The notes under the pieces are model-generated. The model was given only the letters and a program-made list of their open reading frames with translations, searched no databases and was not told the origin of the DNA. From the NCBI RefSeq assembly GCF_021129215.1, contig NZ_JAJOLP010000001.1:2666001-2730000 (forward strand): DNA of 64,000 nt, in the 5' to 3' direction. This stretch comes from Agromyces sp. S2-1-8 (GTDB taxonomy: Bacteria > Actinomycetota > Actinomycetes > Actinomycetales > Microbacteriaceae). Position numbers and translations under genes: made by a program. Below, one piece after another: positions 1 to 64,000 of this stretch. Position 1 is the first letter of the stretch. Every line of letters starts with the position of its first letter.

Positions 1-615
1 CCGCCGGGTGACGAGGCGGATCGGTCCGGTGCGTTCGGGGATCTGCAGCGCCCGTGCGCCGTGGAGCGCCCGCGCGGCGAGGGAGGAGGAGCGCAGCGAC
101 GCCGCAGCGCGGAATGCGAGGACGCCCGCGGCGCCGACGGAGGTGACGGCGCCGGGAACGAGCCGGGCGAGCCTGCGGCGTCGACGCTCGGAGAAGCTCG
201 TCACGAGCACGCGCGACGCCGCGCCCGTGCGGGCGATGGCCGAGACGGTGCCGTCGACAGAGCGCTCGTCCTTCACGTCGATGTTGAAGCGACCGTCGGG
301 AAACGCATCGAGCGCGTCCTCCAGCGAAGGGAAACCCTGGCCGTGGCCGAGGTCGATCCGTCGCAACTCGGCCATCGTGAGCTGCCCCACCGCCACGTCG
401 CGACCCGCGACACGCGAGAGGGACGCGTCGTGGGCGATGACCGCCGCACCGTCGTGCGTCGCCCGGACATCGGTCTCGAGGTGCCCCGCGCCGGCGGAGA
501 TCGCCGCGGCGAACGCGAGGAGGGTGTTCTCGGGTGCATCCAGCGCCAGTCCGCGGTGCGCGAGCACGCGGGGCACGGCCCCGTCGAAGTAGTCGGAGGC
601 CACGCCCGGCCTCAC
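1..615 (-). CDS. Glycerophosphodiester phosphodiesterase (C-terminus outside window)
   Basis: This enzyme family hydrolyses glycerophosphodiesters to glycerol 3-phosphate and an alcohol. The visible 205 residues show the family core in order: AHRG near residue 17, ENT about ten residues later, LETDV, a catalytic HD, then FNIDVKDE. The GTG start overlaps the TGA stop of the upstream SPFH gene (GTGA at 612-615), so translation is probably coupled. It is the third gene of an nfeD-SPFH-GDPD operon. The 3' end lies beyond base 1, so full length and any C-terminal domain are unknown. There is no signal peptide, so the enzyme is inferred to be cytoplasmic. Confidence 0.87.
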   Translation of the reverse strand, partial: MRPGVASDYFDGAVPRVLAHRGLALDAPENTLLAFAAAISAGAGHLETDVRATHDGAAVIAHDASLSRVAGRDVAVGQLTMAELRRIDLGHGQGFPSLEDALDAFPDGRFNIDVKDERSVDGTVSAIARTGAASRVLVTSFSERRRRRLARLVPGAVTSVGAAGVLAFRAAASLRSSSLAARALHGARALQIPERTGPIRLVTRR

Positions 616-1595
616 GCCTGCGGGAACGATCCCGACGGCGGGCGGGGCTCGCCGGTCGACGGGGCGGCAGGCGGTTGCTGAGCCGCACCGGGCACCTGCT
701 GGGCGCCGGCGGCCGGGGGAGTGAAGGCGCGGCCGATGCCCTTCAGCGCCTCGGTGAGCTCGCTCGGAATGACCCACAGCTTGTTTGCGTCGCCCTGTGC
801 GAGCTGCGGCAGCATCTGCAGGTACTGGTAGCCGAGCAGCTTCGGGTCGGGGTCGCCCTTGTGGATCGCATCGAAGACCGTGAGGATCGCCTCCGCCTCG
901 CCCTGCGCGCGCAGGACGGCGGCCTTGGCATCGCCCTCGGCCTCGAGGATCGCAGCCTGCCGCGCGCCCTCGGCGGTGAGGATCGCAGACTGCTTCGTGC
1001 CCTCCGCGGTGAGGATGAGCGCACGGCGGTCGCGCTCCGCGCGCATCTGCTTCTCCATCGAGTCCTGGATGGAGACGGGCGGGTCGATCGCCTTGAGCTC
1101 GACCCGCGAGACGCGGATGCCCCACTTGCCGGTGGCTTCGTCGAGCACGACGCGCAGCTGGCCGTTGATGTTGTCGCGCGAGGTGAGCGCCTCTTCGAGG
1201 TTGAGGCCGCCGACGACGTTGCGCAGCGTCGTCGTCGTGAGCTGCTCGACCGCACCCAGGTAGTTGGCGATCTCGTACGTCGCGGCACGGGCGTCGGTCA
1301 CCTGGAAGTACACGACCGTGTCGATCGAGACGACGAGGTTGTCTTCGGTGATGACCGGCTGCGGTGGGAACGACACGACCGTCTCGCGCATGTCGACGAG
1401 CGGCCGCAGCCGGTCGATGAACGGCACGAGCAGGTTCAGGCCGGGCGTGAGCGTCTTGTGATAGCGCCCGAGGCGCTCGACGATGCCCGCGTAGGCCTGG
1501 GGGATGATCCTGATCGATCGCGCGATGACGACGATGACGAAGATGACGATCGCGATGACGACGATCGTCACGATGATCGTGGGCAGGTCGATCAC
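612..1595 (-). CDS. SPFH/stomatin-prohibitin family membrane protein
   Basis: This 327-residue protein has one N-terminal membrane segment (about residues 5-27, rich in Ile and Val). An SPFH/band 7 domain follows at about 30-190, then an Ala/Glu-rich helical stretch with repeated AEG motifs typical of flotillin/QmcA proteins. The tail is Pro-rich. Such proteins form membrane-associated oligomers that organise membrane microdomains or proteases. The gene starts at an ATG that overlaps the nfeD stop by 4 bp and ends overlapping the GDPD start. An NfeD partner directly upstream is the standard context and supports the call. The client proteins are unknown. Confidence 0.9.
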   Translation of the reverse strand: MIDLPTIIVTIVVIAIVIFVIVVIARSIRIIPQAYAGIVERLGRYHKTLTPGLNLLVPFIDRLRPLVDMRETVVSFPPQPVITEDNLVVSIDTVVYFQVTDARAATYEIANYLGAVEQLTTTTLRNVVGGLNLEEALTSRDNINGQLRVVLDEATGKWGIRVSRVELKAIDPPVSIQDSMEKQMRAERDRRALILTAEGTKQSAILTAEGARQAAILEAEGDAKAAVLRAQGEAEAILTVFDAIHKGDPDPKLLGYQYLQMLPQLAQGDANKLWVIPSELTEALKGIGRAFTPPAAGAQQVPGAAQQPPAAPSTGEPRPPSGSFPQA

Positions 1596-2065
1596 TCGGG
1601 GGTGCTCCTCTCAACCGGCACGACGACCGCCGTCGCGCCATCGATGCCGGTCACGAGCACCCGCCCGCCCACCGGCACGTCGACCTGCTCGGTCGCGGGC
1701 GAGAGCCGCGCCGTCCAGGTCTCGCCGTTCTGCAGCCGAACCTGACCGCCCGCGTCGCCGACGGTCTGCACCACGGTCCCTTCGGCCCCGATGAGGGCGT
1801 CGACGTTGCTGCGTGCCGGGTCGCCGCCACGTCGGAGCGCCCGCAGCAGCGGCGGGCGCAGCACGAGCATGAGCGCCACCGCCACCACCGCGGCGATGAT
1901 GAACTGCGCCCACCACGGAATGCCGAACAGACCCGACAGCAGGCCCGCGACGCTGCCGAGGGCCAGCATCAGGAAAGTCATCTCGAGGGTGAACACCTCG
2001 ATCGTGGCGAATGCCAGGATCAGCACCAGCCAGACGATCCACGCGTACTGGGTCAGCACATCCAA
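1592..2065 (-). CDS. NfeD family membrane protein
   Basis: This is a short NfeD protein of 157 residues. Two or three hydrophobic segments lie in the first 80 residues, followed by an OB-fold-like soluble domain with GAEGTV near residue 105. NfeD proteins pair with SPFH proteins in the membrane. I chose a TTG start at 2065 because AAGGAG ends 7 nt upstream. Longer in-frame starts would translate the ribosome-binding site as a run of arginines. The stop overlaps the SPFH start (ATGA), so the two are probably co-translated. There is no ClpP-like protease domain, so this is the short form of the family. Confidence 0.86.
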   Translation of the reverse strand: MDVLTQYAWIVWLVLILAFATIEVFTLEMTFLMLALGSVAGLLSGLFGIPWWAQFIIAAVVAVALMLVLRPPLLRALRRGGDPARSNVDALIGAEGTVVQTVGDAGGQVRLQNGETWTARLSPATEQVDVPVGGRVLVTGIDGATAVVVPVERSTPE

Positions 2066-2197
2066 ATCGGGTCTCCTTCGCACGCGGTCGGCTCATTCCG
2101 AAACTAGCAGTGCCGGGCTCGGCATGGGGGAGTTGATAGTCTCGGTTCGGCCGCGCCGCGTCGTCTTCGCGGTGCCAAGACCTCGAGGAGCCTCCCC

Positions 2198-2965
2198 GTG
2201 ACCAATCCACTCGCCCCCGGCTCGCTGGCCGGCCGCGTCGCCCTCGTGACGGGCTCGTCGCGCGGCATCGGCGCCGACACCGCCCGCTACCTCGCAGCGG
2301 CCGGCGCATCGGTCGTCGTCAACTACCGCAGCAAGGCGCCTCGCGCCGAGAAGGTGGTCGCCGAGATCGTGGCAGGCGGCGGCACCGCGATCGCGATCGG
2401 CGCCGATCTGACCGACCCCGAGTCGGTCGCGGCGATGTTCGAGCGCACCGTTGCAGAGCTCGGGCCGATCGACGTGCTCGTGCTCAACGCGTCGGGCGGC
2501 ATGGAGACCGGCCTCGGCGAGGACTATGCGATGCGCCTCAATCGCGACGCGCAGGTCAACGTCGTGGAGGGCGCGCTGCCGCACCTGGCCGACGGGGCCC
2601 GCATCGTCTTCGTCACGAGCCACCAGGCGCACTTCATCCGCACGACGCCGACGATGCCCGAGTACGAGCCCGTCGCCCTCTCGAAGCGCGCCGGCGAAGA
2701 CGCGCTCCGCGCCAAGCTGCCCGAGTTCGAGGCGGCGGGCGTCGAGTTCGTCGTCGTGTCGGGCGACATGATCGAGGGAACCATCACGGCGACGCTCCTC
2801 GAGCGCGCGAACCCCGGCGCGATCGACGCCCGCAAGCAGGACGCCGGCCGTCTCTACAACGTCGCCGAGTTCGCCGCAGAGGTCGCGTCGGCCGTCGTCG
2901 AGCCCGTCCCCGCCGAGAACACGCGCTACGTCGGCGACATCTCGGGCTTCGCCAAAGAGGCCTGA
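2198..2965 (+). CDS. SDR family oxidoreductase
   Basis: This 255-residue short-chain dehydrogenase has the N-terminal cofactor motif TGSSRGIG (about residues 18-25) and the stabilising NASG motif (about 98-101), which replaces the usual NAG. The active-site region is atypical: after VTSHQAH, the usual YxxxK reads as EYEPVALSK, so the Tyr and Lys are shifted relative to the classical spacing. Substrate cannot be predicted. The GTG start at 2198 has GAGGAG ending 7 nt upstream. The gene is divergent from nfeD and ends at a strong hairpin shared with the convergent HdeD-like gene. Confidence 0.85.
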   Translation: MTNPLAPGSLAGRVALVTGSSRGIGADTARYLAAAGASVVVNYRSKAPRAEKVVAEIVAGGGTAIAIGADLTDPESVAAMFERTVAELGPIDVLVLNASGGMETGLGEDYAMRLNRDAQVNVVEGALPHLADGARIVFVTSHQAHFIRTTPTMPEYEPVALSKRAGEDALRAKLPEFEAAGVEFVVVSGDMIEGTITATLLERANPGAIDARKQDAGRLYNVAEFAAEVASAVVEPVPAENTRYVGDISGFAKEA

Positions 2966-2992
2966 GCCCAGCTCGACCGCCACGGCGGAGAC

Positions 2993-3034
2993 GAAGAAGG
3001 CCGGCCCCGAGTCATCCCGGGGCCGGCCTTCTTC
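2993..3034. terminator. Bidirectional terminator hairpin
   Basis: A perfect 16-bp inverted repeat (2993-3008 with 3019-3034) encloses a 10-nt loop. The outer AAGAAGG/CCTTCTT arms supply a T-rich end on both strands. It sits between the convergent SDR gene and the HdeD-like gene and can serve both. Confidence 0.85.
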
Positions 3035-3059
3035 TGCGCGGCAGAGCCGCCCGTTCGGT

Positions 3060-3662
3060 TCAGGCGGCCGTGACGCCGCGCCCGAAGGTGAACGCGCGCA
3101 CGATCTGGATGATGCCGAGCACGATGAGGCTGATGCCGATGATCCACCACAGCACGACGACGTAGAGCGGCGAGAACAGCAGCACGATGCCCGCGAGGAT
3201 GCTCAGGATGCCGAAGAAGATCGCCCAGCCCTTCGACGGCGCGTCTCCGAGCTGCGCGAGCGCGACGATGCCCTCGACGATCCAGAGGACACCGATCAGG
3301 ATGCCGAGGAAGATGCCGAGCACGACCGCGCTCTCGGTGGGGTTCGCCACGGCGAAGATGCCGCCGATGATGAACAGGATGCCGAGGATGATGTCGAGCG
3401 CCCTCGCACCACCCGAGATGCCCTTCGAGAAGATGCCGAGCCCGAGGTAGGCGATGCCCGCGATGAGCAGGTAGATGCCGAGGATGATGGTGAGCACCAC
3501 GGCCGAGTCCTTCGGCCAGAACGTGATCATGAGCCCGACGATGAGCGCGACGGCGCCGCTGATGCCGAGCGTCGTGCGGACGGTGTTGATGGCCGACTTC
3601 GACAGCTCGGCGGCATCGAGCGAGAACGTGGCGAAGAAGCCGGTCGGCTGTGTGGAAGACAT
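3060..3662 (-). CDS. HdeD/DUF308 family membrane protein
   Basis: The 200-residue product is mostly six hydrophobic segments separated by very short loops, with repeated GI and LGI patterns. This is the architecture of HdeD/DUF308 proteins, whose enterobacterial founder is linked to acid resistance. The function in actinobacteria is not established. The ATG at 3662 was chosen because AAAGGA lies 6 nt upstream. A longer in-frame start at 3698 would read through that ribosome-binding site. It is a monocistronic minus-strand gene that ends at the terminator shared with the SDR gene. Confidence 0.82.
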   Translation of the reverse strand: MSSTQPTGFFATFSLDAAELSKSAINTVRTTLGISGAVALIVGLMITFWPKDSAVVLTIILGIYLLIAGIAYLGLGIFSKGISGGARALDIILGILFIIGGIFAVANPTESAVVLGIFLGILIGVLWIVEGIVALAQLGDAPSKGWAIFFGILSILAGIVLLFSPLYVVVLWWIIGISLIVLGIIQIVRAFTFGRGVTAA

Positions 3663-3758
3663 GGCATGTCCTTTCTGAGGGTGAACCGTGCCCGCCAAGG
3701 CTATTGCCGAACCCCGCCTGAGTATCGGATGTGAACGCGCGCGTCGCGATGCGACGAA

Positions 3759-3775
3759 CTACGACCGTGTCGTAG
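3759..3775. promoter_or_regulatory. Inverted repeat CTACGAC-CGT-GTCGTAG, possible operator
   Basis: A perfect 7-3-7 inverted repeat lies in the 210-bp divergent spacer between the HdeD-like gene (start 3662) and the UvrA-like gene (start 3873), about 98 bp before the latter. It could be a dimeric repressor site. No regulator gene adjoins it, so the binding protein is unknown. Confidence 0.45.
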
Positions 3776-3872
3776 GCGCACCGGTCAGGAATCGAGAAGC
3801 ACCGGGGTGGATGCCGCAGCTAGCGTGACCGGTATGTGCCTCATCGTTCGCGCCCGTGAGAATCTAGACCAC

Positions 3873-6248
<2,376 letters not shown>

Positions 6249-6275
6249 TTCGTCTTCGTTCGGAGAGGAGCGGCC

Positions 6276-6941
6276 GTGGCGTCGAAGGCCAGGCATCCCG
6301 TCGCGCCGCGCGTCGACCCGGTCCTGCTCGGTGAGCTCGACGACGGTCACGAGAGCGAGCTGGTCGCCGGCGCGGTCGTCGAGGCGCGACGGTTCAGCGG
6401 GCTCGACCTCGCCGAACGGGATCTCGGCGGCCTGCGTCTGACCGAGTGCGAGCTGACCGGCGTCGCCGCCCATGAGACGCGCCTTCGCGCGGCCGCCTTC
6501 TCGGAGGTCGTGATCGAGCGGCTCGAGGCACCGGTGCTCAGGGCCCCGCTGGCCGAATTGCGCGACGTCTCGTTCATGTCATCGCGACTCGGATCGGTCG
6601 AGTTCCACGACGACCGATGGCGGGCGGTGCGGTTCGTGGGCTGCAAGCTCGGCTACGTGAACCTTCGCGGTGCCGAGATCCGTGATGTCCTGTTCACCGA
6701 TTGCACGATCGATGAGCTCGACCTCGTCAACGCGCAGGCCGAGCGGGTGGCCTTCGAGGGCTGCGACCTGCGCTCGCTCGACGTCACCGGGGCGAGGCTG
6801 CGCGATGTCGACCTGCGCGGCCTCGAGCTCGCCGTGATCGACGGCATCGGCGGCCTCAGCGGTGCGACGATCGACTCGATGCAGGCGGCCCTGCTCGCGC
6901 CCCACCTGGCACGACACCTGGGCATCCGAGTGGACGACTGA
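6276..6941 (+). CDS. Pentapeptide-repeat protein
   Basis: The 221 residues contain a long run of five-residue units with a central Leu or Phe (such as LRLTE, CKLGY, VNLRG, CDLRS), predicting a right-handed quadrilateral beta-helix from about residue 40 to 185. A C-terminal helical part could mediate dimerisation. Size and layout resemble MfpA/Qnr proteins, which mimic DNA and shield gyrase from quinolones, but many such proteins have other or unknown roles. The GTG start at 6276 has GAGAGGAG just upstream. It lies 27 bp after the UvrA-like ATPase, probably in one operon, hinting at a shared role in DNA protection. Confidence 0.82.
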   Translation: MASKARHPVAPRVDPVLLGELDDGHESELVAGAVVEARRFSGLDLAERDLGGLRLTECELTGVAAHETRLRAAAFSEVVIERLEAPVLRAPLAELRDVSFMSSRLGSVEFHDDRWRAVRFVGCKLGYVNLRGAEIRDVLFTDCTIDELDLVNAQAERVAFEGCDLRSLDVTGARLRDVDLRGLELAVIDGIGGLSGATIDSMQAALLAPHLARHLGIRVDD

Positions 6942-7004
6942 CGGATCGGCACGCGGGGGAGCGGGCGACACTCAGCCACTCCGGTTCCGGCTGCGAGCCC
7001 CGGC

Positions 7005-7994
7005 TCAGACGCCGAGACCCTCGATGTGCTGCTCGAGCTCGTCGAGTTCGCGGGCGATCGATTCCGCGCTGCCGCGGCGGAACCGTCGCAGCTGCATCGC
7101 GAGCACGGCGTCGGCCGCGGTCTCGGAGCAGCCGAGTGCTTCGCCGATGCTGCGGCGCGCCGCTTCGTCGGAGGCCGCATCGGCGACGATGCGGAGGATC
7201 GTCTCGGCGTCGGTTTGGGTGGCGATCATGGCGCGAAGCATCTGACGTCGCTCGTCCAGGTGGTCACGTGGCACGGGCGGCGGGCGGCGGGGCGCATGTC
7301 GGGCTCGCTGGCGCTCGATCAGCGCGGCGTCGAGATCGATCGGCAACGGCGCCGCCGTGCGAAGGCCGAGGCTGACGAGCCAGGCATGCACCTCGTACCG
7401 ACCGGCCTGGAAGTCGTCCCAGTCGGCGGACCCGATGTTCACCCGCACTCGCGCGTACTCGCCCGGGTCGAGCGCGAACGCTGCATCCGGGCGCCCGACG
7501 TAGCCGAAGGAAACGCCGCCGGCGGTGACACCCTGTCGGGAGACCGTGCCGGCGACGTGGAAGTCGTCGCCGGTCGGGTGCCATCGTGCGTCGCCTTCGT
7601 TGACGATGTCGATCACGAGCTCGTCGATGTCGGGCTCGGTGCGCATCGTCTCGGGCCAGCGCAGCACGAGGCCGCCGCGCCGCTCGCGTCGGCTCGGCCG
7701 GAGCGGGAAGACGTCGGGGTGGACCGATGCCTGTCCGCCCCGCATCGGCTCGGCGGGAAGGTTCGCAATCGACCACGTCGCTGCTGCGGAGTCGGCCGGA
7801 GCACCGAGGAGCACGGCGCCGCCGTCTCGCCGAAGCACGCGCCAACCCTCGTGCGGCGCCGCGGCAGGAAGGTCGACGGGTTCGCTCCATCCGAGCGAGG
7901 AGAGGAGCGCGTCGAAACGCTCACCCTGCTTCGCGAGCACATCGGGATGGACTCCGACATGGGCGAGTTGCGGGAAGTCGTCGGAGTCATCCAT
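7005..7994 (-). CDS. Protein with GyrA/ParC coiled-coil-like C-terminal domain, function unknown
   Basis: I do not recognise this 329-residue protein as a named family. Residues about 115-225 alternate beta-prone stretches like an immunoglobulin-type sandwich (IDIVNEGDARWHPTGDDF and similar). Residues 253-329 closely resemble the long coiled coil and C-gate segment of GyrA/ParC: compare AVLAMQLRRF here with [10 protein letters not shown] in the ParC at 34930, each followed by a heptad-like helix ending in an ELD/ELE pattern. No winged helix, catalytic Tyr or beta-pinwheel is present, so it is not a topoisomerase. Its start overlaps the stop of the upstream membrane-protein gene by 8 bp. It may bind DNA gyrase or topo IV, or merely share the fold. 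Confidence 0.7.
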   Translation of the reverse strand: MDDSDDFPQLAHVGVHPDVLAKQGERFDALLSSLGWSEPVDLPAAAPHEGWRVLRRDGGAVLLGAPADSAAATWSIANLPAEPMRGGQASVHPDVFPLRPSRRERRGGLVLRWPETMRTEPDIDELVIDIVNEGDARWHPTGDDFHVAGTVSRQGVTAGGVSFGYVGRPDAAFALDPGEYARVRVNIGSADWDDFQAGRYEVHAWLVSLGLRTAAPLPIDLDAALIERQRARHAPRRPPPVPRDHLDERRQMLRAMIATQTDAETILRIVADAASDEAARRSIGEALGCSETAADAVLAMQLRRFRRGSAESIARELDELEQHIEGLGV

Positions 7995-8472
7995 TGTTCG
8001 AGCGTGCCATACGCACGGAGGCGCGCGCCGCTGCCTTCTCGGGACCTTCGCGATCGTCCTCGCGATTCGGTTGCTGCCGAGGCATCCGCCGCCAGACCCA
8101 GACTGTCAAGGCGACGCTGAGCAGGATCACTACCACACCGAGCGGCACGTGCAGCGCCACGAGGGACCGGAACCCCGCGAACGCCTGCAGCGACATGAGC
8201 GCGAGGAGCCCGATCGTCGCGGCGATCGGCCACCGCGGCGCACGACTCAGTGCGCGGGCGAGGATCGTCGCGAGGATCGCGACCATCAGCGCGACGCCCG
8301 ACACCGTCGCCATCTCACGGTGCAATCCGAATGCGACAGGCACGCCGCCCATGAACAGGCCCGCCGACACGGCCTGCCCGAACAGCAAGACCGAGGTGAG
8401 GGCGAGCGAGAAGCGGAGCAGCGTCAGGGGCCACAGACGGTCGTGGCCGGAACCGTCATCGAGTCGGGACAT
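7987..8472 (-). CDS. Four-helix integral membrane protein, unknown function
   Basis: About 161 residues with four predicted membrane segments and a charged cytoplasmic tail (REDDREGPEKAAARAS). The pattern resembles small DoxX-like or cytochrome-b561-like membrane proteins, but no diagnostic motif is present. The ATG at 8472 was preferred over one at 8499 because a TAGGCT -10 box lies exactly 7 nt before it, giving a leaderless start. It is the first gene of a two-gene operon with the GyrA-tail protein. A palindromic site next to the divergent marR gene overlaps its promoter, so MarR control is likely. Confidence 0.68.
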   Translation of the reverse strand: MSRLDDGSGHDRLWPLTLLRFSLALTSVLLFGQAVSAGLFMGGVPVAFGLHREMATVSGVALMVAILATILARALSRAPRWPIAATIGLLALMSLQAFAGFRSLVALHVPLGVVVILLSVALTVWVWRRMPRQQPNREDDREGPEKAAARASVRMARSNNG

Positions 8473-8479
8473 GCTCCGC

Positions 8480-8485
8480 AGCCTA
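8480..8485 (-). promoter_or_regulatory. -10 element (TAGGCT) of leaderless membrane-protein gene
   Basis: TAGGCT on the minus strand ends 7 nt before the ATG at 8472. This places the transcription start within about one base of the start codon. Confidence 0.6.
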
Positions 8486-8492
8486 TCAACTG

Positions 8493-8522
8493 GATCCATT
8501 TGGATCTATTGCATTTGGATCT
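8493..8522. promoter_or_regulatory. Probable MarR operator: palindrome plus repeated half-site
   Basis: GATCCA-TT-TGGATC (8493-8506) is a perfect 6-2-6 palindrome. Its right half, ATTTGGATCT (8498-8507), is repeated exactly at 8513-8522. The site lies in the spacer between the divergent membrane-protein operon and marR, upstream of the minus-strand -10 box. It is markedly more AT-rich than its surroundings. This is the expected place for an autoregulatory MarR site. Confidence 0.6.
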
Positions 8523-8543
8523 CCTTCGGGGGAGACTCGAACT

Positions 8544-8984
8544 ATGAGCGAAGCGGGGGCGCGCGCCGCCATCGAGGTCGGACTGCTGTTCCACCAGGTG
8601 TACACGGCCGCGACGCAACGCCTGAACGCCGCCCTGCAACCGCTGGATCTCACGACGCGGCACGCGTCGGTCATGTTCATGATCCGAGACGGCGTGAAGA
8701 CGCAGCGCGACCTCGTGGCGCGGCTCAGCACCGACAAGACGGGCATGGTGCGAACCGTCGACGATCTCGAGCGGCTCGGCTATGTCACCAGGGTGCCGTC
8801 GTCGACAGATCGGCGCGTGACGATTCTCAACCTGACGGACGACGGCGACCGAGCCCTGAAGGCCGTGCAGCAACAGACGAGCACCGTGGCCGGGGAGCTG
8901 TTCACGGCCGTCGATACGGCCGAGCTCGAATCGCTGAGGTCGGTGCTGTCACGCATGCTGACCGGCCTGGCGCCGCGGGACTGA
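8544..8984 (+). CDS. MarR family transcriptional regulator
   Basis: A 146-residue winged-helix regulator of normal MarR length. The recognition helix region reads RDLVARLSTDKTGMVRTVDDL, compressed here to its key residues: a Leu-rich helix, then TDKTGM. The wing follows as GYVTRVPSSTDRRVTILNLT, with the DRR motif typical of MarR wings. N- and C-terminal helices would form the dimer. GGGGGAG ends 9 nt before the ATG. It is divergent from the membrane-protein/GyrA-tail operon and shares with it a 71-bp spacer holding a palindromic operator. It is likely a repressor of both sides, with an unknown small-molecule ligand. Confidence 0.88.
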   Translation: MSEAGARAAIEVGLLFHQVYTAATQRLNAALQPLDLTTRHASVMFMIRDGVKTQRDLVARLSTDKTGMVRTVDDLERLGYVTRVPSSTDRRVTILNLTDDGDRALKAVQQQTSTVAGELFTAVDTAELESLRSVLSRMLTGLAPRD

Positions 8985-9017
8985 AGCCCGACGGCCATGC
9001 TGCTCCGTATTGCGCCG

Positions 9018-9031
9018 ATAATGCACATTAT
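9018..9031. promoter_or_regulatory. AT-rich palindrome ATAATG-CA-CATTAT
   Basis: A perfect 6-2-6 palindrome in the 183-bp gap between marR and the lipoprotein gene, where both neighbours end. It is AT-rich in GC-rich DNA. No gene clearly starts beside it. It could be a protein-binding site or a remnant, and function is not assigned. Confidence 0.3.
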
Positions 9032-9167
9032 GTCGGAATGAGACAGTTCTGGTGAAGCAGACCACCTACCCGTGGCGCATCCTGTGCGCTCAGTCGCGAC
9101 ATCTCATGGTCGGTGTGCTCCTGCGCGGGAATGAGCATCGCGCGGCGACTTCGATGAAGACGGACGG

Positions 9168-9734
9168 CTACTCGACCACTACGACGTAGGCGTCGTGGGA
9201 TCCCGCCCAGTCAGTAGCCGCCGTGACCATCGCGTCGAGGTCGCTGCTCCCTGCCAGCCCGGTCCCGCCGGATTCGTCGACGGAGGAGACCGTGCCCCAG
9301 GCGCCGAAGCCCCAATAGACGATGACGACGGTGCGATCAAACTGGTTCGCATATGAGGTTGCCACCTCACGGATGCTTCTCATGCCCGCCATGGGCGCAA
9401 ACTCGTCGTCGGTCTGCGCCTGAGCCGCGCCGGGCGCCGCGTCGGCGACGATCTGGTCAATGACGGGCTGCGGGAGGGGCTCTCCGGGTGTCACAACAAT
9501 GACGCTGCCATCGTGAAGGGTGATGTCGCGGGGTGCGTTCCTCGCGAGTACCTGCTTCTCGAACTCAGAGAGCTCGCCATCCTCATCCGTGTCGCCTTCG
9601 ATCGCTGCTGGGGCTGCGTTCGGGGTCGTGTCGGTGTCGGGCAGCGACGAGGCGTCCACAGCGGTACAGCCGGTGAGCAGGAGAAGGGTCAGCAGCGCGG
9701 TGAGGGCGACGCGGCCAGTCGGGGTCTTCATCAT
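9168..9734 (-). CDS. Lipoprotein with EF-hand-like calcium loop
   Basis: A 188-residue secreted lipoprotein. The signal peptide has a hydrophobic LTALLTLLLL core and lipobox LTGC with the lipidated Cys at residue 23. A linker rich in Thr, Pro and Ala leads to DTDEDGELSEFE (48-59), which satisfies the 12-position EF-hand loop: Asp at 1, 3 and 5, Gly at 6, Leu at 8 and Glu at 12. The rest has no recognisable domain. Two adjacent ATG codons (9734, 9731) could start it and no clear ribosome-binding site is visible. Codon use is less GC-biased than in the core genes. Likely an extracytoplasmic calcium-responsive protein of unknown role. Confidence 0.7.
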   Translation of the reverse strand: MMKTPTGRVALTALLTLLLLTGCTAVDASSLPDTDTTPNAAPAAIEGDTDEDGELSEFEKQVLARNAPRDITLHDGSVIVVTPGEPLPQPVIDQIVADAAPGAAQAQTDDEFAPMAGMRSIREVATSYANQFDRTVVIVYWGFGAWGTVSSVDESGGTGLAGSSDLDAMVTAATDWAGSHDAYVVVVE

Positions 9735-10347
9735 TCGGCGAATCTATCGTCCGGACCAACTCTGCAAGCCGAGCGGCGCAAATCAGAGGGTTCCAGGCGA
9801 TCACGATTCCCGTCTGACACGCCCGCGCTACCGACGCGATGTCGGGCACCAAACGCTTCTGGTGCGAGCTTTGTGGAAAGCGGTTGAGTGACTTCACCAT
9901 CAGAGGAAGCCCCAGTGCAGCAGATGCACGATTCGGATGCTGCGCCACTTCCCCACCTGGGTGGTTTGTGTTCCTAGCGAACTGTCGCCTTTGGACCTCT
10001 CGCTGAGTGAGGCATTCTCATGAGCATCGGTTCCGCGCGACGTTATCGAGATCCAACGCGATCCGCTGAGGCCTTCTTCCCTCGCGCGGTCGGCCCTCCC
10101 CATCTACTCCCCCATGGCCTGCCGGGCGCACGACTCCCCCGTCGAGTTCGCTCATGCGCCCGTGCTCATCGTCGTCGTACTGTCCGTCAACCGTGACGAA
10201 GTCGCGGACCGTGAGGGTGGGCATGAGATCACGCTGAACCAGCGCACCGACACGACCGCCGGCGGTCACCGTGACATCCGCTCGACACCAGCCAGGCGTG
10301 TCCGACAATCCGGAAGCCGCGATTGGCACGTCTGCGAGGATTACCGC
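9735..10347. other. 613-bp stretch without a convincing gene
   Basis: Short open frames on both strands have mixed codon use and no recognisable domains. A small hairpin (GCACCA/TGGTGC, 9846-9865) and the inverted repeat CCACC-TG-GGTGG (9953-9964) are visible. Composition is less GC-rich than flanking core genes. It may hold decayed gene fragments or regulatory sequence for the lipoprotein gene. Confidence 0.5.
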
Positions 10348-10689
10348 GTGCGCTATCTGACGATCGAGATTCCGGTGCGGTTGTGGCAACGCGTTGACGG
10401 GTGCGTCGACAACTCGATGGCCGTCGACGCGGTCGACGGGATCACGGAGACCGTGATCGCTGGTTCCTGCATCCGCGACGCGGGATGGCGCGCGTCGGCC
10501 GCCTCTGAGGCTCAGCGTGACTCGTACGGATGGCCGCCTCGCGAGCATCTGCTGGTCATCACACTGCGACTCGCGCATTGGGAATGGGTGCTGTCCCAGT
10601 TGGACCGGTGGGAACCGTACGCGACCGACGGCATGCAGGACGACGCCGAGGTTCGAGCGATCATCAGCACCGCGCTCACTGCCGGATAG
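10348..10689 (+). CDS. Hypothetical protein
   Basis: A 113-residue protein not recognised by family. It begins with alternating hydrophobic residues (YLTIEIPV) followed by a mixed helix-strand pattern, and a helical C-terminus rich in Trp (AHWEWVLSQL). A beta-alpha fold is plausible. The GTG at 10348 was chosen because GCGAGGA ends 7 nt upstream. The frame is open further upstream to 10114, but that part is Arg/His-rich and unlike a protein. It lies about 100 bp before another hypothetical gene in the same direction, in a less GC-biased accessory stretch. Confidence 0.5.
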   Translation: MRYLTIEIPVRLWQRVDGCVDNSMAVDAVDGITETVIAGSCIRDAGWRASAASEAQRDSYGWPPREHLLVITLRLAHWEWVLSQLDRWEPYATDGMQDDAEVRAIISTALTAG

Positions 10690-10787
10690 CTCGACGGGTT
10701 CGAGCACGCTGGGGCGCTTCGATGACAGGATTGCCGAATCCGCTCCGCTTGGAGCCCTGGACACCGTCGATGAGCACTGGGAGTCAG

Positions 10788-11219
10788 ATGAAGACATCGG
10801 AACCGGCGGTCACCGCGCGACGTATCACCATCTCGGTCGTGCTCGGCGTCGCCGCTGCCGTCCTCATCGCGTTCTGGTTGATGCATGTCGCGGTGAGCCA
10901 TCTGTTCGTCACGGAGGGAAGTGCGCCACCCGCATCGTTCGGCCCGGCGATCCCAGAGGGCGCGACGCTTCTCACCAGTGAGAAGAACTGCGCGTCCGGT
11001 GGGTGCTGGACGGAACTCAACATCGATCCACCCGAGGGCCAGTCGGCACGACAGCTCGCGGAGGACATGGGGATCGAGTCCGAACGGTGCACGCTCTCGC
11101 CGACCCTCAACCTGCTTTCGGTGTGCGTTGCGTCCGAATTGGGGCCCGCGTCGGACTGGACGAATTCACGCCTGCTCGTCTCCCTCCGATACTGGTCGCC
11201 CATCGGGTCCGCTCTGTAG
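10788..11219 (+). CDS. Hypothetical membrane-anchored protein
   Basis: About 143 residues. One membrane helix (about residues 12-33: ITISVVLGVAAAVLIAFW) is followed by an extracytoplasmic domain with four Cys (KNCASGGC, ERCTLSP, SVCVAS), suggesting disulfide bonds. No family is recognised. The start is uncertain: ATG 10788 has GGGAG 4 nt upstream, but in-frame ATGs at 10770 and 10722 would add residues before the helix. It lies between a hypothetical gene and a MalT-like regulator. Codon use is looser than in core genes, consistent with a fast-evolving or acquired gene. Confidence 0.55.
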   Translation: MKTSEPAVTARRITISVVLGVAAAVLIAFWLMHVAVSHLFVTEGSAPPASFGPAIPEGATLLTSEKNCASGGCWTELNIDPPEGQSARQLAEDMGIESERCTLSPTLNLLSVCVASELGPASDWTNSRLLVSLRYWSPIGSAL

Positions 11220-11363
11220 CAGGCAGCCGAATGCCCCACAACGACCCCGTCCGTGTGGCGCACGCGTGGCGCGGCACCGCCCCGTGGATCGGTAGTATCT
11301 GAATCCGACGCAGCGCCTCGGGCGCGAGTTCACTGCTGACGTTGGTCGATGGGGAGACGAGAG

Positions 11364-13640
11364 ATGGCGGCCGCTGAGCGCGAACTCAAGGAACTGATCC
11401 TCGAGGTCAAGACCACTGGTCCTGACTTCGACCCCAGCTTCGTGCGCCGCGAGAACCTCATCGGCAACGTGCGCTCCGGGCCCGCCAGGCTGGTCACCGT
11501 CACGGCGCCCGCAGGTTACGGGAAGACCTCGTTCCTCGCCGAATGGCTCCAGCTCGAGGACCGAGCCACCGGTTGGCTCACCTTGAGCGGCGGCGACGAC
11601 GATCCCGCCGCGCTCATCCGGCTCCTGACCCATGCCTGCTCGTCCTTCACCCCGGTCGCGGCATCGCTCGAGGAGCAGGTCTCGACGGCCGATCGTGGCG
11701 TGCTGGGCCGGATCGCACCGGTGCTCGCGCGCGCCCTCTCCCGATGCGATCAGCGGTTCGTGCTGTTCCTCGACGACACCCACGCACTCACCTCCCTCGA
11801 CGCGATCGACGCGCTCAACGTCGTGCTGACGGGCGTACCGGCGGGGTCGCAGGTCGTGCTGGCGAGCCGCCACCGCCCCGCCGCATTCGCGCGCGGACGT
11901 GTGGCGTCGTCCGCGGCTCACGTCACCGCCGAGGACCTCCGGATCGACCTCTCGGGAGCAGCCAGGATCGCCGAGGTCGCCGGTGCAGAGGTCTCCCCCG
12001 AGACGCTCACGAGCTGGGTCGAGCAGAGCGGCGGGTGGGCGGCGGGCCTGCACATGTGCGCGCTCCTGTCGCGGAGCCGGCCGCTGGACTCGATCGGCGG
12101 CCAGGATCTGCTCGCCGACTACCTCTACCGCGAATGCATGCGGGAACTGCCCGACGACATCCGCCGGTTCCTCGTCTCCGTCTCGATCCTGCGACCGCTC
12201 GTTCCCGCGATGTGCGACGCGGTGCTCGAACGCTCCGACTCCGCGAGCATTCTCCGAGATCTCGAAGCGCGTCAGCTGTTCATCACTGCGGATCCCCAGC
12301 GTCGCTCCTATCGGTTGCATCCGCTGTTCGCCGAGTACCTGCAGGCTGAACTCCATCTCGACGCCGGGCCGACCGTTCGCGGCCTGCACATGAGGGCGGC
12401 TGCCTGGTGCCACGAGCAGGGCCTGCTTCCGGAAGCGATCAACCACGCGATCGCGGGAGGCGACTTCGCGACGGCGTCCTCGCTCGTGGCGCTCGCAGCC
12501 CTGAACACCTACACCGCAGGCGAAACCACGACCCTCGGCCGGTGGATCAGCCAGATCGGCGATGCCAACCTCCTCGCGAACCCCTTCGCCGTGGTGGTCG
12601 TCACGTGGTACTCGCTGCTCTCCGGCACCGACGCCGCCGCCCAGAAGTGGGCGTCGCTGCTCGGCAGCATGCCCGACGATGCCCCGCGGGTCGATGGCAT
12701 CGATCTCGTGTCGGCGAAAGCCATGGTCCGGGCCATCACGATGAAGCACGGAATGCGCGCGGCCCTCGAGGACGCGGAGTTCGCAGTCCGGGCCGAACCC
12801 GTCGAGAGCCCGTGGCGCGATCCCGCGCTCCAGATCCTGGGGAGCACCCTGCTCCACACCGGGCACGAGGGCCGTGCCCGCGAGGTGCTGATGGAGGCCA
12901 TCCACACGGCCGAGGCCCATGGCAACCCCGCGACGATCGTGATGTGCGAGGTCGAACTCGCTCAGCTCGCCATCGACGGCGGCGACTGGGCGGCGGCCGA
13001 CGCGCACGTGCAGCGGGCGCTCGACGCGATCCAGACGGGCAACATCGACGGGTACATCATGTGCGCATACGCGCATGCCGCTGCGGCCTACACCGCACTG
13101 CACGCTGGTCGCCGGAGCGCCGGTGAGAAGTTCCTCTCGCTGGCGATGTCCGAGCGCGGCCGTTGCATGGGCGCGGTCCCCCTGATCAGCATCCCCACGA
13201 GGCTCTTCCTGATTCACGCGAACCTGCAGGTGGGCGACATCGAGGCCGCGCGGATGCTGTCGCGTGAGATCGATGAGATCCTGCCGCCGCGTGATGGCCG
13301 CGAGGCCCTGGATGCGCGCGTGGCGGCGGCCGCGCGCGCCGTCGACGAGCGGGAGCGTCTCGGCCGACATGCTCCGTCGACCGCACTCACGGTCGCCGAG
13401 CAGCGCGTCCTCCCCTATCTCCAGACCTACCTCACCCAGGCGGAGATCGCGAAGCGCCTCTATGTCTCGAGGAACACCGTCAGCAGCCACGTGTCCGCGA
13501 TCTTCCGCAAGCTCGATGCATCGAGCAGGGCTGAGGCGGTGGAGACCGCATCCACGCTCGGGCTGCTCGGCGGCCTGCAGACCGCCTCGTTCGAAGAGCA
13601 TTCGTCGATCCGGAGTGTCTCGAGCTCCGTCAGGCGATGA
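11364..13640 (+). CDS. MalT/LAL-type LuxR family transcriptional regulator
   Basis: A 758-residue STAND-type regulator. An N-terminal NTPase has Walker A TAPAGYGKTSF (about residue 48) and Walker B FVLFLDDTH (about 135). A long helical TPR-like middle region runs to about 640. The C-terminal LuxR helix-turn-helix follows, with LTVAEQRVLPYL, QAEIAKRLYVSRNTVSSHV and a closing IFRKLDASSRAEAV helix. Such regulators activate transcription after binding ATP and an inducer. The ATG at 11364 was chosen because GGGGAG ends 7 nt upstream; a nearer upstream ATG at 11349 would include that site. The YCII-protein gene follows 14 bp downstream and may be co-transcribed. Inducer and targets are unknown. Confidence 0.88.
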   Translation: MAAAERELKELILEVKTTGPDFDPSFVRRENLIGNVRSGPARLVTVTAPAGYGKTSFLAEWLQLEDRATGWLTLSGGDDDPAALIRLLTHACSSFTPVAASLEEQVSTADRGVLGRIAPVLARALSRCDQRFVLFLDDTHALTSLDAIDALNVVLTGVPAGSQVVLASRHRPAAFARGRVASSAAHVTAEDLRIDLSGAARIAEVAGAEVSPETLTSWVEQSGGWAAGLHMCALLSRSRPLDSIGGQDLLADYLYRECMRELPDDIRRFLVSVSILRPLVPAMCDAVLERSDSASILRDLEARQLFITADPQRRSYRLHPLFAEYLQAELHLDAGPTVRGLHMRAAAWCHEQGLLPEAINHAIAGGDFATASSLVALAALNTYTAGETTTLGRWISQIGDANLLANPFAVVVVTWYSLLSGTDAAAQKWASLLGSMPDDAPRVDGIDLVSAKAMVRAITMKHGMRAALEDAEFAVRAEPVESPWRDPALQILGSTLLHTGHEGRAREVLMEAIHTAEAHGNPATIVMCEVELAQLAIDGGDWAAADAHVQRALDAIQTGNIDGYIMCAYAHAAAAYTALHAGRRSAGEKFLSLAMSERGRCMGAVPLISIPTRLFLIHANLQVGDIEAARMLSREIDEILPPRDGREALDARVAAAARAVDERERLGRHAPSTALTVAEQRVLPYLQTYLTQAEIAKRLYVSRNTVSSHVSAIFRKLDASSRAEAVETASTLGLLGGLQTASFEEHSSIRSVSSSVRR

Positions 13641-13654
13641 GAGGAGTCGAACCG

Positions 13655-13996
13655 ATGACGAAGTACCTGATCTCATTCCCCAGCGCCGCAATGGTGCTCG
13701 AGGAGGGCGAGCTGCAGGCCGTCGGGGATGCCGCGCACGCGGTCGTGCAGGAGGCGAAGGACGCCGGAGTCTGGGTCTTCGGGGGCGGCATCGACGAGAG
13801 TCTGCCGCCGGTGATGGTCGCGGCCGACGGAACGGTGACCGAGGGCACCTATCCGCAGACGACGCAGCTCGAGGGCGGGTACTCGGTGCTCGAGCTCCCC
13901 TCCTACGAGTCGGCGCTGGAATGGGCTGCGAAGATCGCGACGGCATGCCGATGCGCCCAGGAGGTGCGTGCGTTCCAGTACGACCCGTCGAGCTAG
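13655..13996 (+). CDS. YCII-related domain protein
   Basis: A 113-residue YCII/DGPF-type protein with the ferredoxin-like beta-alpha fold. It opens with MTKYLISF and has a conserved GGGIDES turn, then GTYPQTTQ and GGYSVLELPSYESALEW, a family hallmark in actinobacterial YCII proteins. These are often fused or adjacent to sigma factors and regulators, and their reaction is generally unknown. GAGAGGAG ends 8 nt before the ATG. It sits directly after the LuxR regulator, so co-expression is likely. Confidence 0.82.
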   Translation: MTKYLISFPSAAMVLEEGELQAVGDAAHAVVQEAKDAGVWVFGGGIDESLPPVMVAADGTVTEGTYPQTTQLEGGYSVLELPSYESALEWAAKIATACRCAQEVRAFQYDPSS

Positions 13997-14030
13997 CACC
14001 CGACGGGGACGACGGGCGGCCGACCGCTAC

Positions 14031-14507
14031 TCACCACGTCTTGCGCATCTGCTGCGTCACCACGTCGTAGCCGGCCGAGGCGTACAGCGAGATCGCCGCC
14101 GTGTTGCGCCCGAACACGTTCAACTCCAGGGCCTCCGCGCCGGCGGCTCTCGTCGCGTGTTCGACGGCTTCGAGGAGGGCTCGCCCGAGTCCGGTCCCCC
14201 GGCGGGTTTCCAGGATCTCGATGTCGTAGAGGAATGCGACGCCCGGCGCGCCTCGCGGGTGGTCGAGGCCGACCCAGGCGCGACCGACGGGTTCGTCATG
14301 GTCGTCGATGCCGCGAAGGATGAGCATGCGCGCGGTCTCGAGACCGTCGGGAAGCAGCCGGGCATTCTCCTCGATGGCCCGCTGCACGGCGCCTTCGCGG
14401 GGCCAGCGGCCCGCCTCGACCTGCTCCTCGGCGTACTCCCCCGCGATCGCGAGCTGCCATTCGTCGAACTCGGTCCGGGTCATCGGACGCACCGTCACTG
14501 TCGTCAT
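14031..14507 (-). CDS. GNAT family N-acetyltransferase
   Basis: A 158-residue acetyl-CoA-dependent acetyltransferase. It shows the GNAT core: strand 4 as VAFLYDIEILETRRG, the pyrophosphate-binding loop RRGTGLGRALL (about 103-113), then LELNVFGRNTAAISLYASAGY with the Asn and the Tyr-Gly region typical of the C-terminal half. The substrate is not predictable. A CAGCAT box ends 6 nt before the ATG, compatible with a leaderless start. It is convergent with the YCII gene. Confidence 0.87.
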   Translation of the reverse strand: MTTVTVRPMTRTEFDEWQLAIAGEYAEEQVEAGRWPREGAVQRAIEENARLLPDGLETARMLILRGIDDHDEPVGRAWVGLDHPRGAPGVAFLYDIEILETRRGTGLGRALLEAVEHATRAAGAEALELNVFGRNTAAISLYASAGYDVVTQQMRKTW

Positions 14508-14612
14508 CCAGCCATGCTGGCACGGTGCGGCGACGATGCGCGGGGTGGACCGTCAGTGTCGTGCGCCGCTCCCCCGAGCGGCGCACTCCCCCGTTTCCCC
14601 GGTTCCCCCGGC

Positions 14613-14951
14613 TCAGTTCGTCGCTTCTCGCTCCTCGTAGCGCTCGAGACGCCGACCCGTCGCCGGCATTCCGAGCTCGTTGAGCGGTCCGTTCAAGGAT
14701 CGCTCTGGCAGTCGTTCGTCGGTCGGGCAGGTCATGACGATGTTGCCGTTCGCATCATCGAACGTATGTTCGAAAATCGCGTGACCGCAGACGGGGCAGG
14801 GTCGCTCCTGCAGTTCCCGCGGATCGGCCTGGTCGGTGCCCTCGGTGATGGGCGGTGCGCCGAAAATCGGCTCGAGTGCGTTGTCGACTCGATCGAAGAA
14901 CCTCGTGAAAGCGTTGCCGTCGTCTGGGCGGCTCGCTGCGTCGCGTGCCAT
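14613..14951 (-). CDS. Small cysteine-containing hypothetical protein
   Basis: A 112-residue protein with a CPVCGH pair at about residues 52-57 and a third Cys in MTCPTDERLPE about 20 residues later. This could be an incomplete zinc knuckle. The N-terminal half is helical and acidic. No family is recognised. The ATG at 14951 is set by a TACGAT -10 box ending 7 nt upstream. A much longer upstream frame exists but is antisense to the SDR gene and was rejected. Confidence 0.6.
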   Translation of the reverse strand: MARDAASRPDDGNAFTRFFDRVDNALEPIFGAPPITEGTDQADPRELQERPCPVCGHAIFEHTFDDANGNIVMTCPTDERLPERSLNGPLNELGMPATGRRLERYEEREATN

Positions 14952-14958
14952 AACCGAG

Positions 14959-14964
14959 ATCGTA
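14959..14964 (-). promoter_or_regulatory. -10 element (TACGAT), leaderless gene at 14951
   Basis: TACGAT on the minus strand is 7 nt from the ATG at 14951. No ribosome-binding site is present between them. Confidence 0.55.
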
Positions 14965-15017
14965 CGCCCCGAGGCATCCTCATCACCAGAGGCGCGCCAC
15001 AGGCTCGCGGCCCTGCT

Positions 15018-15023
15018 TAGGCT
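15018..15023 (+). promoter_or_regulatory. -10 element (TAGGCT), leaderless SDR gene
   Basis: TAGGCT is followed by 6 nt and then the ATG at 15030, putting the predicted transcript start on the A of the start codon. Confidence 0.6.
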
Positions 15024-15029
15024 GGGAAG

Positions 15030-15794
15030 ATGACGGATGCCTCGCTCCCCCGCCCGGTCACGATCATCACCGGCGCCAGCCGCGGCATCGGCGCAGCGAT
15101 CGCCGAACGCCTCGCCGCCGACGGGCACGACCTCGTGATCACCTACCGCGACCGTGCCGCCGACGCCGACGCCGTCGCCCGCCGCTGCACCGATTCCGGT
15201 GCGCGGGTGCTCGTGCTGCAGGTCGACCTCGCCGACCTCGACGCCGCCGCGACCGTGGTGCCGTCGGCCGTCGACGCGTTCGGCCGCGTCACCGGGCTCG
15301 TCAACAACGCCGGCATCACCGGCCGGATCGGCCCGTTCCTCGACGTGCCGCTCGAAGAAGCCGAAGCGGTGTTCCGCATCAACGTGCTCGCCCCGCTCAT
15401 CATCACCCGGGCTGCGATCGAGCACATGGCGACCGACCGTGGCGGCGTCGGAGGCTCGATCGTCAACATCTCCTCTGGCGCGGCGAAGTCCGGTGCCCCG
15501 AACACGTACATCCCCTATGCGATGAGCAAGGCGGCGCTCAACGCGCTCACGACGGGCGCCTCGAAGGAGTTCGGACCGGTCGGCGTGCGTGTCAACACCG
15601 TCTCTCCCGGCACGACCCGCACCGAGATCCACGCCGCAGCCGGCCGGCCCGACGCGCCCGACGAGCGCGCGCCCGGAATCCCGATGCGACGCCCCGGCGA
15701 ACCGCACGAGATCGCCGGCGCGGTCGCCTACCTGCTCTCCGACGACGCGAGCTACACCTCCGGCGCCGATATCCGCGTGGCGGGCGGCAACTGA
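15030..15794 (+). CDS. SDR family oxidoreductase (FabG/glucose-dehydrogenase-like)
   Basis: A 254-residue classical short-chain dehydrogenase. The motifs are complete: TGASRGIG (about 15-22) for cofactor, NNAG (about 91-94), active-site Ser in IVNISSG, catalytic Tyr and Lys in YAMSK, and the PG motif VSPGTTRTE. The end, YTSGADIRVAGG, matches the usual SDR C-terminus. It is probably an NAD(P)-dependent reductase of a sugar, polyol or acyl substrate. The start is leaderless. It is convergent with dhaM and divergent from the small cysteine-containing gene. Confidence 0.9.
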   Translation: MTDASLPRPVTIITGASRGIGAAIAERLAADGHDLVITYRDRAADADAVARRCTDSGARVLVLQVDLADLDAAATVVPSAVDAFGRVTGLVNNAGITGRIGPFLDVPLEEAEAVFRINVLAPLIITRAAIEHMATDRGGVGGSIVNISSGAAKSGAPNTYIPYAMSKAALNALTTGASKEFGPVGVRVNTVSPGTTRTEIHAAAGRPDAPDERAPGIPMRRPGEPHEIAGAVAYLLSDDASYTSGADIRVAGGN

Positions 15795-15822
15795 GGGTCG
15801 ATCGAACCCGCAGAACCCCGGT

Positions 15823-16539
15823 TCAGGCTTCGCCGAACCCGGTCGCCGTCAGTTCTGCGAGCGCGTCGACGGCGGCCGACGCACCCGGATCGTCGCTCGC
15901 GATCTCGAGGCTCGCGCCTTTCGTCAGCCCGAGCGACATGATGCCGAGCAAGCTCTTCGCGTCGGCCCCGTTGACCGTGATCCGCTGCGGGTAGCGGGCT
16001 GCGAGCTTCACGAGTTCGGCGGCCGGCCGGGCGTGCAGGCCGTCGGCGTTCACGAGGGTCACGGTCCGCGAGTACCCGGATGCCCCGTGGCCACGCGTCG
16101 GCCGGTCCTCGGATCCGGCCTCGGCGCGGCCCGGGGCCCTCGGTCCGCCACCCGCCGCGGACTCCGCAGCATTCAGGACCACCTCGAGCGGGTCGCCGGA
16201 CTCCGCGGCCACGGCCGCAGCGACGCCCCCCTCGACGAGCGGCGCGTCGGCGATCCTCGTGCGCTCCCGCAGCTCGTCGTCGACGAAGTCGAGCACGGTC
16301 TCCGCCGTGAGGATCGCCGACCCGAGGTCGCAGAGCACGACGACGCCCGAGCCGGAGTCGGCTTCGGCGATCGCCGCGTTCACGAGATCGAAGCTGGTGC
16401 CGATGCGGCCGTCATCGGTACCGCCGGCCGGGATCAGCGCGACCGTCGGGGCCATCTGCCGGGCGAGCGCGACGAGGCCCGAAGCGATCTCGGCCGAATG
16501 CGAGACGAAGACGAGGCCCACCGTTCCGGGCATCGTCAT
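15823..16539 (-). CDS. dhaM: DhaM: PTS phosphoryl donor subunit of dihydroxyacetone kinase
   Basis: This 238-residue protein passes phosphate from the PTS to DhaL-bound ADP. The N-terminal EIIA-mannose-like domain has VSHSAEIA with the phosphorylated His near residue 14. An HPr domain follows from about 155 with GLHARPAAELV holding its active His. The EI-like third domain of the E. coli protein is absent, so separate EI is needed. The ATG overlaps the dhaL stop (ATGA). A linker rich in Gly, Ala and charged residues joins the domains. It is last in the dhaK-dhaL-dhaM operon. Confidence 0.9.
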   Translation of the reverse strand: MTMPGTVGLVFVSHSAEIASGLVALARQMAPTVALIPAGGTDDGRIGTSFDLVNAAIAEADSGSGVVVLCDLGSAILTAETVLDFVDDELRERTRIADAPLVEGGVAAAVAAESGDPLEVVLNAAESAAGGGPRAPGRAEAGSEDRPTRGHGASGYSRTVTLVNADGLHARPAAELVKLAARYPQRITVNGADAKSLLGIMSLGLTKGASLEIASDDPGASAAVDALAELTATGFGEA

Positions 16540-17183
16540 GCCCCGGTCGCCGCTCGGGCGGCATCGGCGGCGGCGCGGAGCAGCAGCGCACTCGACTCCG
16601 CCCCAGGATCGCGATGCCCGGCGGAGCGCTCGCCGAGGTAGCTCGCCCGTCCCTTGCGTGCGATGAGCGGCTCCGTCGCTTCGGCCCCGGCCTCCGCGGC
16701 CGATGCCGCGGCATCGAGCACCGCCGCCGCGTCTGCGCCGGCTTCCGCGGCGGCGGTGGCCGCATCGGCCGCAGGCGTCCACGCGTCGACCATCGTCTTG
16801 TCGCCGGCCTCGGCCTTTCCCCGTAGCACGATGCCGTCGCGGCCCGCCGTCAGCAGGGCGGCGATCGCGCGGCCGTCGAGCGACGCCTCACCGGCGACCG
16901 CCGAGGCCGCCTTCAGGTAGGCCGTGCCGTACAACGGCCCCGCCGCCCCGCCGACCGTCGAGATCAGGGTGGTCGCGACGAGCTTCAGCACGTCGCTCGG
17001 GACGGATCCGGCCGCGAGGTCGTCGAGCTTCGCCGAGACGGCTTCGAACCCGCGGTCCATGTTCTCGCCGTGATCGCCGTCGCCGATCTCGCGATCGAGT
17101 GTGATCAGGTCCACCCGGTGCTCGCTGATGCACTCAGCGCTCCGCCGGGTCCAATCGACCGCCCACGTGATGTCGAGCCCCAC
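16536..17183 (-). CDS. dhaL: DhaL: ADP-binding subunit of dihydroxyacetone kinase
   Basis: This 215-residue subunit keeps bound ADP that is rephosphorylated by DhaM and passes phosphate to dihydroxyacetone on DhaK. The Mg-binding motif IGDGDHGENM (about 33-42) and the nucleotide-cap region TVGGAAGPLYGTAYL (about 76-90) are intact, as is GDKTMVDAW. The C-terminal third is alanine-rich and helical. The GTG start has AAGGAGG a few bases upstream. It lies 17 bp after dhaK and overlaps dhaM by 4 bp. Confidence 0.92.
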   Translation of the reverse strand: MGLDITWAVDWTRRSAECISEHRVDLITLDREIGDGDHGENMDRGFEAVSAKLDDLAAGSVPSDVLKLVATTLISTVGGAAGPLYGTAYLKAASAVAGEASLDGRAIAALLTAGRDGIVLRGKAEAGDKTMVDAWTPAADAATAAAEAGADAAAVLDAAASAAEAGAEATEPLIARKGRASYLGERSAGHRDPGAESSALLLRAAADAARAATGA

Positions 17184-17200
17184 TGATCCTCCTTCGCCAG

Positions 17201-18202
<1,002 letters not shown>

Positions 18203-18272
18203 CCGGCACCCCTTCCGTGACCGTGCGGGGCCTGTCGCGGCGCGGCCGCCCCCTGCGCGGCGCTCCCTCGCA

Positions 18273-18278
18273 AACCTA
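18273..18278 (-). promoter_or_regulatory. Possible -10 element of dhaKLM (TAGGTT)
   Basis: TAGGTT on the minus strand lies about 70 bp before the dhaK ATG, giving a leader of about 64 nt. No clear -35 hexamer is visible. Confidence 0.35.
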
Positions 18279-18347
18279 CGCCCCGTGAGGCCTCGACCGT
18301 AAGGCCGATACGTCGCGAACTCGGACGCAATCGTTCCCCCCGAAGGG

Positions 18348-18366
18348 GTCACGGGGCTATCGTGAC
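18348..18366. promoter_or_regulatory. Inverted repeat GTCACG-N7-CGTGAC in glpF promoter
   Basis: A perfect 6-7-6 inverted repeat in the dhaK-glpF spacer covers a possible glpF -10 (TATCGT, 18358-18363). Its place suggests an operator for a glycerol-responsive regulator, but no regulator gene adjoins it. Confidence 0.45.
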
Positions 18367-18410
18367 ACCAGAGCGGCCGCGATGAAGCGCCGCATCGAAG
18401 GGGGCTGTAC

Positions 18411-19169
18411 ATGAATCTCGGCATCATCTTCCTGTCGGAACTCGTCGGCACCGCAATGCTGGTGCTCCTCGGTTGCGGCGTCGTCGCGAACGTCGCGCTC
18501 ATCCGCAACAAGGGCCACAACGGCGGGTTCCTCATGGTGAACATCGGCTGGGGCCTCGCTGTCTTCGCCGGCGTCATCGTCTCGTACGCCTCGGGTGCCA
18601 ACCTCAATCCCGCGGTCACGCTCGGCCTCGCCGTCAACCGCCTCGCGAAGGGTGAGCCCGACTTCGTTCCAGGCATCCCGATCGACGCGGCATCCATCGC
18701 GACCTACATCGGCGCGCAGATGGTCGGCGCCTTCATCGGCGCCGTGTTCTGCTGGCTCGCATACAAGCAGCATTTCGACGCCGAGCCCGAGGCCGCGAAC
18801 AAGCTCGGGGTCTTCTCCACCGGCCCCGCGATCCGTTCCTACGGGTGGAACCTCATCACCGAGATCATCGGCACGTTCGTGCTGGTGTTCGTCATCCTCG
18901 GGTTCAGCTACGGGCGCACGCCGGCCGAACTCGGCGCCATCCCCGTCGCGTTCCTCGTGATCGCGATCGGCGCGTCGCTCGGTGGACCGACCGGCTACGC
19001 GATCAACCCGGCCCGCGACCTCGGTCCGCGCATCGCGCACGCGGTGCTGCCGATCAAGGGCAAGGGCAGCTCCGACTGGTCGTACTCGTGGGTGCCGGTC
19101 GTCGGCCCCGTCATCGGCGGCCTCATCGCCGGGTGGGCGGCACTCGTCCTGCTGCCGGTGCTCTCGTGA
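18411..19169 (+). CDS. glpF: GlpF: glycerol facilitator (MIP/aquaporin family)
   Basis: A 252-residue six-helix channel. Both pore-forming NPA motifs are present, as [11 protein letters not shown] (about 62-72) and [13 protein letters not shown] (about 198-210). The Asp after the second NPA is typical of glycerol facilitators rather than water channels. AAGGGGG lies 7 nt before the ATG. glpK follows 87 bp downstream in the same direction, so the two form the uptake and trapping pair for glycerol. The operon is divergent from dhaKLM. Confidence 0.93.
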
Positions 19170-19256
19170 CGGCTCGCCGGGCAACTCCATCCGCACCGAC
19201 CCCAACCGAATCATGTGCGCACGACGTCGCTCGGCGTGCACGAATGAGAGGAACTC

Positions 19257-20771
19257 ATGGCTGACTACGTCCTCGCGATCGACCAGGGCACGACGAGCTC
19301 GCGGGCGATCATCTTCGACAAGGCCGGATCGATCGTCGCCACGGGGCAGCTCGAGCACGAGCAGATCTTCCCGAAGGCCGGCTGGGTCGAGCACGACCCG
19401 GCCGAGATCTGGCGCAACACGCGCGAGGTGATCGGTCAGGCGCTCGGCAAGGCCGACCTGACCCGGCACGACATCGCGGCGGTCGGCATCACCAATCAGC
19501 GCGAGACCGCTGTGGTGTGGGATCGCCACACCGGCGAACCCGTCTACAACGCGATCGTCTGGCAGGACACCCGGACGCAGCCCATCGTGGACCGGCTCGC
19601 CGCCGACGGCGGCGTCGAGCGCTTCACGCACAAGGTCGGCCTGCCGCTCGCGACCTACTTCTCGGGCACGAAGGTGGTCTGGATCCTCGAGAACGTCCCG
19701 GGCGCCCGGGAGCGCGCGGAGGCCGGCGACCTGCTGTTCGGAACGACCGACTGCTGGGTGCTCTGGAACCTCACCGGCGGCCATGAGGGCGGCGTGCACG
19801 CGACGGATGTCACGAACGCGAGCCGCACGATGTTCATGGACCTCGAGACGCTGCAGTGGGACGACGAGATCCTCGCCGCCTTCGACGTACCGCGCTCGAT
19901 GCTGCCCGAGATCAAGAGCTCGTCCGAGGTCTACGGAACGGTCGAGCCGTCGAGCCTGCTTCGGGAGGTGCCGGTCGCCGGCATTCTCGGCGACCAGCAG
20001 GCCGCGACCTTCGGCCAGGCCGCCTTCGACCCGGGAGAGTCGAAGAACACCTACGGCACGGGCAACTTCCTGATCTTCAACACCGGAACCGAGATCGTCC
20101 ACTCGAAGAACGGACTGCTCACCACCCTCGGGTACCAACTCGGATCGGACGCCCCGCACTACGCCCTCGAGGGTTCCATCGCGGTGACCGGTTCGCTGAT
20201 CCAGTGGCTGCGCGACAACCTCGGCCTCATCTCGTCGGCCGCCGAGGTCGAAGAACTCGCGAAGTCGGTCGAGGACAACGGCGGCGCCTACTTCGTGCCC
20301 GCGTTCTCGGGCCTGTTCGCCCCGTACTGGCGACCCGACGCGCGCGGTGCACTCGTCGGCCTCACCAGGTTCGTCAACAAGGGCCACATCGCTCGTGCGG
20401 CGCTCGAGGCCACGGCATTCCAGACGCGCGAGGTCCTCGACGCCGTCAACGCCGATTCGGGCGTCGAGTTGACCGAGCTCAAGGTCGACGGCGGCATGAT
20501 CGCGAACAACACGCTCATGCAGTTCCAGGCCGACATCCTGGGCGTGCCCGTGGTGCGTCCTGTCGTCGCCGAGACGACGGCCCTCGGCGCGGCCTACGCG
20601 GCCGGTCTCGCGGTCGGATTCTGGGCGAACCTCGACGAGCTCCGCGCCAATTGGCAGGAGGACTCGCGTTGGGAGCCGACCATGGGGGCCGAAGAGCGCG
20701 ATCGCCGCCTGCGGCTCTGGAAGAAGGCGGTGACGAAGACCTTCGACTGGGTCGACGACGACGTCGAGTGA
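19257..20771 (+). CDS. glpK: GlpK: glycerol kinase
   Basis: This 504-residue FGGY kinase converts glycerol and ATP to glycerol 3-phosphate. It opens with [15 protein letters not shown] (phosphate loop), then [23 protein letters not shown] with the catalytic Asp, [11 protein letters not shown], and [11 protein letters not shown] near the C-terminus. Length equals the family norm. A GAGAGGAA-type ribosome-binding site precedes the ATG. It is second in the glpFK operon and ends at a 14-bp hairpin terminator. No glpD lies nearby, so glycerol 3-phosphate oxidation is encoded elsewhere. Confidence 0.95.
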
Positions 20772-20782
20772 CCGACGACGAT

Positions 20783-20813
20783 CGCGGGCCCCGTGGATGC
20801 CACGGGGCCCGCG
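20783..20813. terminator. Bidirectional terminator hairpin
   Basis: A 14-bp perfect stem (20783-20796 with 20800-20813) and 3-nt loop lie between the convergent glpK and trpD genes. There is no T-tract, as is common in high-GC actinobacteria. Confidence 0.8.
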
Positions 20814-20832
20814 TCGTGCGTCGAGCCGGGGG

Positions 20833-21885
20833 TCACCGCCTGGTCGCGGCGATCCATTCCTCGAGCTTCGCCGCCGCGGCACCGCCGTCGATCGCCTCTT
20901 CGGCGACCGCCATCTTGTCGCGGAAGCGATCGAGGATCGGCCGCTGGAACTGATTCGGATCTTTCGCGAGGTCGAACGAGACGAGGCCCGCGGCGGCGTT
21001 CAGCACCACGATGTCGCGGATCGGCCCGCGCGCGCCCGCGAGCACCTCGTGCACGATCGCGGCGTTGTGCGCGGCGTCGCCGCCCATGAGCTGGTCGATC
21101 GTCGCCCGGGCGATGCCGAGGTCGCGGGGGTCGAGGTCGTGCTCCTTCACGGTGCCGCCCGAGACCTCCCACACGTGCGAGTGGCCGGTCGTCGTCAATT
21201 CGTCGAGTCCGTCGTCACCCCGGAACACGAGCGCCGTGGCGCCGCGCGTCTGGAAGACGCCGACGATGAGTGGCACCCGATCGAGGTGGGCGACGCCGAC
21301 GGCCGAGGCCTCGGGCCGGGCGGGGTTGCACAGCGGGCCGAGGAAGTTGAACACCGTCGCGATTCCGAGCTGCGCCCGCACCGCGCCGGCGTGCCGGAAG
21401 CCGGGATGGAAGGCGGCCGCGTAGGCGAACGTGATGCCGGCGTCCTCGAGGACGGAGGCGACCCGCTCGGGGGCGAGCGCGAGATCGAGGCCGAGCGCCG
21501 CGAGCACGTCGGACGAGCCGGACGCGCTGCTCGCGGCGCGATTGCCGTGCTTGATGACGGGAACACCCGCCGCAGCCGCAACGATCGACGCCATCGTGGA
21601 CACGTTCACCGTGCCGAACCGGTCGCCGCCGGTGCCCACGATGTCGAGCGCCATCGGATCGGCGGGCAATGGGACCGCGTGATCGAGGACGGCATCGCGG
21701 AAGCCGACGATCTCGTCGACCGTCTCGCCCTTGATGCGCAGCGCGACGAGGAACGCGGCGAGCTGCGCCTCGGTGGCCTCCCCCGTCATGACCTGCTCCA
21801 TGCACCAGGCGGCGTCGGAAACGCTCAGGTCTTCACCCTGCAGGAGGGAGTTCAGGATCTCTGGCCAATTCTGGTGCGAAGGCAT
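20833..21885 (-). CDS. trpD: TrpD: anthranilate phosphoribosyltransferase
   Basis: A 350-residue enzyme that joins anthranilate to PRPP in tryptophan synthesis. Key motifs are [17 protein letters not shown] (PRPP-binding GTGGD, about 80-96), [15 protein letters not shown] (about 112-126) and [13 protein letters not shown]. The ATG at 21885 was chosen because TAGGAT ends 7 nt upstream (leaderless). A longer start at 21912 lacks signals. No other trp genes adjoin. Its position facing ctaE-qcrCAB is the arrangement also found in mycobacteria. Confidence 0.94.
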
Positions 21886-21892
21886 GCTGCCG

Positions 21893-21898
21893 ATCCTA
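21893..21898 (-). promoter_or_regulatory. -10 element (TAGGAT) of leaderless trpD
   Basis: TAGGAT on the minus strand ends 7 nt before the trpD ATG at 21885. No ribosome-binding site is present between them. Confidence 0.6.
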
Positions 21899-22013
21899 TC
21901 CGCCCGATTCACGGCGGATTCTCGGGCGTTGCTCAGTGCGACTTAGGGTTCCCTAACCTCCGCCGCTGCGACACGGCCCCGGATGATGACGAAAACTCCG
22001 GCGCGATTTCGGC

Positions 22014-22019
22014 CATAAT
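22014..22019 (+). promoter_or_regulatory. -10 element (CATAAT) of ctaE-qcrCAB
   Basis: CATAAT is followed by 7 nt (GGGGAGC) and the GTG at 22027. It supports a leaderless start at GTG rather than translation from the ATG at 22018, which overlaps the -10. Confidence 0.6.
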
Positions 22020-22026
22020 GGGGAGC

Positions 22027-22662
22027 GTGACGAGCACCTCAATCACTTATCAGGCGAGCGCGCCCGTGATCAATCGACCGAACACCGTCGCGGTGGGCAC
22101 GATCGTCTGGCTGGGCAGCGAGGTCATGTTCTTCGCGGGACTCTTCGCGATCTACTTCACGCTGCGGTCGACCTCACCCGACCTCTGGGCGTTCGAGGCC
22201 GATCGGCTGAACTTCCCGTTCTCGCTGACGAACACGATCATCCTCGTGCTCTCGTCGTTCACCTGCCAGTTCGGCGTGTTCGCGGCCGAGCGCCTCCAGC
22301 CGTACCGCACGGGTCCGTGGTGGAACCCGGCCAAGTGGGGCATGGTCGAGTGGTTCTTCCTCACCTACGCCATGGGTGCGATCTTCGTCTCGGGTCAGAT
22401 CTGGGAGTACGCGACGCTGGTCTCCGAGGGCATCTCGATCGACTCGAACTCGTACGGCTCGGCCTTCTACCTGACGACCGGCTTCCACGGCCTGCACGTC
22501 ACCGGCGGCCTCCTCGCGTTCCTGCTCGTCATCGGCCGGGTGTTCGCCGTCAAGAACTTCGGTCACCGTGAGGCCACCAGCGCGATCGTCGTCTCGTACT
22601 ACTGGCACTTCGTCGACGTGGTCTGGATCGGCCTGTTCCTCGTGATCTACGTCCTGAAGTAG
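22027..22662 (+). CDS. ctaE: CtaE: cytochrome aa3 oxidase subunit III
   Basis: A 211-residue membrane protein with five predicted helices, the short actinobacterial subunit III. Recognisable segments are [15 protein letters not shown] (about 27-41), the FHGLHVTGG motif (about 156-164) and the closing [16 protein letters not shown] typical of the family. It stabilises the oxidase core. The GTG start is set by the CATAAT box 7 nt upstream. It is the first gene of ctaE-qcrC-qcrA-qcrB, the standard actinobacterial order linking the oxidase to the bc1 complex. Confidence 0.93.
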
Positions 22663-22710
22663 GCCCGCCCGATGCGTCAGTCCAGCAAGCCCGTGAACAG
22701 GAAGAACCAC

Positions 22711-23505
22711 ATGACCCGCCAGAAGCGACGCGCCGGCCGCCGGCATCCGCTCGCCACCGTCGCGCTCCTCGCCCTGGGCCTCGTCTTCACCGGCGGTGCG
22801 TACGCGGCGCTCAGCGCCGGCACCGTCGCCCAGGCAGAGGACGACCCGACCTCGCAGCAGACGATCGACGAGGGCGAGAAGCTCTTCCAGGCGAACTGCG
22901 CGACGTGTCACGGCATCGACGCCCAGGGCACCGACACGGGTCCGAGCCTGATCGGCGTCGGCGCCGCCGCCGTCGACTTCCAGGTGGGCACCGGCCGCAT
23001 GCCGATGCAGATGCAGGGACCGCAGGCGCCGCAGAAGCCCCCGCAGTTCAACGACGAGCAGGTCAAGCAGCTCGCCTACTACGTCGCCTCGCTCGGCCCC
23101 GGCCCCGAGATCCCCGCCGACCACCTCGTCAACGGCGGCGGCGACGCGGCGAACGGCGCAGAGCTCTTCCGCATCAACTGCGCGATGTGCCACAACGTGG
23201 CCGGCGCCGGCGGTGCTCTCACGGAGGGCAAGTTCGCTCCCCCGCTCACCGAGGTCACGGGCGTCCACATCTACGAGGCGATGGTCACCGGCCCGCAGAA
23301 CATGCCGGTCTTCAACGACCTCAACATCTCGCCCGAGGACAAGCGCGACATCATCACGTACCTCAAGTACGTCCAGGACAACCGTTCGCCCGGCGGATTC
23401 GAGCTCGGCTCGCTCGGCCCGGTCTCGGAGGGCCTGTTCATCTGGATCTTCGGTCTCGGCACCATCGTCGCGATCACCGTGTGGATCACGGCGAAGTCCA
23501 ACTAG
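22711..23505 (+). CDS. qcrC: QcrC: dihaem cytochrome c subunit of the bc1 complex
   Basis: A 264-residue membrane-bound cytochrome with two haem-binding CxxCH motifs, CATCH and CAMCH, in two successive cytochrome c domains. An N-terminal membrane helix follows the basic stretch RQKRRAGRRH, and a C-terminal helix (LFIWIFGLGTIVAITVWI) anchors the end. This diheme form replaces separate cytochrome c and links the bc1 complex directly to the aa3 oxidase. ATG 22711 has AGGA 8 nt upstream and was preferred to the in-frame ATG at 22672. It is 48 bp after ctaE. Confidence 0.93.
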   Translation: MTRQKRRAGRRHPLATVALLALGLVFTGGAYAALSAGTVAQAEDDPTSQQTIDEGEKLFQANCATCHGIDAQGTDTGPSLIGVGAAAVDFQVGTGRMPMQMQGPQAPQKPPQFNDEQVKQLAYYVASLGPGPEIPADHLVNGGGDAANGAELFRINCAMCHNVAGAGGALTEGKFAPPLTEVTGVHIYEAMVTGPQNMPVFNDLNISPEDKRDIITYLKYVQDNRSPGGFELGSLGPVSEGLFIWIFGLGTIVAITVWITAKSN

Positions 23506-23542
23506 CGGCAGCCCGGCACGAAGAAGACCCAGAAGGAGAACC

Positions 23543-24619
23543 ATGGCACAGGACGACCACAGCGGCGCGGAAGTCGCCGCTGCAGACTCGTCGCACGCCG
23601 CGCACGACTCGAACGTTTCGCCGGGCACCGCGGTGATCGCCGCCGACGCGTTCGAGAATCCCGGATTCCCGCCGCACCGGCCCCGGGTGACCGATGAGGA
23701 CCCGAAGCGCGACAAGCGCGCCCAGCGCACCGTCTACACGCTCTTCTACCTGTCGATCCTCGGCAGCATCTGGGCGATCGCGGCGTACATGCTCTTCCCG
23801 ATCGAGTCCAACGACGTCGGCATGGTCCGCCTGAACAACATGTTCTTCGGCCTCGGTGCGACGCTCGCCCTGCTCGGCATCGGCTTCGGCGTGGTGCACT
23901 GGGGCAAGGCGGTCATGGCCGAGGTGGAGCTCGCCGACGAGCGGCACCCCATCGGCGGTTCGCCCGAGACCCAGGCCGCCGCGGCGCAGGTGTTCGCCGA
24001 CGCTGACCGGGAGTCGGGCTTCACGCGACGCACCGCGATCCGCAACAGCCTCATCGGCGCCCTGCTGGTGTTCCCCCTCCCCGCGATCGTGCTCTTCCGC
24101 GGCTTCGCCCCGCAGGACGAGAACCCCGTCGAGCTGCTCAGCCACACGATGTGGCAGAAGGGCAGCCGGCTCACGCTCGACCCGTCGGGCACGCCGATCA
24201 AGGCCGCCGACGTCACCATCGGCAGCGCCTTCCACGTGATCCCCGAGGGGCTCGCCGAGCTCGAGCACGGCAAGCTCGAGGCGAAGGCCAAGGCCGCCGT
24301 CCTGCTCATGCGCCTCGACCCTGCCGAGCTCAACGAGCTGCCCGATCGCAAGGACTGGTCGTACGACGGCATCGTCGCGTACTCCAAGATCTGCACGCAC
24401 GTCGGTTGCCCCGTCGCCCTGTACGAGCAGCACACGCACCACCTGCTGTGCCCGTGCCACCAGTCGCAGTTCGACGTCACGAACCACTGCGAGGTCATCT
24501 TCGGCCCGGCCAAGCGCCCGCTGCCGCAGCTGCCGATCACCGTCGACGACGAGGGCTACCTCGTCGCACGAAGCGACTTCACCGAACCCGTCGGCCCGAG
24601 CTTCTGGGAGCGCCATTGA
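23543..24619 (+). CDS. qcrA: QcrA: Rieske iron-sulfur subunit of the bc1 complex
   Basis: A 358-residue Rieske protein of the actinobacterial type. A long N-terminal part carries three membrane helices (about 70-90, 105-125 and 165-185). The C-terminal Rieske domain binds the 2Fe-2S cluster through CTHVGC and CPCHQS (residues about 286-312). It passes electrons from menaquinol to QcrC. AAGGAG precedes the ATG at 23543. The stop overlaps the TTG start of qcrB (TTGA), so the two are co-translated. Confidence 0.94.
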   Translation: MAQDDHSGAEVAAADSSHAAHDSNVSPGTAVIAADAFENPGFPPHRPRVTDEDPKRDKRAQRTVYTLFYLSILGSIWAIAAYMLFPIESNDVGMVRLNNMFFGLGATLALLGIGFGVVHWGKAVMAEVELADERHPIGGSPETQAAAAQVFADADRESGFTRRTAIRNSLIGALLVFPLPAIVLFRGFAPQDENPVELLSHTMWQKGSRLTLDPSGTPIKAADVTIGSAFHVIPEGLAELEHGKLEAKAKAAVLLMRLDPAELNELPDRKDWSYDGIVAYSKICTHVGCPVALYEQHTHHLLCPCHQSQFDVTNHCEVIFGPAKRPLPQLPITVDDEGYLVARSDFTEPVGPSFWERH

Positions 24620-26223
24620 GCACCGCACCGTCCGCCACCGCGCCGCAGAAGCGGTCGTTCACTGCGGCAGCCTCCGTCTACGTCAACGAGCGCACGAGCC
24701 TCGCGGGCTTCGTGAAGGAGCTCGGTCGCAAGGCCTTCCCCGACCACTGGTCGTTCCTGCTCGGTGAGGTCGCGCTCTTCAGCTTCGTGGTCGTGCTGAT
24801 CTCGGGCACCTTCCTGACGTTCTTCTTCCAGGCGTCGATGGCCGAGGTGCACTACAACGGCTCGTACGTTCCTCTCAAGGGCGTCGAGATGTCGGTCGCG
24901 ATGGCGTCGACCCTCGATATCTCCTTCGACATCCGCGGCGGCCTCTTCGTGCGCCAGATGCATCACTGGGCCGCGCTGCTCTTCGTCGCCGCCATCGGCC
25001 TGCACATGCTGCGCATCTTCTTCACGGGTGCGTTCCGCAAGCCGCGCGAGCTGAACTGGGTGATCGGCTTCACGCTCTTCATCCTCGCGATGGCAGAGGG
25101 CTTCACCGGTTACTCGTTGCCCGACGACCTGCTCTCGGGCAACGGCCTCGCGATCATCAACGGCATGATCAAGGGCATCCCCGTCGTGGGCACCTGGACC
25201 TCGTTCCTCCTCTTCGGCGGAGAGTTCCCGGGCACCGCGATCGTCGGTCGCCTCTACACGCTGCACATCCTGCTGCTCCCGGCCCTCGTCGTCGCGCTCG
25301 TGGCGATCCACCTCGTGTTCGTCGTCGTGCACAAGCACACGCAGTATGCAGGCCCCGGCAAGACCCAGCAGAACGCGGTGGGCCCGCCCATCCTGCCGAT
25401 CTACGCGGCCAAGGCCGGCGGCTTCTTCTTCATCATCTTCGGCGTGCTGGCGCTCATCGCCTCGATGTTCACGATCAACCCGATCTGGAACTACGGGCCA
25501 TACGACCCCTCCCCCGTCTCCGCGGGCACCCAGCCCGACTGGTACATCGGCTTCGCCGACGGCGCCCTCCGTCTCGTGCCGCCCGGCTGGGAGTTCGTCT
25601 GGCTCGACCGCACGTGGTCGTTCAACATCATCGTGCCGATCCTCGTGCTCGGCGGCTTCATCATGGCGGTGCTGATCTACCCGTTCATCGAGGCCTGGGT
25701 GAAGGGCGACAAGCGCGAGCACCACATCGCCGACCGCCCGCGGAACGCGCCGACCCGCACCGCGATCGGCGCAGCCGGTGTCACGTTCTACGCGGGCCTC
25801 TGGGCCGCGGCGAGCTCCGACATCCTGGCGACCCACTTCTCGCTCACGATGGAGGGCGTGATCCACGCGCTTCAGGCCGTCGTCATCATCGGACCGTTCA
25901 TCGCGTACTTCATCACGAAGCGCGTGTGCATCGCCCTGCAGAAGAAGGATCGCGAGATCGTGCTGCACGGCTACGAGTCGGGCCGCATCGTGAAGCTGCC
26001 CGGCGGCGAGTTCATCGAGGTGCACCAGCCGCTCGACGAGTACGACCGATGGAAGCTCGTGGACTTCGAGACCTACGAGCCGCTCATGATCCGGCCGAAC
26101 GCGCGCGGCAAGATCACCGTCGGCCAGCGCGTCCGCGCCTCGCTGTCGCGCTGGTTCTTCGAGGACCGCATCGCGCCGGTCACCAAGGGCGAGCTCGAGG
26201 CCGGCCACGACGGCCACCACTGA
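24616..26223 (+). CDS. qcrB: QcrB: cytochrome b subunit of the bc1 complex
   Basis: A 535-residue cytochrome b with haem-ligand His in VRQMHHWAALLF and LYTLHILLLPALV..AIHLVF, and the quinol-site PDW motif in TQPDWYIGFADG. A long actinobacterial C-terminal extension beyond the last helices is charged and soluble. The start is TTG at 24616: it overlaps the qcrA stop and GGGAG lies 5 nt upstream. No ATG or GTG fits before the conserved N-terminal region. It forms the menaquinol-oxidising core with QcrA and QcrC. Confidence 0.94.
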   Translation: MSTAPSATAPQKRSFTAAASVYVNERTSLAGFVKELGRKAFPDHWSFLLGEVALFSFVVVLISGTFLTFFFQASMAEVHYNGSYVPLKGVEMSVAMASTLDISFDIRGGLFVRQMHHWAALLFVAAIGLHMLRIFFTGAFRKPRELNWVIGFTLFILAMAEGFTGYSLPDDLLSGNGLAIINGMIKGIPVVGTWTSFLLFGGEFPGTAIVGRLYTLHILLLPALVVALVAIHLVFVVVHKHTQYAGPGKTQQNAVGPPILPIYAAKAGGFFFIIFGVLALIASMFTINPIWNYGPYDPSPVSAGTQPDWYIGFADGALRLVPPGWEFVWLDRTWSFNIIVPILVLGGFIMAVLIYPFIEAWVKGDKREHHIADRPRNAPTRTAIGAAGVTFYAGLWAAASSDILATHFSLTMEGVIHALQAVVIIGPFIAYFITKRVCIALQKKDREIVLHGYESGRIVKLPGGEFIEVHQPLDEYDRWKLVDFETYEPLMIRPNARGKITVGQRVRASLSRWFFEDRIAPVTKGELEAGHDGHH

Positions 26224-26254
26224 CTCGCTGACTGACGGATTCGGGCACCGGGCC

Positions 26255-27112
26255 ATGTCGATCGATTCGACCTGGCTTCGGTGCCCGAACTGTTTCAGCG
26301 ATCTCGCCCCCGTCGGTGACCGCACGTTCGGCTGCACGAACGGCCATCGGTTCGACCGGTCGAAGTACGGGTTCCTCACGCTCCTGCCACCGAAGGCGCC
26401 ACGCACGGTCGGCGACGACCGGTCGATGCTCGACGCACGCGCCGCGCTGCTCGGCTCGGGTGCGTACCAACCGATCTCCGACGCGCTCGCACGTCTCGCA
26501 CAGGCCTCCGCCGGCTCGTCGGATGCCGCCCCGCGCATCGCCGACCTGGGATGCGGCACCGGTCACTACTCGGCCGAGCTGGCCCGGGTCATCCCAGACG
26601 CGCGCTTCCTCCTCGCCGACCGCTCCCCCGATGCCGTTCGCGCGAGTCTCCGCGCCCTGCCAGGTGAGACGGGTGTCGTGCTCGACATCTGGCGGCCACT
26701 CCCCCTTCGCTCGTCGACGGCCGACTTGGTGCTCAACGTGTTCGCGCCGAGGAACGGCGCCGAGTTCGCGCGGATCCTGCGCCCGGGTGGCCGGCTTCTC
26801 GTGATCGTGCCCACAGAACGGCACCTGCGCGAGCTTCGCGTGGCCGGGCTCATGCTCGATGTTCCGCCCGGCAAGTCGGGTCGCCTCGTGGAGCAGCTCG
26901 CGGTCGACGGCTTCACTGCCTCGGACGTGCATTCGCTCGAGTACGACCTCGGCGTGGACGCCGCCGGTCGTCGACTGCTCGCGGGAATGGGCCCCGCCGC
27001 GCATCACTCGGGTGCAGAGGCTGCGGCTGCGGTCGAACCGGACGCCGCGCCGGCGAACGTGACGGTCTCCGTCGAGCTGCTCGAGTTCCAGCGGTCGGCG
27101 TCGGCGGCCTGA
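26255..27112 (+). CDS. RlmA/TlrB-type 23S rRNA guanine methyltransferase
   Basis: A 285-residue SAM-dependent methyltransferase. An N-terminal zinc finger (CPNC at about 10-13, then CTNGHRFD at about 27-34) precedes the class I fold with DLGCGTGHYS (about 97-106). The sequence SKYGFLTLLPP after the zinc finger is characteristic of the RlmA family, which methylates G745 or G748 in helix 35 of 23S rRNA. Members acting at G748 (TlrB) contribute to tylosin and mycinamycin resistance. Which base is modified here cannot be told. It follows qcrB by 31 bp. Confidence 0.85.
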   Translation: MSIDSTWLRCPNCFSDLAPVGDRTFGCTNGHRFDRSKYGFLTLLPPKAPRTVGDDRSMLDARAALLGSGAYQPISDALARLAQASAGSSDAAPRIADLGCGTGHYSAELARVIPDARFLLADRSPDAVRASLRALPGETGVVLDIWRPLPLRSSTADLVLNVFAPRNGAEFARILRPGGRLLVIVPTERHLRELRVAGLMLDVPPGKSGRLVEQLAVDGFTASDVHSLEYDLGVDAAGRRLLAGMGPAAHHSGAEAAAAVEPDAAPANVTVSVELLEFQRSASAA

Positions 27113-27157
27113 CGCGCGCTTGGTGCATTCGTCTCCCGCTGGGGCGATACTTGCACC

Positions 27158-27823
27158 ATGGACGATTGCTGCGTCGATGCAGCAGATGGCGCAGACCGCT
27201 ACGAGCCGGTGTTCACCGGACGCTTCGCCGAGCGAATCGCCCGGCGGTATGCGAAGGACGGACTGACGCCCCCCGAGCGGCGCATCGTCGAGTTCCTGGC
27301 CGACGAGGTCGGCGTGCAGGGCGCCACCGTGCTCGAGATCGGCGGGGGCATCGGCGAGATCCAGATCGAGTTGATCAAGCGCGGCGCATCCGCCTCCGTG
27401 AACCTCGAGCTCTCGAGCGCCTATGAAGAGGTGGCCGGGCGGGTCGCCGCGAAGGCCGGTACGGCGCATGCCATGACTCGGCGCATCGGCGTCGACCTCG
27501 CGCTGCATCCGGAGGCCGTCGACGTGGCGGACGTGGTGATCCTCCATCGGGTCGTCTGCTGCTATCCCGACGCGACCCGCCTGCTCGCGGCTGCCGCAGG
27601 ACGAGCACGCCGAGTGGTCGTCTTCACCCACCCGCCTCGCGATCCGCTGACCAGGCTCGCCGCGGCATCCGGAAATCTGCTCATGCGGCTGCAGCGAAAG
27701 ACCTATCGCGGCTACGTGCACTCGCCCGATGCGATGGTCGCCGTGCTCGAACACCGCGGATTCGAGGCGCGCTACCGCCAGCGGGCCGGGTCGTGGCGCG
27801 TGGTCGGGGCAGTACGCGCTTGA
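27158..27823 (+). CDS. Class I SAM-dependent methyltransferase
   Basis: A 221-residue protein with a class I methyltransferase core: VLEIGGGIGEIQIEL (about 59-73) for SAM, an acidic residue in VNLELS after the next strand, and VADVVILHRVVCCYPD as strand 4. A GYVHSP segment near the C-terminus may contact substrate. The N-terminus has Cys4 and Cys5. Substrate is unknown. It looks distantly like magnesium-protoporphyrin methyltransferases but lacks their signatures. GATACT ends 6 nt before the ATG, suggesting a leaderless transcript. It ends at a hairpin terminator. Confidence 0.78.
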   Translation: MDDCCVDAADGADRYEPVFTGRFAERIARRYAKDGLTPPERRIVEFLADEVGVQGATVLEIGGGIGEIQIELIKRGASASVNLELSSAYEEVAGRVAAKAGTAHAMTRRIGVDLALHPEAVDVADVVILHRVVCCYPDATRLLAAAAGRARRVVVFTHPPRDPLTRLAAASGNLLMRLQRKTYRGYVHSPDAMVAVLEHRGFEARYRQRAGSWRVVGAVRA

Positions 27824-27832
27824 CCCCGATAA

Positions 27833-27871
27833 CGGCGGAAGCCCCGGACCATTGGTCCGGAGCTTCCGCCG
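27833..27871. terminator. Terminator hairpin between methyltransferase and ctaF
   Basis: Arms 27833-27850 and 27854-27871 pair over 18 positions with one mismatch around a 3-nt loop. It lies between convergent genes and can end transcription from both sides. Confidence 0.8.
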
Positions 27872-27883
27872 TCGAGACGATGC

Positions 27884-28300
27884 TCAGCGCGCGAAGTTGC
27901 CGCGATAGTACTCGTAGACCCAGCCGACGAGGCTGATCACGCCGATGCCGACCGCGATGAAGGAGATCCAGAAGCCGACGGCGAGGCCGAGGAACATGAG
28001 CGCCGCAGCGCCGGCGAGCATGATCGGCCACCAGCTCCACGGGCTGAAGAAGCCCAGCTCGGCGTCACCGTCGTCGATGTTCGCGTCGAGACGGTCTTCG
28101 GGAAGCTCCGCACCCTGGGCGCTGTGCACCCGGCCGAGGTAGAACGCGATGAAGGCGGCGAGGATCGCGCTGAGCGTGATCGCGATCGAACCCGCCCATT
28201 CGGGCTGGCCGTACTCGAGCGTGGTCCACACCCAGTAGACCCCGGCCATGATCAGGAAGAAGACCGCGAGGATCCAGAACAGGATGACGTTGGCGCGCAT
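27884..28300 (-). CDS. ctaF: CtaF: cytochrome c oxidase subunit IV (actinobacterial)
   Basis: A 138-residue protein with four membrane helices, the subunit found only in actinobacterial aa3 oxidases. The conserved ends are the N-terminal [15 protein letters not shown] and the C-terminal GWVYEYYRGNFAR. A central acidic loop (ANIDDGDAELGF) leads to SPWSWWPIML. The ATG shares one base with the ctaD stop (TAATG), so the two are co-translated. It completes ctaC-ctaD-ctaF. Confidence 0.92.
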   Translation of the reverse strand: MRANVILFWILAVFFLIMAGVYWVWTTLEYGQPEWAGSIAITLSAILAAFIAFYLGRVHSAQGAELPEDRLDANIDDGDAELGFFSPWSWWPIMLAGAAALMFLGLAVGFWISFIAVGIGVISLVGWVYEYYRGNFAR

Positions 28301-30036
28301 TACTTGATCTCCTCCGTGGCCGCGTCGTACGTCGGCGCCTCAGGGGCGTCCTTCGCCGGTCCGATGCCGACCGGGATGCCGGCCTCGGGGTGGTTGAGGT
28401 CGAACGCCGGGCGCTCCGAACGGATGCGCGGGATCGACGTGAAGTTGTGGCGCGGCGGCGGGCAGCTGGTCGCCCACTCGAGCGAGCCTCCGTACCCCCA
28501 CGGGTCGTTCACGGTGACCTTCGGCGCCCGACGGGCCGTGATGTACACGTTCAGGAAGAACGGCACGAGCGAGATCGCCAGGATGCCGGCGCCGATCGTC
28601 GACAGCTGGTTCATCCAGGTCACGTTGTCTTCGGGCAGGTACGAGAAGTACCGGCGGGGCATTCCGACGACGCCGATCCAGTGCTGGATGAGGAACGTCG
28701 TGTGGAAGCCGATGAACAGCAGCCAGAAGTGCCACTTGCCCAGCGTCTCGTTGAGCATCTTGCCGGTCCACTTGGGCCACCAGAAGTAGAAGCCCGCGAA
28801 CATCGCGAACACGACCGTGCCGAACACCACGTAGTGGAAGTGGGCGACGACGAAGTACGTGTCGGACACGTGGAAGTCGAGCGGCGGCGACGCCAGGATG
28901 ACACCGGTGAGGCCACCGAACACGAACGTGATGAGGAAGCCGAGCGACCAGATGAGCGGCGTCTCGAACGTGATCGAGCCTCGCCACATCGTGCCGATCC
29001 AGTTGAAGATCTTCACACCCGTCGGCACCGCGATCAGCATCGTCATGAGGGCGAAGAACGGCAGCAGCACGGAGCCGGTGACGTACATGTGGTGCGCCCA
29101 TACCGTGACCGACAGGGCCGCGATCGCGATCGTCGCGTAGATGAGGGTCTTGTAGCCGAAGATCGGCTTGCGGCTGAACACCGGGAAGATCTCGGACACG
29201 ATGCCGAAGAACGGCAGCGCGATGATGTAGACCTCGGGGTGTCCGAAGAACCAGAACAGGTGCTGCCAGAGGATGACGCCGCCGTTGGCCGGGTCATAGA
29301 CGTGCGCGTCGAAGATGCGGTCGGCACCGGCCGCGAGCAGGGCGGCCGCGAGGACCGGGAACGCCATCAGGATGAGGATCGACGTGACGAGCGTGTTCCA
29401 CGTGAAGATCGGCATGCGGAACATGGTCATGCCGGGTGCGCGCATCGTGATGATCGTCGTGATGAAGTTCACGGCACCGAGGATGGTGCCGAAGCCCGAG
29501 AGGCCGAGGCCCAGCATCCAGAGGTTGCCGCCGACACCCGGCGAGAACGTCGTCGAAGCGAGCGGCTGATAGGCGAACCAGCCGAACGATGCGGCGCCCT
29601 GCGGCGTGAGGAAGCCTGCGACCGCCATGAGCGAACCGAAGTTGAACAGCCAGTAGGCGAACGCATTCAGACGCGGGAACGCCACGTCGGGAGCACCGAT
29701 CTGCAGCGGCATGAGCACGTTGGCGAACCCGGCGAACAGCGGCGTCGCGAACATGAGCAGCATGATCGTGCCGTGCATCGTGAACAGCTGGTTGTACTGC
29801 TCGCGGGTCTGCAGCAGCTCGAGACCGGGCTCGAAGAGCTGGGCGCGGATGATCAGCGCCATCACGCCGCCGATGCAGAAGTAGATGAAGGAGGTGATCA
29901 GGTACATGTACCCGATGACCTTGTGGTCGGTGGAGGTGATCCACTTGACGAGGACGTTGCCCTTGCGTTCGACCTTGGAGGCGCCGAACGGCAAGCTGCT
30001 CGACTGCGGCCGAGCCGGTGCGGTCGTGGTGCTCAT
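28300..30036 (-). CDS. ctaD: CtaD: cytochrome aa3 oxidase subunit I
   Basis: The 578-residue catalytic subunit has twelve helices. It carries the haem a and a3 and CuB ligands: HGTIMLLMF early, [14 protein letters not shown] for CuB and the cross-linked Tyr, [10 protein letters not shown], and HFHYVVFG near the end of the core. It reduces oxygen to water while pumping protons. The ATG at 30036 overlaps the ctaC stop (ATGA) and its own stop overlaps the ctaF start, so the three genes are tightly coupled. Confidence 0.95.
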
Positions 30037-30935
30037 TCGGCTTCTCGCTCTTCCTTCAGTTCGGGTGCGCCTGCGCCGGGCAGGTTCTGGTTGCGGTCGT
30101 ACTCGCTCGACAGCTGGCCCTCCTGGCCCGCGTCGCGGAGTGACTGGATGTAGTCGTCGTATTCGGCCTGGGAGACGACCTTGACGTTGAAGAGCATGAG
30201 CGAGTGGTACTCGCCGCAGAGCTCGGCGCACTTGCCGGCGTAGGTGCCCTCGCGCTCGGGGACGAACGACATGTAGTTCGTCTTACCCGGGTACATGTCC
30301 TTCTTGTAGAGGAAGTCCACCACCCAGAAGGAGTGGATCACGTCGCGCGACTCGAGCTCGATCTCGACGTTCGCGCCGACGGGCAGGTAGAGGGTCGGCA
30401 GTTCCGACTGCACGAGCGAGCCCTTCGGGCCCTCTTCGTCGAGCTGTCCCTGGATGCCGGGCGAGTAGACGTCTTCCTTCACGTAGTTGAAGTCCCACGC
30501 CCACTGCTTCGCGATGACCTCGACCTGGACGTCGACGTCGTCGGCGGCGAAGCGCTGCTCGATCTGCTCCTGGTCGCGCGCGGTGAACGCGAAGAACCCG
30601 AGCACGAGGATGAGCGGGACGATCGTGTAGAAGACCTCGATCGGCATGTTGTAGCGCAGCTGGACGGGCAGACCCGTCTGCCCCTTGCGCCGGCGGTACG
30701 CGATGACCGCCCAGATCGTGAGGCCCCAGGTGATGACGCCGACGATCAGCAGCACGACCCACGACGTGACCCAGAGGCCGCGAACGGTGTCGGTGTGATT
30801 CGTGACCGGTGCCTCGCCCTCGACGAAGCCGGGGAGGAATCCGTTGAGCTGCGCCTGCGTGCAACCGGCGAGCACGAGGCTGAGAGACGCTGCGATCGGG
30901 ATAGCAGCCCATCGGAGACGGCGATTGTGGCGCAC
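30033..30935 (-). CDS. ctaC: CtaC: cytochrome aa3 oxidase subunit II
   Basis: A 300-residue lipoprotein subunit. The signal peptide ends in lipobox LAGC. Two membrane helices follow (about 53-75 and 98-118), then the extracytoplasmic cupredoxin domain with the CuA ligands [12 protein letters not shown] (about 234-245). KQWAWDFNY is the aromatic patch that receives electrons. The GTG start has AAAGG 6 nt upstream. It is the first gene of ctaC-ctaD-ctaF. A 52-nt leader holds a perfect palindrome that could regulate expression. Confidence 0.94.
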
Positions 30936-30960
30936 CGGTGACCTTTCGGGAGACTCGAAG

Positions 30961-30979
30961 GCGCTTCACAGTGAAGCGC
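30961..30979. promoter_or_regulatory. Perfect palindrome GCGCTTCAC-A-GTGAAGCGC in the ctaC leader
   Basis: A 9-1-9 inverted repeat lies between the predicted ctaC transcription start (about 30987) and its ribosome-binding site. The single-base centre suits a dimeric protein-binding site better than an mRNA hairpin. A role in controlling oxidase expression is inferred. Confidence 0.5.
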
Positions 30980-30993
30980 GGTGATCGATGTCT

Positions 30994-30999
30994 AGCCTA
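30994..30999 (-). promoter_or_regulatory. -10 element (TAGGCT) of ctaC
   Basis: TAGGCT on the minus strand predicts transcription from about 30987 and a 52-nt leader for ctaC-ctaD-ctaF. Confidence 0.5.
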
Positions 31000-31090
31000 C
31001 TCCGACTCGGCACCCGAGGTGTGCATCCACGGCCGATGTCGGGCGCGCCGCGGGGCGGAATCATCGGTGGATCGGCCCAAATGCACGAAA

Positions 31091-31113
31091 GGGGGCCGCA
31101 AGATGCGGCCCCC
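31091..31113 (-). terminator. Terminator downstream of erpA
   Basis: GGGGGCCGC (31091-31099) pairs with GCGGCCCCC (31105-31113) around a 5-nt loop. On the minus strand it is followed by TTTCG. It lies 23 bp after the erpA stop. Confidence 0.8.
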
Positions 31114-31135
31114 TCTCAGGAAGATGCGGTAGCGC

Positions 31136-31486
31136 TCAGTGGAACGAGTCGCCGCACGCGCAGCTGCCCTGCGCGTTCGGGTTGTCGATCGTGAACCCCT
31201 GCTTCTGGATGGTGTCCTCGAAGTCGATCGCCGCGCCGTCGAGGTACGGCACGCTCATCTTGTCGACCACGACCTCGACGCCGTCGAAGTCGACGACGGC
31301 GTCGCCGTCGAGCAGGCGCTCGTCGAAGTAGAGCTGGTAGATGAGGCCGGAGCAGCCGCCGGGCTGCACCGCGACCCGCAGGCGCAGGTCGTCGCGGCCC
31401 TCCTGCTCGAGGAGGCTGCGCACCTTGTCGGCGGCGGGGTCGCTCAGCTTCACGCCGTGCGTGGTCTCGGTGATCGTGTCGCTCAT
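31136..31486 (-). CDS. erpA: ErpA/HesB-type iron-sulfur cluster insertion protein
   Basis: A 116-residue A-type carrier that passes iron-sulfur clusters to target enzymes. The three conserved cysteines are present: one in QPGGCSGLIYQL (about 45) and the C-terminal CAC (about 109 and 111) in GSCACGDSFH. The ATG has GAGGAGAG upstream. It ends at its own hairpin. It lies beside ctaC, as in mycobacteria, and could serve the Rieske protein QcrA and lipoyl synthase LipA in this window, though its clients are not shown by sequence. Confidence 0.92.
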   Translation of the reverse strand: MSDTITETTHGVKLSDPAADKVRSLLEQEGRDDLRLRVAVQPGGCSGLIYQLYFDERLLDGDAVVDFDGVEVVVDKMSVPYLDGAAIDFEDTIQKQGFTIDNPNAQGSCACGDSFH

Positions 31487-31567
31487 GTCTCTCCTCGATG
31501 CGTCAGGAACGCGGAATCCTCGTTCCATGGTAACCGTCGTGAGCACCGCGACGGCTGTGAGTCGTCA

Positions 31568-33010
31568 TCATTCCGTCGTGCGGGCGTCCAGTCGCGCGAG
31601 GAACAGCGTCTCGGCCAGCACCGAGCGCCGGAAGACGCCGAGGTGCAGCGACTCGTTCGGACTGTGCGCGCGCGAGTCGGGGTCCTCGACTCCGGTGACG
31701 AGGATCTGGGCGGCGGGGAACTCGTCGACGAGCTCGGCGATGAACGGGATCGAGCCGCCGACGCCCATCTCGACGGGCTCGCGCCCCCAGGCCTCGGCCA
31801 TCGCGGCGCGAGTCTCCGCCACGGCCCAGCCGGTCGTGTCGACGAGGAACGGCTGCCCAGTGTCGACGTCGTCGAAGGTGAGTCTCGCGCCGAACGGTGC
31901 GTTCGCCTCGAGGTGCGTGCGGATGGCCTCGTACGCCTCCCTTGCGTCCTGCCCCGGCGCGACGCGCGCGCTCACCCGGACCTTCACACCGGGCACGAGC
32001 GTGTTCGAGGCGTTCGCGATGTCGGGGGCGTCGATGCCGGTGATCGTGATCGAGGGCTTCGCCCAGATGCGCGAGAGGATCGAGTCGCGACCGACGGGTT
32101 CGACCCCGTCGAGCAGTCCCGTCTCGGCGCGCAGCTGCGCCTCGTCGTACTCGGGCGTCTCGAAGTCGGCCGACGTCAGCCCCTCGACCGCGACGGCGCC
32201 GTCCGCGTCCCACAGTGTGTCGAGCAGCCGGATGGCGGCGAACATCGCGTCGGGCACCGCCCCGCCGAACATGCCCGAGTGCGAGGCATGGCCCAGCGTG
32301 TCGATGCGCAGGTTGAACGCGACGGCTCCGCGCAGCGCGACGGTGATCGCGGGCGTCTCGAGGTCCCAGTTGCCGGAGTCGGCGACGATGATCGCATCGG
32401 CGGCGAGGAGCTCGCGGTGTTCGCGCAGGAAGTTGCCGAACGACTGCGAGAGGTACTCCTCCTCGCCCTCGATGAAGACGGCGATGCCGAGGTCGAGGTC
32501 GGGGCCGAGCGCCTCGGTGAGGGCGCGGATCGAAGCGACGTGCGCCATGATGCCGGCCTTGTCGTCGGCCGCACCGCGGCCGTACAGCCGGTCGCCGCGG
32601 AGGGTCGGCTCGAACGGCGCGGAGTCCCAGTCCTCGTCCTTGCCGGGGGGCTGGACGTCATGGTGAGCGTAGAGGAGCACCGTCGGGCGGCCGTTGCGCG
32701 CGGCACGGTGCGCGATCACGGCGGGCGCGCCGAGCTGCGGCTCGGCATCGTCCTCGGCGCCGGCGACCGGGGCGCGGCGGACATCCACGAGGTCGAAGAC
32801 GCCGAGCCCGCGGACGAGTTCGGCGACGGCTTCGGCGCTCGCGTGCACGTGCGCCGGGTCGAAGGCCGGCCACGACACCGACGGGATCTTCACGAGACGG
32901 GTGAGGTCGGCGATCGTCGACGGGAAGCCCGCCTCGACGGCCGCCCGCAATTCGTCGGCCTTCGGGGTGGTCGCCGCGGATCCCGCAGCGGTGGGGAGAG
33001 AGTCGGTCAT
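31568..33010 (-). CDS. M20 family dipeptidase/peptidase
   Basis: A 480-residue zinc peptidase of the M20 (ArgE/DapE/CPG2-like) family. Metal- and catalysis-related motifs are VLLYAHHDVQPPG (about 110-122), YGRGAADDKAG (about 144-154) and the EGEEEYLS segment with the catalytic Glu (about 179-186). A dimerisation insert with HASHSGMFGG follows. Domain layout matches carnosinase-like dipeptidases, so di- or tripeptides are likely substrates. The start at 33010 is leaderless, TAAGAT ending 7 nt upstream. It is divergent from the DUF3043 gene. Confidence 0.9.
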   Translation of the reverse strand: MTDSLPTAAGSAATTPKADELRAAVEAGFPSTIADLTRLVKIPSVSWPAFDPAHVHASAEAVAELVRGLGVFDLVDVRRAPVAGAEDDAEPQLGAPAVIAHRAARNGRPTVLLYAHHDVQPPGKDEDWDSAPFEPTLRGDRLYGRGAADDKAGIMAHVASIRALTEALGPDLDLGIAVFIEGEEEYLSQSFGNFLREHRELLAADAIIVADSGNWDLETPAITVALRGAVAFNLRIDTLGHASHSGMFGGAVPDAMFAAIRLLDTLWDADGAVAVEGLTSADFETPEYDEAQLRAETGLLDGVEPVGRDSILSRIWAKPSITITGIDAPDIANASNTLVPGVKVRVSARVAPGQDAREAYEAIRTHLEANAPFGARLTFDDVDTGQPFLVDTTGWAVAETRAAMAEAWGREPVEMGVGGSIPFIAELVDEFPAAQILVTGVEDPDSRAHSPNESLHLGVFRRSVLAETLFLARLDARTTE

Positions 33011-33017
33011 GCCGGTA

Positions 33018-33023
33018 ATCTTA
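33018..33023 (-). promoter_or_regulatory. -10 element (TAAGAT) of leaderless M20 peptidase gene
   Basis: TAAGAT on the minus strand is 7 nt from the ATG at 33010, with no ribosome-binding site between them. Confidence 0.6.
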
Positions 33024-33047
33024 AGGGGAACCGATTCGAGGGATCCC

Positions 33048-33635
33048 GTGGCAAAGCACCCCAACAGCACCGATCAGCCGAGCGCCGAGTCGCTCGAAGA
33101 GACCCAGGCGCGCCTGAAGCAGGGCGGCAAGGGCGCCCCCACCCCGACGCGCGCCGAGCGCGAGGCCGCGAACAAGCGCCCGCTCGTTCCGAACGACCGC
33201 AAGGAGGCGGCGAAGCAGGCCCGCGCGAAGGCGGCCGATGCGCGCGAGAAGGCCCGCGTCGGCATGGCGATGGGCGACGAGAAGTACCTGCCCGCCCGCG
33301 ACCGCGGCCCGCAGAAGAAGTACGTGCGCGACTACGTCGACGCACGCTTCAGCGTCGGCGAGGTGCTCATCCCTGTCATGTTCGCCGTGATCGTGCTGAC
33401 GTTCATCCCGAGCGCCGAGATCCAGGCGGCGAGCATCATGCTGCTGTGGGCGTTCTTCCTGATCGCGCTCGTCGACGTCGTCATCCTGGGCTTCACGCTG
33501 CAGCGGAAGCTCACGGCGAAGTTCGGCGAGGGAAAGGTCGAGCGCGTGCGCTGGTACGCGGCGATGCGCGCCCTCCAGCTGCGTGCGCTCCGTCTTCCGA
33601 AGCCTCAGGTGAAGCGCCGCCAGTACCCGGCCTGA
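33048..33635 (+). CDS. DUF3043 family membrane protein
   Basis: A 195-residue actinobacterial protein of unknown function. A charged N-terminal half rich in Lys, Arg, Ala and Glu (about 1-90) precedes two membrane helices (about 104-124 and 129-150), then a basic tail ending KRRQYPA. The segments DARFSVGEVLIP and the Lys/Arg-rich start are typical of DUF3043. The GTG start has GAGGG 5 nt upstream. Its place next to erpA and the cta genes is conserved in several actinobacteria. It ends at a hairpin. Confidence 0.85.
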   Translation: MAKHPNSTDQPSAESLEETQARLKQGGKGAPTPTRAEREAANKRPLVPNDRKEAAKQARAKAADAREKARVGMAMGDEKYLPARDRGPQKKYVRDYVDARFSVGEVLIPVMFAVIVLTFIPSAEIQAASIMLLWAFFLIALVDVVILGFTLQRKLTAKFGEGKVERVRWYAAMRALQLRALRLPKPQVKRRQYPA

Positions 33636-33663
33636 GCACGGTTCAGCGCCGATCGACTCCGTC

Positions 33664-33698
33664 ACGGCCCGGTCGAGGGATGCCTCGTGCCGGGCCGT
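33664..33698. terminator. Bidirectional terminator hairpin
   Basis: ACGGCCCGG (33664-33672) pairs with CCGGGCCGT (33690-33698), with an inner CGAGG/CCTCG stem. It separates the convergent DUF3043 gene and the alkaline-phosphatase-fold gene. Confidence 0.75.
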
Positions 33699-33705
33699 CG
33701 TCGTC

Positions 33706-34854
33706 TCACCCCCGTGCGAACGCCCCGAGCCTGATGAACGGCACGCGCATCTCCTCGTCGGTGAGCGAACCGTGCTGCCCGATCATCTTCTCGGCCTGCC
33801 GGTCGGCGAGTCGGGCGTCGTAGTAGGCGATGCCGGCCCGCGCCGCGACCAGCAGGTCGCCGATGCGCGGTGCGACCACGGGGTCGACGTCGCCGAAGAG
33901 CCGCGCCCCGATCGCCTCGGCGCGGGTCATGACCCATGCCCGGCGCGACTCCGCTTCACGCCACGCTGCGACGACCGACGCACGCTCGGGTTCGTCGAGG
34001 CCGGGTTCGAAGTAGAGCTGCAGGCAGCGCGGCTCGCCGCCGACGTGCCGTACGCCGTCGACGAGCGCCGGCCTGGCGTCCACGAACACGTGCCGGTGCG
34101 CGGGAACGTCGACCACGCCGTGGTCCGCCGTGACGACGAGGCCCGTGCCACGAGGCATCCGCTTCTCGAACGACGCCGCCTCGGCGTCGAGCTGTTCGAG
34201 GAGCCCGAGCCAGCGGTCGGACTCCCAGCCGTGCGCGTGCGCGGCCTGGTCGAGTTCGGGCACGTAGAGGTAGACGAGCGCCGGTTCGCCGGACGAGAGC
34301 ACGTCGAGCGCAGCGGAGAAGCGATCGGAGATCGACGCGCCGGCCACGTAACGGGCTCCGCGCAGCACTGCGCGCGTGAATCCCGAGTCGACGTACCGGG
34401 GTGCGCCGATCGCGACGGCGTCGACCCCTCGCTCCCCTGCCGCCTCGAAGACCGTGCCCCGTCGTTGCCAGGTCTCCGGTCGCATCCGGTCGTCCCAGCC
34501 GTTCAGCTGGTTCACGAGGCGATCGTTCGCCCCGTCGAGCGTGCGGTAGCCGACGAGGCCGTGCTCGCCGGGACGCGCAGCCGTCGTGAGGCTCGCGAGC
34601 GCCGCCGCCGTCGTCGACGGGAAGACGGTGCGCGCGACATCCCGCTTGCCGAACCGCGATGCGAGGAAGCGGGCGTGACCGGCGCGGCCCCGGAGGTTCG
34701 CGGCGCCGAGCCCGTCGACGAGCAGCACCACCGCGCTGCGCGACGCCGGGAAGCCCAGTGGGTTCGCCTCGCCCGAGAGGCTCGCGAGGCAACTCTCGAG
34801 CACCTCGGTGAGGTGCGGAGGCGTGTCGGCGGGCACCGGTAGCATGGCAGACAT
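33706..34854 (-). CDS. Nucleotide pyrophosphatase/phosphodiesterase family protein
   Basis: A 382-residue alkaline-phosphatase-superfamily hydrolase. The first metal site is [12 protein letters not shown] (about 44-55), the nucleophile is the Thr in [13 protein letters not shown], and further metal ligands are in [13 protein letters not shown] and [16 protein letters not shown]. This arrangement matches nucleotide pyrophosphatase/phosphodiesterase enzymes. No signal peptide is seen, so it appears cytoplasmic. The natural substrate is unknown. CAGACT ends 7 nt before the ATG at 34854, compatible with a leaderless start. It is divergent from parC. Confidence 0.87.
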
Positions 34855-34929
34855 CGCGCCCAGTCTGGCATAGGCAGGGCGCGCCCCCGTTCCACCGCGT
34901 GCTCGGCACGCACGGCACAGAGAACACGG

Positions 34930-37404
34930 ATGACCCGAGCCAAATCGCAGCCAGCCGACGACCCGATCGTCGAGCGCATCGAAGACGTCGACGTCGCCAC
35001 CGAGATGCAGGGCTCGTTCCTCGAGTACGCCTACTCGGTGATCTACTCGCGCGCGCTTCCCGACGCCCGTGACGGACTCAAGCCCGTGCAGCGTCGCATC
35101 ATCTACCAGATGACCGAGATGGGCCTCCGGCCCGACAAGGGCCACGTGAAGTCGGCCCGAGTGGTCGGCGAGGTGATGGGCAAGCTCCACCCGCACGGTG
35201 ATACGGCGATCTACGACGCGCTCGTGCGCATGGCGCAGCCGTTCACGCTCCGGGTGCCGCTCGTCGACGGCCACGGCAACTTCGGTTCGCTCGACGACGG
35301 CCCCGCGGCCCCGCGGTACACCGAGGCCCGGCTCGCCTCCCCCGCGCTCGCGATGGCCGAGGGACTCGACGAGGACGTCGTCGACTTCGTGCCGAACTAC
35401 GACAACCAGCTCACGCAGCCCGAGGTGCTGCCGAGCGCGTACCCGAACCTGCTCGTGAACGGCGCCAGCGGCATCGCCGTCGGCATGGCGACGAACATGG
35501 CGCCGCACAACCTGATCGAGGTCGTCGGCGCGGCGCGTCATCTCATCGCGCATCCGAACGCGACGCTCGACGAGCTCATGGAGTTCGTGCCGGGCCCAGA
35601 CCTGCCGACCGGCGGCACCATCGTCGGCCTCTCCGGCATCAAAGACGCGTATGCGACCGGCCGCGGCAGCTTCAAGACCCGTGCGAAGGTCTCGGTCGAG
35701 CAGCTGACGGCGCGCAAGACGGGGCTCGTCGTCACCGAGCTCCCCTATCTCGTCGGCCCCGAGAAGGTCATCGAGAAGATCAAAGACGGCGTGAACGCCA
35801 AGAAAATCAACGGCATCTCCGACGTCACCGATCTCACCGACCGGGCGAACGGCCTGCGACTCGTCATCGGCATCAAGACCGGCTTCAGCCCCGATGCGGT
35901 GCTCGAACAGCTCTACCGGCTCACGCCCCTCGAGGACTCGTTCAACATCAACAACGTCGCACTCGTCGACGGCGGGCCCCAGACGCTCGGCCTCCGCGAA
36001 CTCCTGCAGGTGTACGTCGGCCACCGCATCGCGGTCGTCACCCGGCGGTCGGAGTACCGGCTCGCACGTCGCCGTGAGCGCCTGCACCTCGTCGACGGCC
36101 TGCTCATCGCGATCCTCGACATCGACGAGGTCATCCAGGTCATCCGCTCGAGTGACGACACCGCGGCTGCTCGCACCCGCCTGATGGAGGTGTTCGACCT
36201 CAGCCAGGTGCAGGCCGAGTACATCCTCGAGCTGCAGCTGCGCCGGCTCACGAAGTTCTCCCGCATCGAGCTCGAGGCCGAGCGCGACCGGCTCCGCGCC
36301 GAGATCGAGGAGCTCGAGACGCTGCTCGCGAGCCGCCACCGCATCGAGGCGCTCGTCTCCGACGAGCTCGCCGAGGTCGCCGAGCGGTTCGGCACCCCTC
36401 GCCGCACGCTCCTCACCGATGCCCGGCCGTCGATCGCGGGAGCTGCCGCCAAGCGCGCCGCAGCCGTCCTCGAGGTGGCCGACGTGCCGTGCCGCGTCTT
36501 CCTCTCGGCGACGGGGCGCATCGCCCGCGTGGACCTTCCCGAGGGTCCCGACGGCCCCCCGTCGATCTCCCCGCCTGCCCGGCGCAGCAAGCACGACGCG
36601 ATCCGTTCGTCGCTCGACACGACGAGCCGTTCCGAGATCGGCGCGGTGACGAGCCTCGGCCGCCTCATCCGGTTCACGCCGGTCGACCTGCCGATGCTGC
36701 CGCCGACCTCGGTGCAGCTCGGCGCCGGCGTGAAGATCGGCGACTACCTCGCCCTGCCGAACCGCGACGAGCGCGTCCTCGCCATCGTCTCGCTCGACGC
36801 CGACCGCTCGATCGCGCTCGGCACGAAGCAGGGCGTCGTCAAGCGCGTCGCGACGGGGGCCTATCCGAGCAAGCCCGAGTTCGAGGTGATCGGGCTCAAG
36901 GCGGGCGACGAGGTCGTCGGCGCCGTGCAGGGCGACGAGACCGACGAACTCGTGTTCGTGGCTTCCGATGCGCAACTGCTGCGGTTCCCGGCTGCGTCGG
37001 TGCGCCCGCAGGGCTGCCCTGCCGGCGGCATGGCCGGCATCAACCTCGGCAGTGGTGCGCACGTCATCCACTTCACGAGCGTGCCCGCGGTCTCCGCCGA
37101 AGCGACCGTCGTCGTCACTGTCGCCGCTTCGAGCGACACCTTGCTCGGCACCGACCCCGGCAGCGCGAAGGTGAGCGACTTCGGCGAGTTCCCCGCGAAG
37201 GGCCGGGCGACGGGCGGTGTGCGCGCGCAGCGGTTCCTCAAGGGCGAGGACGCACTGCACCTCGCGTGGGTCGGCGTTTCGCCCGCCTTGGCCGTCGGCA
37301 CGGACGGCTCGTCGCGCGACCTGCCCGATTCCGGTGCGAAACGGGATGCCTCGGGGCAGGCGCTCGGCGCGGTCATCGGCGCGGTCGGCCGGCGGATCGG
37401 CTGA
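34930..37404 (+). CDS. parC: ParC: topoisomerase IV (GyrA-type) subunit A
   Basis: This 824-residue DNA-cleaving subunit of a type IIA topoisomerase has the catalytic Tyr in [10 protein letters not shown] (about 132). The quinolone-resistance region [17 protein letters not shown] has Thr and Asp at the two usual resistance positions. The long coiled coil and C-gate follow at about 395-480 ([10 protein letters not shown]), then the C-terminal beta-pinwheel. A separate parE lies convergent, 163 bp away. Pairing with parE beside sigA suggests topoisomerase IV-like function distinct from gyrase, as in streptomycetes. Confidence 0.9.
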
Positions 37405-37526
37405 TCGCCGAGGTCAGCGGTCGGCCGTCCCGGCCGATCCGATTCGCGCCGCCGGGGTGACCCGGCGAGTCGGTCACGGCGTGTTCGGCGCTGGTCGACA
37501 CCGATGCGCCGGCGATCGCACGACAC

Positions 37527-37554
37527 CCCGCCTCCGGCGTTGACCGGAGGCGGG
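37527..37554. terminator. Bidirectional terminator hairpin between parC and parE
   Basis: CCCGCCTCCGG (37527-37537) pairs perfectly with CCGGAGGCGGG (37544-37554) around a 6-nt loop, between convergent genes. Confidence 0.8.
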
Positions 37555-37567
37555 TCGGGACGGACGA

Positions 37568-39646
37568 TCAGGCGTCGATGCGGTCCCGCTCGAGGGCGTC
37601 GGAGCTCTCGATGATGAATTCCTTGCGCGGCGCGACGTCGTTGCCCATGAGGAGCTCGAACACACGACCCGCGTTCTCGGCGTCGCCGATGCCCACCCGT
37701 CGCAGCGTGCGGTGCCGACGGTCCATCGTCGTGGTGGCGAGCTGATCAGCGTCCATCTCACCGAGTCCCTTGTAGCGCTGGATCGGGTCCTGGTAGCGCT
37801 TCTTCTGCTTGTCGAGCCCGGCGAGCACGCCGGCGAGCTCCGCTTCGGAGTACGTGTAGATCGTCTCGTTGGGCTTCGAGCCGGGGTTCATCACCACCAC
37901 CCGGTGCAGCGGCGGCACCGCGGCGAACACACGACCCTCTTCGATCATCGGGCGCATGTAGCGGAAGAAGAGCGTGAGCAGCAGCGTGCGGATGTGCGCG
38001 CCGTCGACGTCGGCGTCGGCCATCAGGATGACCTTGCCGTAGCGGGCCTGCGAGAGATCGAAGCTGCGTCCCGAGCCGGCGCCGATCACCTGGATGATCG
38101 ACGCGCACTCGGCGTTGCCGAGCATGTCGGCCACGCTCGCCTTCTGCACGTTCAGGATCTTGCCTCGGATGGGCAGCAGCGCCTGGTGCTCGCTGTCGCG
38201 CGCGAGCTTCGCGGTGCCGAGCGCCGAGTCGCCCTCGACGATGAAGAGCTCCGAGTGGGCGACGTCGTTGGAGCGGCAGTCGACGAGCTTGGCCGGCAGC
38301 GACGAGCTCTCGAGCGCGTTCTTGCGCCGCTGCGTCTCCTTGTGGGCGCGTGCGGAGATGCGCGACTTCATCTCGGCGACGACCTTGTCGAGCAGCAGCG
38401 CCGACTGCGTCTTGTCGTCGCGCTTCGTCGACGCGAAGCGCTCCTTCAGCTCCTTCGTGAGCACGTTCGAGACGATGCTGCGCACGGCGGGCGTGCCGAG
38501 CACCTCTTTCGTCTGGCCCTCGAACTGCGGCTCGGGAAGGCGCACCGTGATCACGGCGGTGAGACCGGCGAGCACGTCGTCCTTCTCGAGCTTGTCGTTG
38601 CCCGCCTTGAGCCGGCGTGCGTTCTGCTCGACCTGCTGCCGCAGGAACTTCAGCAGGCCCTGATCGAATCCGGCCTGGTGCGTGCCGCCCTTCGGCGTGG
38701 CGATGATGTTCACGAACGAACGCATGACGGTCTCGTAGCCCGTGCCCCACCGCAGTGCGATGTCGACCTCGCACTCGCGGGAGAGCTCGGTCGGCACCAT
38801 CGCCCCCGTCTCGCTCAGGACGGGCACGGTCTCGGTGAAGTGACCGGAGCCGGTCAGGCGCCAGATGTCGGTGATGGGCGAGTCGGGCGAGAGGTGCTCG
38901 ACGAACTCTGAGATGCCGCCCTCGAACTGGAAGGACGTGGTGTGCGGCGTCTCGCCGCGCTCGTCGGTGACGTCGATCGCGAGTCCCGGCACGAGGAACG
39001 CCGTCTGCCGTGCCCGGCCGAGCAGCTCGTCGGTCTGGAACTCGGCGCCCTTCGTGAAGATCTGGCGGTCGGCCCAGTACCGGATGCGCGTGCCGGTCAC
39101 GCCCTTGGCGACCTTGCCCACCACGCGCAGCTCGCTCTGCTTCTCGAAGGGGGTGAACGGCGCTTCGGGCGAGGGCGAACCCGAATCGGCGAAGACGCCC
39201 GGCTCACCGCGGTGGAAGGACATCGCGTACGTCTTGCCGTCGCGGTCGACCTCGACATCGAGTCGCTCGCTCAGGGCGTTCACGACCGAAGCGCCGACGC
39301 CGTGCAGGCCGCCCGAGGCCGCGTACGACCCCGACCCGAACTTGCCGCCGGCGTGCAGCTTGGTGAAGACGACCTCGACGCCGGTGAGCCCCGTCTTGGG
39401 TTCGACGTCGACGGGGATGCCTCGTGCCCGGTCGCGCACCTCCACGCTGCCGTCGGGGTGGAGCAGGACGCCGATCTCGGTGCCGTGACCGGCGAGCGCC
39501 TCATCGACCGAGTTGTCGATGATCTCCCAGAGGCAGTGCATGAGGCCGCGCGAGTCGGTCGAGCCGATGTACATGCCGGGGCGCTTGCGCACCGCCTCGA
39601 GCCCTTCGAGGACGGAGAGATGGCGGGCGGAATAGTCGGAGCTCAC
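37568..39646 (-). CDS. parE: ParE: topoisomerase IV (GyrB-type) subunit B
   Basis: This 692-residue ATPase subunit has VRKRPGMYIGS, the GHKL ATP-site motifs EIIDNSVDEALAG and GLHGVGASVVNALS, and the TOPRIM domain with IVEGDSALGTAK and MADADVDGAHIRTLLL. The C-terminal YKGLGEMDADQL motif completes it. It pairs with ParC. The GTG start is set by a TAGGCT box 8 nt upstream (leaderless). It is divergent from the DUF7455 gene and convergent with parC. A parE next to sigA/hrdB is a recurring actinobacterial arrangement. Confidence 0.93.
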   Translation of the reverse strand: MSSDYSARHLSVLEGLEAVRKRPGMYIGSTDSRGLMHCLWEIIDNSVDEALAGHGTEIGVLLHPDGSVEVRDRARGIPVDVEPKTGLTGVEVVFTKLHAGGKFGSGSYAASGGLHGVGASVVNALSERLDVEVDRDGKTYAMSFHRGEPGVFADSGSPSPEAPFTPFEKQSELRVVGKVAKGVTGTRIRYWADRQIFTKGAEFQTDELLGRARQTAFLVPGLAIDVTDERGETPHTTSFQFEGGISEFVEHLSPDSPITDIWRLTGSGHFTETVPVLSETGAMVPTELSRECEVDIALRWGTGYETVMRSFVNIIATPKGGTHQAGFDQGLLKFLRQQVEQNARRLKAGNDKLEKDDVLAGLTAVITVRLPEPQFEGQTKEVLGTPAVRSIVSNVLTKELKERFASTKRDDKTQSALLLDKVVAEMKSRISARAHKETQRRKNALESSSLPAKLVDCRSNDVAHSELFIVEGDSALGTAKLARDSEHQALLPIRGKILNVQKASVADMLGNAECASIIQVIGAGSGRSFDLSQARYGKVILMADADVDGAHIRTLLLTLFFRYMRPMIEEGRVFAAVPPLHRVVVMNPGSKPNETIYTYSEAELAGVLAGLDKQKKRYQDPIQRYKGLGEMDADQLATTTMDRRHRTLRRVGIGDAENAGRVFELLMGNDVAPRKEFIIESSDALERDRIDA

Positions 39647-39654
39647 GTCGAACA

Positions 39655-39660
39655 AGCCTA
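39655..39660 (-). promoter_or_regulatory. -10 element (TAGGCT) of leaderless parE
   Basis: TAGGCT on the minus strand is 8 nt from the GTG at 39646. Confidence 0.5.
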
Positions 39661-39792
39661 GTGAGCGCGGCCGACACCGGAGTGCAGGCGCTACGCGCTG
39701 AGCGAAATGCCCGGCGGAACGGAAGTCCCCCGCTGCTCCGCGTGTTTTCATTGATGAACAGAAGATCGAGCATGAGCGACGGAGGAGGAGCC

Positions 39793-40026
39793 ATGACCCA
39801 GTACACCGAAACCACCGGTGCGGTCGAAGTCGAGACCCCCTACGAGCTCACGGCGCTCGACCGCTGCGACGCCTGCGGCGCCCAGGCCTACATCCGCGTC
39901 GTCGTTGCGAGCGGCGAACTGCTGTTCTGCGCCCACCACGGCCGCAAGCACCAGGAGAAGCTCTCGCAGATCGCACAGAGCTGGCACGACGAGAGCGATC
40001 GCCTCCTCGCCGACGACCGCAACTGA
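39793..40026 (+). CDS. DUF7455 family small zinc-ribbon protein
   Basis: A 77-residue protein with a likely zinc site: CDAC at about 25-28 and CAHH at about 46-49, separated by two strands (AYIRVVV, GELLFC). The end is a helix, SQIAQSWHDESDRLL. This short family is widespread in actinobacteria near sigA and parE, and its function is unknown. GGAGGAGGAG lies just before the ATG. Upstream in-frame ATGs exist but their frame has no protein character. It ends at a hairpin shared with the convergent gatD gene. Confidence 0.85.
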   Translation: MTQYTETTGAVEVETPYELTALDRCDACGAQAYIRVVVASGELLFCAHHGRKHQEKLSQIAQSWHDESDRLLADDRN

Positions 40027-40045
40027 CGACCTGACGCACGACACG

Positions 40046-40076
40046 AGCAACGCCCCGGCAGGACCGGGGCGTTGCT
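40046..40076. terminator. Bidirectional terminator hairpin
   Basis: GCAACGCCCCGG (40047-40058) pairs with CCGGGGCGTTGC (40064-40075), with one flanking A-T pair and T-rich ends. It ends the DUF7455 gene and the sigA-murT-gatD transcript. Confidence 0.85.
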
Positions 40077-40107
40077 TCGTTGCGGGGCGGTGGCGGCCGC
40101 CGAACGC

Positions 40108-40845
40108 TCAAGCGTCGGGCGCCTCGACGCCGGCGGCGCGTGCTTGCACCGAGCGTGCCGCGGCCGCGTAGCCGTCGACCTCCTCGGAGCGCCCCCCGGG
40201 CGTGTAGTCGACCCCCGCGCGCTCGGCCATGATCGTCAGCAGGCGATCGGCGAAGGCCGGGTTCTTCGCGAGCACGGGGCCGTGCAGGTGGGTGCCGAAC
40301 ACCGAGCCCATGACCACGCCCTCCTGTCCGGAGTCGCGGCCGTTGCCGCCACCCGCGAGCACGCGGCCGAGGGGCGAGCCCTCGGCCCCGATGTAGTCGC
40401 GCGCATGGTTCTCGAAGCCGACGAGCATGCCGAACGCGGGTGAGCGCACGACGAGGTCGCCCGTGACGCGCTCGGCACGCGGCACGGCCCGCCCCGGGAG
40501 GATGCCGAGTCCCTCGATGCTGCGACCGTCCCCGGTCTCGATGCCCCAGCTGAGCAACTCCCAGCCGGTGCCGACGCCGAGGATCGGTACGCCCTCGGTG
40601 CCCCACCGCCGGAGTTCGTCGTGGAGTCCGAGGAGCCGTTCGCGGCTCGCCTCGAGCGAGGCGTCGCTGCCGGAGCCGAGCACGACCGCGTCGACGCGGT
40701 CAGGCAGCACGGCGGCGTCGTCGACGGCACGGACGTCGGCCTCCAGGCCCGCCCACCGCGCGCGCATCGCGAGCACCTGCGCGTTCTGCGCGTCCCCGTT
40801 GGTGTTCTGCAGCGTCGGCAGCAGCGAGACGATCGTGAAGCTCAT
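40108..40845 (-). CDS. gatD: GatD-like glutamine amidotransferase homolog lacking the nucleophile Cys
   Basis: This 245-residue CobB/CobQ-type class I amidotransferase domain is the usual partner of MurT in making D-isoglutamine in lipid II. The fold is recognisable (PILGV, EGLGILPGRA, GFENHARDYIG, THLHGPVLAKNPAFA), and the catalytic His is kept (about 188). The nucleophile elbow, normally G-[IV]-C-G-G, reads G-V-G-T-G, with Gly92 (GGC codon) where Cys belongs. The whole protein contains no cysteine, so it cannot act as a Cys-dependent glutaminase. Its start overlaps the murT stop (ATGA). It is probably a structural or regulatory partner of the ligase. Confidence 0.85.
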   Translation of the reverse strand: MSFTIVSLLPTLQNTNGDAQNAQVLAMRARWAGLEADVRAVDDAAVLPDRVDAVVLGSGSDASLEASRERLLGLHDELRRWGTEGVPILGVGTGWELLSWGIETGDGRSIEGLGILPGRAVPRAERVTGDLVVRSPAFGMLVGFENHARDYIGAEGSPLGRVLAGGGNGRDSGQEGVVMGSVFGTHLHGPVLAKNPAFADRLLTIMAERAGVDYTPGGRSEEVDGYAAAARSVQARAAGVEAPDA

Positions 40846-42113
40846 TCGGTACCCGTCAATCCGAGGTGCGCCCTCGTGCGGCGCATCGAGTCGGCCGAGA
40901 AGACGATCGTCTTCACGCCGGCGGTCGGCGCGGGTGCAGCGAGGAAGTCGTCGAGCGCGCGCGCCAGGTCGGGCTCGATGCGATCGATGCCGACGCCGTC
41001 GTAGGCGAGCATGAGCGCGGCCTCTGCCGCCTTCGATCCGCTGACGATCGCAACCCGTCGGAGCGACGACGCGTCCGCCGGCCAGAAGTACGACGGATCA
41101 CGGACGTCGGACCCGATCGCGAAGAGGATGTCGCTCGTGCCGGGTTCGATGCTGTCCACGTTGAGCTGGTAGCTCGCAGGGTTCTGCACGAGCACGAACT
41201 CGACCTCCTGTCCTCGCACGGTCACTCGCTCGCCCCGGCCGAACACGGCGGGGATCGCGTCGAGCGCTCGCGCCGCGGTCTCGCCCGAGAAGCGTTCGCC
41301 GAGCACGGCCTTCGCCGTCGAGTACGCTGCCGCGGCGTCGACCGCGTAATGCGTTCCGCGTGCCGGCAGCCCGGCGACGACCCGACGACCTTCGTCGAGG
41401 AGCGTGGTCGTGCGACCCTCGACCGAGTCGATCACGACTCCTGCGGCGGGGTCGAGACGCGTCGTCGACGTCTCGGTGTAGCCGAGCCCCCGCGGCGCCG
41501 CGTCGAGGACCGATTGCGAGACGCCGAAGCGTCGCACCGAGACATCCGGCCCGACCTTCTCGGCGAGCCGCTCGAGGTAGGCGTCGTCGGCGTTCACGAC
41601 GACCGACTCCCCCGCCCGGGCGGCGATCCGGCCGAGCATGCCCGCGACCATCTCGGAGTCGTGGAACCGGTCGATCTGGTCGACCATCACGTTCGTCAGG
41701 CAGACGACGCGCGCGTCGACGCCCTGCATGACGAGCGCGCCGTGGCCCTCGTCCATCTCGAGGACGGCGACCTCGCCCGGCACCCGGCCCCGCCAGTCGG
41801 CCTGCTCGAGCAGCGCCGAGGTCAGCCCCTGGCTGATGTTCGCGGTCGACGGGTTGGTGAACACGTCGACGCCGTGCTCGCGGAGGATCGCGACGAGCAT
41901 CTTCGTCGTCGTCGACTTGCCCGCCGATCCGGAGACCACGACGAGCCCCTGCGGGAATCCCGACAGGGTGCGCTTCAAGTAGTTCGGCGCGATCCGGTTC
42001 ACGACCAGACCGGGAACGGCAGAGCCGCCGCCCGGCTTGCGCAGCCGGGCGGCGAATCTGGTGAGTCTGCCGACGAGGATCGCCGGCCCATAACACAGGG
42101 ACCCAGCGCGCAC
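40842..42113 (-). CDS. murT: MurT-like Mur ligase without the Cys4 zinc ribbon
   Basis: A 423-residue Mur ligase of the MurT type. The ATP-binding loop is GSAGKST (about 62-68). TNPSTANISQGLTSALLE, EMDEGHGALVM and TNVMVDQIDRF match MurT substrate and metal regions, and a C-terminal MurT domain follows. Classical MurT carries a four-Cys ribbon between the NADD motif (175-178) and the GxHYAVDAAAA region (253 on). Here that interval has no Cys, and the only cysteines are at 7 and 138. The GTG start lies 7 bp after the sigA stop. Together with the Cys-free GatD partner, it may perform a different ligation on the D-Glu alpha-carboxyl. Confidence 0.85.
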   Translation of the reverse strand: MRAGSLCYGPAILVGRLTRFAARLRKPGGGSAVPGLVVNRIAPNYLKRTLSGFPQGLVVVSGSAGKSTTTKMLVAILREHGVDVFTNPSTANISQGLTSALLEQADWRGRVPGEVAVLEMDEGHGALVMQGVDARVVCLTNVMVDQIDRFHDSEMVAGMLGRIAARAGESVVVNADDAYLERLAEKVGPDVSVRRFGVSQSVLDAAPRGLGYTETSTTRLDPAAGVVIDSVEGRTTTLLDEGRRVVAGLPARGTHYAVDAAAAYSTAKAVLGERFSGETAARALDAIPAVFGRGERVTVRGQEVEFVLVQNPASYQLNVDSIEPGTSDILFAIGSDVRDPSYFWPADASSLRRVAIVSGSKAAEAALMLAYDGVGIDRIEPDLARALDDFLAAPAPTAGVKTIVFSADSMRRTRAHLGLTGTE

Positions 42114-42120
42114 CGGCGGC

Positions 42121-43449
<1,329 letters not shown>

Positions 43450-43610
43450 ACGTTTGAACCTCTCCTACCGTCGCGCGGCGTGTGCCCTCTCGGAAGGCGC
43501 GGCTCGTGCATTCGGTCCGGTCGTTTTCGGACACTATGAGGACCCATGTCAAGTCCGCGTGGATGGCACGGTCTCGATCGTGCCCGCGAACCCGAACGGG
43601 TCCTGCCTTA

Positions 43611-43616
43611 ATTATA
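43611..43616 (-). promoter_or_regulatory. -10 element (TATAAT) of sigA
   Basis: A consensus TATAAT on the minus strand sits in an AT-rich patch in the 269-bp gap before sigA and predicts a leader of about 155 nt. It may also drive murT and gatD. No good -35 hexamer is visible at 17 bp. Confidence 0.6.
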
Positions 43617-43718
43617 CAGGTCCTGAACGATCGACGCGCACGCCCGACGCCCCGCCGCACATCCACAGACAACGTCGGCGGGCCACCCGCCATTCCCCGG
43701 ATCGGACGGTCCTCGCGT

Positions 43719-44645
43719 TCAGGCGCCTCGCGGGGGTTCGTCGTCGCGCGACCGACGGAAGGCCAGGAACTTCTCGAGCTCTGCCGCGATCTCGTCGGCG
43801 CTCGGCAGTTCGCCGTCCTCGTCGGTGAGCGGGGATCGCAGGGTCGTGCCCTCCATGTAGGCGTCATGCCGCCCCTCGAGGGTGCCCACGAGCTTCGCGA
43901 GCTCGCCGTTCTCGGCGACCTGCTCGTCGATTCGTGCGATGAAGTCGCGCCCCTGCTCGCGGAGCGCGTCGGTCGGGAAGATGCGACCCGTCGCGGCACT
44001 GATCGCCTCGAGGGCGGCGATCGCGGCCGACGGATACTCGGTGTCCGCGAGGTAGTGCGGGATGAGCAGCACGAAGCCCGTCGTCGGATGCCCGAGCTCG
44101 ACGAGCCGGTACTCGACGAGGTGCAGCGCGTTGCCCGGCACCTGGGTCGTCGGACGCCAGACAGACATCGTGTCGATGAGCTCGTCCCGGTTGCCGCTCA
44201 CGGTCACCCGGATCGGGCGCGTGTGCGGCACCGGCATCGGAATCGAGTTCACCCAGGTCGTCGACGCCACCTGCAGTTCGTCGATGAGCTGCAGCACGGC
44301 CGCCGTGAACCACTCCCACTTGAAATCGGGTTCGAAGCCGGTGAGCAGCAGGAAGGGCCGGCCGAGCTCGTCGCGCGCGAGCTCGAGCTCGATCCGCGGA
44401 GGCGTGTACTCGGTGAAGTGGTCGCCCTCGAAGAGCATGATCGGTCGCCGAGCACGGTAGTCGAGGAGCTCGTCGACGTCGAAGGTCGCGATCGATGTCG
44501 TCTCGAGCGTCTCGCGCAGGTACTCGGTCGTCTGCGCGACCGCCCCGCCGGCGTCGGCGAAGCCGGTGAGCCCGGCGACGAGCGGGAGCCCCGGCGGCAC
44601 CGACACGTCGACGTTCAGCTCGTACAGGGAACGGGGATCGCGCAT
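43719..44645 (-). CDS. PAC2 family protein
   Basis: A 308-residue PAC2 (proteasome-assembly-chaperone-2-like) protein. Family features are GLTGFADAGGAVAQTTEYL near the start, FEGDHF, LLTGFEPDFKWEWF and the GHPTTGFVLLIPHYLADTEYP segment. Actinobacterial members are common, and some assist proteasome assembly, but most have no assigned role. The ATG at 44645 has TAGGCT 6 nt upstream (leaderless). It is upstream of sigA on the same strand and divergent from pepA. Confidence 0.88.
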   Translation of the reverse strand: MRDPRSLYELNVDVSVPPGLPLVAGLTGFADAGGAVAQTTEYLRETLETTSIATFDVDELLDYRARRPIMLFEGDHFTEYTPPRIELELARDELGRPFLLLTGFEPDFKWEWFTAAVLQLIDELQVASTTWVNSIPMPVPHTRPIRVTVSGNRDELIDTMSVWRPTTQVPGNALHLVEYRLVELGHPTTGFVLLIPHYLADTEYPSAAIAALEAISAATGRIFPTDALREQGRDFIARIDEQVAENGELAKLVGTLEGRHDAYMEGTTLRSPLTDEDGELPSADEIAAELEKFLAFRRSRDDEPPRGA

Positions 44646-44651
44646 GTTTCC

Positions 44652-44657
44652 AGCCTA
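44652..44657 (-). promoter_or_regulatory. -10 element (TAGGCT) of leaderless PAC2 gene
   Basis: TAGGCT on the minus strand is 6 nt from the ATG at 44645. Confidence 0.6.
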
Positions 44658-44720
44658 CTGACGCGGTGCCGGCGACCCGCCGCCGACGGAGCCGCGCCGT
44701 GCATGCCCAGAGCGAACACG

Positions 44721-44726
44721 TAACAT
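44721..44726 (+). promoter_or_regulatory. -10 element (TAACAT) of pepA
   Basis: TAACAT lies 8 nt before the pepA ATG at 44735. The intervening CTGGAGCC contains GGAG, so either leaderless or very short-leader translation is possible. Confidence 0.5.
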
Positions 44727-44734
44727 CTGGAGCC

Positions 44735-46207
44735 ATGACCGTTCCCGCGCTCTCCGTGATCGACTCCCCCGCCGCCTCCGCCGACGCCGACGTCGTGCTC
44801 CTCGTCGCCAGGCAGGGGGCCGACGGCGTCGAGCTCCTCACGCCCGAGGGCTTCGACTGGGTGCGCCCGCAGATCGTCGCGCTCGGCGCGACCGGCGCGG
44901 CGGAGGAGCTGACCCGGCTCCCGGGCGCCGACGGCGGGCCGCGCGTCGTCGCGGTGGCCGGGGTGGGCGACCGAGCGGATGCCTCGAGCCTGCGCCTCGC
45001 CGCGGGTGCCGCCGTGCGTCGCCTCGGCAAGGCCGAATCGGTGGCCGTCGCAGTCGCGCTGGGCGACGCCGACGCCGTCGCCGCACTGCTCGAGGGCGCC
45101 GCGCTCGGCGCCTACGCCTTCGACGAGTACCGCAGCGAGGCGAAGCCGCGGGTCACGCGCATCGACCTGCACTCCGAACTCGGCGCCGAGGCGGTGGGAC
45201 TCGACCGGCTCCGCTCCGTCGTCGCCGCCGTGGCACGCACGAAGGACCTTGTGAACACGTCGCCCTCGGAGCTCTTCCCGGCGAGCTTCGCCGAGCTCGC
45301 CGTCGCCGCGGCCGCCGAGGTCGGCGTGACGGCGACGGTCTGGGACGAGCGGGCGCTCGCCGCCGACGGCTTCGGCGGGATCCTCGGCGTCGGCCAGGGC
45401 TCCAGCCGCGGGCCGCGCCTCGTGCGCCTCGAATGGGCTCCGGCCGAGGCATCCGCCCACCTCGCGCTCGTGGGCAAGGGCATCACGTTCGATTCGGGCG
45501 GCCTCTCGCTGAAGCCGATGCTCTCCATGGTGGGCATGAAGACCGACATGGCCGGCGCCGCCGCCGTGCTCTCCGCGATGATCGCGTTCGCCGAGCTCGG
45601 ACTGCCCATCCGCGTGACCGGCTGGCTGTGCCTCGCCGAGAACCTGCCCTCGGGTACCGCGACCCGGCCCAACGACGTGCTCCGCATCCGCGGCGGCAAG
45701 ACCGTCGAGGTGCTCAACACCGACGCCGAGGGGCGGCTCGTGCTCGCCGACGGCCTCGTGGCCGCGAGCGAGGAGCAGCCCGACGCGATCGTCGACGTCG
45801 CGACCCTCACCGGTGCGCAGATGGTCGCGCTCGGCGGGCGCATCTCCGGCCTGCTCGGCGACGACGAGCTCGTGGCACGCGTCCGGTCCGCGGCGGACCA
45901 CGTCGACGAGGCCGTCTGGCCGATGCCGCTGCCCAAGGACCTCATGCCGATGCTGAAGTCCGACGTCGCCGACCTCACCAACACGAAGCTCGGCCAGACC
46001 GTGCCCGGCATGCTGCTCGCCGGCGTCTTCCTGCAGGAGTTCGTCGGCACGCGCGAGGGCACCGAGGAGCGGATTCCCTGGGCGCACCTCGACATCGCCG
46101 GCCCTTCGCACAACTCCGGCGCGGGCTGGGGCTTCACCGGGACGGGAGCGACCGGGGCGGCCGTGCGCACCCTCGTCCGTCTGGGCGAGGAGCTCTCCGC
46201 CAAGTAG
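44735..46207 (+). CDS. pepA: PepA: leucyl aminopeptidase (M17)
   Basis: A 490-residue M17 aminopeptidase. The C-terminal catalytic domain carries LVGKGITFDSGGLSLKP (Lys and Asp ligands), MKTDMAGAAAVLSA, and the signature NTDAEGRLVLADGL (about 329-342) with two-zinc ligands. The N-terminal domain (about 1-160) is more variable, as usual. It removes N-terminal residues from peptides in the cytoplasm. It is divergent from the PAC2 gene and is followed by lpd 98 bp downstream. A pepA (pepB) beside the E2 gene dlaT also occurs in mycobacteria. Confidence 0.94.
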   Translation: MTVPALSVIDSPAASADADVVLLVARQGADGVELLTPEGFDWVRPQIVALGATGAAEELTRLPGADGGPRVVAVAGVGDRADASSLRLAAGAAVRRLGKAESVAVAVALGDADAVAALLEGAALGAYAFDEYRSEAKPRVTRIDLHSELGAEAVGLDRLRSVVAAVARTKDLVNTSPSELFPASFAELAVAAAAEVGVTATVWDERALAADGFGGILGVGQGSSRGPRLVRLEWAPAEASAHLALVGKGITFDSGGLSLKPMLSMVGMKTDMAGAAAVLSAMIAFAELGLPIRVTGWLCLAENLPSGTATRPNDVLRIRGGKTVEVLNTDAEGRLVLADGLVAASEEQPDAIVDVATLTGAQMVALGGRISGLLGDDELVARVRSAADHVDEAVWPMPLPKDLMPMLKSDVADLTNTKLGQTVPGMLLAGVFLQEFVGTREGTEERIPWAHLDIAGPSHNSGAGWGFTGTGATGAAVRTLVRLGEELSAK

Positions 46208-46305
46208 TAAGGTCGTTCAGGGCGAGAACGTCGCCCGAACGCCTGCCTGGGCGACACGCCCGTGGCAGTCCGTGTCGCAGATCAGGTGCGCAAGGGAGAT
46301 TGCGG

Positions 46306-47679
46306 TTGTCCGAGCAGAACTTTGACATTGTCGTCCTCGGCGGGGGCAGCGCGGGCTATGCCGCAGCGATCCGCGCCGTCGAACTCGGCCTCACCGCCGT
46401 GGTGATCGAGAAAGACAAGCTCGGCGGCACGTGTCTGCACCGCGGATGCATCCCCACGAAGGCGCTCCTGCACGCGGCCGAGGTCGCCGAGGTCTCGAAG
46501 GAGTCCGCGAAGTACGGCGTGAAGGCCGCGTTCGAGGGCATCGACATGGGCGGCGTCACCGCCTACCGCGAGGGCATCGTCTCGAGCAAGTGGAAGGGCC
46601 TCCAGGGTCTCCTCAAGGCGCGCGGCATCCTCGTCGTCGAGGGTGAGGGCCGCCTCGTCTCCGCGAACACCGTCCAGGTCGGCGACGACCGCTACGTCGG
46701 CAAGAACGTGCTGCTCGCAACCGGCTCGTACTCGCGCTCGCTGCCCGGTCTCGAGATCGGCGGCCGCGTCATCACGAGCGAGCAGGCGCTCGAGCTCGAC
46801 TTCGTGCCGAACAAGGTCGCCGTGCTCGGCGGCGGCGTCATCGGCGTCGAGTTCGCGAGCGTCTGGCGCTCGTTCGGCGCCGAGGTGACCATCATCGAGG
46901 CGCTCCCCCACCTCGTCCCGAATGAAGAGGAGTCGGTCTCGAAGCAGCTCGAGCGCGCGTTCCGCAAGCGCGGCATCGACTTCTCGCTCGGCATCCGATT
47001 CCAGAGCGTCACGCAGAACGACCAGGGCGTCGTCGTCACGCTCGAGAACGGCACGACCTATGAGGCCGACCTGCTGCTCGTCGCCGTCGGACGCGGCCCC
47101 GTGACGCAGAACCTCGGCTACGAAGAGGCCGGCATCACGATCGACCGCGGCTTCGTCATCACCGACGAGCGCCTCCAGACGAGCGTTCCCGGCGTGTACG
47201 CCGCGGGCGACATCGTGCCCGGCCTGCAGCTCGCGCACCGCAGCTACCAGCAGGGCATCTTCGTCGCGGAGGAGATCGCGGGCCTCAGCCCGATCATCGT
47301 CGAGGACGTCAACATCCCGAAGATCACCTACTGCGAGCCCGAGGTCGCCTCGATCGGCTACACGGAGGCGAAGGCCGCGGAGAAGTTCGGCGCCGACCAG
47401 GTCAGCTCGTTCGACTACAACCTCGCCGGCAACGGCAAGTCGAGCATCCTCGGCACCGGCGGATCGATCAAGGTCGTCCGCGTGAACGACGGCCCCATCG
47501 TCGGCGTCCACATGATCGGCGGCCGTGTCGGCGAACTCATCGCCGAGGCGCAGCTCGCCGTGAACTGGGAGGCGTACCCCGAGGACATCGCCCCCTTCAT
47601 CCACGCGCACCCGACCCAGGGCGAGGCGTTCGGCGAGGCTGTGCTCAAGCTCGCCGGCAAGCCCCTGCACGCCATCTGA
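46306..47679 (+). CDS. lpd: Lpd: dihydrolipoamide dehydrogenase (E3)
   Basis: This 457-residue flavoprotein reoxidises dihydrolipoyl groups with NAD. FAD-binding GGGSAGYAAAIRA is near residue 10. The redox disulfide GGTCLHRGCIPTK is at about 42-54. The NAD motif GGGVIGVEFASVW is at about 178-190, and the C-terminal catalytic pair is in HAHPTQGEAF. The start is TTG at 46306 because AAGGGAG lies 7 nt upstream and no ATG fits before the FAD motif. It precedes sucB, forming the E3/E2 pair of 2-oxoacid dehydrogenase complexes. Confidence 0.95.
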   Translation: MSEQNFDIVVLGGGSAGYAAAIRAVELGLTAVVIEKDKLGGTCLHRGCIPTKALLHAAEVAEVSKESAKYGVKAAFEGIDMGGVTAYREGIVSSKWKGLQGLLKARGILVVEGEGRLVSANTVQVGDDRYVGKNVLLATGSYSRSLPGLEIGGRVITSEQALELDFVPNKVAVLGGGVIGVEFASVWRSFGAEVTIIEALPHLVPNEEESVSKQLERAFRKRGIDFSLGIRFQSVTQNDQGVVVTLENGTTYEADLLLVAVGRGPVTQNLGYEEAGITIDRGFVITDERLQTSVPGVYAAGDIVPGLQLAHRSYQQGIFVAEEIAGLSPIIVEDVNIPKITYCEPEVASIGYTEAKAAEKFGADQVSSFDYNLAGNGKSSILGTGGSIKVVRVNDGPIVGVHMIGGRVGELIAEAQLAVNWEAYPEDIAPFIHAHPTQGEAFGEAVLKLAGKPLHAI

Positions 47680-47747
47680 GTCCGCTGCCCGCCCCCACGA
47701 CTGCAATAAGCTAGAACGCGTTCCCACGCTGTGAAGGAGACAAGCGC

Positions 47748-49262
47748 ATGAGCGAATCCGTCAGCCTCCCGGCACTCGGCGAGAGTGTCACTGAGGGCAC
47801 GGTCACCCGCTGGCTGAAGAATGTCGGCGACCGTGTCGAGGTCGACGAGCCGCTGCTCGAGGTCTCGACCGACAAGGTCGACACCGAGATCCCGTCGCCC
47901 GTGGCGGGTGTCATCGAGGCGATCCTCGTCCAAGAGGACGAGACCGTCGAGGTCGGCACCGCGCTCGTCACGATCGGTGACGGTTCGGGCGCTGCGGCGC
48001 CCGAGGCCGCTCCCGCGCCGGCCGAGGCTCCCGCCGCGCCCGAGGCTCCCGCCGCCGCACCCGAGCCGGTCGCCGCACCGCCGGTCGCCGAGCCCGCCGC
48101 TCCTGCGGCACCCGCCGCTCCTGCGGCACCCGCCGAGGTGCCGGCTGCGGCGCCCGCCGCTCCGGCAGCGCCCGCTGCTCCGGCGGCTCCGCCGGCCGCC
48201 CCGGCAGCGGCGCCTGCCGCTGCGGCGCCTGCTGCTCCGGCTGCGGCTCCGGCCGCACCGGCCGCTGCTCCCGCTGCCGCACCTGCCGCGCCGGCTGCTG
48301 CTCCCGCTGCCGCGCCGGCTGCACCCGCTGCACCGGCCACTGCTCCCGCCTCCGGTGCGCACGCGGGTCCGTCGGGCTACGTCACGCCGATCGTCCGCAA
48401 GCTCGCGAACGAGCAGGGCGTCGACCTCGCGAACGTCACCGGCACGGGCGTCGGCGGTCGCATCCGCAAGCAGGACGTCATCTCGGCGCAGACGGCTCCG
48501 GCCGCGGCGGCCGCCGCGCCGGCACGTCAGCCGCTCGAGACCTCACCGCTCCGCGGCACGACCGTTCCGATGACGCGCCTGCGCAAGGTCGTCGCCGAGC
48601 GCGCCGTCGTCTCGATGACCTCGACCGCGCAGCTCACCACCGTCGTCGAAGTGGACGTGACCCGCATCGCGCGCCTGCGTGATCGCGTCAAGGGCGAGTT
48701 CCTCGCGAAGACCGGCAACAAGCTGTCGTTCCTGCCCTTCTTCGGCCTCGCCGCGGCGGAGGCGCTCAAGGCGTACCCGATCATCAACTCCACGGTCGAC
48801 GGCGACAGCATCGTCTACCCGGCCCAGGAGAACATGAGCATCGCGGTCGACACGGAGCGCGGCCTGCTCACCCCGGTCATCCGCAACGCGGGTGAGCTCG
48901 ACATCGCAGGTCTCGCCGCCCAGATCGCCGATCTCGCCGAGCGGACCCGCAACAACCAGCTGAAGCCCGACGAGCTCGCCGGCGGCACGTTCACGCTCAC
49001 GAACACCGGTTCGCGTGGTGCGCTGTTCGACACGCCGGTCGTCTTCCTCCCGCAGTCGGCCATCCTCGGCACGGGTGTCGTCGTCAAGCGCCCCGTCGTG
49101 GTCAGCCAGGACGGCGCGGACGCGATCGCCGTGCGTTCGATGGTGTACCTCGCGCTGTCGTACGACCACCGCATCATCGACGGCGCCGACGCAGCCCGCT
49201 TCCTGACGGCGGTCAAGGACCGTCTCGAGGAGGGTGCGTTCGAGGCCGACCTCGGCATCTAG
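47748..49262 (+). CDS. sucB: SucB/DlaT: E2 subunit of 2-oxoacid dehydrogenase
   Basis: A 504-residue acyltransferase with a single lipoyl domain (about 1-78), lipoyl Lys in [13 protein letters not shown] very long Ala/Pro linker runs about 80-205. The E3-binding domain follows ([17 protein letters not shown], about 210-243), then the catalytic domain ending in [16 protein letters not shown] with His and Asp. It could serve the pyruvate or 2-oxoglutarate complex, or both. GAAGGAG precedes the ATG, and a TAAGCT box lies at 47707-47712. The stop codon overlaps that of the convergent pseudokinase gene. Confidence 0.93.
47990..48355 (+). repeat. Low-complexity Ala/Pro-coding linker repeat in sucB
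   Basis: A stretch of about 365 bp codes for an Ala/Pro-rich chain made of AP, AAP and PAA units with scattered Glu and Val. Codons vary among synonyms, so the repetition is at protein rather than DNA level. It forms the flexible linker between the lipoyl and E3-binding domains. The reverse frames also appear repetitive but are shadows. Confidence 0.8.
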
Positions 49263-50893
49263 TCGAACAGTTCCCGCAGTCGCCAACCGGCCTCGCCCCT
49301 CATCACGAGGAGCGAGGCCGGTTCGCGTTGCGGGTCGGCGTACGGGAGCTCGAGCAGCACGGCGTCGCCCATTTCGGCGCTCACGGAGAGTTGGTCGAGC
49401 GCGAAGCCGGGAACCTCCGGCACCTCGCCCTCGCGTGCCCGGGCGAGTGCCTCCCGGTCGGAGCGATCGAGCGCCGAGCCCGGCTGGTCGACCTGGTCGA
49501 GGCAGCCCGCGTCGATCGCGGCCAGGCACTCCTGCCGGAGCGTCATCAGCGCCACCGCCGCCGCCACCGGATCGACGAGGGCGGCTCCCTCCTCGGCGGC
49601 CGGTCCGTCGGAGTCCCGCTCGGTGCCGTGCGCCTCGTCAGCGCCGCCGGTCCCGCCCGTCGGCACTGCGGCCCGGCGCGCTTCGGTTCGGCCGGACGAC
49701 GCACTGTCGGTCGCGGTGACCGTCTCGCGATCCACGCCGCCGGCCTCCGCCGACGGCGGCACGAGGGTGAGCAGCAGCACGAGCGCCGCTCCGCCGGCGG
49801 CGGCACCGACCACCAGTGGGCGCCGCCGGCCCGCGATGAGTTCCCGCCATCTCCGTCGGGCGGCACCGGCACGGTCGGCGTCGGCCGAGCGCGCCACCGG
49901 CTCCACCGCCGGTATCGGCAGCTGCGCGAGCTCGCCGAGCGTGGCACGCCATCCACGCGCCCGGCTTCCAGCGGGGCGTTGCCGTTCGCGCGTCGCCTGC
50001 GACGTGACCGGGCCCGCCGTCGACATCATCGGTTCAGACGTCGACGGAGCGATCCGCGTCGGCAACGACCCTCGAGCCGCCGCGCCGACGTTCGTTCGCA
50101 CGGGTGCGGCAGTGGCCGCGGCGAACAGCGCACGCTCGATCTCGCCTTCGGTGCGGGCGAACGGCCGGGACTCCGCCCCGGACCGTGCGATCGCAGCCGC
50201 GCGCTCGAACACTGCCGGTTGTCGCGTCGATCGCGCCACCTCCTCGATCAGCGCGGCCAGTCGCCGGTGGCTCTCGCGCAACAGCTCCGTGCGGGCGACG
50301 GCGGCGCCGGCGGCGTCGAGCGAACGCACGGCCCCGAGGCCGACGAGACGCGGCCTCCCGGTCTCGTCGATCATGACGTCGCTCGTCGCCATCCGCGTGT
50401 GCACGAATCCCGCGTCGGCGAGACCCGCCGCAGCCGCGACGAGCGGAGCGAGGATCGTGGTCGCCTCCCCCGGATCGAGCAGCCGTTCGCCGAGGAGATG
50501 CGCGAGCGTCGGCCCGGCGATGCGGTCGAGCACGAGGACGCGCCGGCGATCATCGAGCACTGCGACGTCGACGAGCGTCGGCAGCGTGCCCGAGGCATCC
50601 GCCCCCATCACCGCGATCTCGGTGCCGATCTGATCGTCGTCGACCCCATCGCGGTACACCTTCACGGCGACCGGCCTGCGAGCCGTCGCACCGTCGGCAC
50701 CTGCCGGCGACCCTGCACCGTCGACGGCGTCGACCGCGAGGTGCACCTCGGATCGATCCCCGGTCGCGACGCGGCGAAGCAGCCGGTAGCCGGCGACCCG
50801 ACCGTCACCTGCCGCGGCGCCGTCGCTCGGCACGGGCGCGCCCTGCGCCCTGGTGGCCGCCGTCACGGCCGCGCTTCTCGGTTCACGTCTCAT
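49259..50893 (-). CDS. Membrane-anchored protein-kinase-like pseudokinase
   Basis: A 544-residue protein with an N-terminal Hanks-type kinase fold. The nucleotide loop [20 protein letters not shown] and VAVKVY with Lys78 are kept. Catalytic residues are lost: HRD reads HTR (165-167), the catalytic-loop Lys is Ala169, Asn is Asp172, and DFG is GLG (185-187). A membrane helix (about 360-380) follows a linker, then an extracytoplasmic domain with two Cys ([10 protein letters not shown]). It probably acts as a scaffold or sensor, like FhaA/MurJ-type pseudokinases, though no family is assigned. ATG 50893 has GGAG 9 nt upstream. Convergent with sucB. Confidence 0.78.
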
Positions 50894-50989
50894 CCCGGCA
50901 GTCTCCACGGAGCTCGTGGCGCACGCGATCGAGCCGACGGATCGGATGCCCCGATGCGGCACCGCCACGGTTGGGGAGGACGAGTCGCC

Positions 50990-50995
50990 TAGACT
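50990..50995 (+). promoter_or_regulatory. -10 element (TAGACT) of leaderless lipB
   Basis: TAGACT is followed by 6 nt and the lipB ATG at 51002. Confidence 0.6.
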
Positions 50996-51001
50996 GGCCG
51001 A

Positions 51002-51643
51002 ATGCTCGACATCGTCGTCACGGGGCTAAGCGCCAACTCCGTGCCGTACATCGAGGGTCTCGACCTTCAGCGCGCCGTCCATCGCGCGGTCGTCGCGGGC
51101 GAACGCCCCGACACCGTCCTCCTCCTGGAGCACCCCTCCGTCTACACTGCCGGGAAGCGAACCGCTCCCGACGAACGGCCGACCGACGGGACACCCGTCA
51201 TCGACGTCGACCGCGGCGGCAAGATCACCTGGCACGGTCCCGGCCAGCTCGTGGGGTATCCGATCATCCACCTCGCCGAGCCGGTCGACGTCGTCGGCTA
51301 CGTGCGCCGACTCGAGGGCGTCCTCATCGACGTCCTCCAGGAGCTCGGCGTCGACGGACGCCGAGTCGACGGACGCTCCGGCGTCTGGGTCGGGTCGCCC
51401 GGGCTCGAGAACAAGATCGCCGCGATCGGCATCCGTGTCGCCGAAGGCGTCACGATGCACGGCTTCGCCCTCAACTGCTCGAACTCGCTCGAGCCGTACG
51501 AGCGGATCGTCGCCTGCGGAATCCGCGACGCCGGCGTGACCACGATCAGTCGCGAGCTCGGCCGCACGGTGACGCCCGCCGACCTGGTCGACGCCGTGGG
51601 CGCACGTCTGCGCGACGAGTTCGAGGAGGCGCTGGCCGCATGA
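51002..51643 (+). CDS. lipB: LipB: octanoyl-ACP protein transferase
   Basis: This 213-residue enzyme moves octanoyl groups from acyl-carrier protein to lipoyl domains. The substrate-binding [18 protein letters not shown] (about 71-88) is intact. The catalytic Lys lies in ENKIAAIGI and the catalytic Cys in [11 protein letters not shown]. The start is leaderless. It overlaps lipA by 4 bp. Target domains include the lipoyl domain of SucB, encoded 1.7 kb away. Confidence 0.95.
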
Positions 51644-52629
51644 CCACCGCACCCGAGGGGCGCAGGATGCTGCGCCTCGAAGTCCGCAACGCCCAGACGC
51701 CGATCGAACGCAAGCCCGAGTGGATCAAGACCCGGGCGAAGATGGGTCCCGAATACCGCGCGCTGCAGTCGCTCGTGAAGAGCGAGGAACTGCACACGGT
51801 CTGCCAGGAGGCCGGCTGCCCCAACATCTACGAGTGCTGGGAGGACCGCGAGGCCACCTTCCTCATCGGCGGCTCGCAATGCACGCGGCGCTGCGACTTC
51901 TGCCAGATCGACACCGGCAAGCCGGCCGACTTCGACTCCGACGAGCCGCGGCGCGTCGGAGAGTCGGTCGTGCGAATGCAGCTGCGCTACTCGACCGTCA
52001 CGGGCGTCGCCCGCGACGACCTGCCCGACGGCGGAGCCTGGCTCTACGCCGAGACGATCCGCGAGATCCACCGGCAGTCCCCCGGCACCGGTGTCGAGAT
52101 CCTCGTGCCCGATTTCAACGGCGAGCCCGAGCTGCTGCAGCAGGTCTTCGACGCAGAGCCCGAGGTGTTCGCGCACAACGTCGAGACGGTGCCGCGCATC
52201 TTCAAGCGCATCCGCCCGGCGTTCCGCTACGAGCGCTCGCTCGACGTGATCACGCAGGGACGCGACGCAGGGCTCATCACGAAGTCCAACCTCATCCTCG
52301 GCATGGGCGAGGAGCGGTCAGAGATCACGCAGGCGCTGCACGACCTCCACGACGCCGGCACCGACATCATCACGGTCACGCAGTATCTGCGGCCGAGCCC
52401 GCGCCATCTGCCGGTCGCGCGCTGGGTGCGTCCGGAGGAGTTCCTCGAGATCAAGGCGGAGGCGGAGGAGATCGGCTTCCTCGGCGTGCTCTCGGGTCCG
52501 CTCGTGCGCTCGTCGTACCGCGCCGGACGGCTGTGGGCGCAGTCGATGCACGCGAAGGGCCGAGCACTCCCGCCCGGCCTCGCCCACCTCGCCGACACGT
52601 CGCTCGGCTTCGCCCAGGCCGTCGGCTGA
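51640..52629 (+). CDS. lipA: LipA: lipoyl synthase
   Basis: A 329-residue radical-SAM enzyme that inserts two sulfurs into octanoyl groups. The auxiliary 4Fe-4S cluster uses [12 protein letters not shown] (about 55-66), and the radical-SAM cluster uses CTRRCDFC (about 81-88). A C-terminal RSSYRAG motif with the auxiliary-cluster Ser is present. The ATG overlaps the lipB stop (ATGA), so the two are co-translated. It matures the E2 enzyme SucB and similar complexes. Confidence 0.96.
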
Positions 52630-52714
52630 TCGACCGGTCGGCCCGACGACCTCGTCTTCGTCTGGGGCCGCTCGCTCCGCGCCCATCGCGGTCCGAGCGG
52701 CCTCCGGCCGCCGG

Positions 52715-52720
52715 TATCCT
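52715..52720 (+). promoter_or_regulatory. -10 element (TATCCT) of leaderless DUF4191 gene
   Basis: TATCCT is followed by 7 nt and the ATG at 52728. Confidence 0.6.
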
Positions 52721-52727
52721 AGACACC

Positions 52728-53441
52728 ATGGCACGCACGAAGGACGCATCGAAGGCTCAGAAGGAGCCGGGCCGGCTCAAGCAGATGTGGCAGGTCTTCC
52801 AGATGACCCGCCGCTACGACCCGACCGCGCAGTGGCTGATGCTCCTCGCGTTCCTCGTGCCGGTGCTCGCGGGCCTCGCGCTCGCCCTCTGGCTGAGCGA
52901 GGGCAACGGCTTCACGATCGCCCTCTGGATCGTCGCCGGCGTGCTCGCCGGCCTTCTGCTCGCACTCGTCGTCCTCGGCCGGCGTGCCGAGCGTGCCGCC
53001 TATGCCCAGATCGACGGGCAGCCGGGTGCCGTCGGCGCCGTGCTGCGCAGCGGCCTGCGCGGTGCATGGGTCGGCAACGAGATGCCGGTCGCCGTCAACG
53101 GCAAGACGCAGGACGCGGTGTACCGCGCGGTCGGCCGCGGCGGGGTCGCGCTCATCAGCGAAGGGCCGGCCACGCGCACGAAGCGCATGCTCGACGACGA
53201 GCAGCGCAAGGTCGCCCGCGTGCTGCCGAACGTGCCGATCACGCTCATCTCCGTCGGCCATGACGAGGGATCGATCGAGCTCTACAAGCTTCCGTCGACG
53301 TTGCGCAAGACCAAGAAGGCGCTCACGAAGCCCGAGGTGCTCGCCGTCACGAACCGCCTGAACTCGCTGCAGACGTCGCTGCCGATTCCCAAGGGCATCG
53401 ACCCGATGAAGGTTCGGCCCCAGCGCGGCAAGATGCGCTGA
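52728..53441 (+). CDS. DUF4191 family membrane protein
   Basis: A 237-residue actinobacterial protein with two adjacent membrane helices (about 38-58 and 64-84) after a basic N-terminus, then a cytoplasmic domain. GNEMPVAVNGKTQDAVYRAVGRGGV and the C-terminal Lys/Arg-rich tail are typical of DUF4191. The function is unknown. It sits between lipA and glnA as in mycobacteria, where the lipB-lipA-DUF4191-RDD-glnA order is conserved. The start is leaderless, and the gene ends at a hairpin. Confidence 0.88.
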   Translation: MARTKDASKAQKEPGRLKQMWQVFQMTRRYDPTAQWLMLLAFLVPVLAGLALALWLSEGNGFTIALWIVAGVLAGLLLALVVLGRRAERAAYAQIDGQPGAVGAVLRSGLRGAWVGNEMPVAVNGKTQDAVYRAVGRGGVALISEGPATRTKRMLDDEQRKVARVLPNVPITLISVGHDEGSIELYKLPSTLRKTKKALTKPEVLAVTNRLNSLQTSLPIPKGIDPMKVRPQRGKMR

Positions 53442-53458
53442 GCGCACACGCCGACCAC

Positions 53459-53488
53459 GCGGCATCCGCTTCACGAAGCGGGTGCCGC
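53459..53488. terminator. Terminator hairpin after DUF4191 gene
   Basis: Arms 53459-53471 and 53476-53488 pair with one T-G wobble around a 4-nt loop, followed by TTCGTCGTTC. It separates the convergent DUF4191 and RDD genes. Confidence 0.8.
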
Positions 53489-53522
53489 TTCGTCGTTCAC
53501 GGGCCGGATGGCTCGGAGCCGG

Positions 53523-53957
53523 TCACGCCCGGATGAGCACCGTTCCCGCGACCTTGTCGTGGAAGCCTCGCTGGTCGGAGTCCCACACGAGCGCCGGCAC
53601 GACGATGAGGAGCAGGGCCGTGCGGACGACGGGCCGCCAGAGGCCGATCCAGCCGCCCTCGAGCGGGACGACGTGCATGCCGAGGAGCCGGTGCCCGATG
53701 CTCCCGCCGATCGTCGGGATGAACACGATCTGCAGGACGGCGAAGACGAGCGGCGTCACCCACGTGTACGCAACGGATTCGTACGGCGTGAAGAGCAGCG
53801 AGATGAGCATCGCGCTGCCCCAGTCGATGAAGATCGCCGCGATCCGACGGCCCGCCCGGCCGACCGACCCCCTCCCCTCTGCGGGGAGCCCGAGTCGTTC
53901 GCCGGGCCAGCGGCTGGGTTCGAGATCTCCGAAGGTCTGGGGTTTCGCGTCGGGCAC
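53523..53957 (-). CDS. RDD family membrane protein
   Basis: A 144-residue protein with RDD-domain features: a first helix beginning [16 protein letters not shown], with Arg and Asp flanking as the family name describes, a second helical pair, and the [11 protein letters not shown] ending common to RDD proteins. Function is unknown, perhaps transport. The GTG start at 53957 has TAGACT 6 nt upstream (leaderless). It is divergent from glnA with which it shares a regulatory spacer. Confidence 0.85.
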
Positions 53958-53963
53958 CCCACG

Positions 53964-53969
53964 AGTCTA
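53964..53969 (-). promoter_or_regulatory. -10 element (TAGACT) of leaderless RDD gene
   Basis: TAGACT on the minus strand is 6 nt from the GTG at 53957. Confidence 0.6.
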
Positions 53970-53985
53970 CCGATCGGGCATGGGC

Positions 53986-54023
53986 GTAACATGGCCGAAA
54001 CATTCCGGTCACGGTCGGGAAAC
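53986..54023 (+). promoter_or_regulatory. Double GlnR box upstream of glnA
   Basis: Four pentamers are spaced exactly 6 nt apart: GTAAC (53986), GAAAC (53997), GTCAC (54008) and GAAAC (54019). This matches the actinobacterial GlnR consensus of paired GTnAC-N6-GAAAC units in tandem. It lies 70 bp before the glnA ATG and predicts nitrogen-responsive control by GlnR. Confidence 0.85.
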
Positions 54024-54092
54024 GGCGTGCGGATACCGTCGCCGTTGGCTGTGCAAGTCCATCCGTTCCACCCGCCCCCTGGAGATCATCAC

Positions 54093-55517
54093 ATGTTCAG
54101 TGATTCGTCCGAAGTGCTCAAGTTCATCAAAGAGACCGATGTCAAGTTCCTCGACATCCGGTTCACCGACCTGCCCGGCGTGCAGCAGCACTTCAACATC
54201 CCGGCCTCCACGGTCGACGAGGAGTTCTTCACCGTCGGGCAGCTGTTCGACGGCTCCTCGATCCGCGGGTTCGCGAACATCCACGAGTCCGACATGCAGC
54301 TCATCCCCGACGTGTCGACCGCGTACATCGACGCGTTCCGCGCCGAGCGCACGCTGGTCATGGTTTTCGACATCTACAACCCCCGCAACGGTGAGATCTA
54401 CGCGAAGGACCCGCGCCAGGTCGCGAAGAAGGCCGAGAAGTACCTCGCCTCGACCGGCATCGCCGACACGGCCTTCTTCGCCCCCGAGGCGGAGTTCTAC
54501 ATCTTCGACGACGTGCGCTACGAGGTGAACCAGCACTCGAGCTTCTACTCGGTCGACTCCGAGGAGGGCGCCTGGAACTCGGGCCGTGCCGAAGAGGGCG
54601 GCAACCTCGGCAACAAGACCCCCTACAAGGGCGGCTACTTCCCGGTCTCCCCCGTCGACAAGCAGGCCGACCTGCGCGACGACATCTGCCTGAAGCTCAT
54701 CGACGCCGGGCTGATTCTCGAGCGTTCGCACCACGAGGTCGGCACGGGCGGCCAGGCCGAGATCAACTACCGCTTCGACACGATGGTGCACGCGGCCGAC
54801 GACATCCTGAAGTTCAAGTACATCGTCAAGAACACCGCCGAGCAGTGGGGCAAGACGGCGACGTTCATGCCGAAGCCCCTCTTCGGCGACAACGGCTCGG
54901 GCATGCACACCCACCAGTCGCTCTGGAACGACGGCAAGCCGCTCTTCTACGACGAGGCCGGCTACGGCGGCCTCAGCGACATCGCGCGCTGGTACATCGG
55001 TGGCCTCCTCAAGCACGCCCCCGCTGTGCTCGCCTTCACGAACCCGACGGTGAACTCGTACCACCGCCTCGTCCCGGGCTTCGAGGCCCCGGTCAACCTC
55101 GTCTACTCGGCGGGCAACCGCTCGGCGTCGATCCGCATCCCGATCACGGGCACCAACCCCAAGGCGAAGCGCATCGAGTTCCGCGCGCCGGATGCCTCGG
55201 GCAACCCGTACCTCGCGTTCGCCGCGCAGCTCATGGCCGGCCTCGACGGCATCAAGAACCGCATCGAGCCGCACGAGCCGGTCGACAAGGACCTCTACGA
55301 GCTCCCGCCCGAGGAGGCCAAGGCCATTCCCCAGGTGCCGGGATCGCTCGGCGAGGCGCTGGCCGCGCTCGAGGCCGACCACGACTTCCTCCTCGAGGGC
55401 GGCGTGTTCACGAAGGAGCTCATCGAGACCTGGATCGACTACAAGCGCGAGAAGGAGCTCAAGCCCCTCGCGCAGCGGCCGCACCCGTTCGAGTTCGAGC
55501 TCTACTACGGCGTCTGA
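54093..55517 (+). CDS. glnA: GlnA: type I glutamine synthetase
   Basis: A 474-residue GS type I-beta enzyme that makes glutamine from glutamate, ammonia and ATP. Motifs include [13 protein letters not shown] near the N-terminus, EAEFYIFD metal-binding region, the ATP-site [18 protein letters not shown], and RIEFRAPD. The adenylylation site [10 protein letters not shown] keeps Tyr402, and glnE lies convergent downstream. GGAG precedes the ATG. A double GlnR box upstream predicts activation under nitrogen limitation. It ends at a hairpin. Confidence 0.96.
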
Positions 55518-55543
55518 TCACCCGCAGCCCCCTGCTGCCAACG

Positions 55544-55577
55544 AAGGGCCGTCCCGCGCAAGCGGGGCGGCCCTTCT
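55544..55577. terminator. Bidirectional terminator hairpin between glnA and glnE
   Basis: Arms 55544-55558 and 55563-55577 pair over 15 positions with one T-G wobble, around loop GCAA. Confidence 0.85.
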
Positions 55578-55652
55578 CGTGCATTCCGACCCCGAGGAAA
55601 CCGTTCGGATTCCACGTGGCGGGCGTGCGATCGCACGGCGCTGCTCGCGTCG

Positions 55653-58600
55653 TCAGACGGTCGGTTCGCGCTTCGGCTCGAGGCCGTAGAAGCCCCGTTC
55701 GAACACCGCACGAGACCGCCGGGTGAGCTGCAGGTAGTCGTGCTCGAGTTGCGTCGCCGAGCCCGCCGGGTAGCCCATGATGCGGGCGACGCCCTCGAGC
55801 TGCGAACGTTCGACGGGCAGCACGTCGGTCGTCTTGTCGAGCCAGAGGGTGAGCGCCGAGCGGGCCCGCGAGGCGAACACCCACGCCGCCCGGAGCGTCT
55901 CGGCATCGGCACGATCGATGAGTCCCGCCTCGGTCGAGGCGTCGAGCGCGCGGAGCGTCGACGTCGTGCGCAACGACGGGATCTCCGCGCCGTGCTGCAG
56001 CTGCACGAGCTGCACGAACCACTCGACGTCGGAGATCGAGCCGCGGCCGAGCTTCAGGTGGCGGGTCGGGTCGGCTCCCTGCGGAAGCCGTTCGTTCTCG
56101 ACGCGCGCCTTGATGCGCTTGACCTCGCGGACCTCCTGCTCACCGATCTCGCTCGGATAGCGGACGGTGTCGGCGAGCTCGGTGAAGTCGTCGATCAGTG
56201 CGCGGTCGCCGGCGACGCCACGCGCCCGCAGGAGCGCCTGCGCCTCCCACGTGAGCGACCAGCGCGAGTAGTACGCGCGGTAGGCGTCGAGCGATCGGGC
56301 GACGACGCCGTTGCGCCCCTCGGGCCGGAGGTCGGCGTCGAGCTCGAACGGCAGCCGCGCATCCTCTGAGAGTCGCACGAGCTCGCTCACGATGCGCAGC
56401 GCGCGGGAATGCGCTGCATCGGGCTCTGCGCCCTGAGCGCGATACACGTAGATGATGTCGGCATCGGAGCCGATGCCGAGCTCCCGGCCGCCGAAGCGGC
56501 CCATGCCGATCACCGCGAACTCGATGCCGTCGGACTCGCCGCCCCGTATCGCCGCGACAAGCGCGGCGATGTGGTTCTCGGTGAGATCGGTGAGCCCGTG
56601 CCCGAGCTCTTCGACGGTCGTGACGTCGAGGATGCCGGCCAACGCGAGGCGCAGCATCTCGCGGCGCCGGATGGCGCGGAAGATCTTCGCCGCGTCGTCG
56701 GACTCGCCGTGACGTCGGAGCACGGCGCGCGTCTCGTCCTGGAGTGCGGCGAGCGAGCGGGGTCGAAGCTCCTCGAGGTCCTCGAGCCAGGCGACCGCCT
56801 CGGGTGTCCGCTCGAGGAGTTCGGCGGCATAGCGCGACCCCGACAGGACGCGGGTGAGCCGAAGCGCCGCGTCGGACGAGTCGCGCAGCAGCCGAAGGTA
56901 CCAGTGCGTCGTCCCGAGCGTGTCGCTCAGGCGGCGGAAGGAGAGGAGCCCGAAATCGGGATCGGTCCCCTCAGCGAACCACGAGATGAGCACGGGCATC
57001 AGGTGTCGCTGGATCGTCGCCCGCCGCGAGAGGCCCGATGTCAGCGCGGCGATGTGCGCCAGCGCACCGCGAGGATCGCGGAACCCGATGGCGGCGAGCC
57101 TCGCCTCCGCCTGCGCACTGGTGAGCTCGAGGCCCGACGCGGGCAGCGCGGCCACCGCCGACAGCAGCGGCCGGTAGAAGAGGCGCTGGTGGAGACCGCG
57201 CACCCGCTGCCGCGTCGACTGCCAGACGCGGGTCAGCTCGGCGGCGTCGCGTCCGAGCCCCGACGCCCGAGCGAGGATGCGCAGGCTGTCGGCGTCTCGC
57301 GGCATCAGATGCGTTCGTCGAAGGCGTTCGAGCTGCAGCCGATGCTCGAGCACGCGGAGCACCCGGTAGTCGCGGGAGAACTCCCCCGCCTCCTCACGAC
57401 CGACGTATCCCGCCTCGGCGAGGGCCGTGAGGGCGAGCAGGGTGCCGCCCTGCCGGATCGAATCATCGGTCGCGCCGTGCACGAGCTGCAGCAGCTGCAC
57501 GGTGAACTCGATGTCGCGCAGGCCACCTGGACCGAGCTTCAACTGGACATCCACCTCGTCGGCCGGGATGTGCTCGGTGACCCGCTCGCGCATGCGCTGC
57601 ACCGACTCGACGAAGCCCTCCCGGCTCGAGCTCGACCACACCATCGGCTCGACGCCGGCCGTGTATCGGCCGCCGAGTTCGAGGTCCCCCGCGAGCGGGC
57701 GCGCCTTCAGCAGCGCCTGGAACTCCCAGCTCTTCGCCCAGCGCTCGTAGTACTGGAGGTGCGAGTCGAGCGTGCGTACGAGCGCCCCGTCCTTGCCCTC
57801 CGGGCGCAGGTTCGGATCGACCTCCCACAGCGGCGGCTCGATGCCGGGCTCGCCGATCAATCGCATGGTCACCATCGCGAGACGCGTCGCGATCTCGACG
57901 GCGCGCGGGGTCGACACCGCCTGCTCGTCAGCGGATTCGGCGACGAAGATGACATCGACATCGCTCACGTAGTTCAGCTCGCGGGCGCCGGCCTTGCCCA
58001 TGCCGATGACGGCGAGCCGCGTCGCCGCGACCTCCGCCGCGGGATACCGGCCGGGCGCGGCGGGGGCGCCCTCGTCGCGCGCGACGATCCGGCGTGCACC
58101 GGCGAGGGCGGCGTCCAGGGCGGCGCCGGCGAGGTCGGCGAGCCCCGCCGAGACGGACTCGACGACGTCGACCGCGTCGTGCCGGGTGAGGTCGTAGACG
58201 GCCACGCCGGCGAGCAGCCGGCGATATCGCACGCGGATCGCCGCAGCCAGCGCGTCGGGATCGTCGACGCGCTCGGGCGCGAGTCCGTCGACCGCTGCGA
58301 GCAGCGAGGATCGCGCCTCGGTGCTCGTGGGCGGCGGCGCCGGCACCGCCTGCAGCAGCGCGATCTCGGCGGGATGGCGGTTCAGGAAGTCGGCGAGACC
58401 CCGCGATGCGCCCACCAGTCGGGCGAGCCGCTCGGCCGCCGCGGGTTCGTCGAGCACCGCGGCGACCTCCGCAGGCGCCCGGTCGTGCAGGCGGCGGAAC
58501 TCGATCAGCGCCGAGTCGGGGTCGGCCGCTGCGCCCAGCGCCGCGAGGAGCGCCTCGCCATCGACCCCGGTCGCCGCCGCGAGCTCCCCGAGGCGCGTCG

Positions 58601-58667
58601 ACGCCCGGTCGAGGTCGTCGAAGCCGGCACGTGCGAGTCGGCCGAGCGTCGGCGCCTGTCGAGACAT
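55653..58667 (-). CDS. glnE: GlnE: glutamine synthetase adenylyltransferase/removase
   Basis: This 1004-residue bifunctional enzyme adds AMP to and removes it from the Tyr of GlnA. It has two nucleotidyltransferase halves: the N-terminal (deadenylylase) half with [19 protein letters not shown] (about 225-243), and the C-terminal (adenylylase) half with [20 protein letters not shown] (about 725-744). Each is followed by a helical domain of the GlnE type. The gene starts 7 bp after the glnA2 stop, so the two share an operon. It is convergent with its substrate gene glnA. Confidence 0.96.
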
Positions 58668-58674
58668 CCGGCGG

Positions 58675-60012
58675 TCAGAGGATCTCGAGATTGCGGTGCA
58701 GCTCGAAGGGCGTGACCTGCGAGCGGTAGTCGCGCCACTCGGCCCGCTTGTTCGCGAGCACGTAGTTGTAGACCTGCTCGCCGAGCGTCTCGGCGACGAG
58801 TTCGGAACCCTCCATGTACTCGATCGCGTGATCGAGGCTCGCCGGCAGCGGATGGTAGCCGAGCGCGCGGCGCTCGCTGTCGGTGAGCGCCCACACGTCG
58901 TCCTCCGCCTCGGACGGCAGCTCGTAGCCCTCCTCGATGCCCTTCATGCCGGCTGCGAGCAGCAGGGAGAAGGCGAGGTACGGGTTCGCCGCCGAGTCGA
59001 TCGCGCGATACTCGACTCGCGCGCTCTGACCCTTGTTCGGCTTGTAGAGCGGAACGCGCACGAGCGCCGAGCGGTTGTTGTGGCCCCAGCAGATGAAGCT
59101 CGGTGCCTCGTCGCCGCCCCACAGCCGCTTGTAGGAGTTCACGAACTGATTCGTCACGGCCGAGATCTCGTTCGCGTGGCGCAGCAGGCCGGCGATGAAC
59201 TGACGACCGATCTTCGACAGCTGGTACTGCGCGCCGGGCTCGTAGAACGCGTTCGTGTCGCCCTCGAAGAGCGACAGGTGCGTGTGCATGCCCGATCCGG
59301 GGTACTGCGAGAAGGGCTTCGGCATGAACGTCGCGTAGACGCCCTGCTCGATCGCGACCTCCTTGACGACGGTGCGGAACGTCATGATGTTGTCGGCCGT
59401 CGTGAGGGCGTCGGCATAGCGGAGGTCGATCTCGTTCTGGCCGGGGCCCGCCTCGTGGTGGCTGAACTCGACCGAGATGCCGAGGTCTTCGAGCATGCGC
59501 ACCGAGCGGCGACGGAAGTCGTGCGCCGTGCCGCCGGGGACGTTGTCGAAGTACCCGGCCGAGTCGACGGGGATCGGCCCCTCGTCGCCGAACTTCGACG
59601 AGCGCAGCAGGTAGAACTCGATCTCGGGATGCGTGTAGAAGGTGAACCCTCGATCGGCGGCGCGCTCGAGGGTGCGCTTCAGCACGTTCCGCGGGTCGGC
59701 GACCGCCGGCTCGCCGTCGGGCGTGGTGATGTCGCAGAACATGCGACCGGTCGGGTCCACATCGCCCCGCCAGGGCAGCGTCTGGAACGTCGACGGGTCG
59801 GGGTAGGCCAGCAGGTCGGACTCGTACGTGCGGCTCAGGCCCTCGATCGCCGAGCCGTCGAACCCGATGCCCTCGGTGAACGCGCCCTCGACCTCGGCCG
59901 GTGCGATCGCGACCGACTTCAGGGTGCCGACGACGTCGGTGAACCAGAGCCTGACGAACTTGACCCCCCGCTCCTCGATCGTGCGAAGAACGAAGTCGCG
60001 CTGCTTATCCAT
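58675..60012 (-). CDS. glnA2: GlnA2-type glutamine synthetase
   Basis: A 445-residue type I glutamine synthetase paralog. Conserved parts are [19 protein letters not shown], the ATP-site [20 protein letters not shown] and ARVEYRAID. The adenylylation segment reads [10 protein letters not shown], with Trp where GlnA has Tyr402, so GlnE cannot regulate it by this route. The ATG at 60012 has GAGAGGG upstream. It is co-transcribed with glnE. In mycobacteria the homologous glnA2 lies in the same place and is not adenylylated. Confidence 0.93.
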
Positions 60013-60111
60013 CCACACCCTCTCTCGCAGATCCCAGCGTACCGGCACCGGCCGCCGCAGGGCGGCCTCGCGGCAGCCGATCGGGCTCGGCCGATGTGCG
60101 AGGATTGCGGC

Positions 60112-61020
60112 ATGTCAGGCGAGCCCCAGACCTCAGCATCCGACACCTCCGCCCCGACCGGCGCGGCCTCCGACGCCACGGCGGAGCTGAACCCCTACGG
60201 CGGCGCCTCCGCGACCGGCGGTCCGAAGCGGGTGCGCACCCGCCACTTCCAGAACGCGAAGCGCAACGGCATCAAGATCACCGGGCTCACGAGCTACGAC
60301 CAGCTCACGGCGCACATCTTCGACGAGGCGGGCATCGACTTCCTGCTCGTCGGCGACTCGGCCGGCAACAACGTGCTCGGCTACGAGACGACGCTTCCGG
60401 TCAAGGTCGACGACCTCATCCCGCTGACGCGCGCCGTCGCCGGGGCGGTCAAGCGGGCCTTCGTGATCGCCGACATGCCGTTCGGCTCGTACGAGAACGG
60501 CCCCGAGGACGCACTGCACACCGCCGTGCGATTCATGAAGGAGACCGGGGCGCACGCCGTCAAGCTCGAGGGCGGGGAGCGCAGCGCCAAGCAGATCCGG
60601 CGCATCGTGAACGCCGGCATCCCGGTGATGGCGCACATCGGCTACACCCCGCAGAGCGAGCACGGGCTCGGCGGCCACGTCATCCAGGGGCGCGGCGAGG
60701 GCCTCGACCAGCTGCTCGCAGACGCCCGGGCCGTGCAGGATGCCGGCGCGTTCGCCGTCGTGCTCGAGATGGTGCCGGCCGAAGCGGCCCGCCAGGTCAC
60801 CGAGCTCCTCGACATCCCGACCATCAGCGTCGGCGCCGGTCCGCACACCGACGGCCAGCTGCTCGTCTGGACCGACTGGGCCGGCCTCACCACCGGCCGG
60901 GTGCCGCGGTTCGTCAAGAAGTATGCGGATCTCGCCGGCGTGCTCAGTGCGGCGGCCAACGAGTGGCGCGCCGACGTCGAGTCGGGGGCGTATCCGACCG
61001 CGGAGCACTCGTTCGAGTGA
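60112..61020 (+). CDS. panB: PanB: ketopantoate hydroxymethyltransferase
   Basis: This 302-residue enzyme adds hydroxymethyl from methylene-THF to 2-oxoisovalerate in pantothenate synthesis. Motifs are [24 protein letters not shown] (metal-binding Asp region), [18 protein letters not shown] and [11 protein letters not shown]. An N-terminal extension rich in Ala, Ser and Thr (about 1-40) is not part of the catalytic domain. ATG 60112 has AGGA 7 nt upstream; an in-frame ATG at 60094 is possible. Convergent with the SPOR-like gene, 8 bp apart. Confidence 0.94.
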
Positions 61021-61028
61021 CCCGCTGG

Positions 61029-61214
61029 TCAGTCGTCGGCCGCGTCCTCCTCGGCCCACTTCGCACTGTTCGCGCGAAGGATCTCGAGCGCCCGCTCGGC
61101 CTCTTCCCGCGTCTCGAAGGGGCCGACCCGGTCGACCGACTGCGAGACGAACCCCTGTTCGACCGCACCGGTCTTGAGGTTGTACCAGAACATGTGCTCG
61201 ACGTCCTCGGTCAT
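61029..61214 (-). CDS. Small SPOR-like protein
   Basis: A 61-residue protein whose sequence matches actinobacterial small SPOR-like proteins: a FWYNLKTGAVEQG strand, then DRVGPFETREEAERAL, where the Gly-Pro-Phe turn and the helix resemble a SPOR repeat. No signal or membrane segment is seen. Its function is unknown. The ATG is leaderless, with TAGGAT 6 nt upstream, and its -10 box lies one base from that of the divergent map gene. Confidence 0.75.
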   Translation of the reverse strand: MTEDVEHMFWYNLKTGAVEQGFVSQSVDRVGPFETREEAERALEILRANSAKWAEEDAADD

Positions 61215-61226
61215 AGGCTGATCCTA
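61214..61226. promoter_or_regulatory. Symmetric divergent -10 elements for map and the SPOR-like gene
   Basis: The 17-bp near-palindrome CATAGGCTGATCCTATG (61212-61228) contains both start codons and both -10 boxes: TAGGCT (61214-61219, plus strand, map) and TAGGAT (61221-61226, minus strand). Each box is 6 nt from its ATG, so both transcripts should start on the A of the start codon. The promoters overlap fully and cannot be occupied at once. Confidence 0.7.
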
Positions 61227-62089
61227 TGCCCAAAGACGCCGCCGGCCACCTGATCCCCGGACGACTCTCACCGGCGCGCGCCGTGCCCGCCGGCATCGCC
61301 CGGCCCGAGTACGTGGGCCGTCGTGCACCCGCCCCGAACCCGGGCGGCGACCGGTACGCACCCGACGAGGTCGAGCGCATCCGGGCCGCCGGCCGCATCG
61401 CGGCCGGCGCGATCGAGGAGGCCGCGGCGGCCATCCGCCCGGGCGTCACGACCGACGAGCTCGACCGCATCGTGCACGAGTACGTCACAGGCCACGGGGC
61501 GTACCCGTCGACCCTCGGCTACCGCGGCTATCCGAAGTCGAGCTGCACCTCGGTCAACGAGGTCATCTGCCACGGCATCCCCGACGACACCGTGCTCGTC
61601 GACGGCGATCTCGTGAACCTCGACGTCACCGCCTTCCTCGACGGCATGCACGGCGACCTCAACCACACGTTCCTCGTCGGCGACGCCGGCGAGGAGGCCG
61701 CGCTGCTCGTCGATCGCACGCGCGAGGCACTCGCACGAGGCATCCGCGCCGTCGCGCCCGGCCGTCAGGTGAACGTGATCGGGCGCGCGATCGAGGCGTA
61801 CGCCAGGCGTTTCGGCTACGGCGTCGTGCGCGACTACACGGGGCACGGGGTGGGCCGGGCGTTCCATACCGGGCTCGTGATCCCCCACTTCGACGACCCG
61901 AGCGCGACGACGGTCATCGAGGAGGGCATGGTGTTCACCATCGAGCCGATGCTCACGCTCGGCACCGTCGAATGGGATGTCTGGGCCGACGATTGGACGG
62001 TCGTCACCCGCGACCGTTCCCTCACCGCCCAGTTCGAGCACACGCTCGTCGTCACCGACCGCGGCGCCGAGATCCTCACCCTCCCGTGA
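61226..62089 (+). CDS. map: Map: type I methionine aminopeptidase
   Basis: This 287-residue enzyme removes the initiator Met from new proteins. The N-terminal extension is about 45 residues. The five metal ligands can be placed: Asp in [11 protein letters not shown], Asp in [10 protein letters not shown], His in [11 protein letters not shown], Glu in FTIEPML and Glu in [23 protein letters not shown] is the usual substrate-pocket motif. The start is leaderless within the symmetric divergent promoter. ppgK follows 49 bp later. Confidence 0.94.
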
Positions 62090-62126
62090 CGCATCCGGCC
62101 TGAGCGTTCGCCGCACGGCACCGCGA

Positions 62127-62132
62127 TAGTGT
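62127..62132 (+). promoter_or_regulatory. -10 element (TAGTGT) of leaderless ppgK
   Basis: TAGTGT is followed by 6 nt and the ppgK ATG at 62139. Confidence 0.5.
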
Positions 62133-62138
62133 GAGCGC

Positions 62139-62891
62139 ATGGCCACGGAACTCGCGATCGGCATCGACATCGGCGGCACGGGGATCAAGGGAGCAGTCGT
62201 CGACCTCGGCGAGGGCACCCTCGTCTCCGACCGCATCAAGGTCAAGACGCCCGAGGGCGGCCGTCCCGCCGACATCCTGACCGCGACCACCGAGCTGCTC
62301 GACCGGCTCTCGGCCGACTTCGACGAGTCGCTGCCGCTCGGCGTCTGCTTCCCGGCGATCGTCAAGCGCGGTCGCACCCTGTCGGCTGCGAACATCTCGC
62401 GCGAGTGGATCGGACTGCCTGCCGAGGAGCTCTTCGAGGAGACCTTCGGCCGCGAGATCCACTTCATCAACGACGCGGATGCCGCCGGCTACGCCGAGTC
62501 GCGCTACGGTGCGGCGGTCGACGCCGATGGGCTCGTCATCCTCACGACGCTCGGAACGGGCATCGGGTCCGCGTTCCTCTACGACGGCGTGCTGGTTCCG
62601 AACACCGAACTCGGGCACATCGAGCTCGACGGCACCGAGGCCGAGAAGCGCGCGGCGTACTCCGCGATGGAGCGCGAGTCGCTCGACTGGGCGTCGTGGG
62701 CCGCCCGCCTGCAGCGGTTCTACGCGCACATCGAGTTCATCTTCTCGCCCGACCTGTTCGTCGTCGGCGGCGGCGTGTCGAAGCACCACGAGCAGTTCCT
62801 GCCGCTGCTCGACCTGAAGACGCCGATCGTACCCGCCCGCCACCGCAACAACGCCGGCATCATCGGGGCCGCGTCGCTCGCGGCGAAATGA
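62139..62891 (+). CDS. ppgK: PpgK: polyphosphate glucokinase
   Basis: A 250-residue ROK-type kinase that phosphorylates glucose using polyphosphate or ATP. The first phosphate loop is GIDIGGTGIKGAVVD (about 8-22). INDADAAGYAESRYG contains the catalytic Asp, and TTLGTGIGSAFLYDG and NTELGHIELDG are characteristic of the actinobacterial PpgK group. Length fits the family. The predicted start is leaderless. It is the only sugar-kinase gene here besides glpK and dhaK. Confidence 0.93.
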   Translation: MATELAIGIDIGGTGIKGAVVDLGEGTLVSDRIKVKTPEGGRPADILTATTELLDRLSADFDESLPLGVCFPAIVKRGRTLSAANISREWIGLPAEELFEETFGREIHFINDADAAGYAESRYGAAVDADGLVILTTLGTGIGSAFLYDGVLVPNTELGHIELDGTEAEKRAAYSAMERESLDWASWAARLQRFYAHIEFIFSPDLFVVGGGVSKHHEQFLPLLDLKTPIVPARHRNNAGIIGAASLAAK

Positions 62892-62960
62892 CCGTGTGGT
62901 GCAACGCCGCCCGCGATCGCCGGCGCGATCACCGGAGTCGGCGCCACGCCTCGTGGTGCG

Positions 62961-63341
<381 letters not shown>

Positions 63342-63347
63342 CCCTGA

Positions 63348-63353
63348 AGTCTA
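63348..63353 (-). promoter_or_regulatory. -10 element (TAGACT) of rnpB
   Basis: TAGACT on the minus strand predicts a transcript starting at about 63341, which matches the 5' end of RNase P RNA deduced from its conserved first helix. Confidence 0.65.
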
Positions 63354-63356
63354 CCG

Positions 63357-64000
63357 TCAGAGCCCCGACTCGTCGGTGCGCACGAGGATGCGGTCGCACT
63401 CGGGGCACTGCACGACGTCGTCGGGCGCGGACCGACGCACCGACTCGAGGTCGGAGCCGGTGAGCGTCATCGTGCACCCGCCGCAGGTGCGCTGGCGCAG
63501 GAGGGCCGCGCCGACGCCGGCGCCGCGCGTGCGACGCTGCTCGTAGAAGGCGAGGAGTTCGGCGGGGACGCCCGACGCGACGACCTCCCGATCGCGCTCG
63601 GCCTGCTCGCGCTCGACGGTGATGCCGCCCGCTGCGGCATCGCGCTCGGCCTCGAGCTCGGCGACCTCGGATTCGATGGCGGCGCGCTGCAGGTCGATGC
63701 TCGAGACGACGACCTCGGCCTCCTCGACCCGCTCCATCACGACGAGCTCCTGGTCTTCGAGGTCGCCGCGCCGCTTGGCGAGGGAGGCGAGCTCCGCCTC
63801 GAGCGCCTGCACGTCCTTCACCGACGAGGTGTGCTGCAGCCGGTCCGAGTCGCGGGCGATACGGGCCTCGACGACGGCGACATCGGACTCGAGCCGGGCG
63901 AGCTCCGTCTTCGCGTCCTCGAGCGTGCCGATCGCCTCAGCACGGGTGCCGCGCACCGCCGTCTCGCGCTTGGCGAGCTCGGCGAGCTGCGCGGTCTGCG
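63357..64000 (-). CDS. C4-type zinc-ribbon, coiled-coil protein (N-terminus outside window)
   Basis: The visible 213 residues begin with a long coiled coil (LESDVAVVEARIARD, EAELASLAKRRGDLE and similar heptads). They end in a zinc ribbon with CGGC and CPEC pairs (RQRTCGGCTMTL, QCPECDRILVRT). This is the CT398/DUF164-like architecture found across bacteria. In mycobacteria the homolog lies near the same glnA-panB block. Function is unresolved, with roles in RNA or flagellar secretion proposed for relatives. The frame continues to base 64000, so the start is not in the window. Confidence 0.88.
   Translation of the reverse strand, partial: QTAQLAELAKRETAVRGTRAEAIGTLEDAKTELARLESDVAVVEARIARDSDRLQHTSSVKDVQALEAELASLAKRRGDLEDQELVVMERVEEAEVVVSSIDLQRAAIESEVAELEAERDAAAGGITVEREQAERDREVVASGVPAELLAFYEQRRTRGAGVGAALLRQRTCGGCTMTLTGSDLESVRRSAPDDVVQCPECDRILVRTDESGL

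Follow-up and report, generated by a model that had tools for sequence, protein, structure and literature searches.

In the window analysed here, that is, a stretch of 64,000 nucleotides from Agromyces sp. S2-1-8, we have found a MurT/GatD-like gene pair whose GatD lacks the nucleophilic cysteine of a glutaminase. This anomaly is genuine, extends across the family and is subject to selection. We propose that MurT probably joins the residue that begins the B-type interpeptide bridge to the alpha-carboxyl of D-Glu, with GatD serving as a scaffold. Cross-linking of B-type walls through this carboxyl has been chemically described since the 1970s, and the Microbacteriaceae are a B-type-wall family throughout; the literature supports the wall type for ~10 genera, and the family-wide statement is largely general knowledge. 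The conservation of the pair, its confinement to Microbacteriaceae, and the alternation of its chromosomal slot with amide-ligase/racemase modules all fit a bridge-residue ligase. For this organism, we infer the substrate and the nucleophile as well as the role of GatD as a scaffold, and we draw the connection with the bridge from the chemistry, the distribution and the exchange of the slot.

The two genes lie on the minus strand (Table 1), and the ORF coordinates bear out the 4-bp overlap described in the first-pass annotation of this DNA. The same annotation had pointed to a glycine at the nucleophile position of a Cys-free GatD, and both points are correct. None of the 245 residues is a cysteine, and the phmmer alignment places Gly92, within GVGTGWELL, opposite S. 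aureus Cys94, within TICGGYQFL. The catalytic histidine (His189 equivalent) is retained in the motif GTHLHGP. MurT carries the P-loop GSAGKST, LEMDEG (S. aureus Glu108), NADD, HYAVD, and VRDPSY (Asp349 of the shared triad), and its 423 residues include no CxxC, i.e., no four-Cys zinc ribbon. The small CxxC protein bordering the slot is presumably a DUF7455 protein.

Table 1 Features of the MurT/GatD-like locus in the window (positions within the 64,000-nucleotide stretch)
Feature	Position	Strand	Basis
GatD-like protein of 245 aa with a class I glutamine-amidotransferase fold, nucleophilic Cys lacking	40108..40845	-	ORF, Pfam, phmmer, AlphaFold model
GatD codon 92, GGC (Gly), position of S. aureus Cys94	40570..40572	-	phmmer alignment
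MurT-like Mur ligase of 423 aa without zinc ribbon; ATP loop and catalytic acids preserved	40842..42113	-	ORF, Pfam, model
SigA-like principal sigma factor that borders the variable slot upstream	42121..43449	-	conserved neighbour of the Cys-less pair
Small CxxC protein, downstream border of the slot, used as slot marker	39793..40026	+	ORF
ParE-like topoisomerase subunit, second downstream border of the slot	37568..39751	-	synteny

Both proteins score above the Pfam gathering thresholds, GatD as GATase_3 (PF07685, 69 vs 27) and MurT as Mur_ligase_M and MurT_C (PF08245, 49 vs 24; PF08353, 25.2 vs 25). The NCBIfam equivalog cut-offs for isoglutaminyl synthase, on the other hand, are far from reached (122 vs 450 bits for GatD, 86 vs 800 bits for MurT). 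MurT/GatD complexes are the nearest solved structures both by sequence and by fold: the single-chain AlphaFold model of GatD (mean pLDDT 96.8) is closest to S. aureus GatD (6gs2_A, TM 0.89), and that of MurT (mean pLDDT 92.5) to the MurT of 7q8e, 6gs2 and 9sq9. With the lipid II isoglutaminyl synthase of S. aureus, S. pneumoniae and S. pyogenes the window pair shares the folds, the gene pairing, the P-loop Lys, Glu108, Asp349 and the GatD His. It differs from the S. aureus enzyme in GatD Cys94 to Gly and in MurT Asn267 to Asp, Asn264 to Tyr and Arg133 to Val, as well as at S314, Q316 and K361 of the MurT C-terminal domain.

We have surveyed 150 genomes, a partial sample of the family; 116 gave a GatD match, and 90 loci were read. 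Most loci combine a Cys-less GatD and a ribbon-less MurT; the other main kinds are Cys-containing (Cys+) GatD with ribbon-less MurT and Cys+ GatD with four-Cys MurT (2 pairs). A second scan of named genomes covered 80 loci. Its Cys-less loci all belong to Microbacteriaceae, namely Agromyces, Cryobacterium, Rathayibacter, Plantibacter, Galbitalea, Glaciihabitans, Herbiconiux, Okibacterium, Leifsonia, Subtercola, Frondihabitans, Mycetocola, Rhodoluna, Agreia, Clavibacter, Pseudoclavibacter, Curtobacterium, Frigoribacterium, Arenivirga, Salinibacterium, Schumannella and Microbacterium aoyamense. Its Cys+ pairs come from Arthrobacter, Pseudarthrobacter, Kocuria, Bifidobacteriaceae, Saccharibacteria and Leucobacter. 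Every GatD from nine further families of the same order (40/40) keeps the cysteine. The window MurT and Agromyces MurT share 82-84% identity.

Altogether, 121 Cys-less pairs form a single MurT clade on one side of a tree branch (SH-aLRT 98-100), and their GatDs carry Gly (94), Ala (21), Asn (3), Ser (2) or Thr (1) at the Cys position. Since 121 related GatDs likewise lack the cysteine, a sequencing error at codon 92, which the first-pass annotation had named as a way for its reading to fail, is excluded. Another way it had named, a second intact pair elsewhere, does not apply either: in the window's genome (99.99% complete, 2 contigs) no second GatD was found, the pair is the only one, and the single other MurT-like match reaches 34 bits over residues 55-207.

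We have compared the residues of the 121 Cys-less pairs with those of 45 Cys+ pairs. The equivalents of MurT Glu108, Asp349 and the P-loop Lys are each present in 121/121 of the Cys-less clade. The clade has changed elsewhere in the ligase: GTNGKT of the P-loop becomes GS[NAS]GKS, the YN..N/HN..N motif becomes HY..D, and the Arg before DQ becomes Val, Ile or Thr. The position of S. aureus Asn267, in the adenine pocket, is Asp in 121/121 Cys-less MurTs but Asn in 44/45 Cys+ ones, and that of Asn264, by alignment, is Tyr in 115/121 but Asn in 44/45. Ser314, Gln316 and Lys361 of the C-terminal domain (window numbering) are clade-specific as well. Judged from the alignment, the invariant Asp in place of the adenine-pocket Asn may reflect a shifted nucleotide use in MurT. 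The earlier view of a conserved ligase half with an intact ATP loop is right, and the nucleotide pocket and C-terminal domain are altered across the clade.

In GatD, 34/121 members of the clade have lost the His189 equivalent. The dN/dS values are 0.01-0.25 for MurT, 0.07-0.57 for Cys-less GatD, and 0.08-0.17 for Cys+ GatD. The invariant MurT residues, the loss of His and these ratios show a constrained ligase beside a drifting glutaminase site, with neither gene a pseudogene. This agrees with the first-pass annotation, which had argued against decay, and together with the 121 Cys-less relatives it rules out a pseudogene as well as a sequencing error. Part of GatD may nevertheless be decaying, given that it evolves faster than MurT. 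The faster evolution of a GatD without Cys, and often without His, also favours a catalytically inactive relic with a structural or regulatory role, as does the Asp at the Asn267 position, where S. aureus MurT N267Y is inactive (PMC6113224). We consider such a dead pair very improbable, as the remaining catalytic positions examined in MurT are conserved in 121/121, the MurT dN/dS stays at the values above, and other ligases refill the slot where MurT is missing.

The absence of the zinc ribbon, which had been taken as a further sign of repurposing, is true as an observation and has to be dropped as evidence. Arthrobacter, Kocuria, Bifidobacterium and Saccharibacteria also have ribbon-less MurTs in their Cys+ pairs, so the ribbon is not truly defining for MurT/GatD; it occurs in a subset of MurTs only (PMC6113224, PMC6085368). 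The Cys+ ribbon-less pairs of Micrococcaceae, Bifidobacteriaceae, Saccharibacteria and Leucobacter are in fact the nearest MurT relatives of the window pair. Unlike it, they keep the Cys (VCGLYQLFG) and both Asn of YN..N/HN..N, and they lie outside the sigA-parE slot.

According to the reading that we prefer, the pair would be a Mur-type ligase whose target is the alpha-carboxyl of residue 2, D-Glu, in the lipid-linked peptidoglycan precursor. MurT would activate the carboxyl as an acyl phosphate, and a free amine, instead of glutamine-derived ammonia, would attack it. This amine would most likely be an amino group of the first B-type bridge residue, for which diamino acids, e.g., 2,4-diaminobutyrate, ornithine or lysine, are the candidates in B2-type genera. 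GatD would have lost glutamine hydrolysis and been retained as a scaffold required by MurT. In S. aureus, GatD C94G abolishes glutamine use, while the NH3-dependent activity at pH 8.5 persists undiminished; on its own, MurT has no activity even with ammonia supplied (PMC3266927; see also PMC6085368, PMC6113224). Because of the behaviour of C94G, the natural Cys-to-Gly change should cut off the internal source of ammonia and still allow a free amine to be joined to D-Glu; a Cys-less GatD can thus act as scaffold for such a reaction.

The same mutant also speaks for another possibility, namely that the pair continues to convert D-Glu to iso-glutamine, from free ammonia rather than glutamine, since C94G retains NH3-dependent amidation at pH 8.5; at pH 7.5, however, free ammonia is no substrate for the S. 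aureus pair (PMC3266927). This ammonia-dependent amidase stays alive because amidated D-Glu has been reported in Clavibacter muropeptides (PMC9603630), and the Clavibacter genome that we searched has the Cys-less pair only. On the other hand, the bridge occupies the D-Glu alpha-carboxyl in B-type walls, the slot alternates with amino-acid ligase/racemase modules, and the clade-wide changes in the MurT nucleotide pocket and C-terminal domain are not required by a mere loss of glutamine use. Overall, we regard it as unlikely.

The exchange of the slot is the strongest new evidence for a bridge-starting ligase. The Cys-less pair lies between sigA and the small CxxC protein followed by parE in nearly every genome read, with a few extra copies outside (L038, L048), and a Cys+ pair was never found in this slot among the loci read. 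In 131 genomes with a readable slot, we have observed 81 Cys-less pairs, 24 CofE-containing modules, 10 divergent pairs and 16 other contents, and the Cys-less pair never occurs together with CofE or ATP-grasp (0 among 131). Family members without the pair have in its place a CofE-like F420_ligase, in most cases alongside ATPgrasp_ST and frequently accompanied by one or two alanine-racemase-like proteins (loci L203-L211, L215, L217, L218, L222, L224, L228-L230, L317-L323); a few slots are empty or hold other genes. Seven genera include both types, i.e., the Cys-less pair and the CofE type. The rule also held for an independent draw of seven MurT-lacking genomes (six Microbacterium and one Agromyces), where 7/7 carry a CofE-like gene and ATP-grasp in the slot as predicted. 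This alternative module is absent from the window's genome. One module (L210) additionally encodes a protein which, from its sequence, we take to be an EctB-like diaminobutyrate transaminase. We see about an even chance that the slot is, more generally, a cassette site determining the B-type interpeptide bridge in Microbacteriaceae, where unrelated amide ligases swap together with racemases and a diaminobutyrate transaminase.

Racemase-like genes also stand beside the Cys-less pair in many genomes, e.g., in Leifsonia, Agreia, Salinibacterium, Pseudoclavibacter and Schumannella. In the genomes checked, the slot Alr is an extra copy, with a second full-length Alr elsewhere, which rules out that it is simply the alanine racemase the cell cannot do without. 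It counts against our reading that the genus of the window lacks a slot racemase and that the window's genome has one full-length Alr only. By MurT subclade, slot racemases occur in 0/56 of subclade 1a and in at least 21/66 of subclade 1b. Genera with D-diamino acids in subclade 1b are Herbiconiux, Clavibacter, Agreia and Frondihabitans. A correspondence between MurT subclade and chirality of the bridge amino acid is nevertheless contradicted by Rhodoluna, which is nearest to 1a and has D-Dab (PMC4156110), and is a lead only. Separately, tandem full-length alanine racemases were seen outside the slot in Clavibacter (G153:C17:35600-37407) and Curtobacterium (G401:C15:221867-223626), two genera without slot racemase.

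The racemases and the diaminobutyrate transaminase as slot partners, together with the D-Glu alpha-carboxyl indicated by MurT/GatD homology, also bear on a different role, in which MurT is a wall ligase for another residue or position, such as a non-bridge glycine on D-Glu, and does not start the bridge. They make it look rather improbable, even though B-type walls include Gly at stem position 1 and Gly-containing bridges and the amine specificity of Mur-fold ligases shifts with few residues, as between MurD and MurD2 (PMC8788868). These two and other Mur ligases share the Mur ligase chemistry with the window pair; unlike it, they act on UDP-linked precursors and have no GatD partner.

A divergent second pair, MurT3/GatD3, occupies the slot in some other Microbacteriaceae (L091, L092, L213, L219, L220, L221, L223, L225, L237). 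It shares the slot and a Cys-less GatD with the window pair; unlike the window MurT, MurT3 is very divergent and keeps the CxxC ribbon motifs and the N..N motif. In GatD3, the Cys position is occupied by His (FTHNALEVLG), and the catalytic His is missing. The kept ribbon suggests an independent loss of Cys but does not establish it, as a tree that unites every Cys-less row passes the AU test (p 0.545). A third MurT/GatD-like type, with VVFGTS at the Cys position, a CxxC-rich MurT and an adjoining CofE-like gene, was seen at L212 and L260 (genomes G123 and G053); G123 is the single genome with a divergent MurT together with CofE. In a 0.93-Mb genome of the same family (G015), which is reduced and possibly Tropheryma-like, the slot MurT-GatD (L330) has Ser at the Cys position and an adjoining Alr-like gene. 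Two genomes of one genus (loci L231, L233) showed no module in the slot, which at L231 holds an amino-acid ABC transporter.

The first-pass annotation had proposed testing whether the loss of Cys tracks B-type walls. It does insofar as, among the genomes examined, the loss is confined to Microbacteriaceae; it fails for many other members of the family, which have no MurT-GatD and another module in the slot, and for Leucobacter, which is B-type with Cys+ pairs only. In Clavibacter, D-DAB bridges D-Glu to D-Ala (PMC9603630). The wall of Agromyces aureus is B2-gamma with Dab (PMC5217419), and B2-type walls are also reported for Subtercola, Agreia and Frondihabitans (PMC5945732), Herbiconiux (PMC10011130) and Rhodoluna (PMC4156110). 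The Leucobacter wall is B-type too (PMC4511665). In L. tardus and L. coleopterorum, we have found Cys+ pairs only, outside the slot (L153, L164, L242), and no CofE/ATP-grasp module in either genome; the L. tardus slot, read directly, is empty. Leucobacter is thus an exception that a bridge-ligase function leaves unexplained.

In the library searched, which includes only a minority of subscription journals, we found no literature on MurT in connection with Microbacteriaceae or type B peptidoglycan, and among the papers listed none naming the bridge-starting ligase of B-type walls. If the proposed function is true, the pair would be the first concrete gene candidate for this ligase, with a natural alternative module for comparison, and an amidotransferase would have become an amino-acid ligase by silencing its own glutaminase. 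In that case, the 'MurT/GatD' annotations in Microbacteriaceae would be functionally wrong.

Finally, the window's genome encodes a stand-alone EctB-like diaminobutyrate transaminase (G000:C1:3803813-3805063; L259:6999-8288), with no recognisable ectoine genes beside it. Its protein is 59% identical to the EctB-like protein of the slot module, and fits a supply of Dab for the wall.
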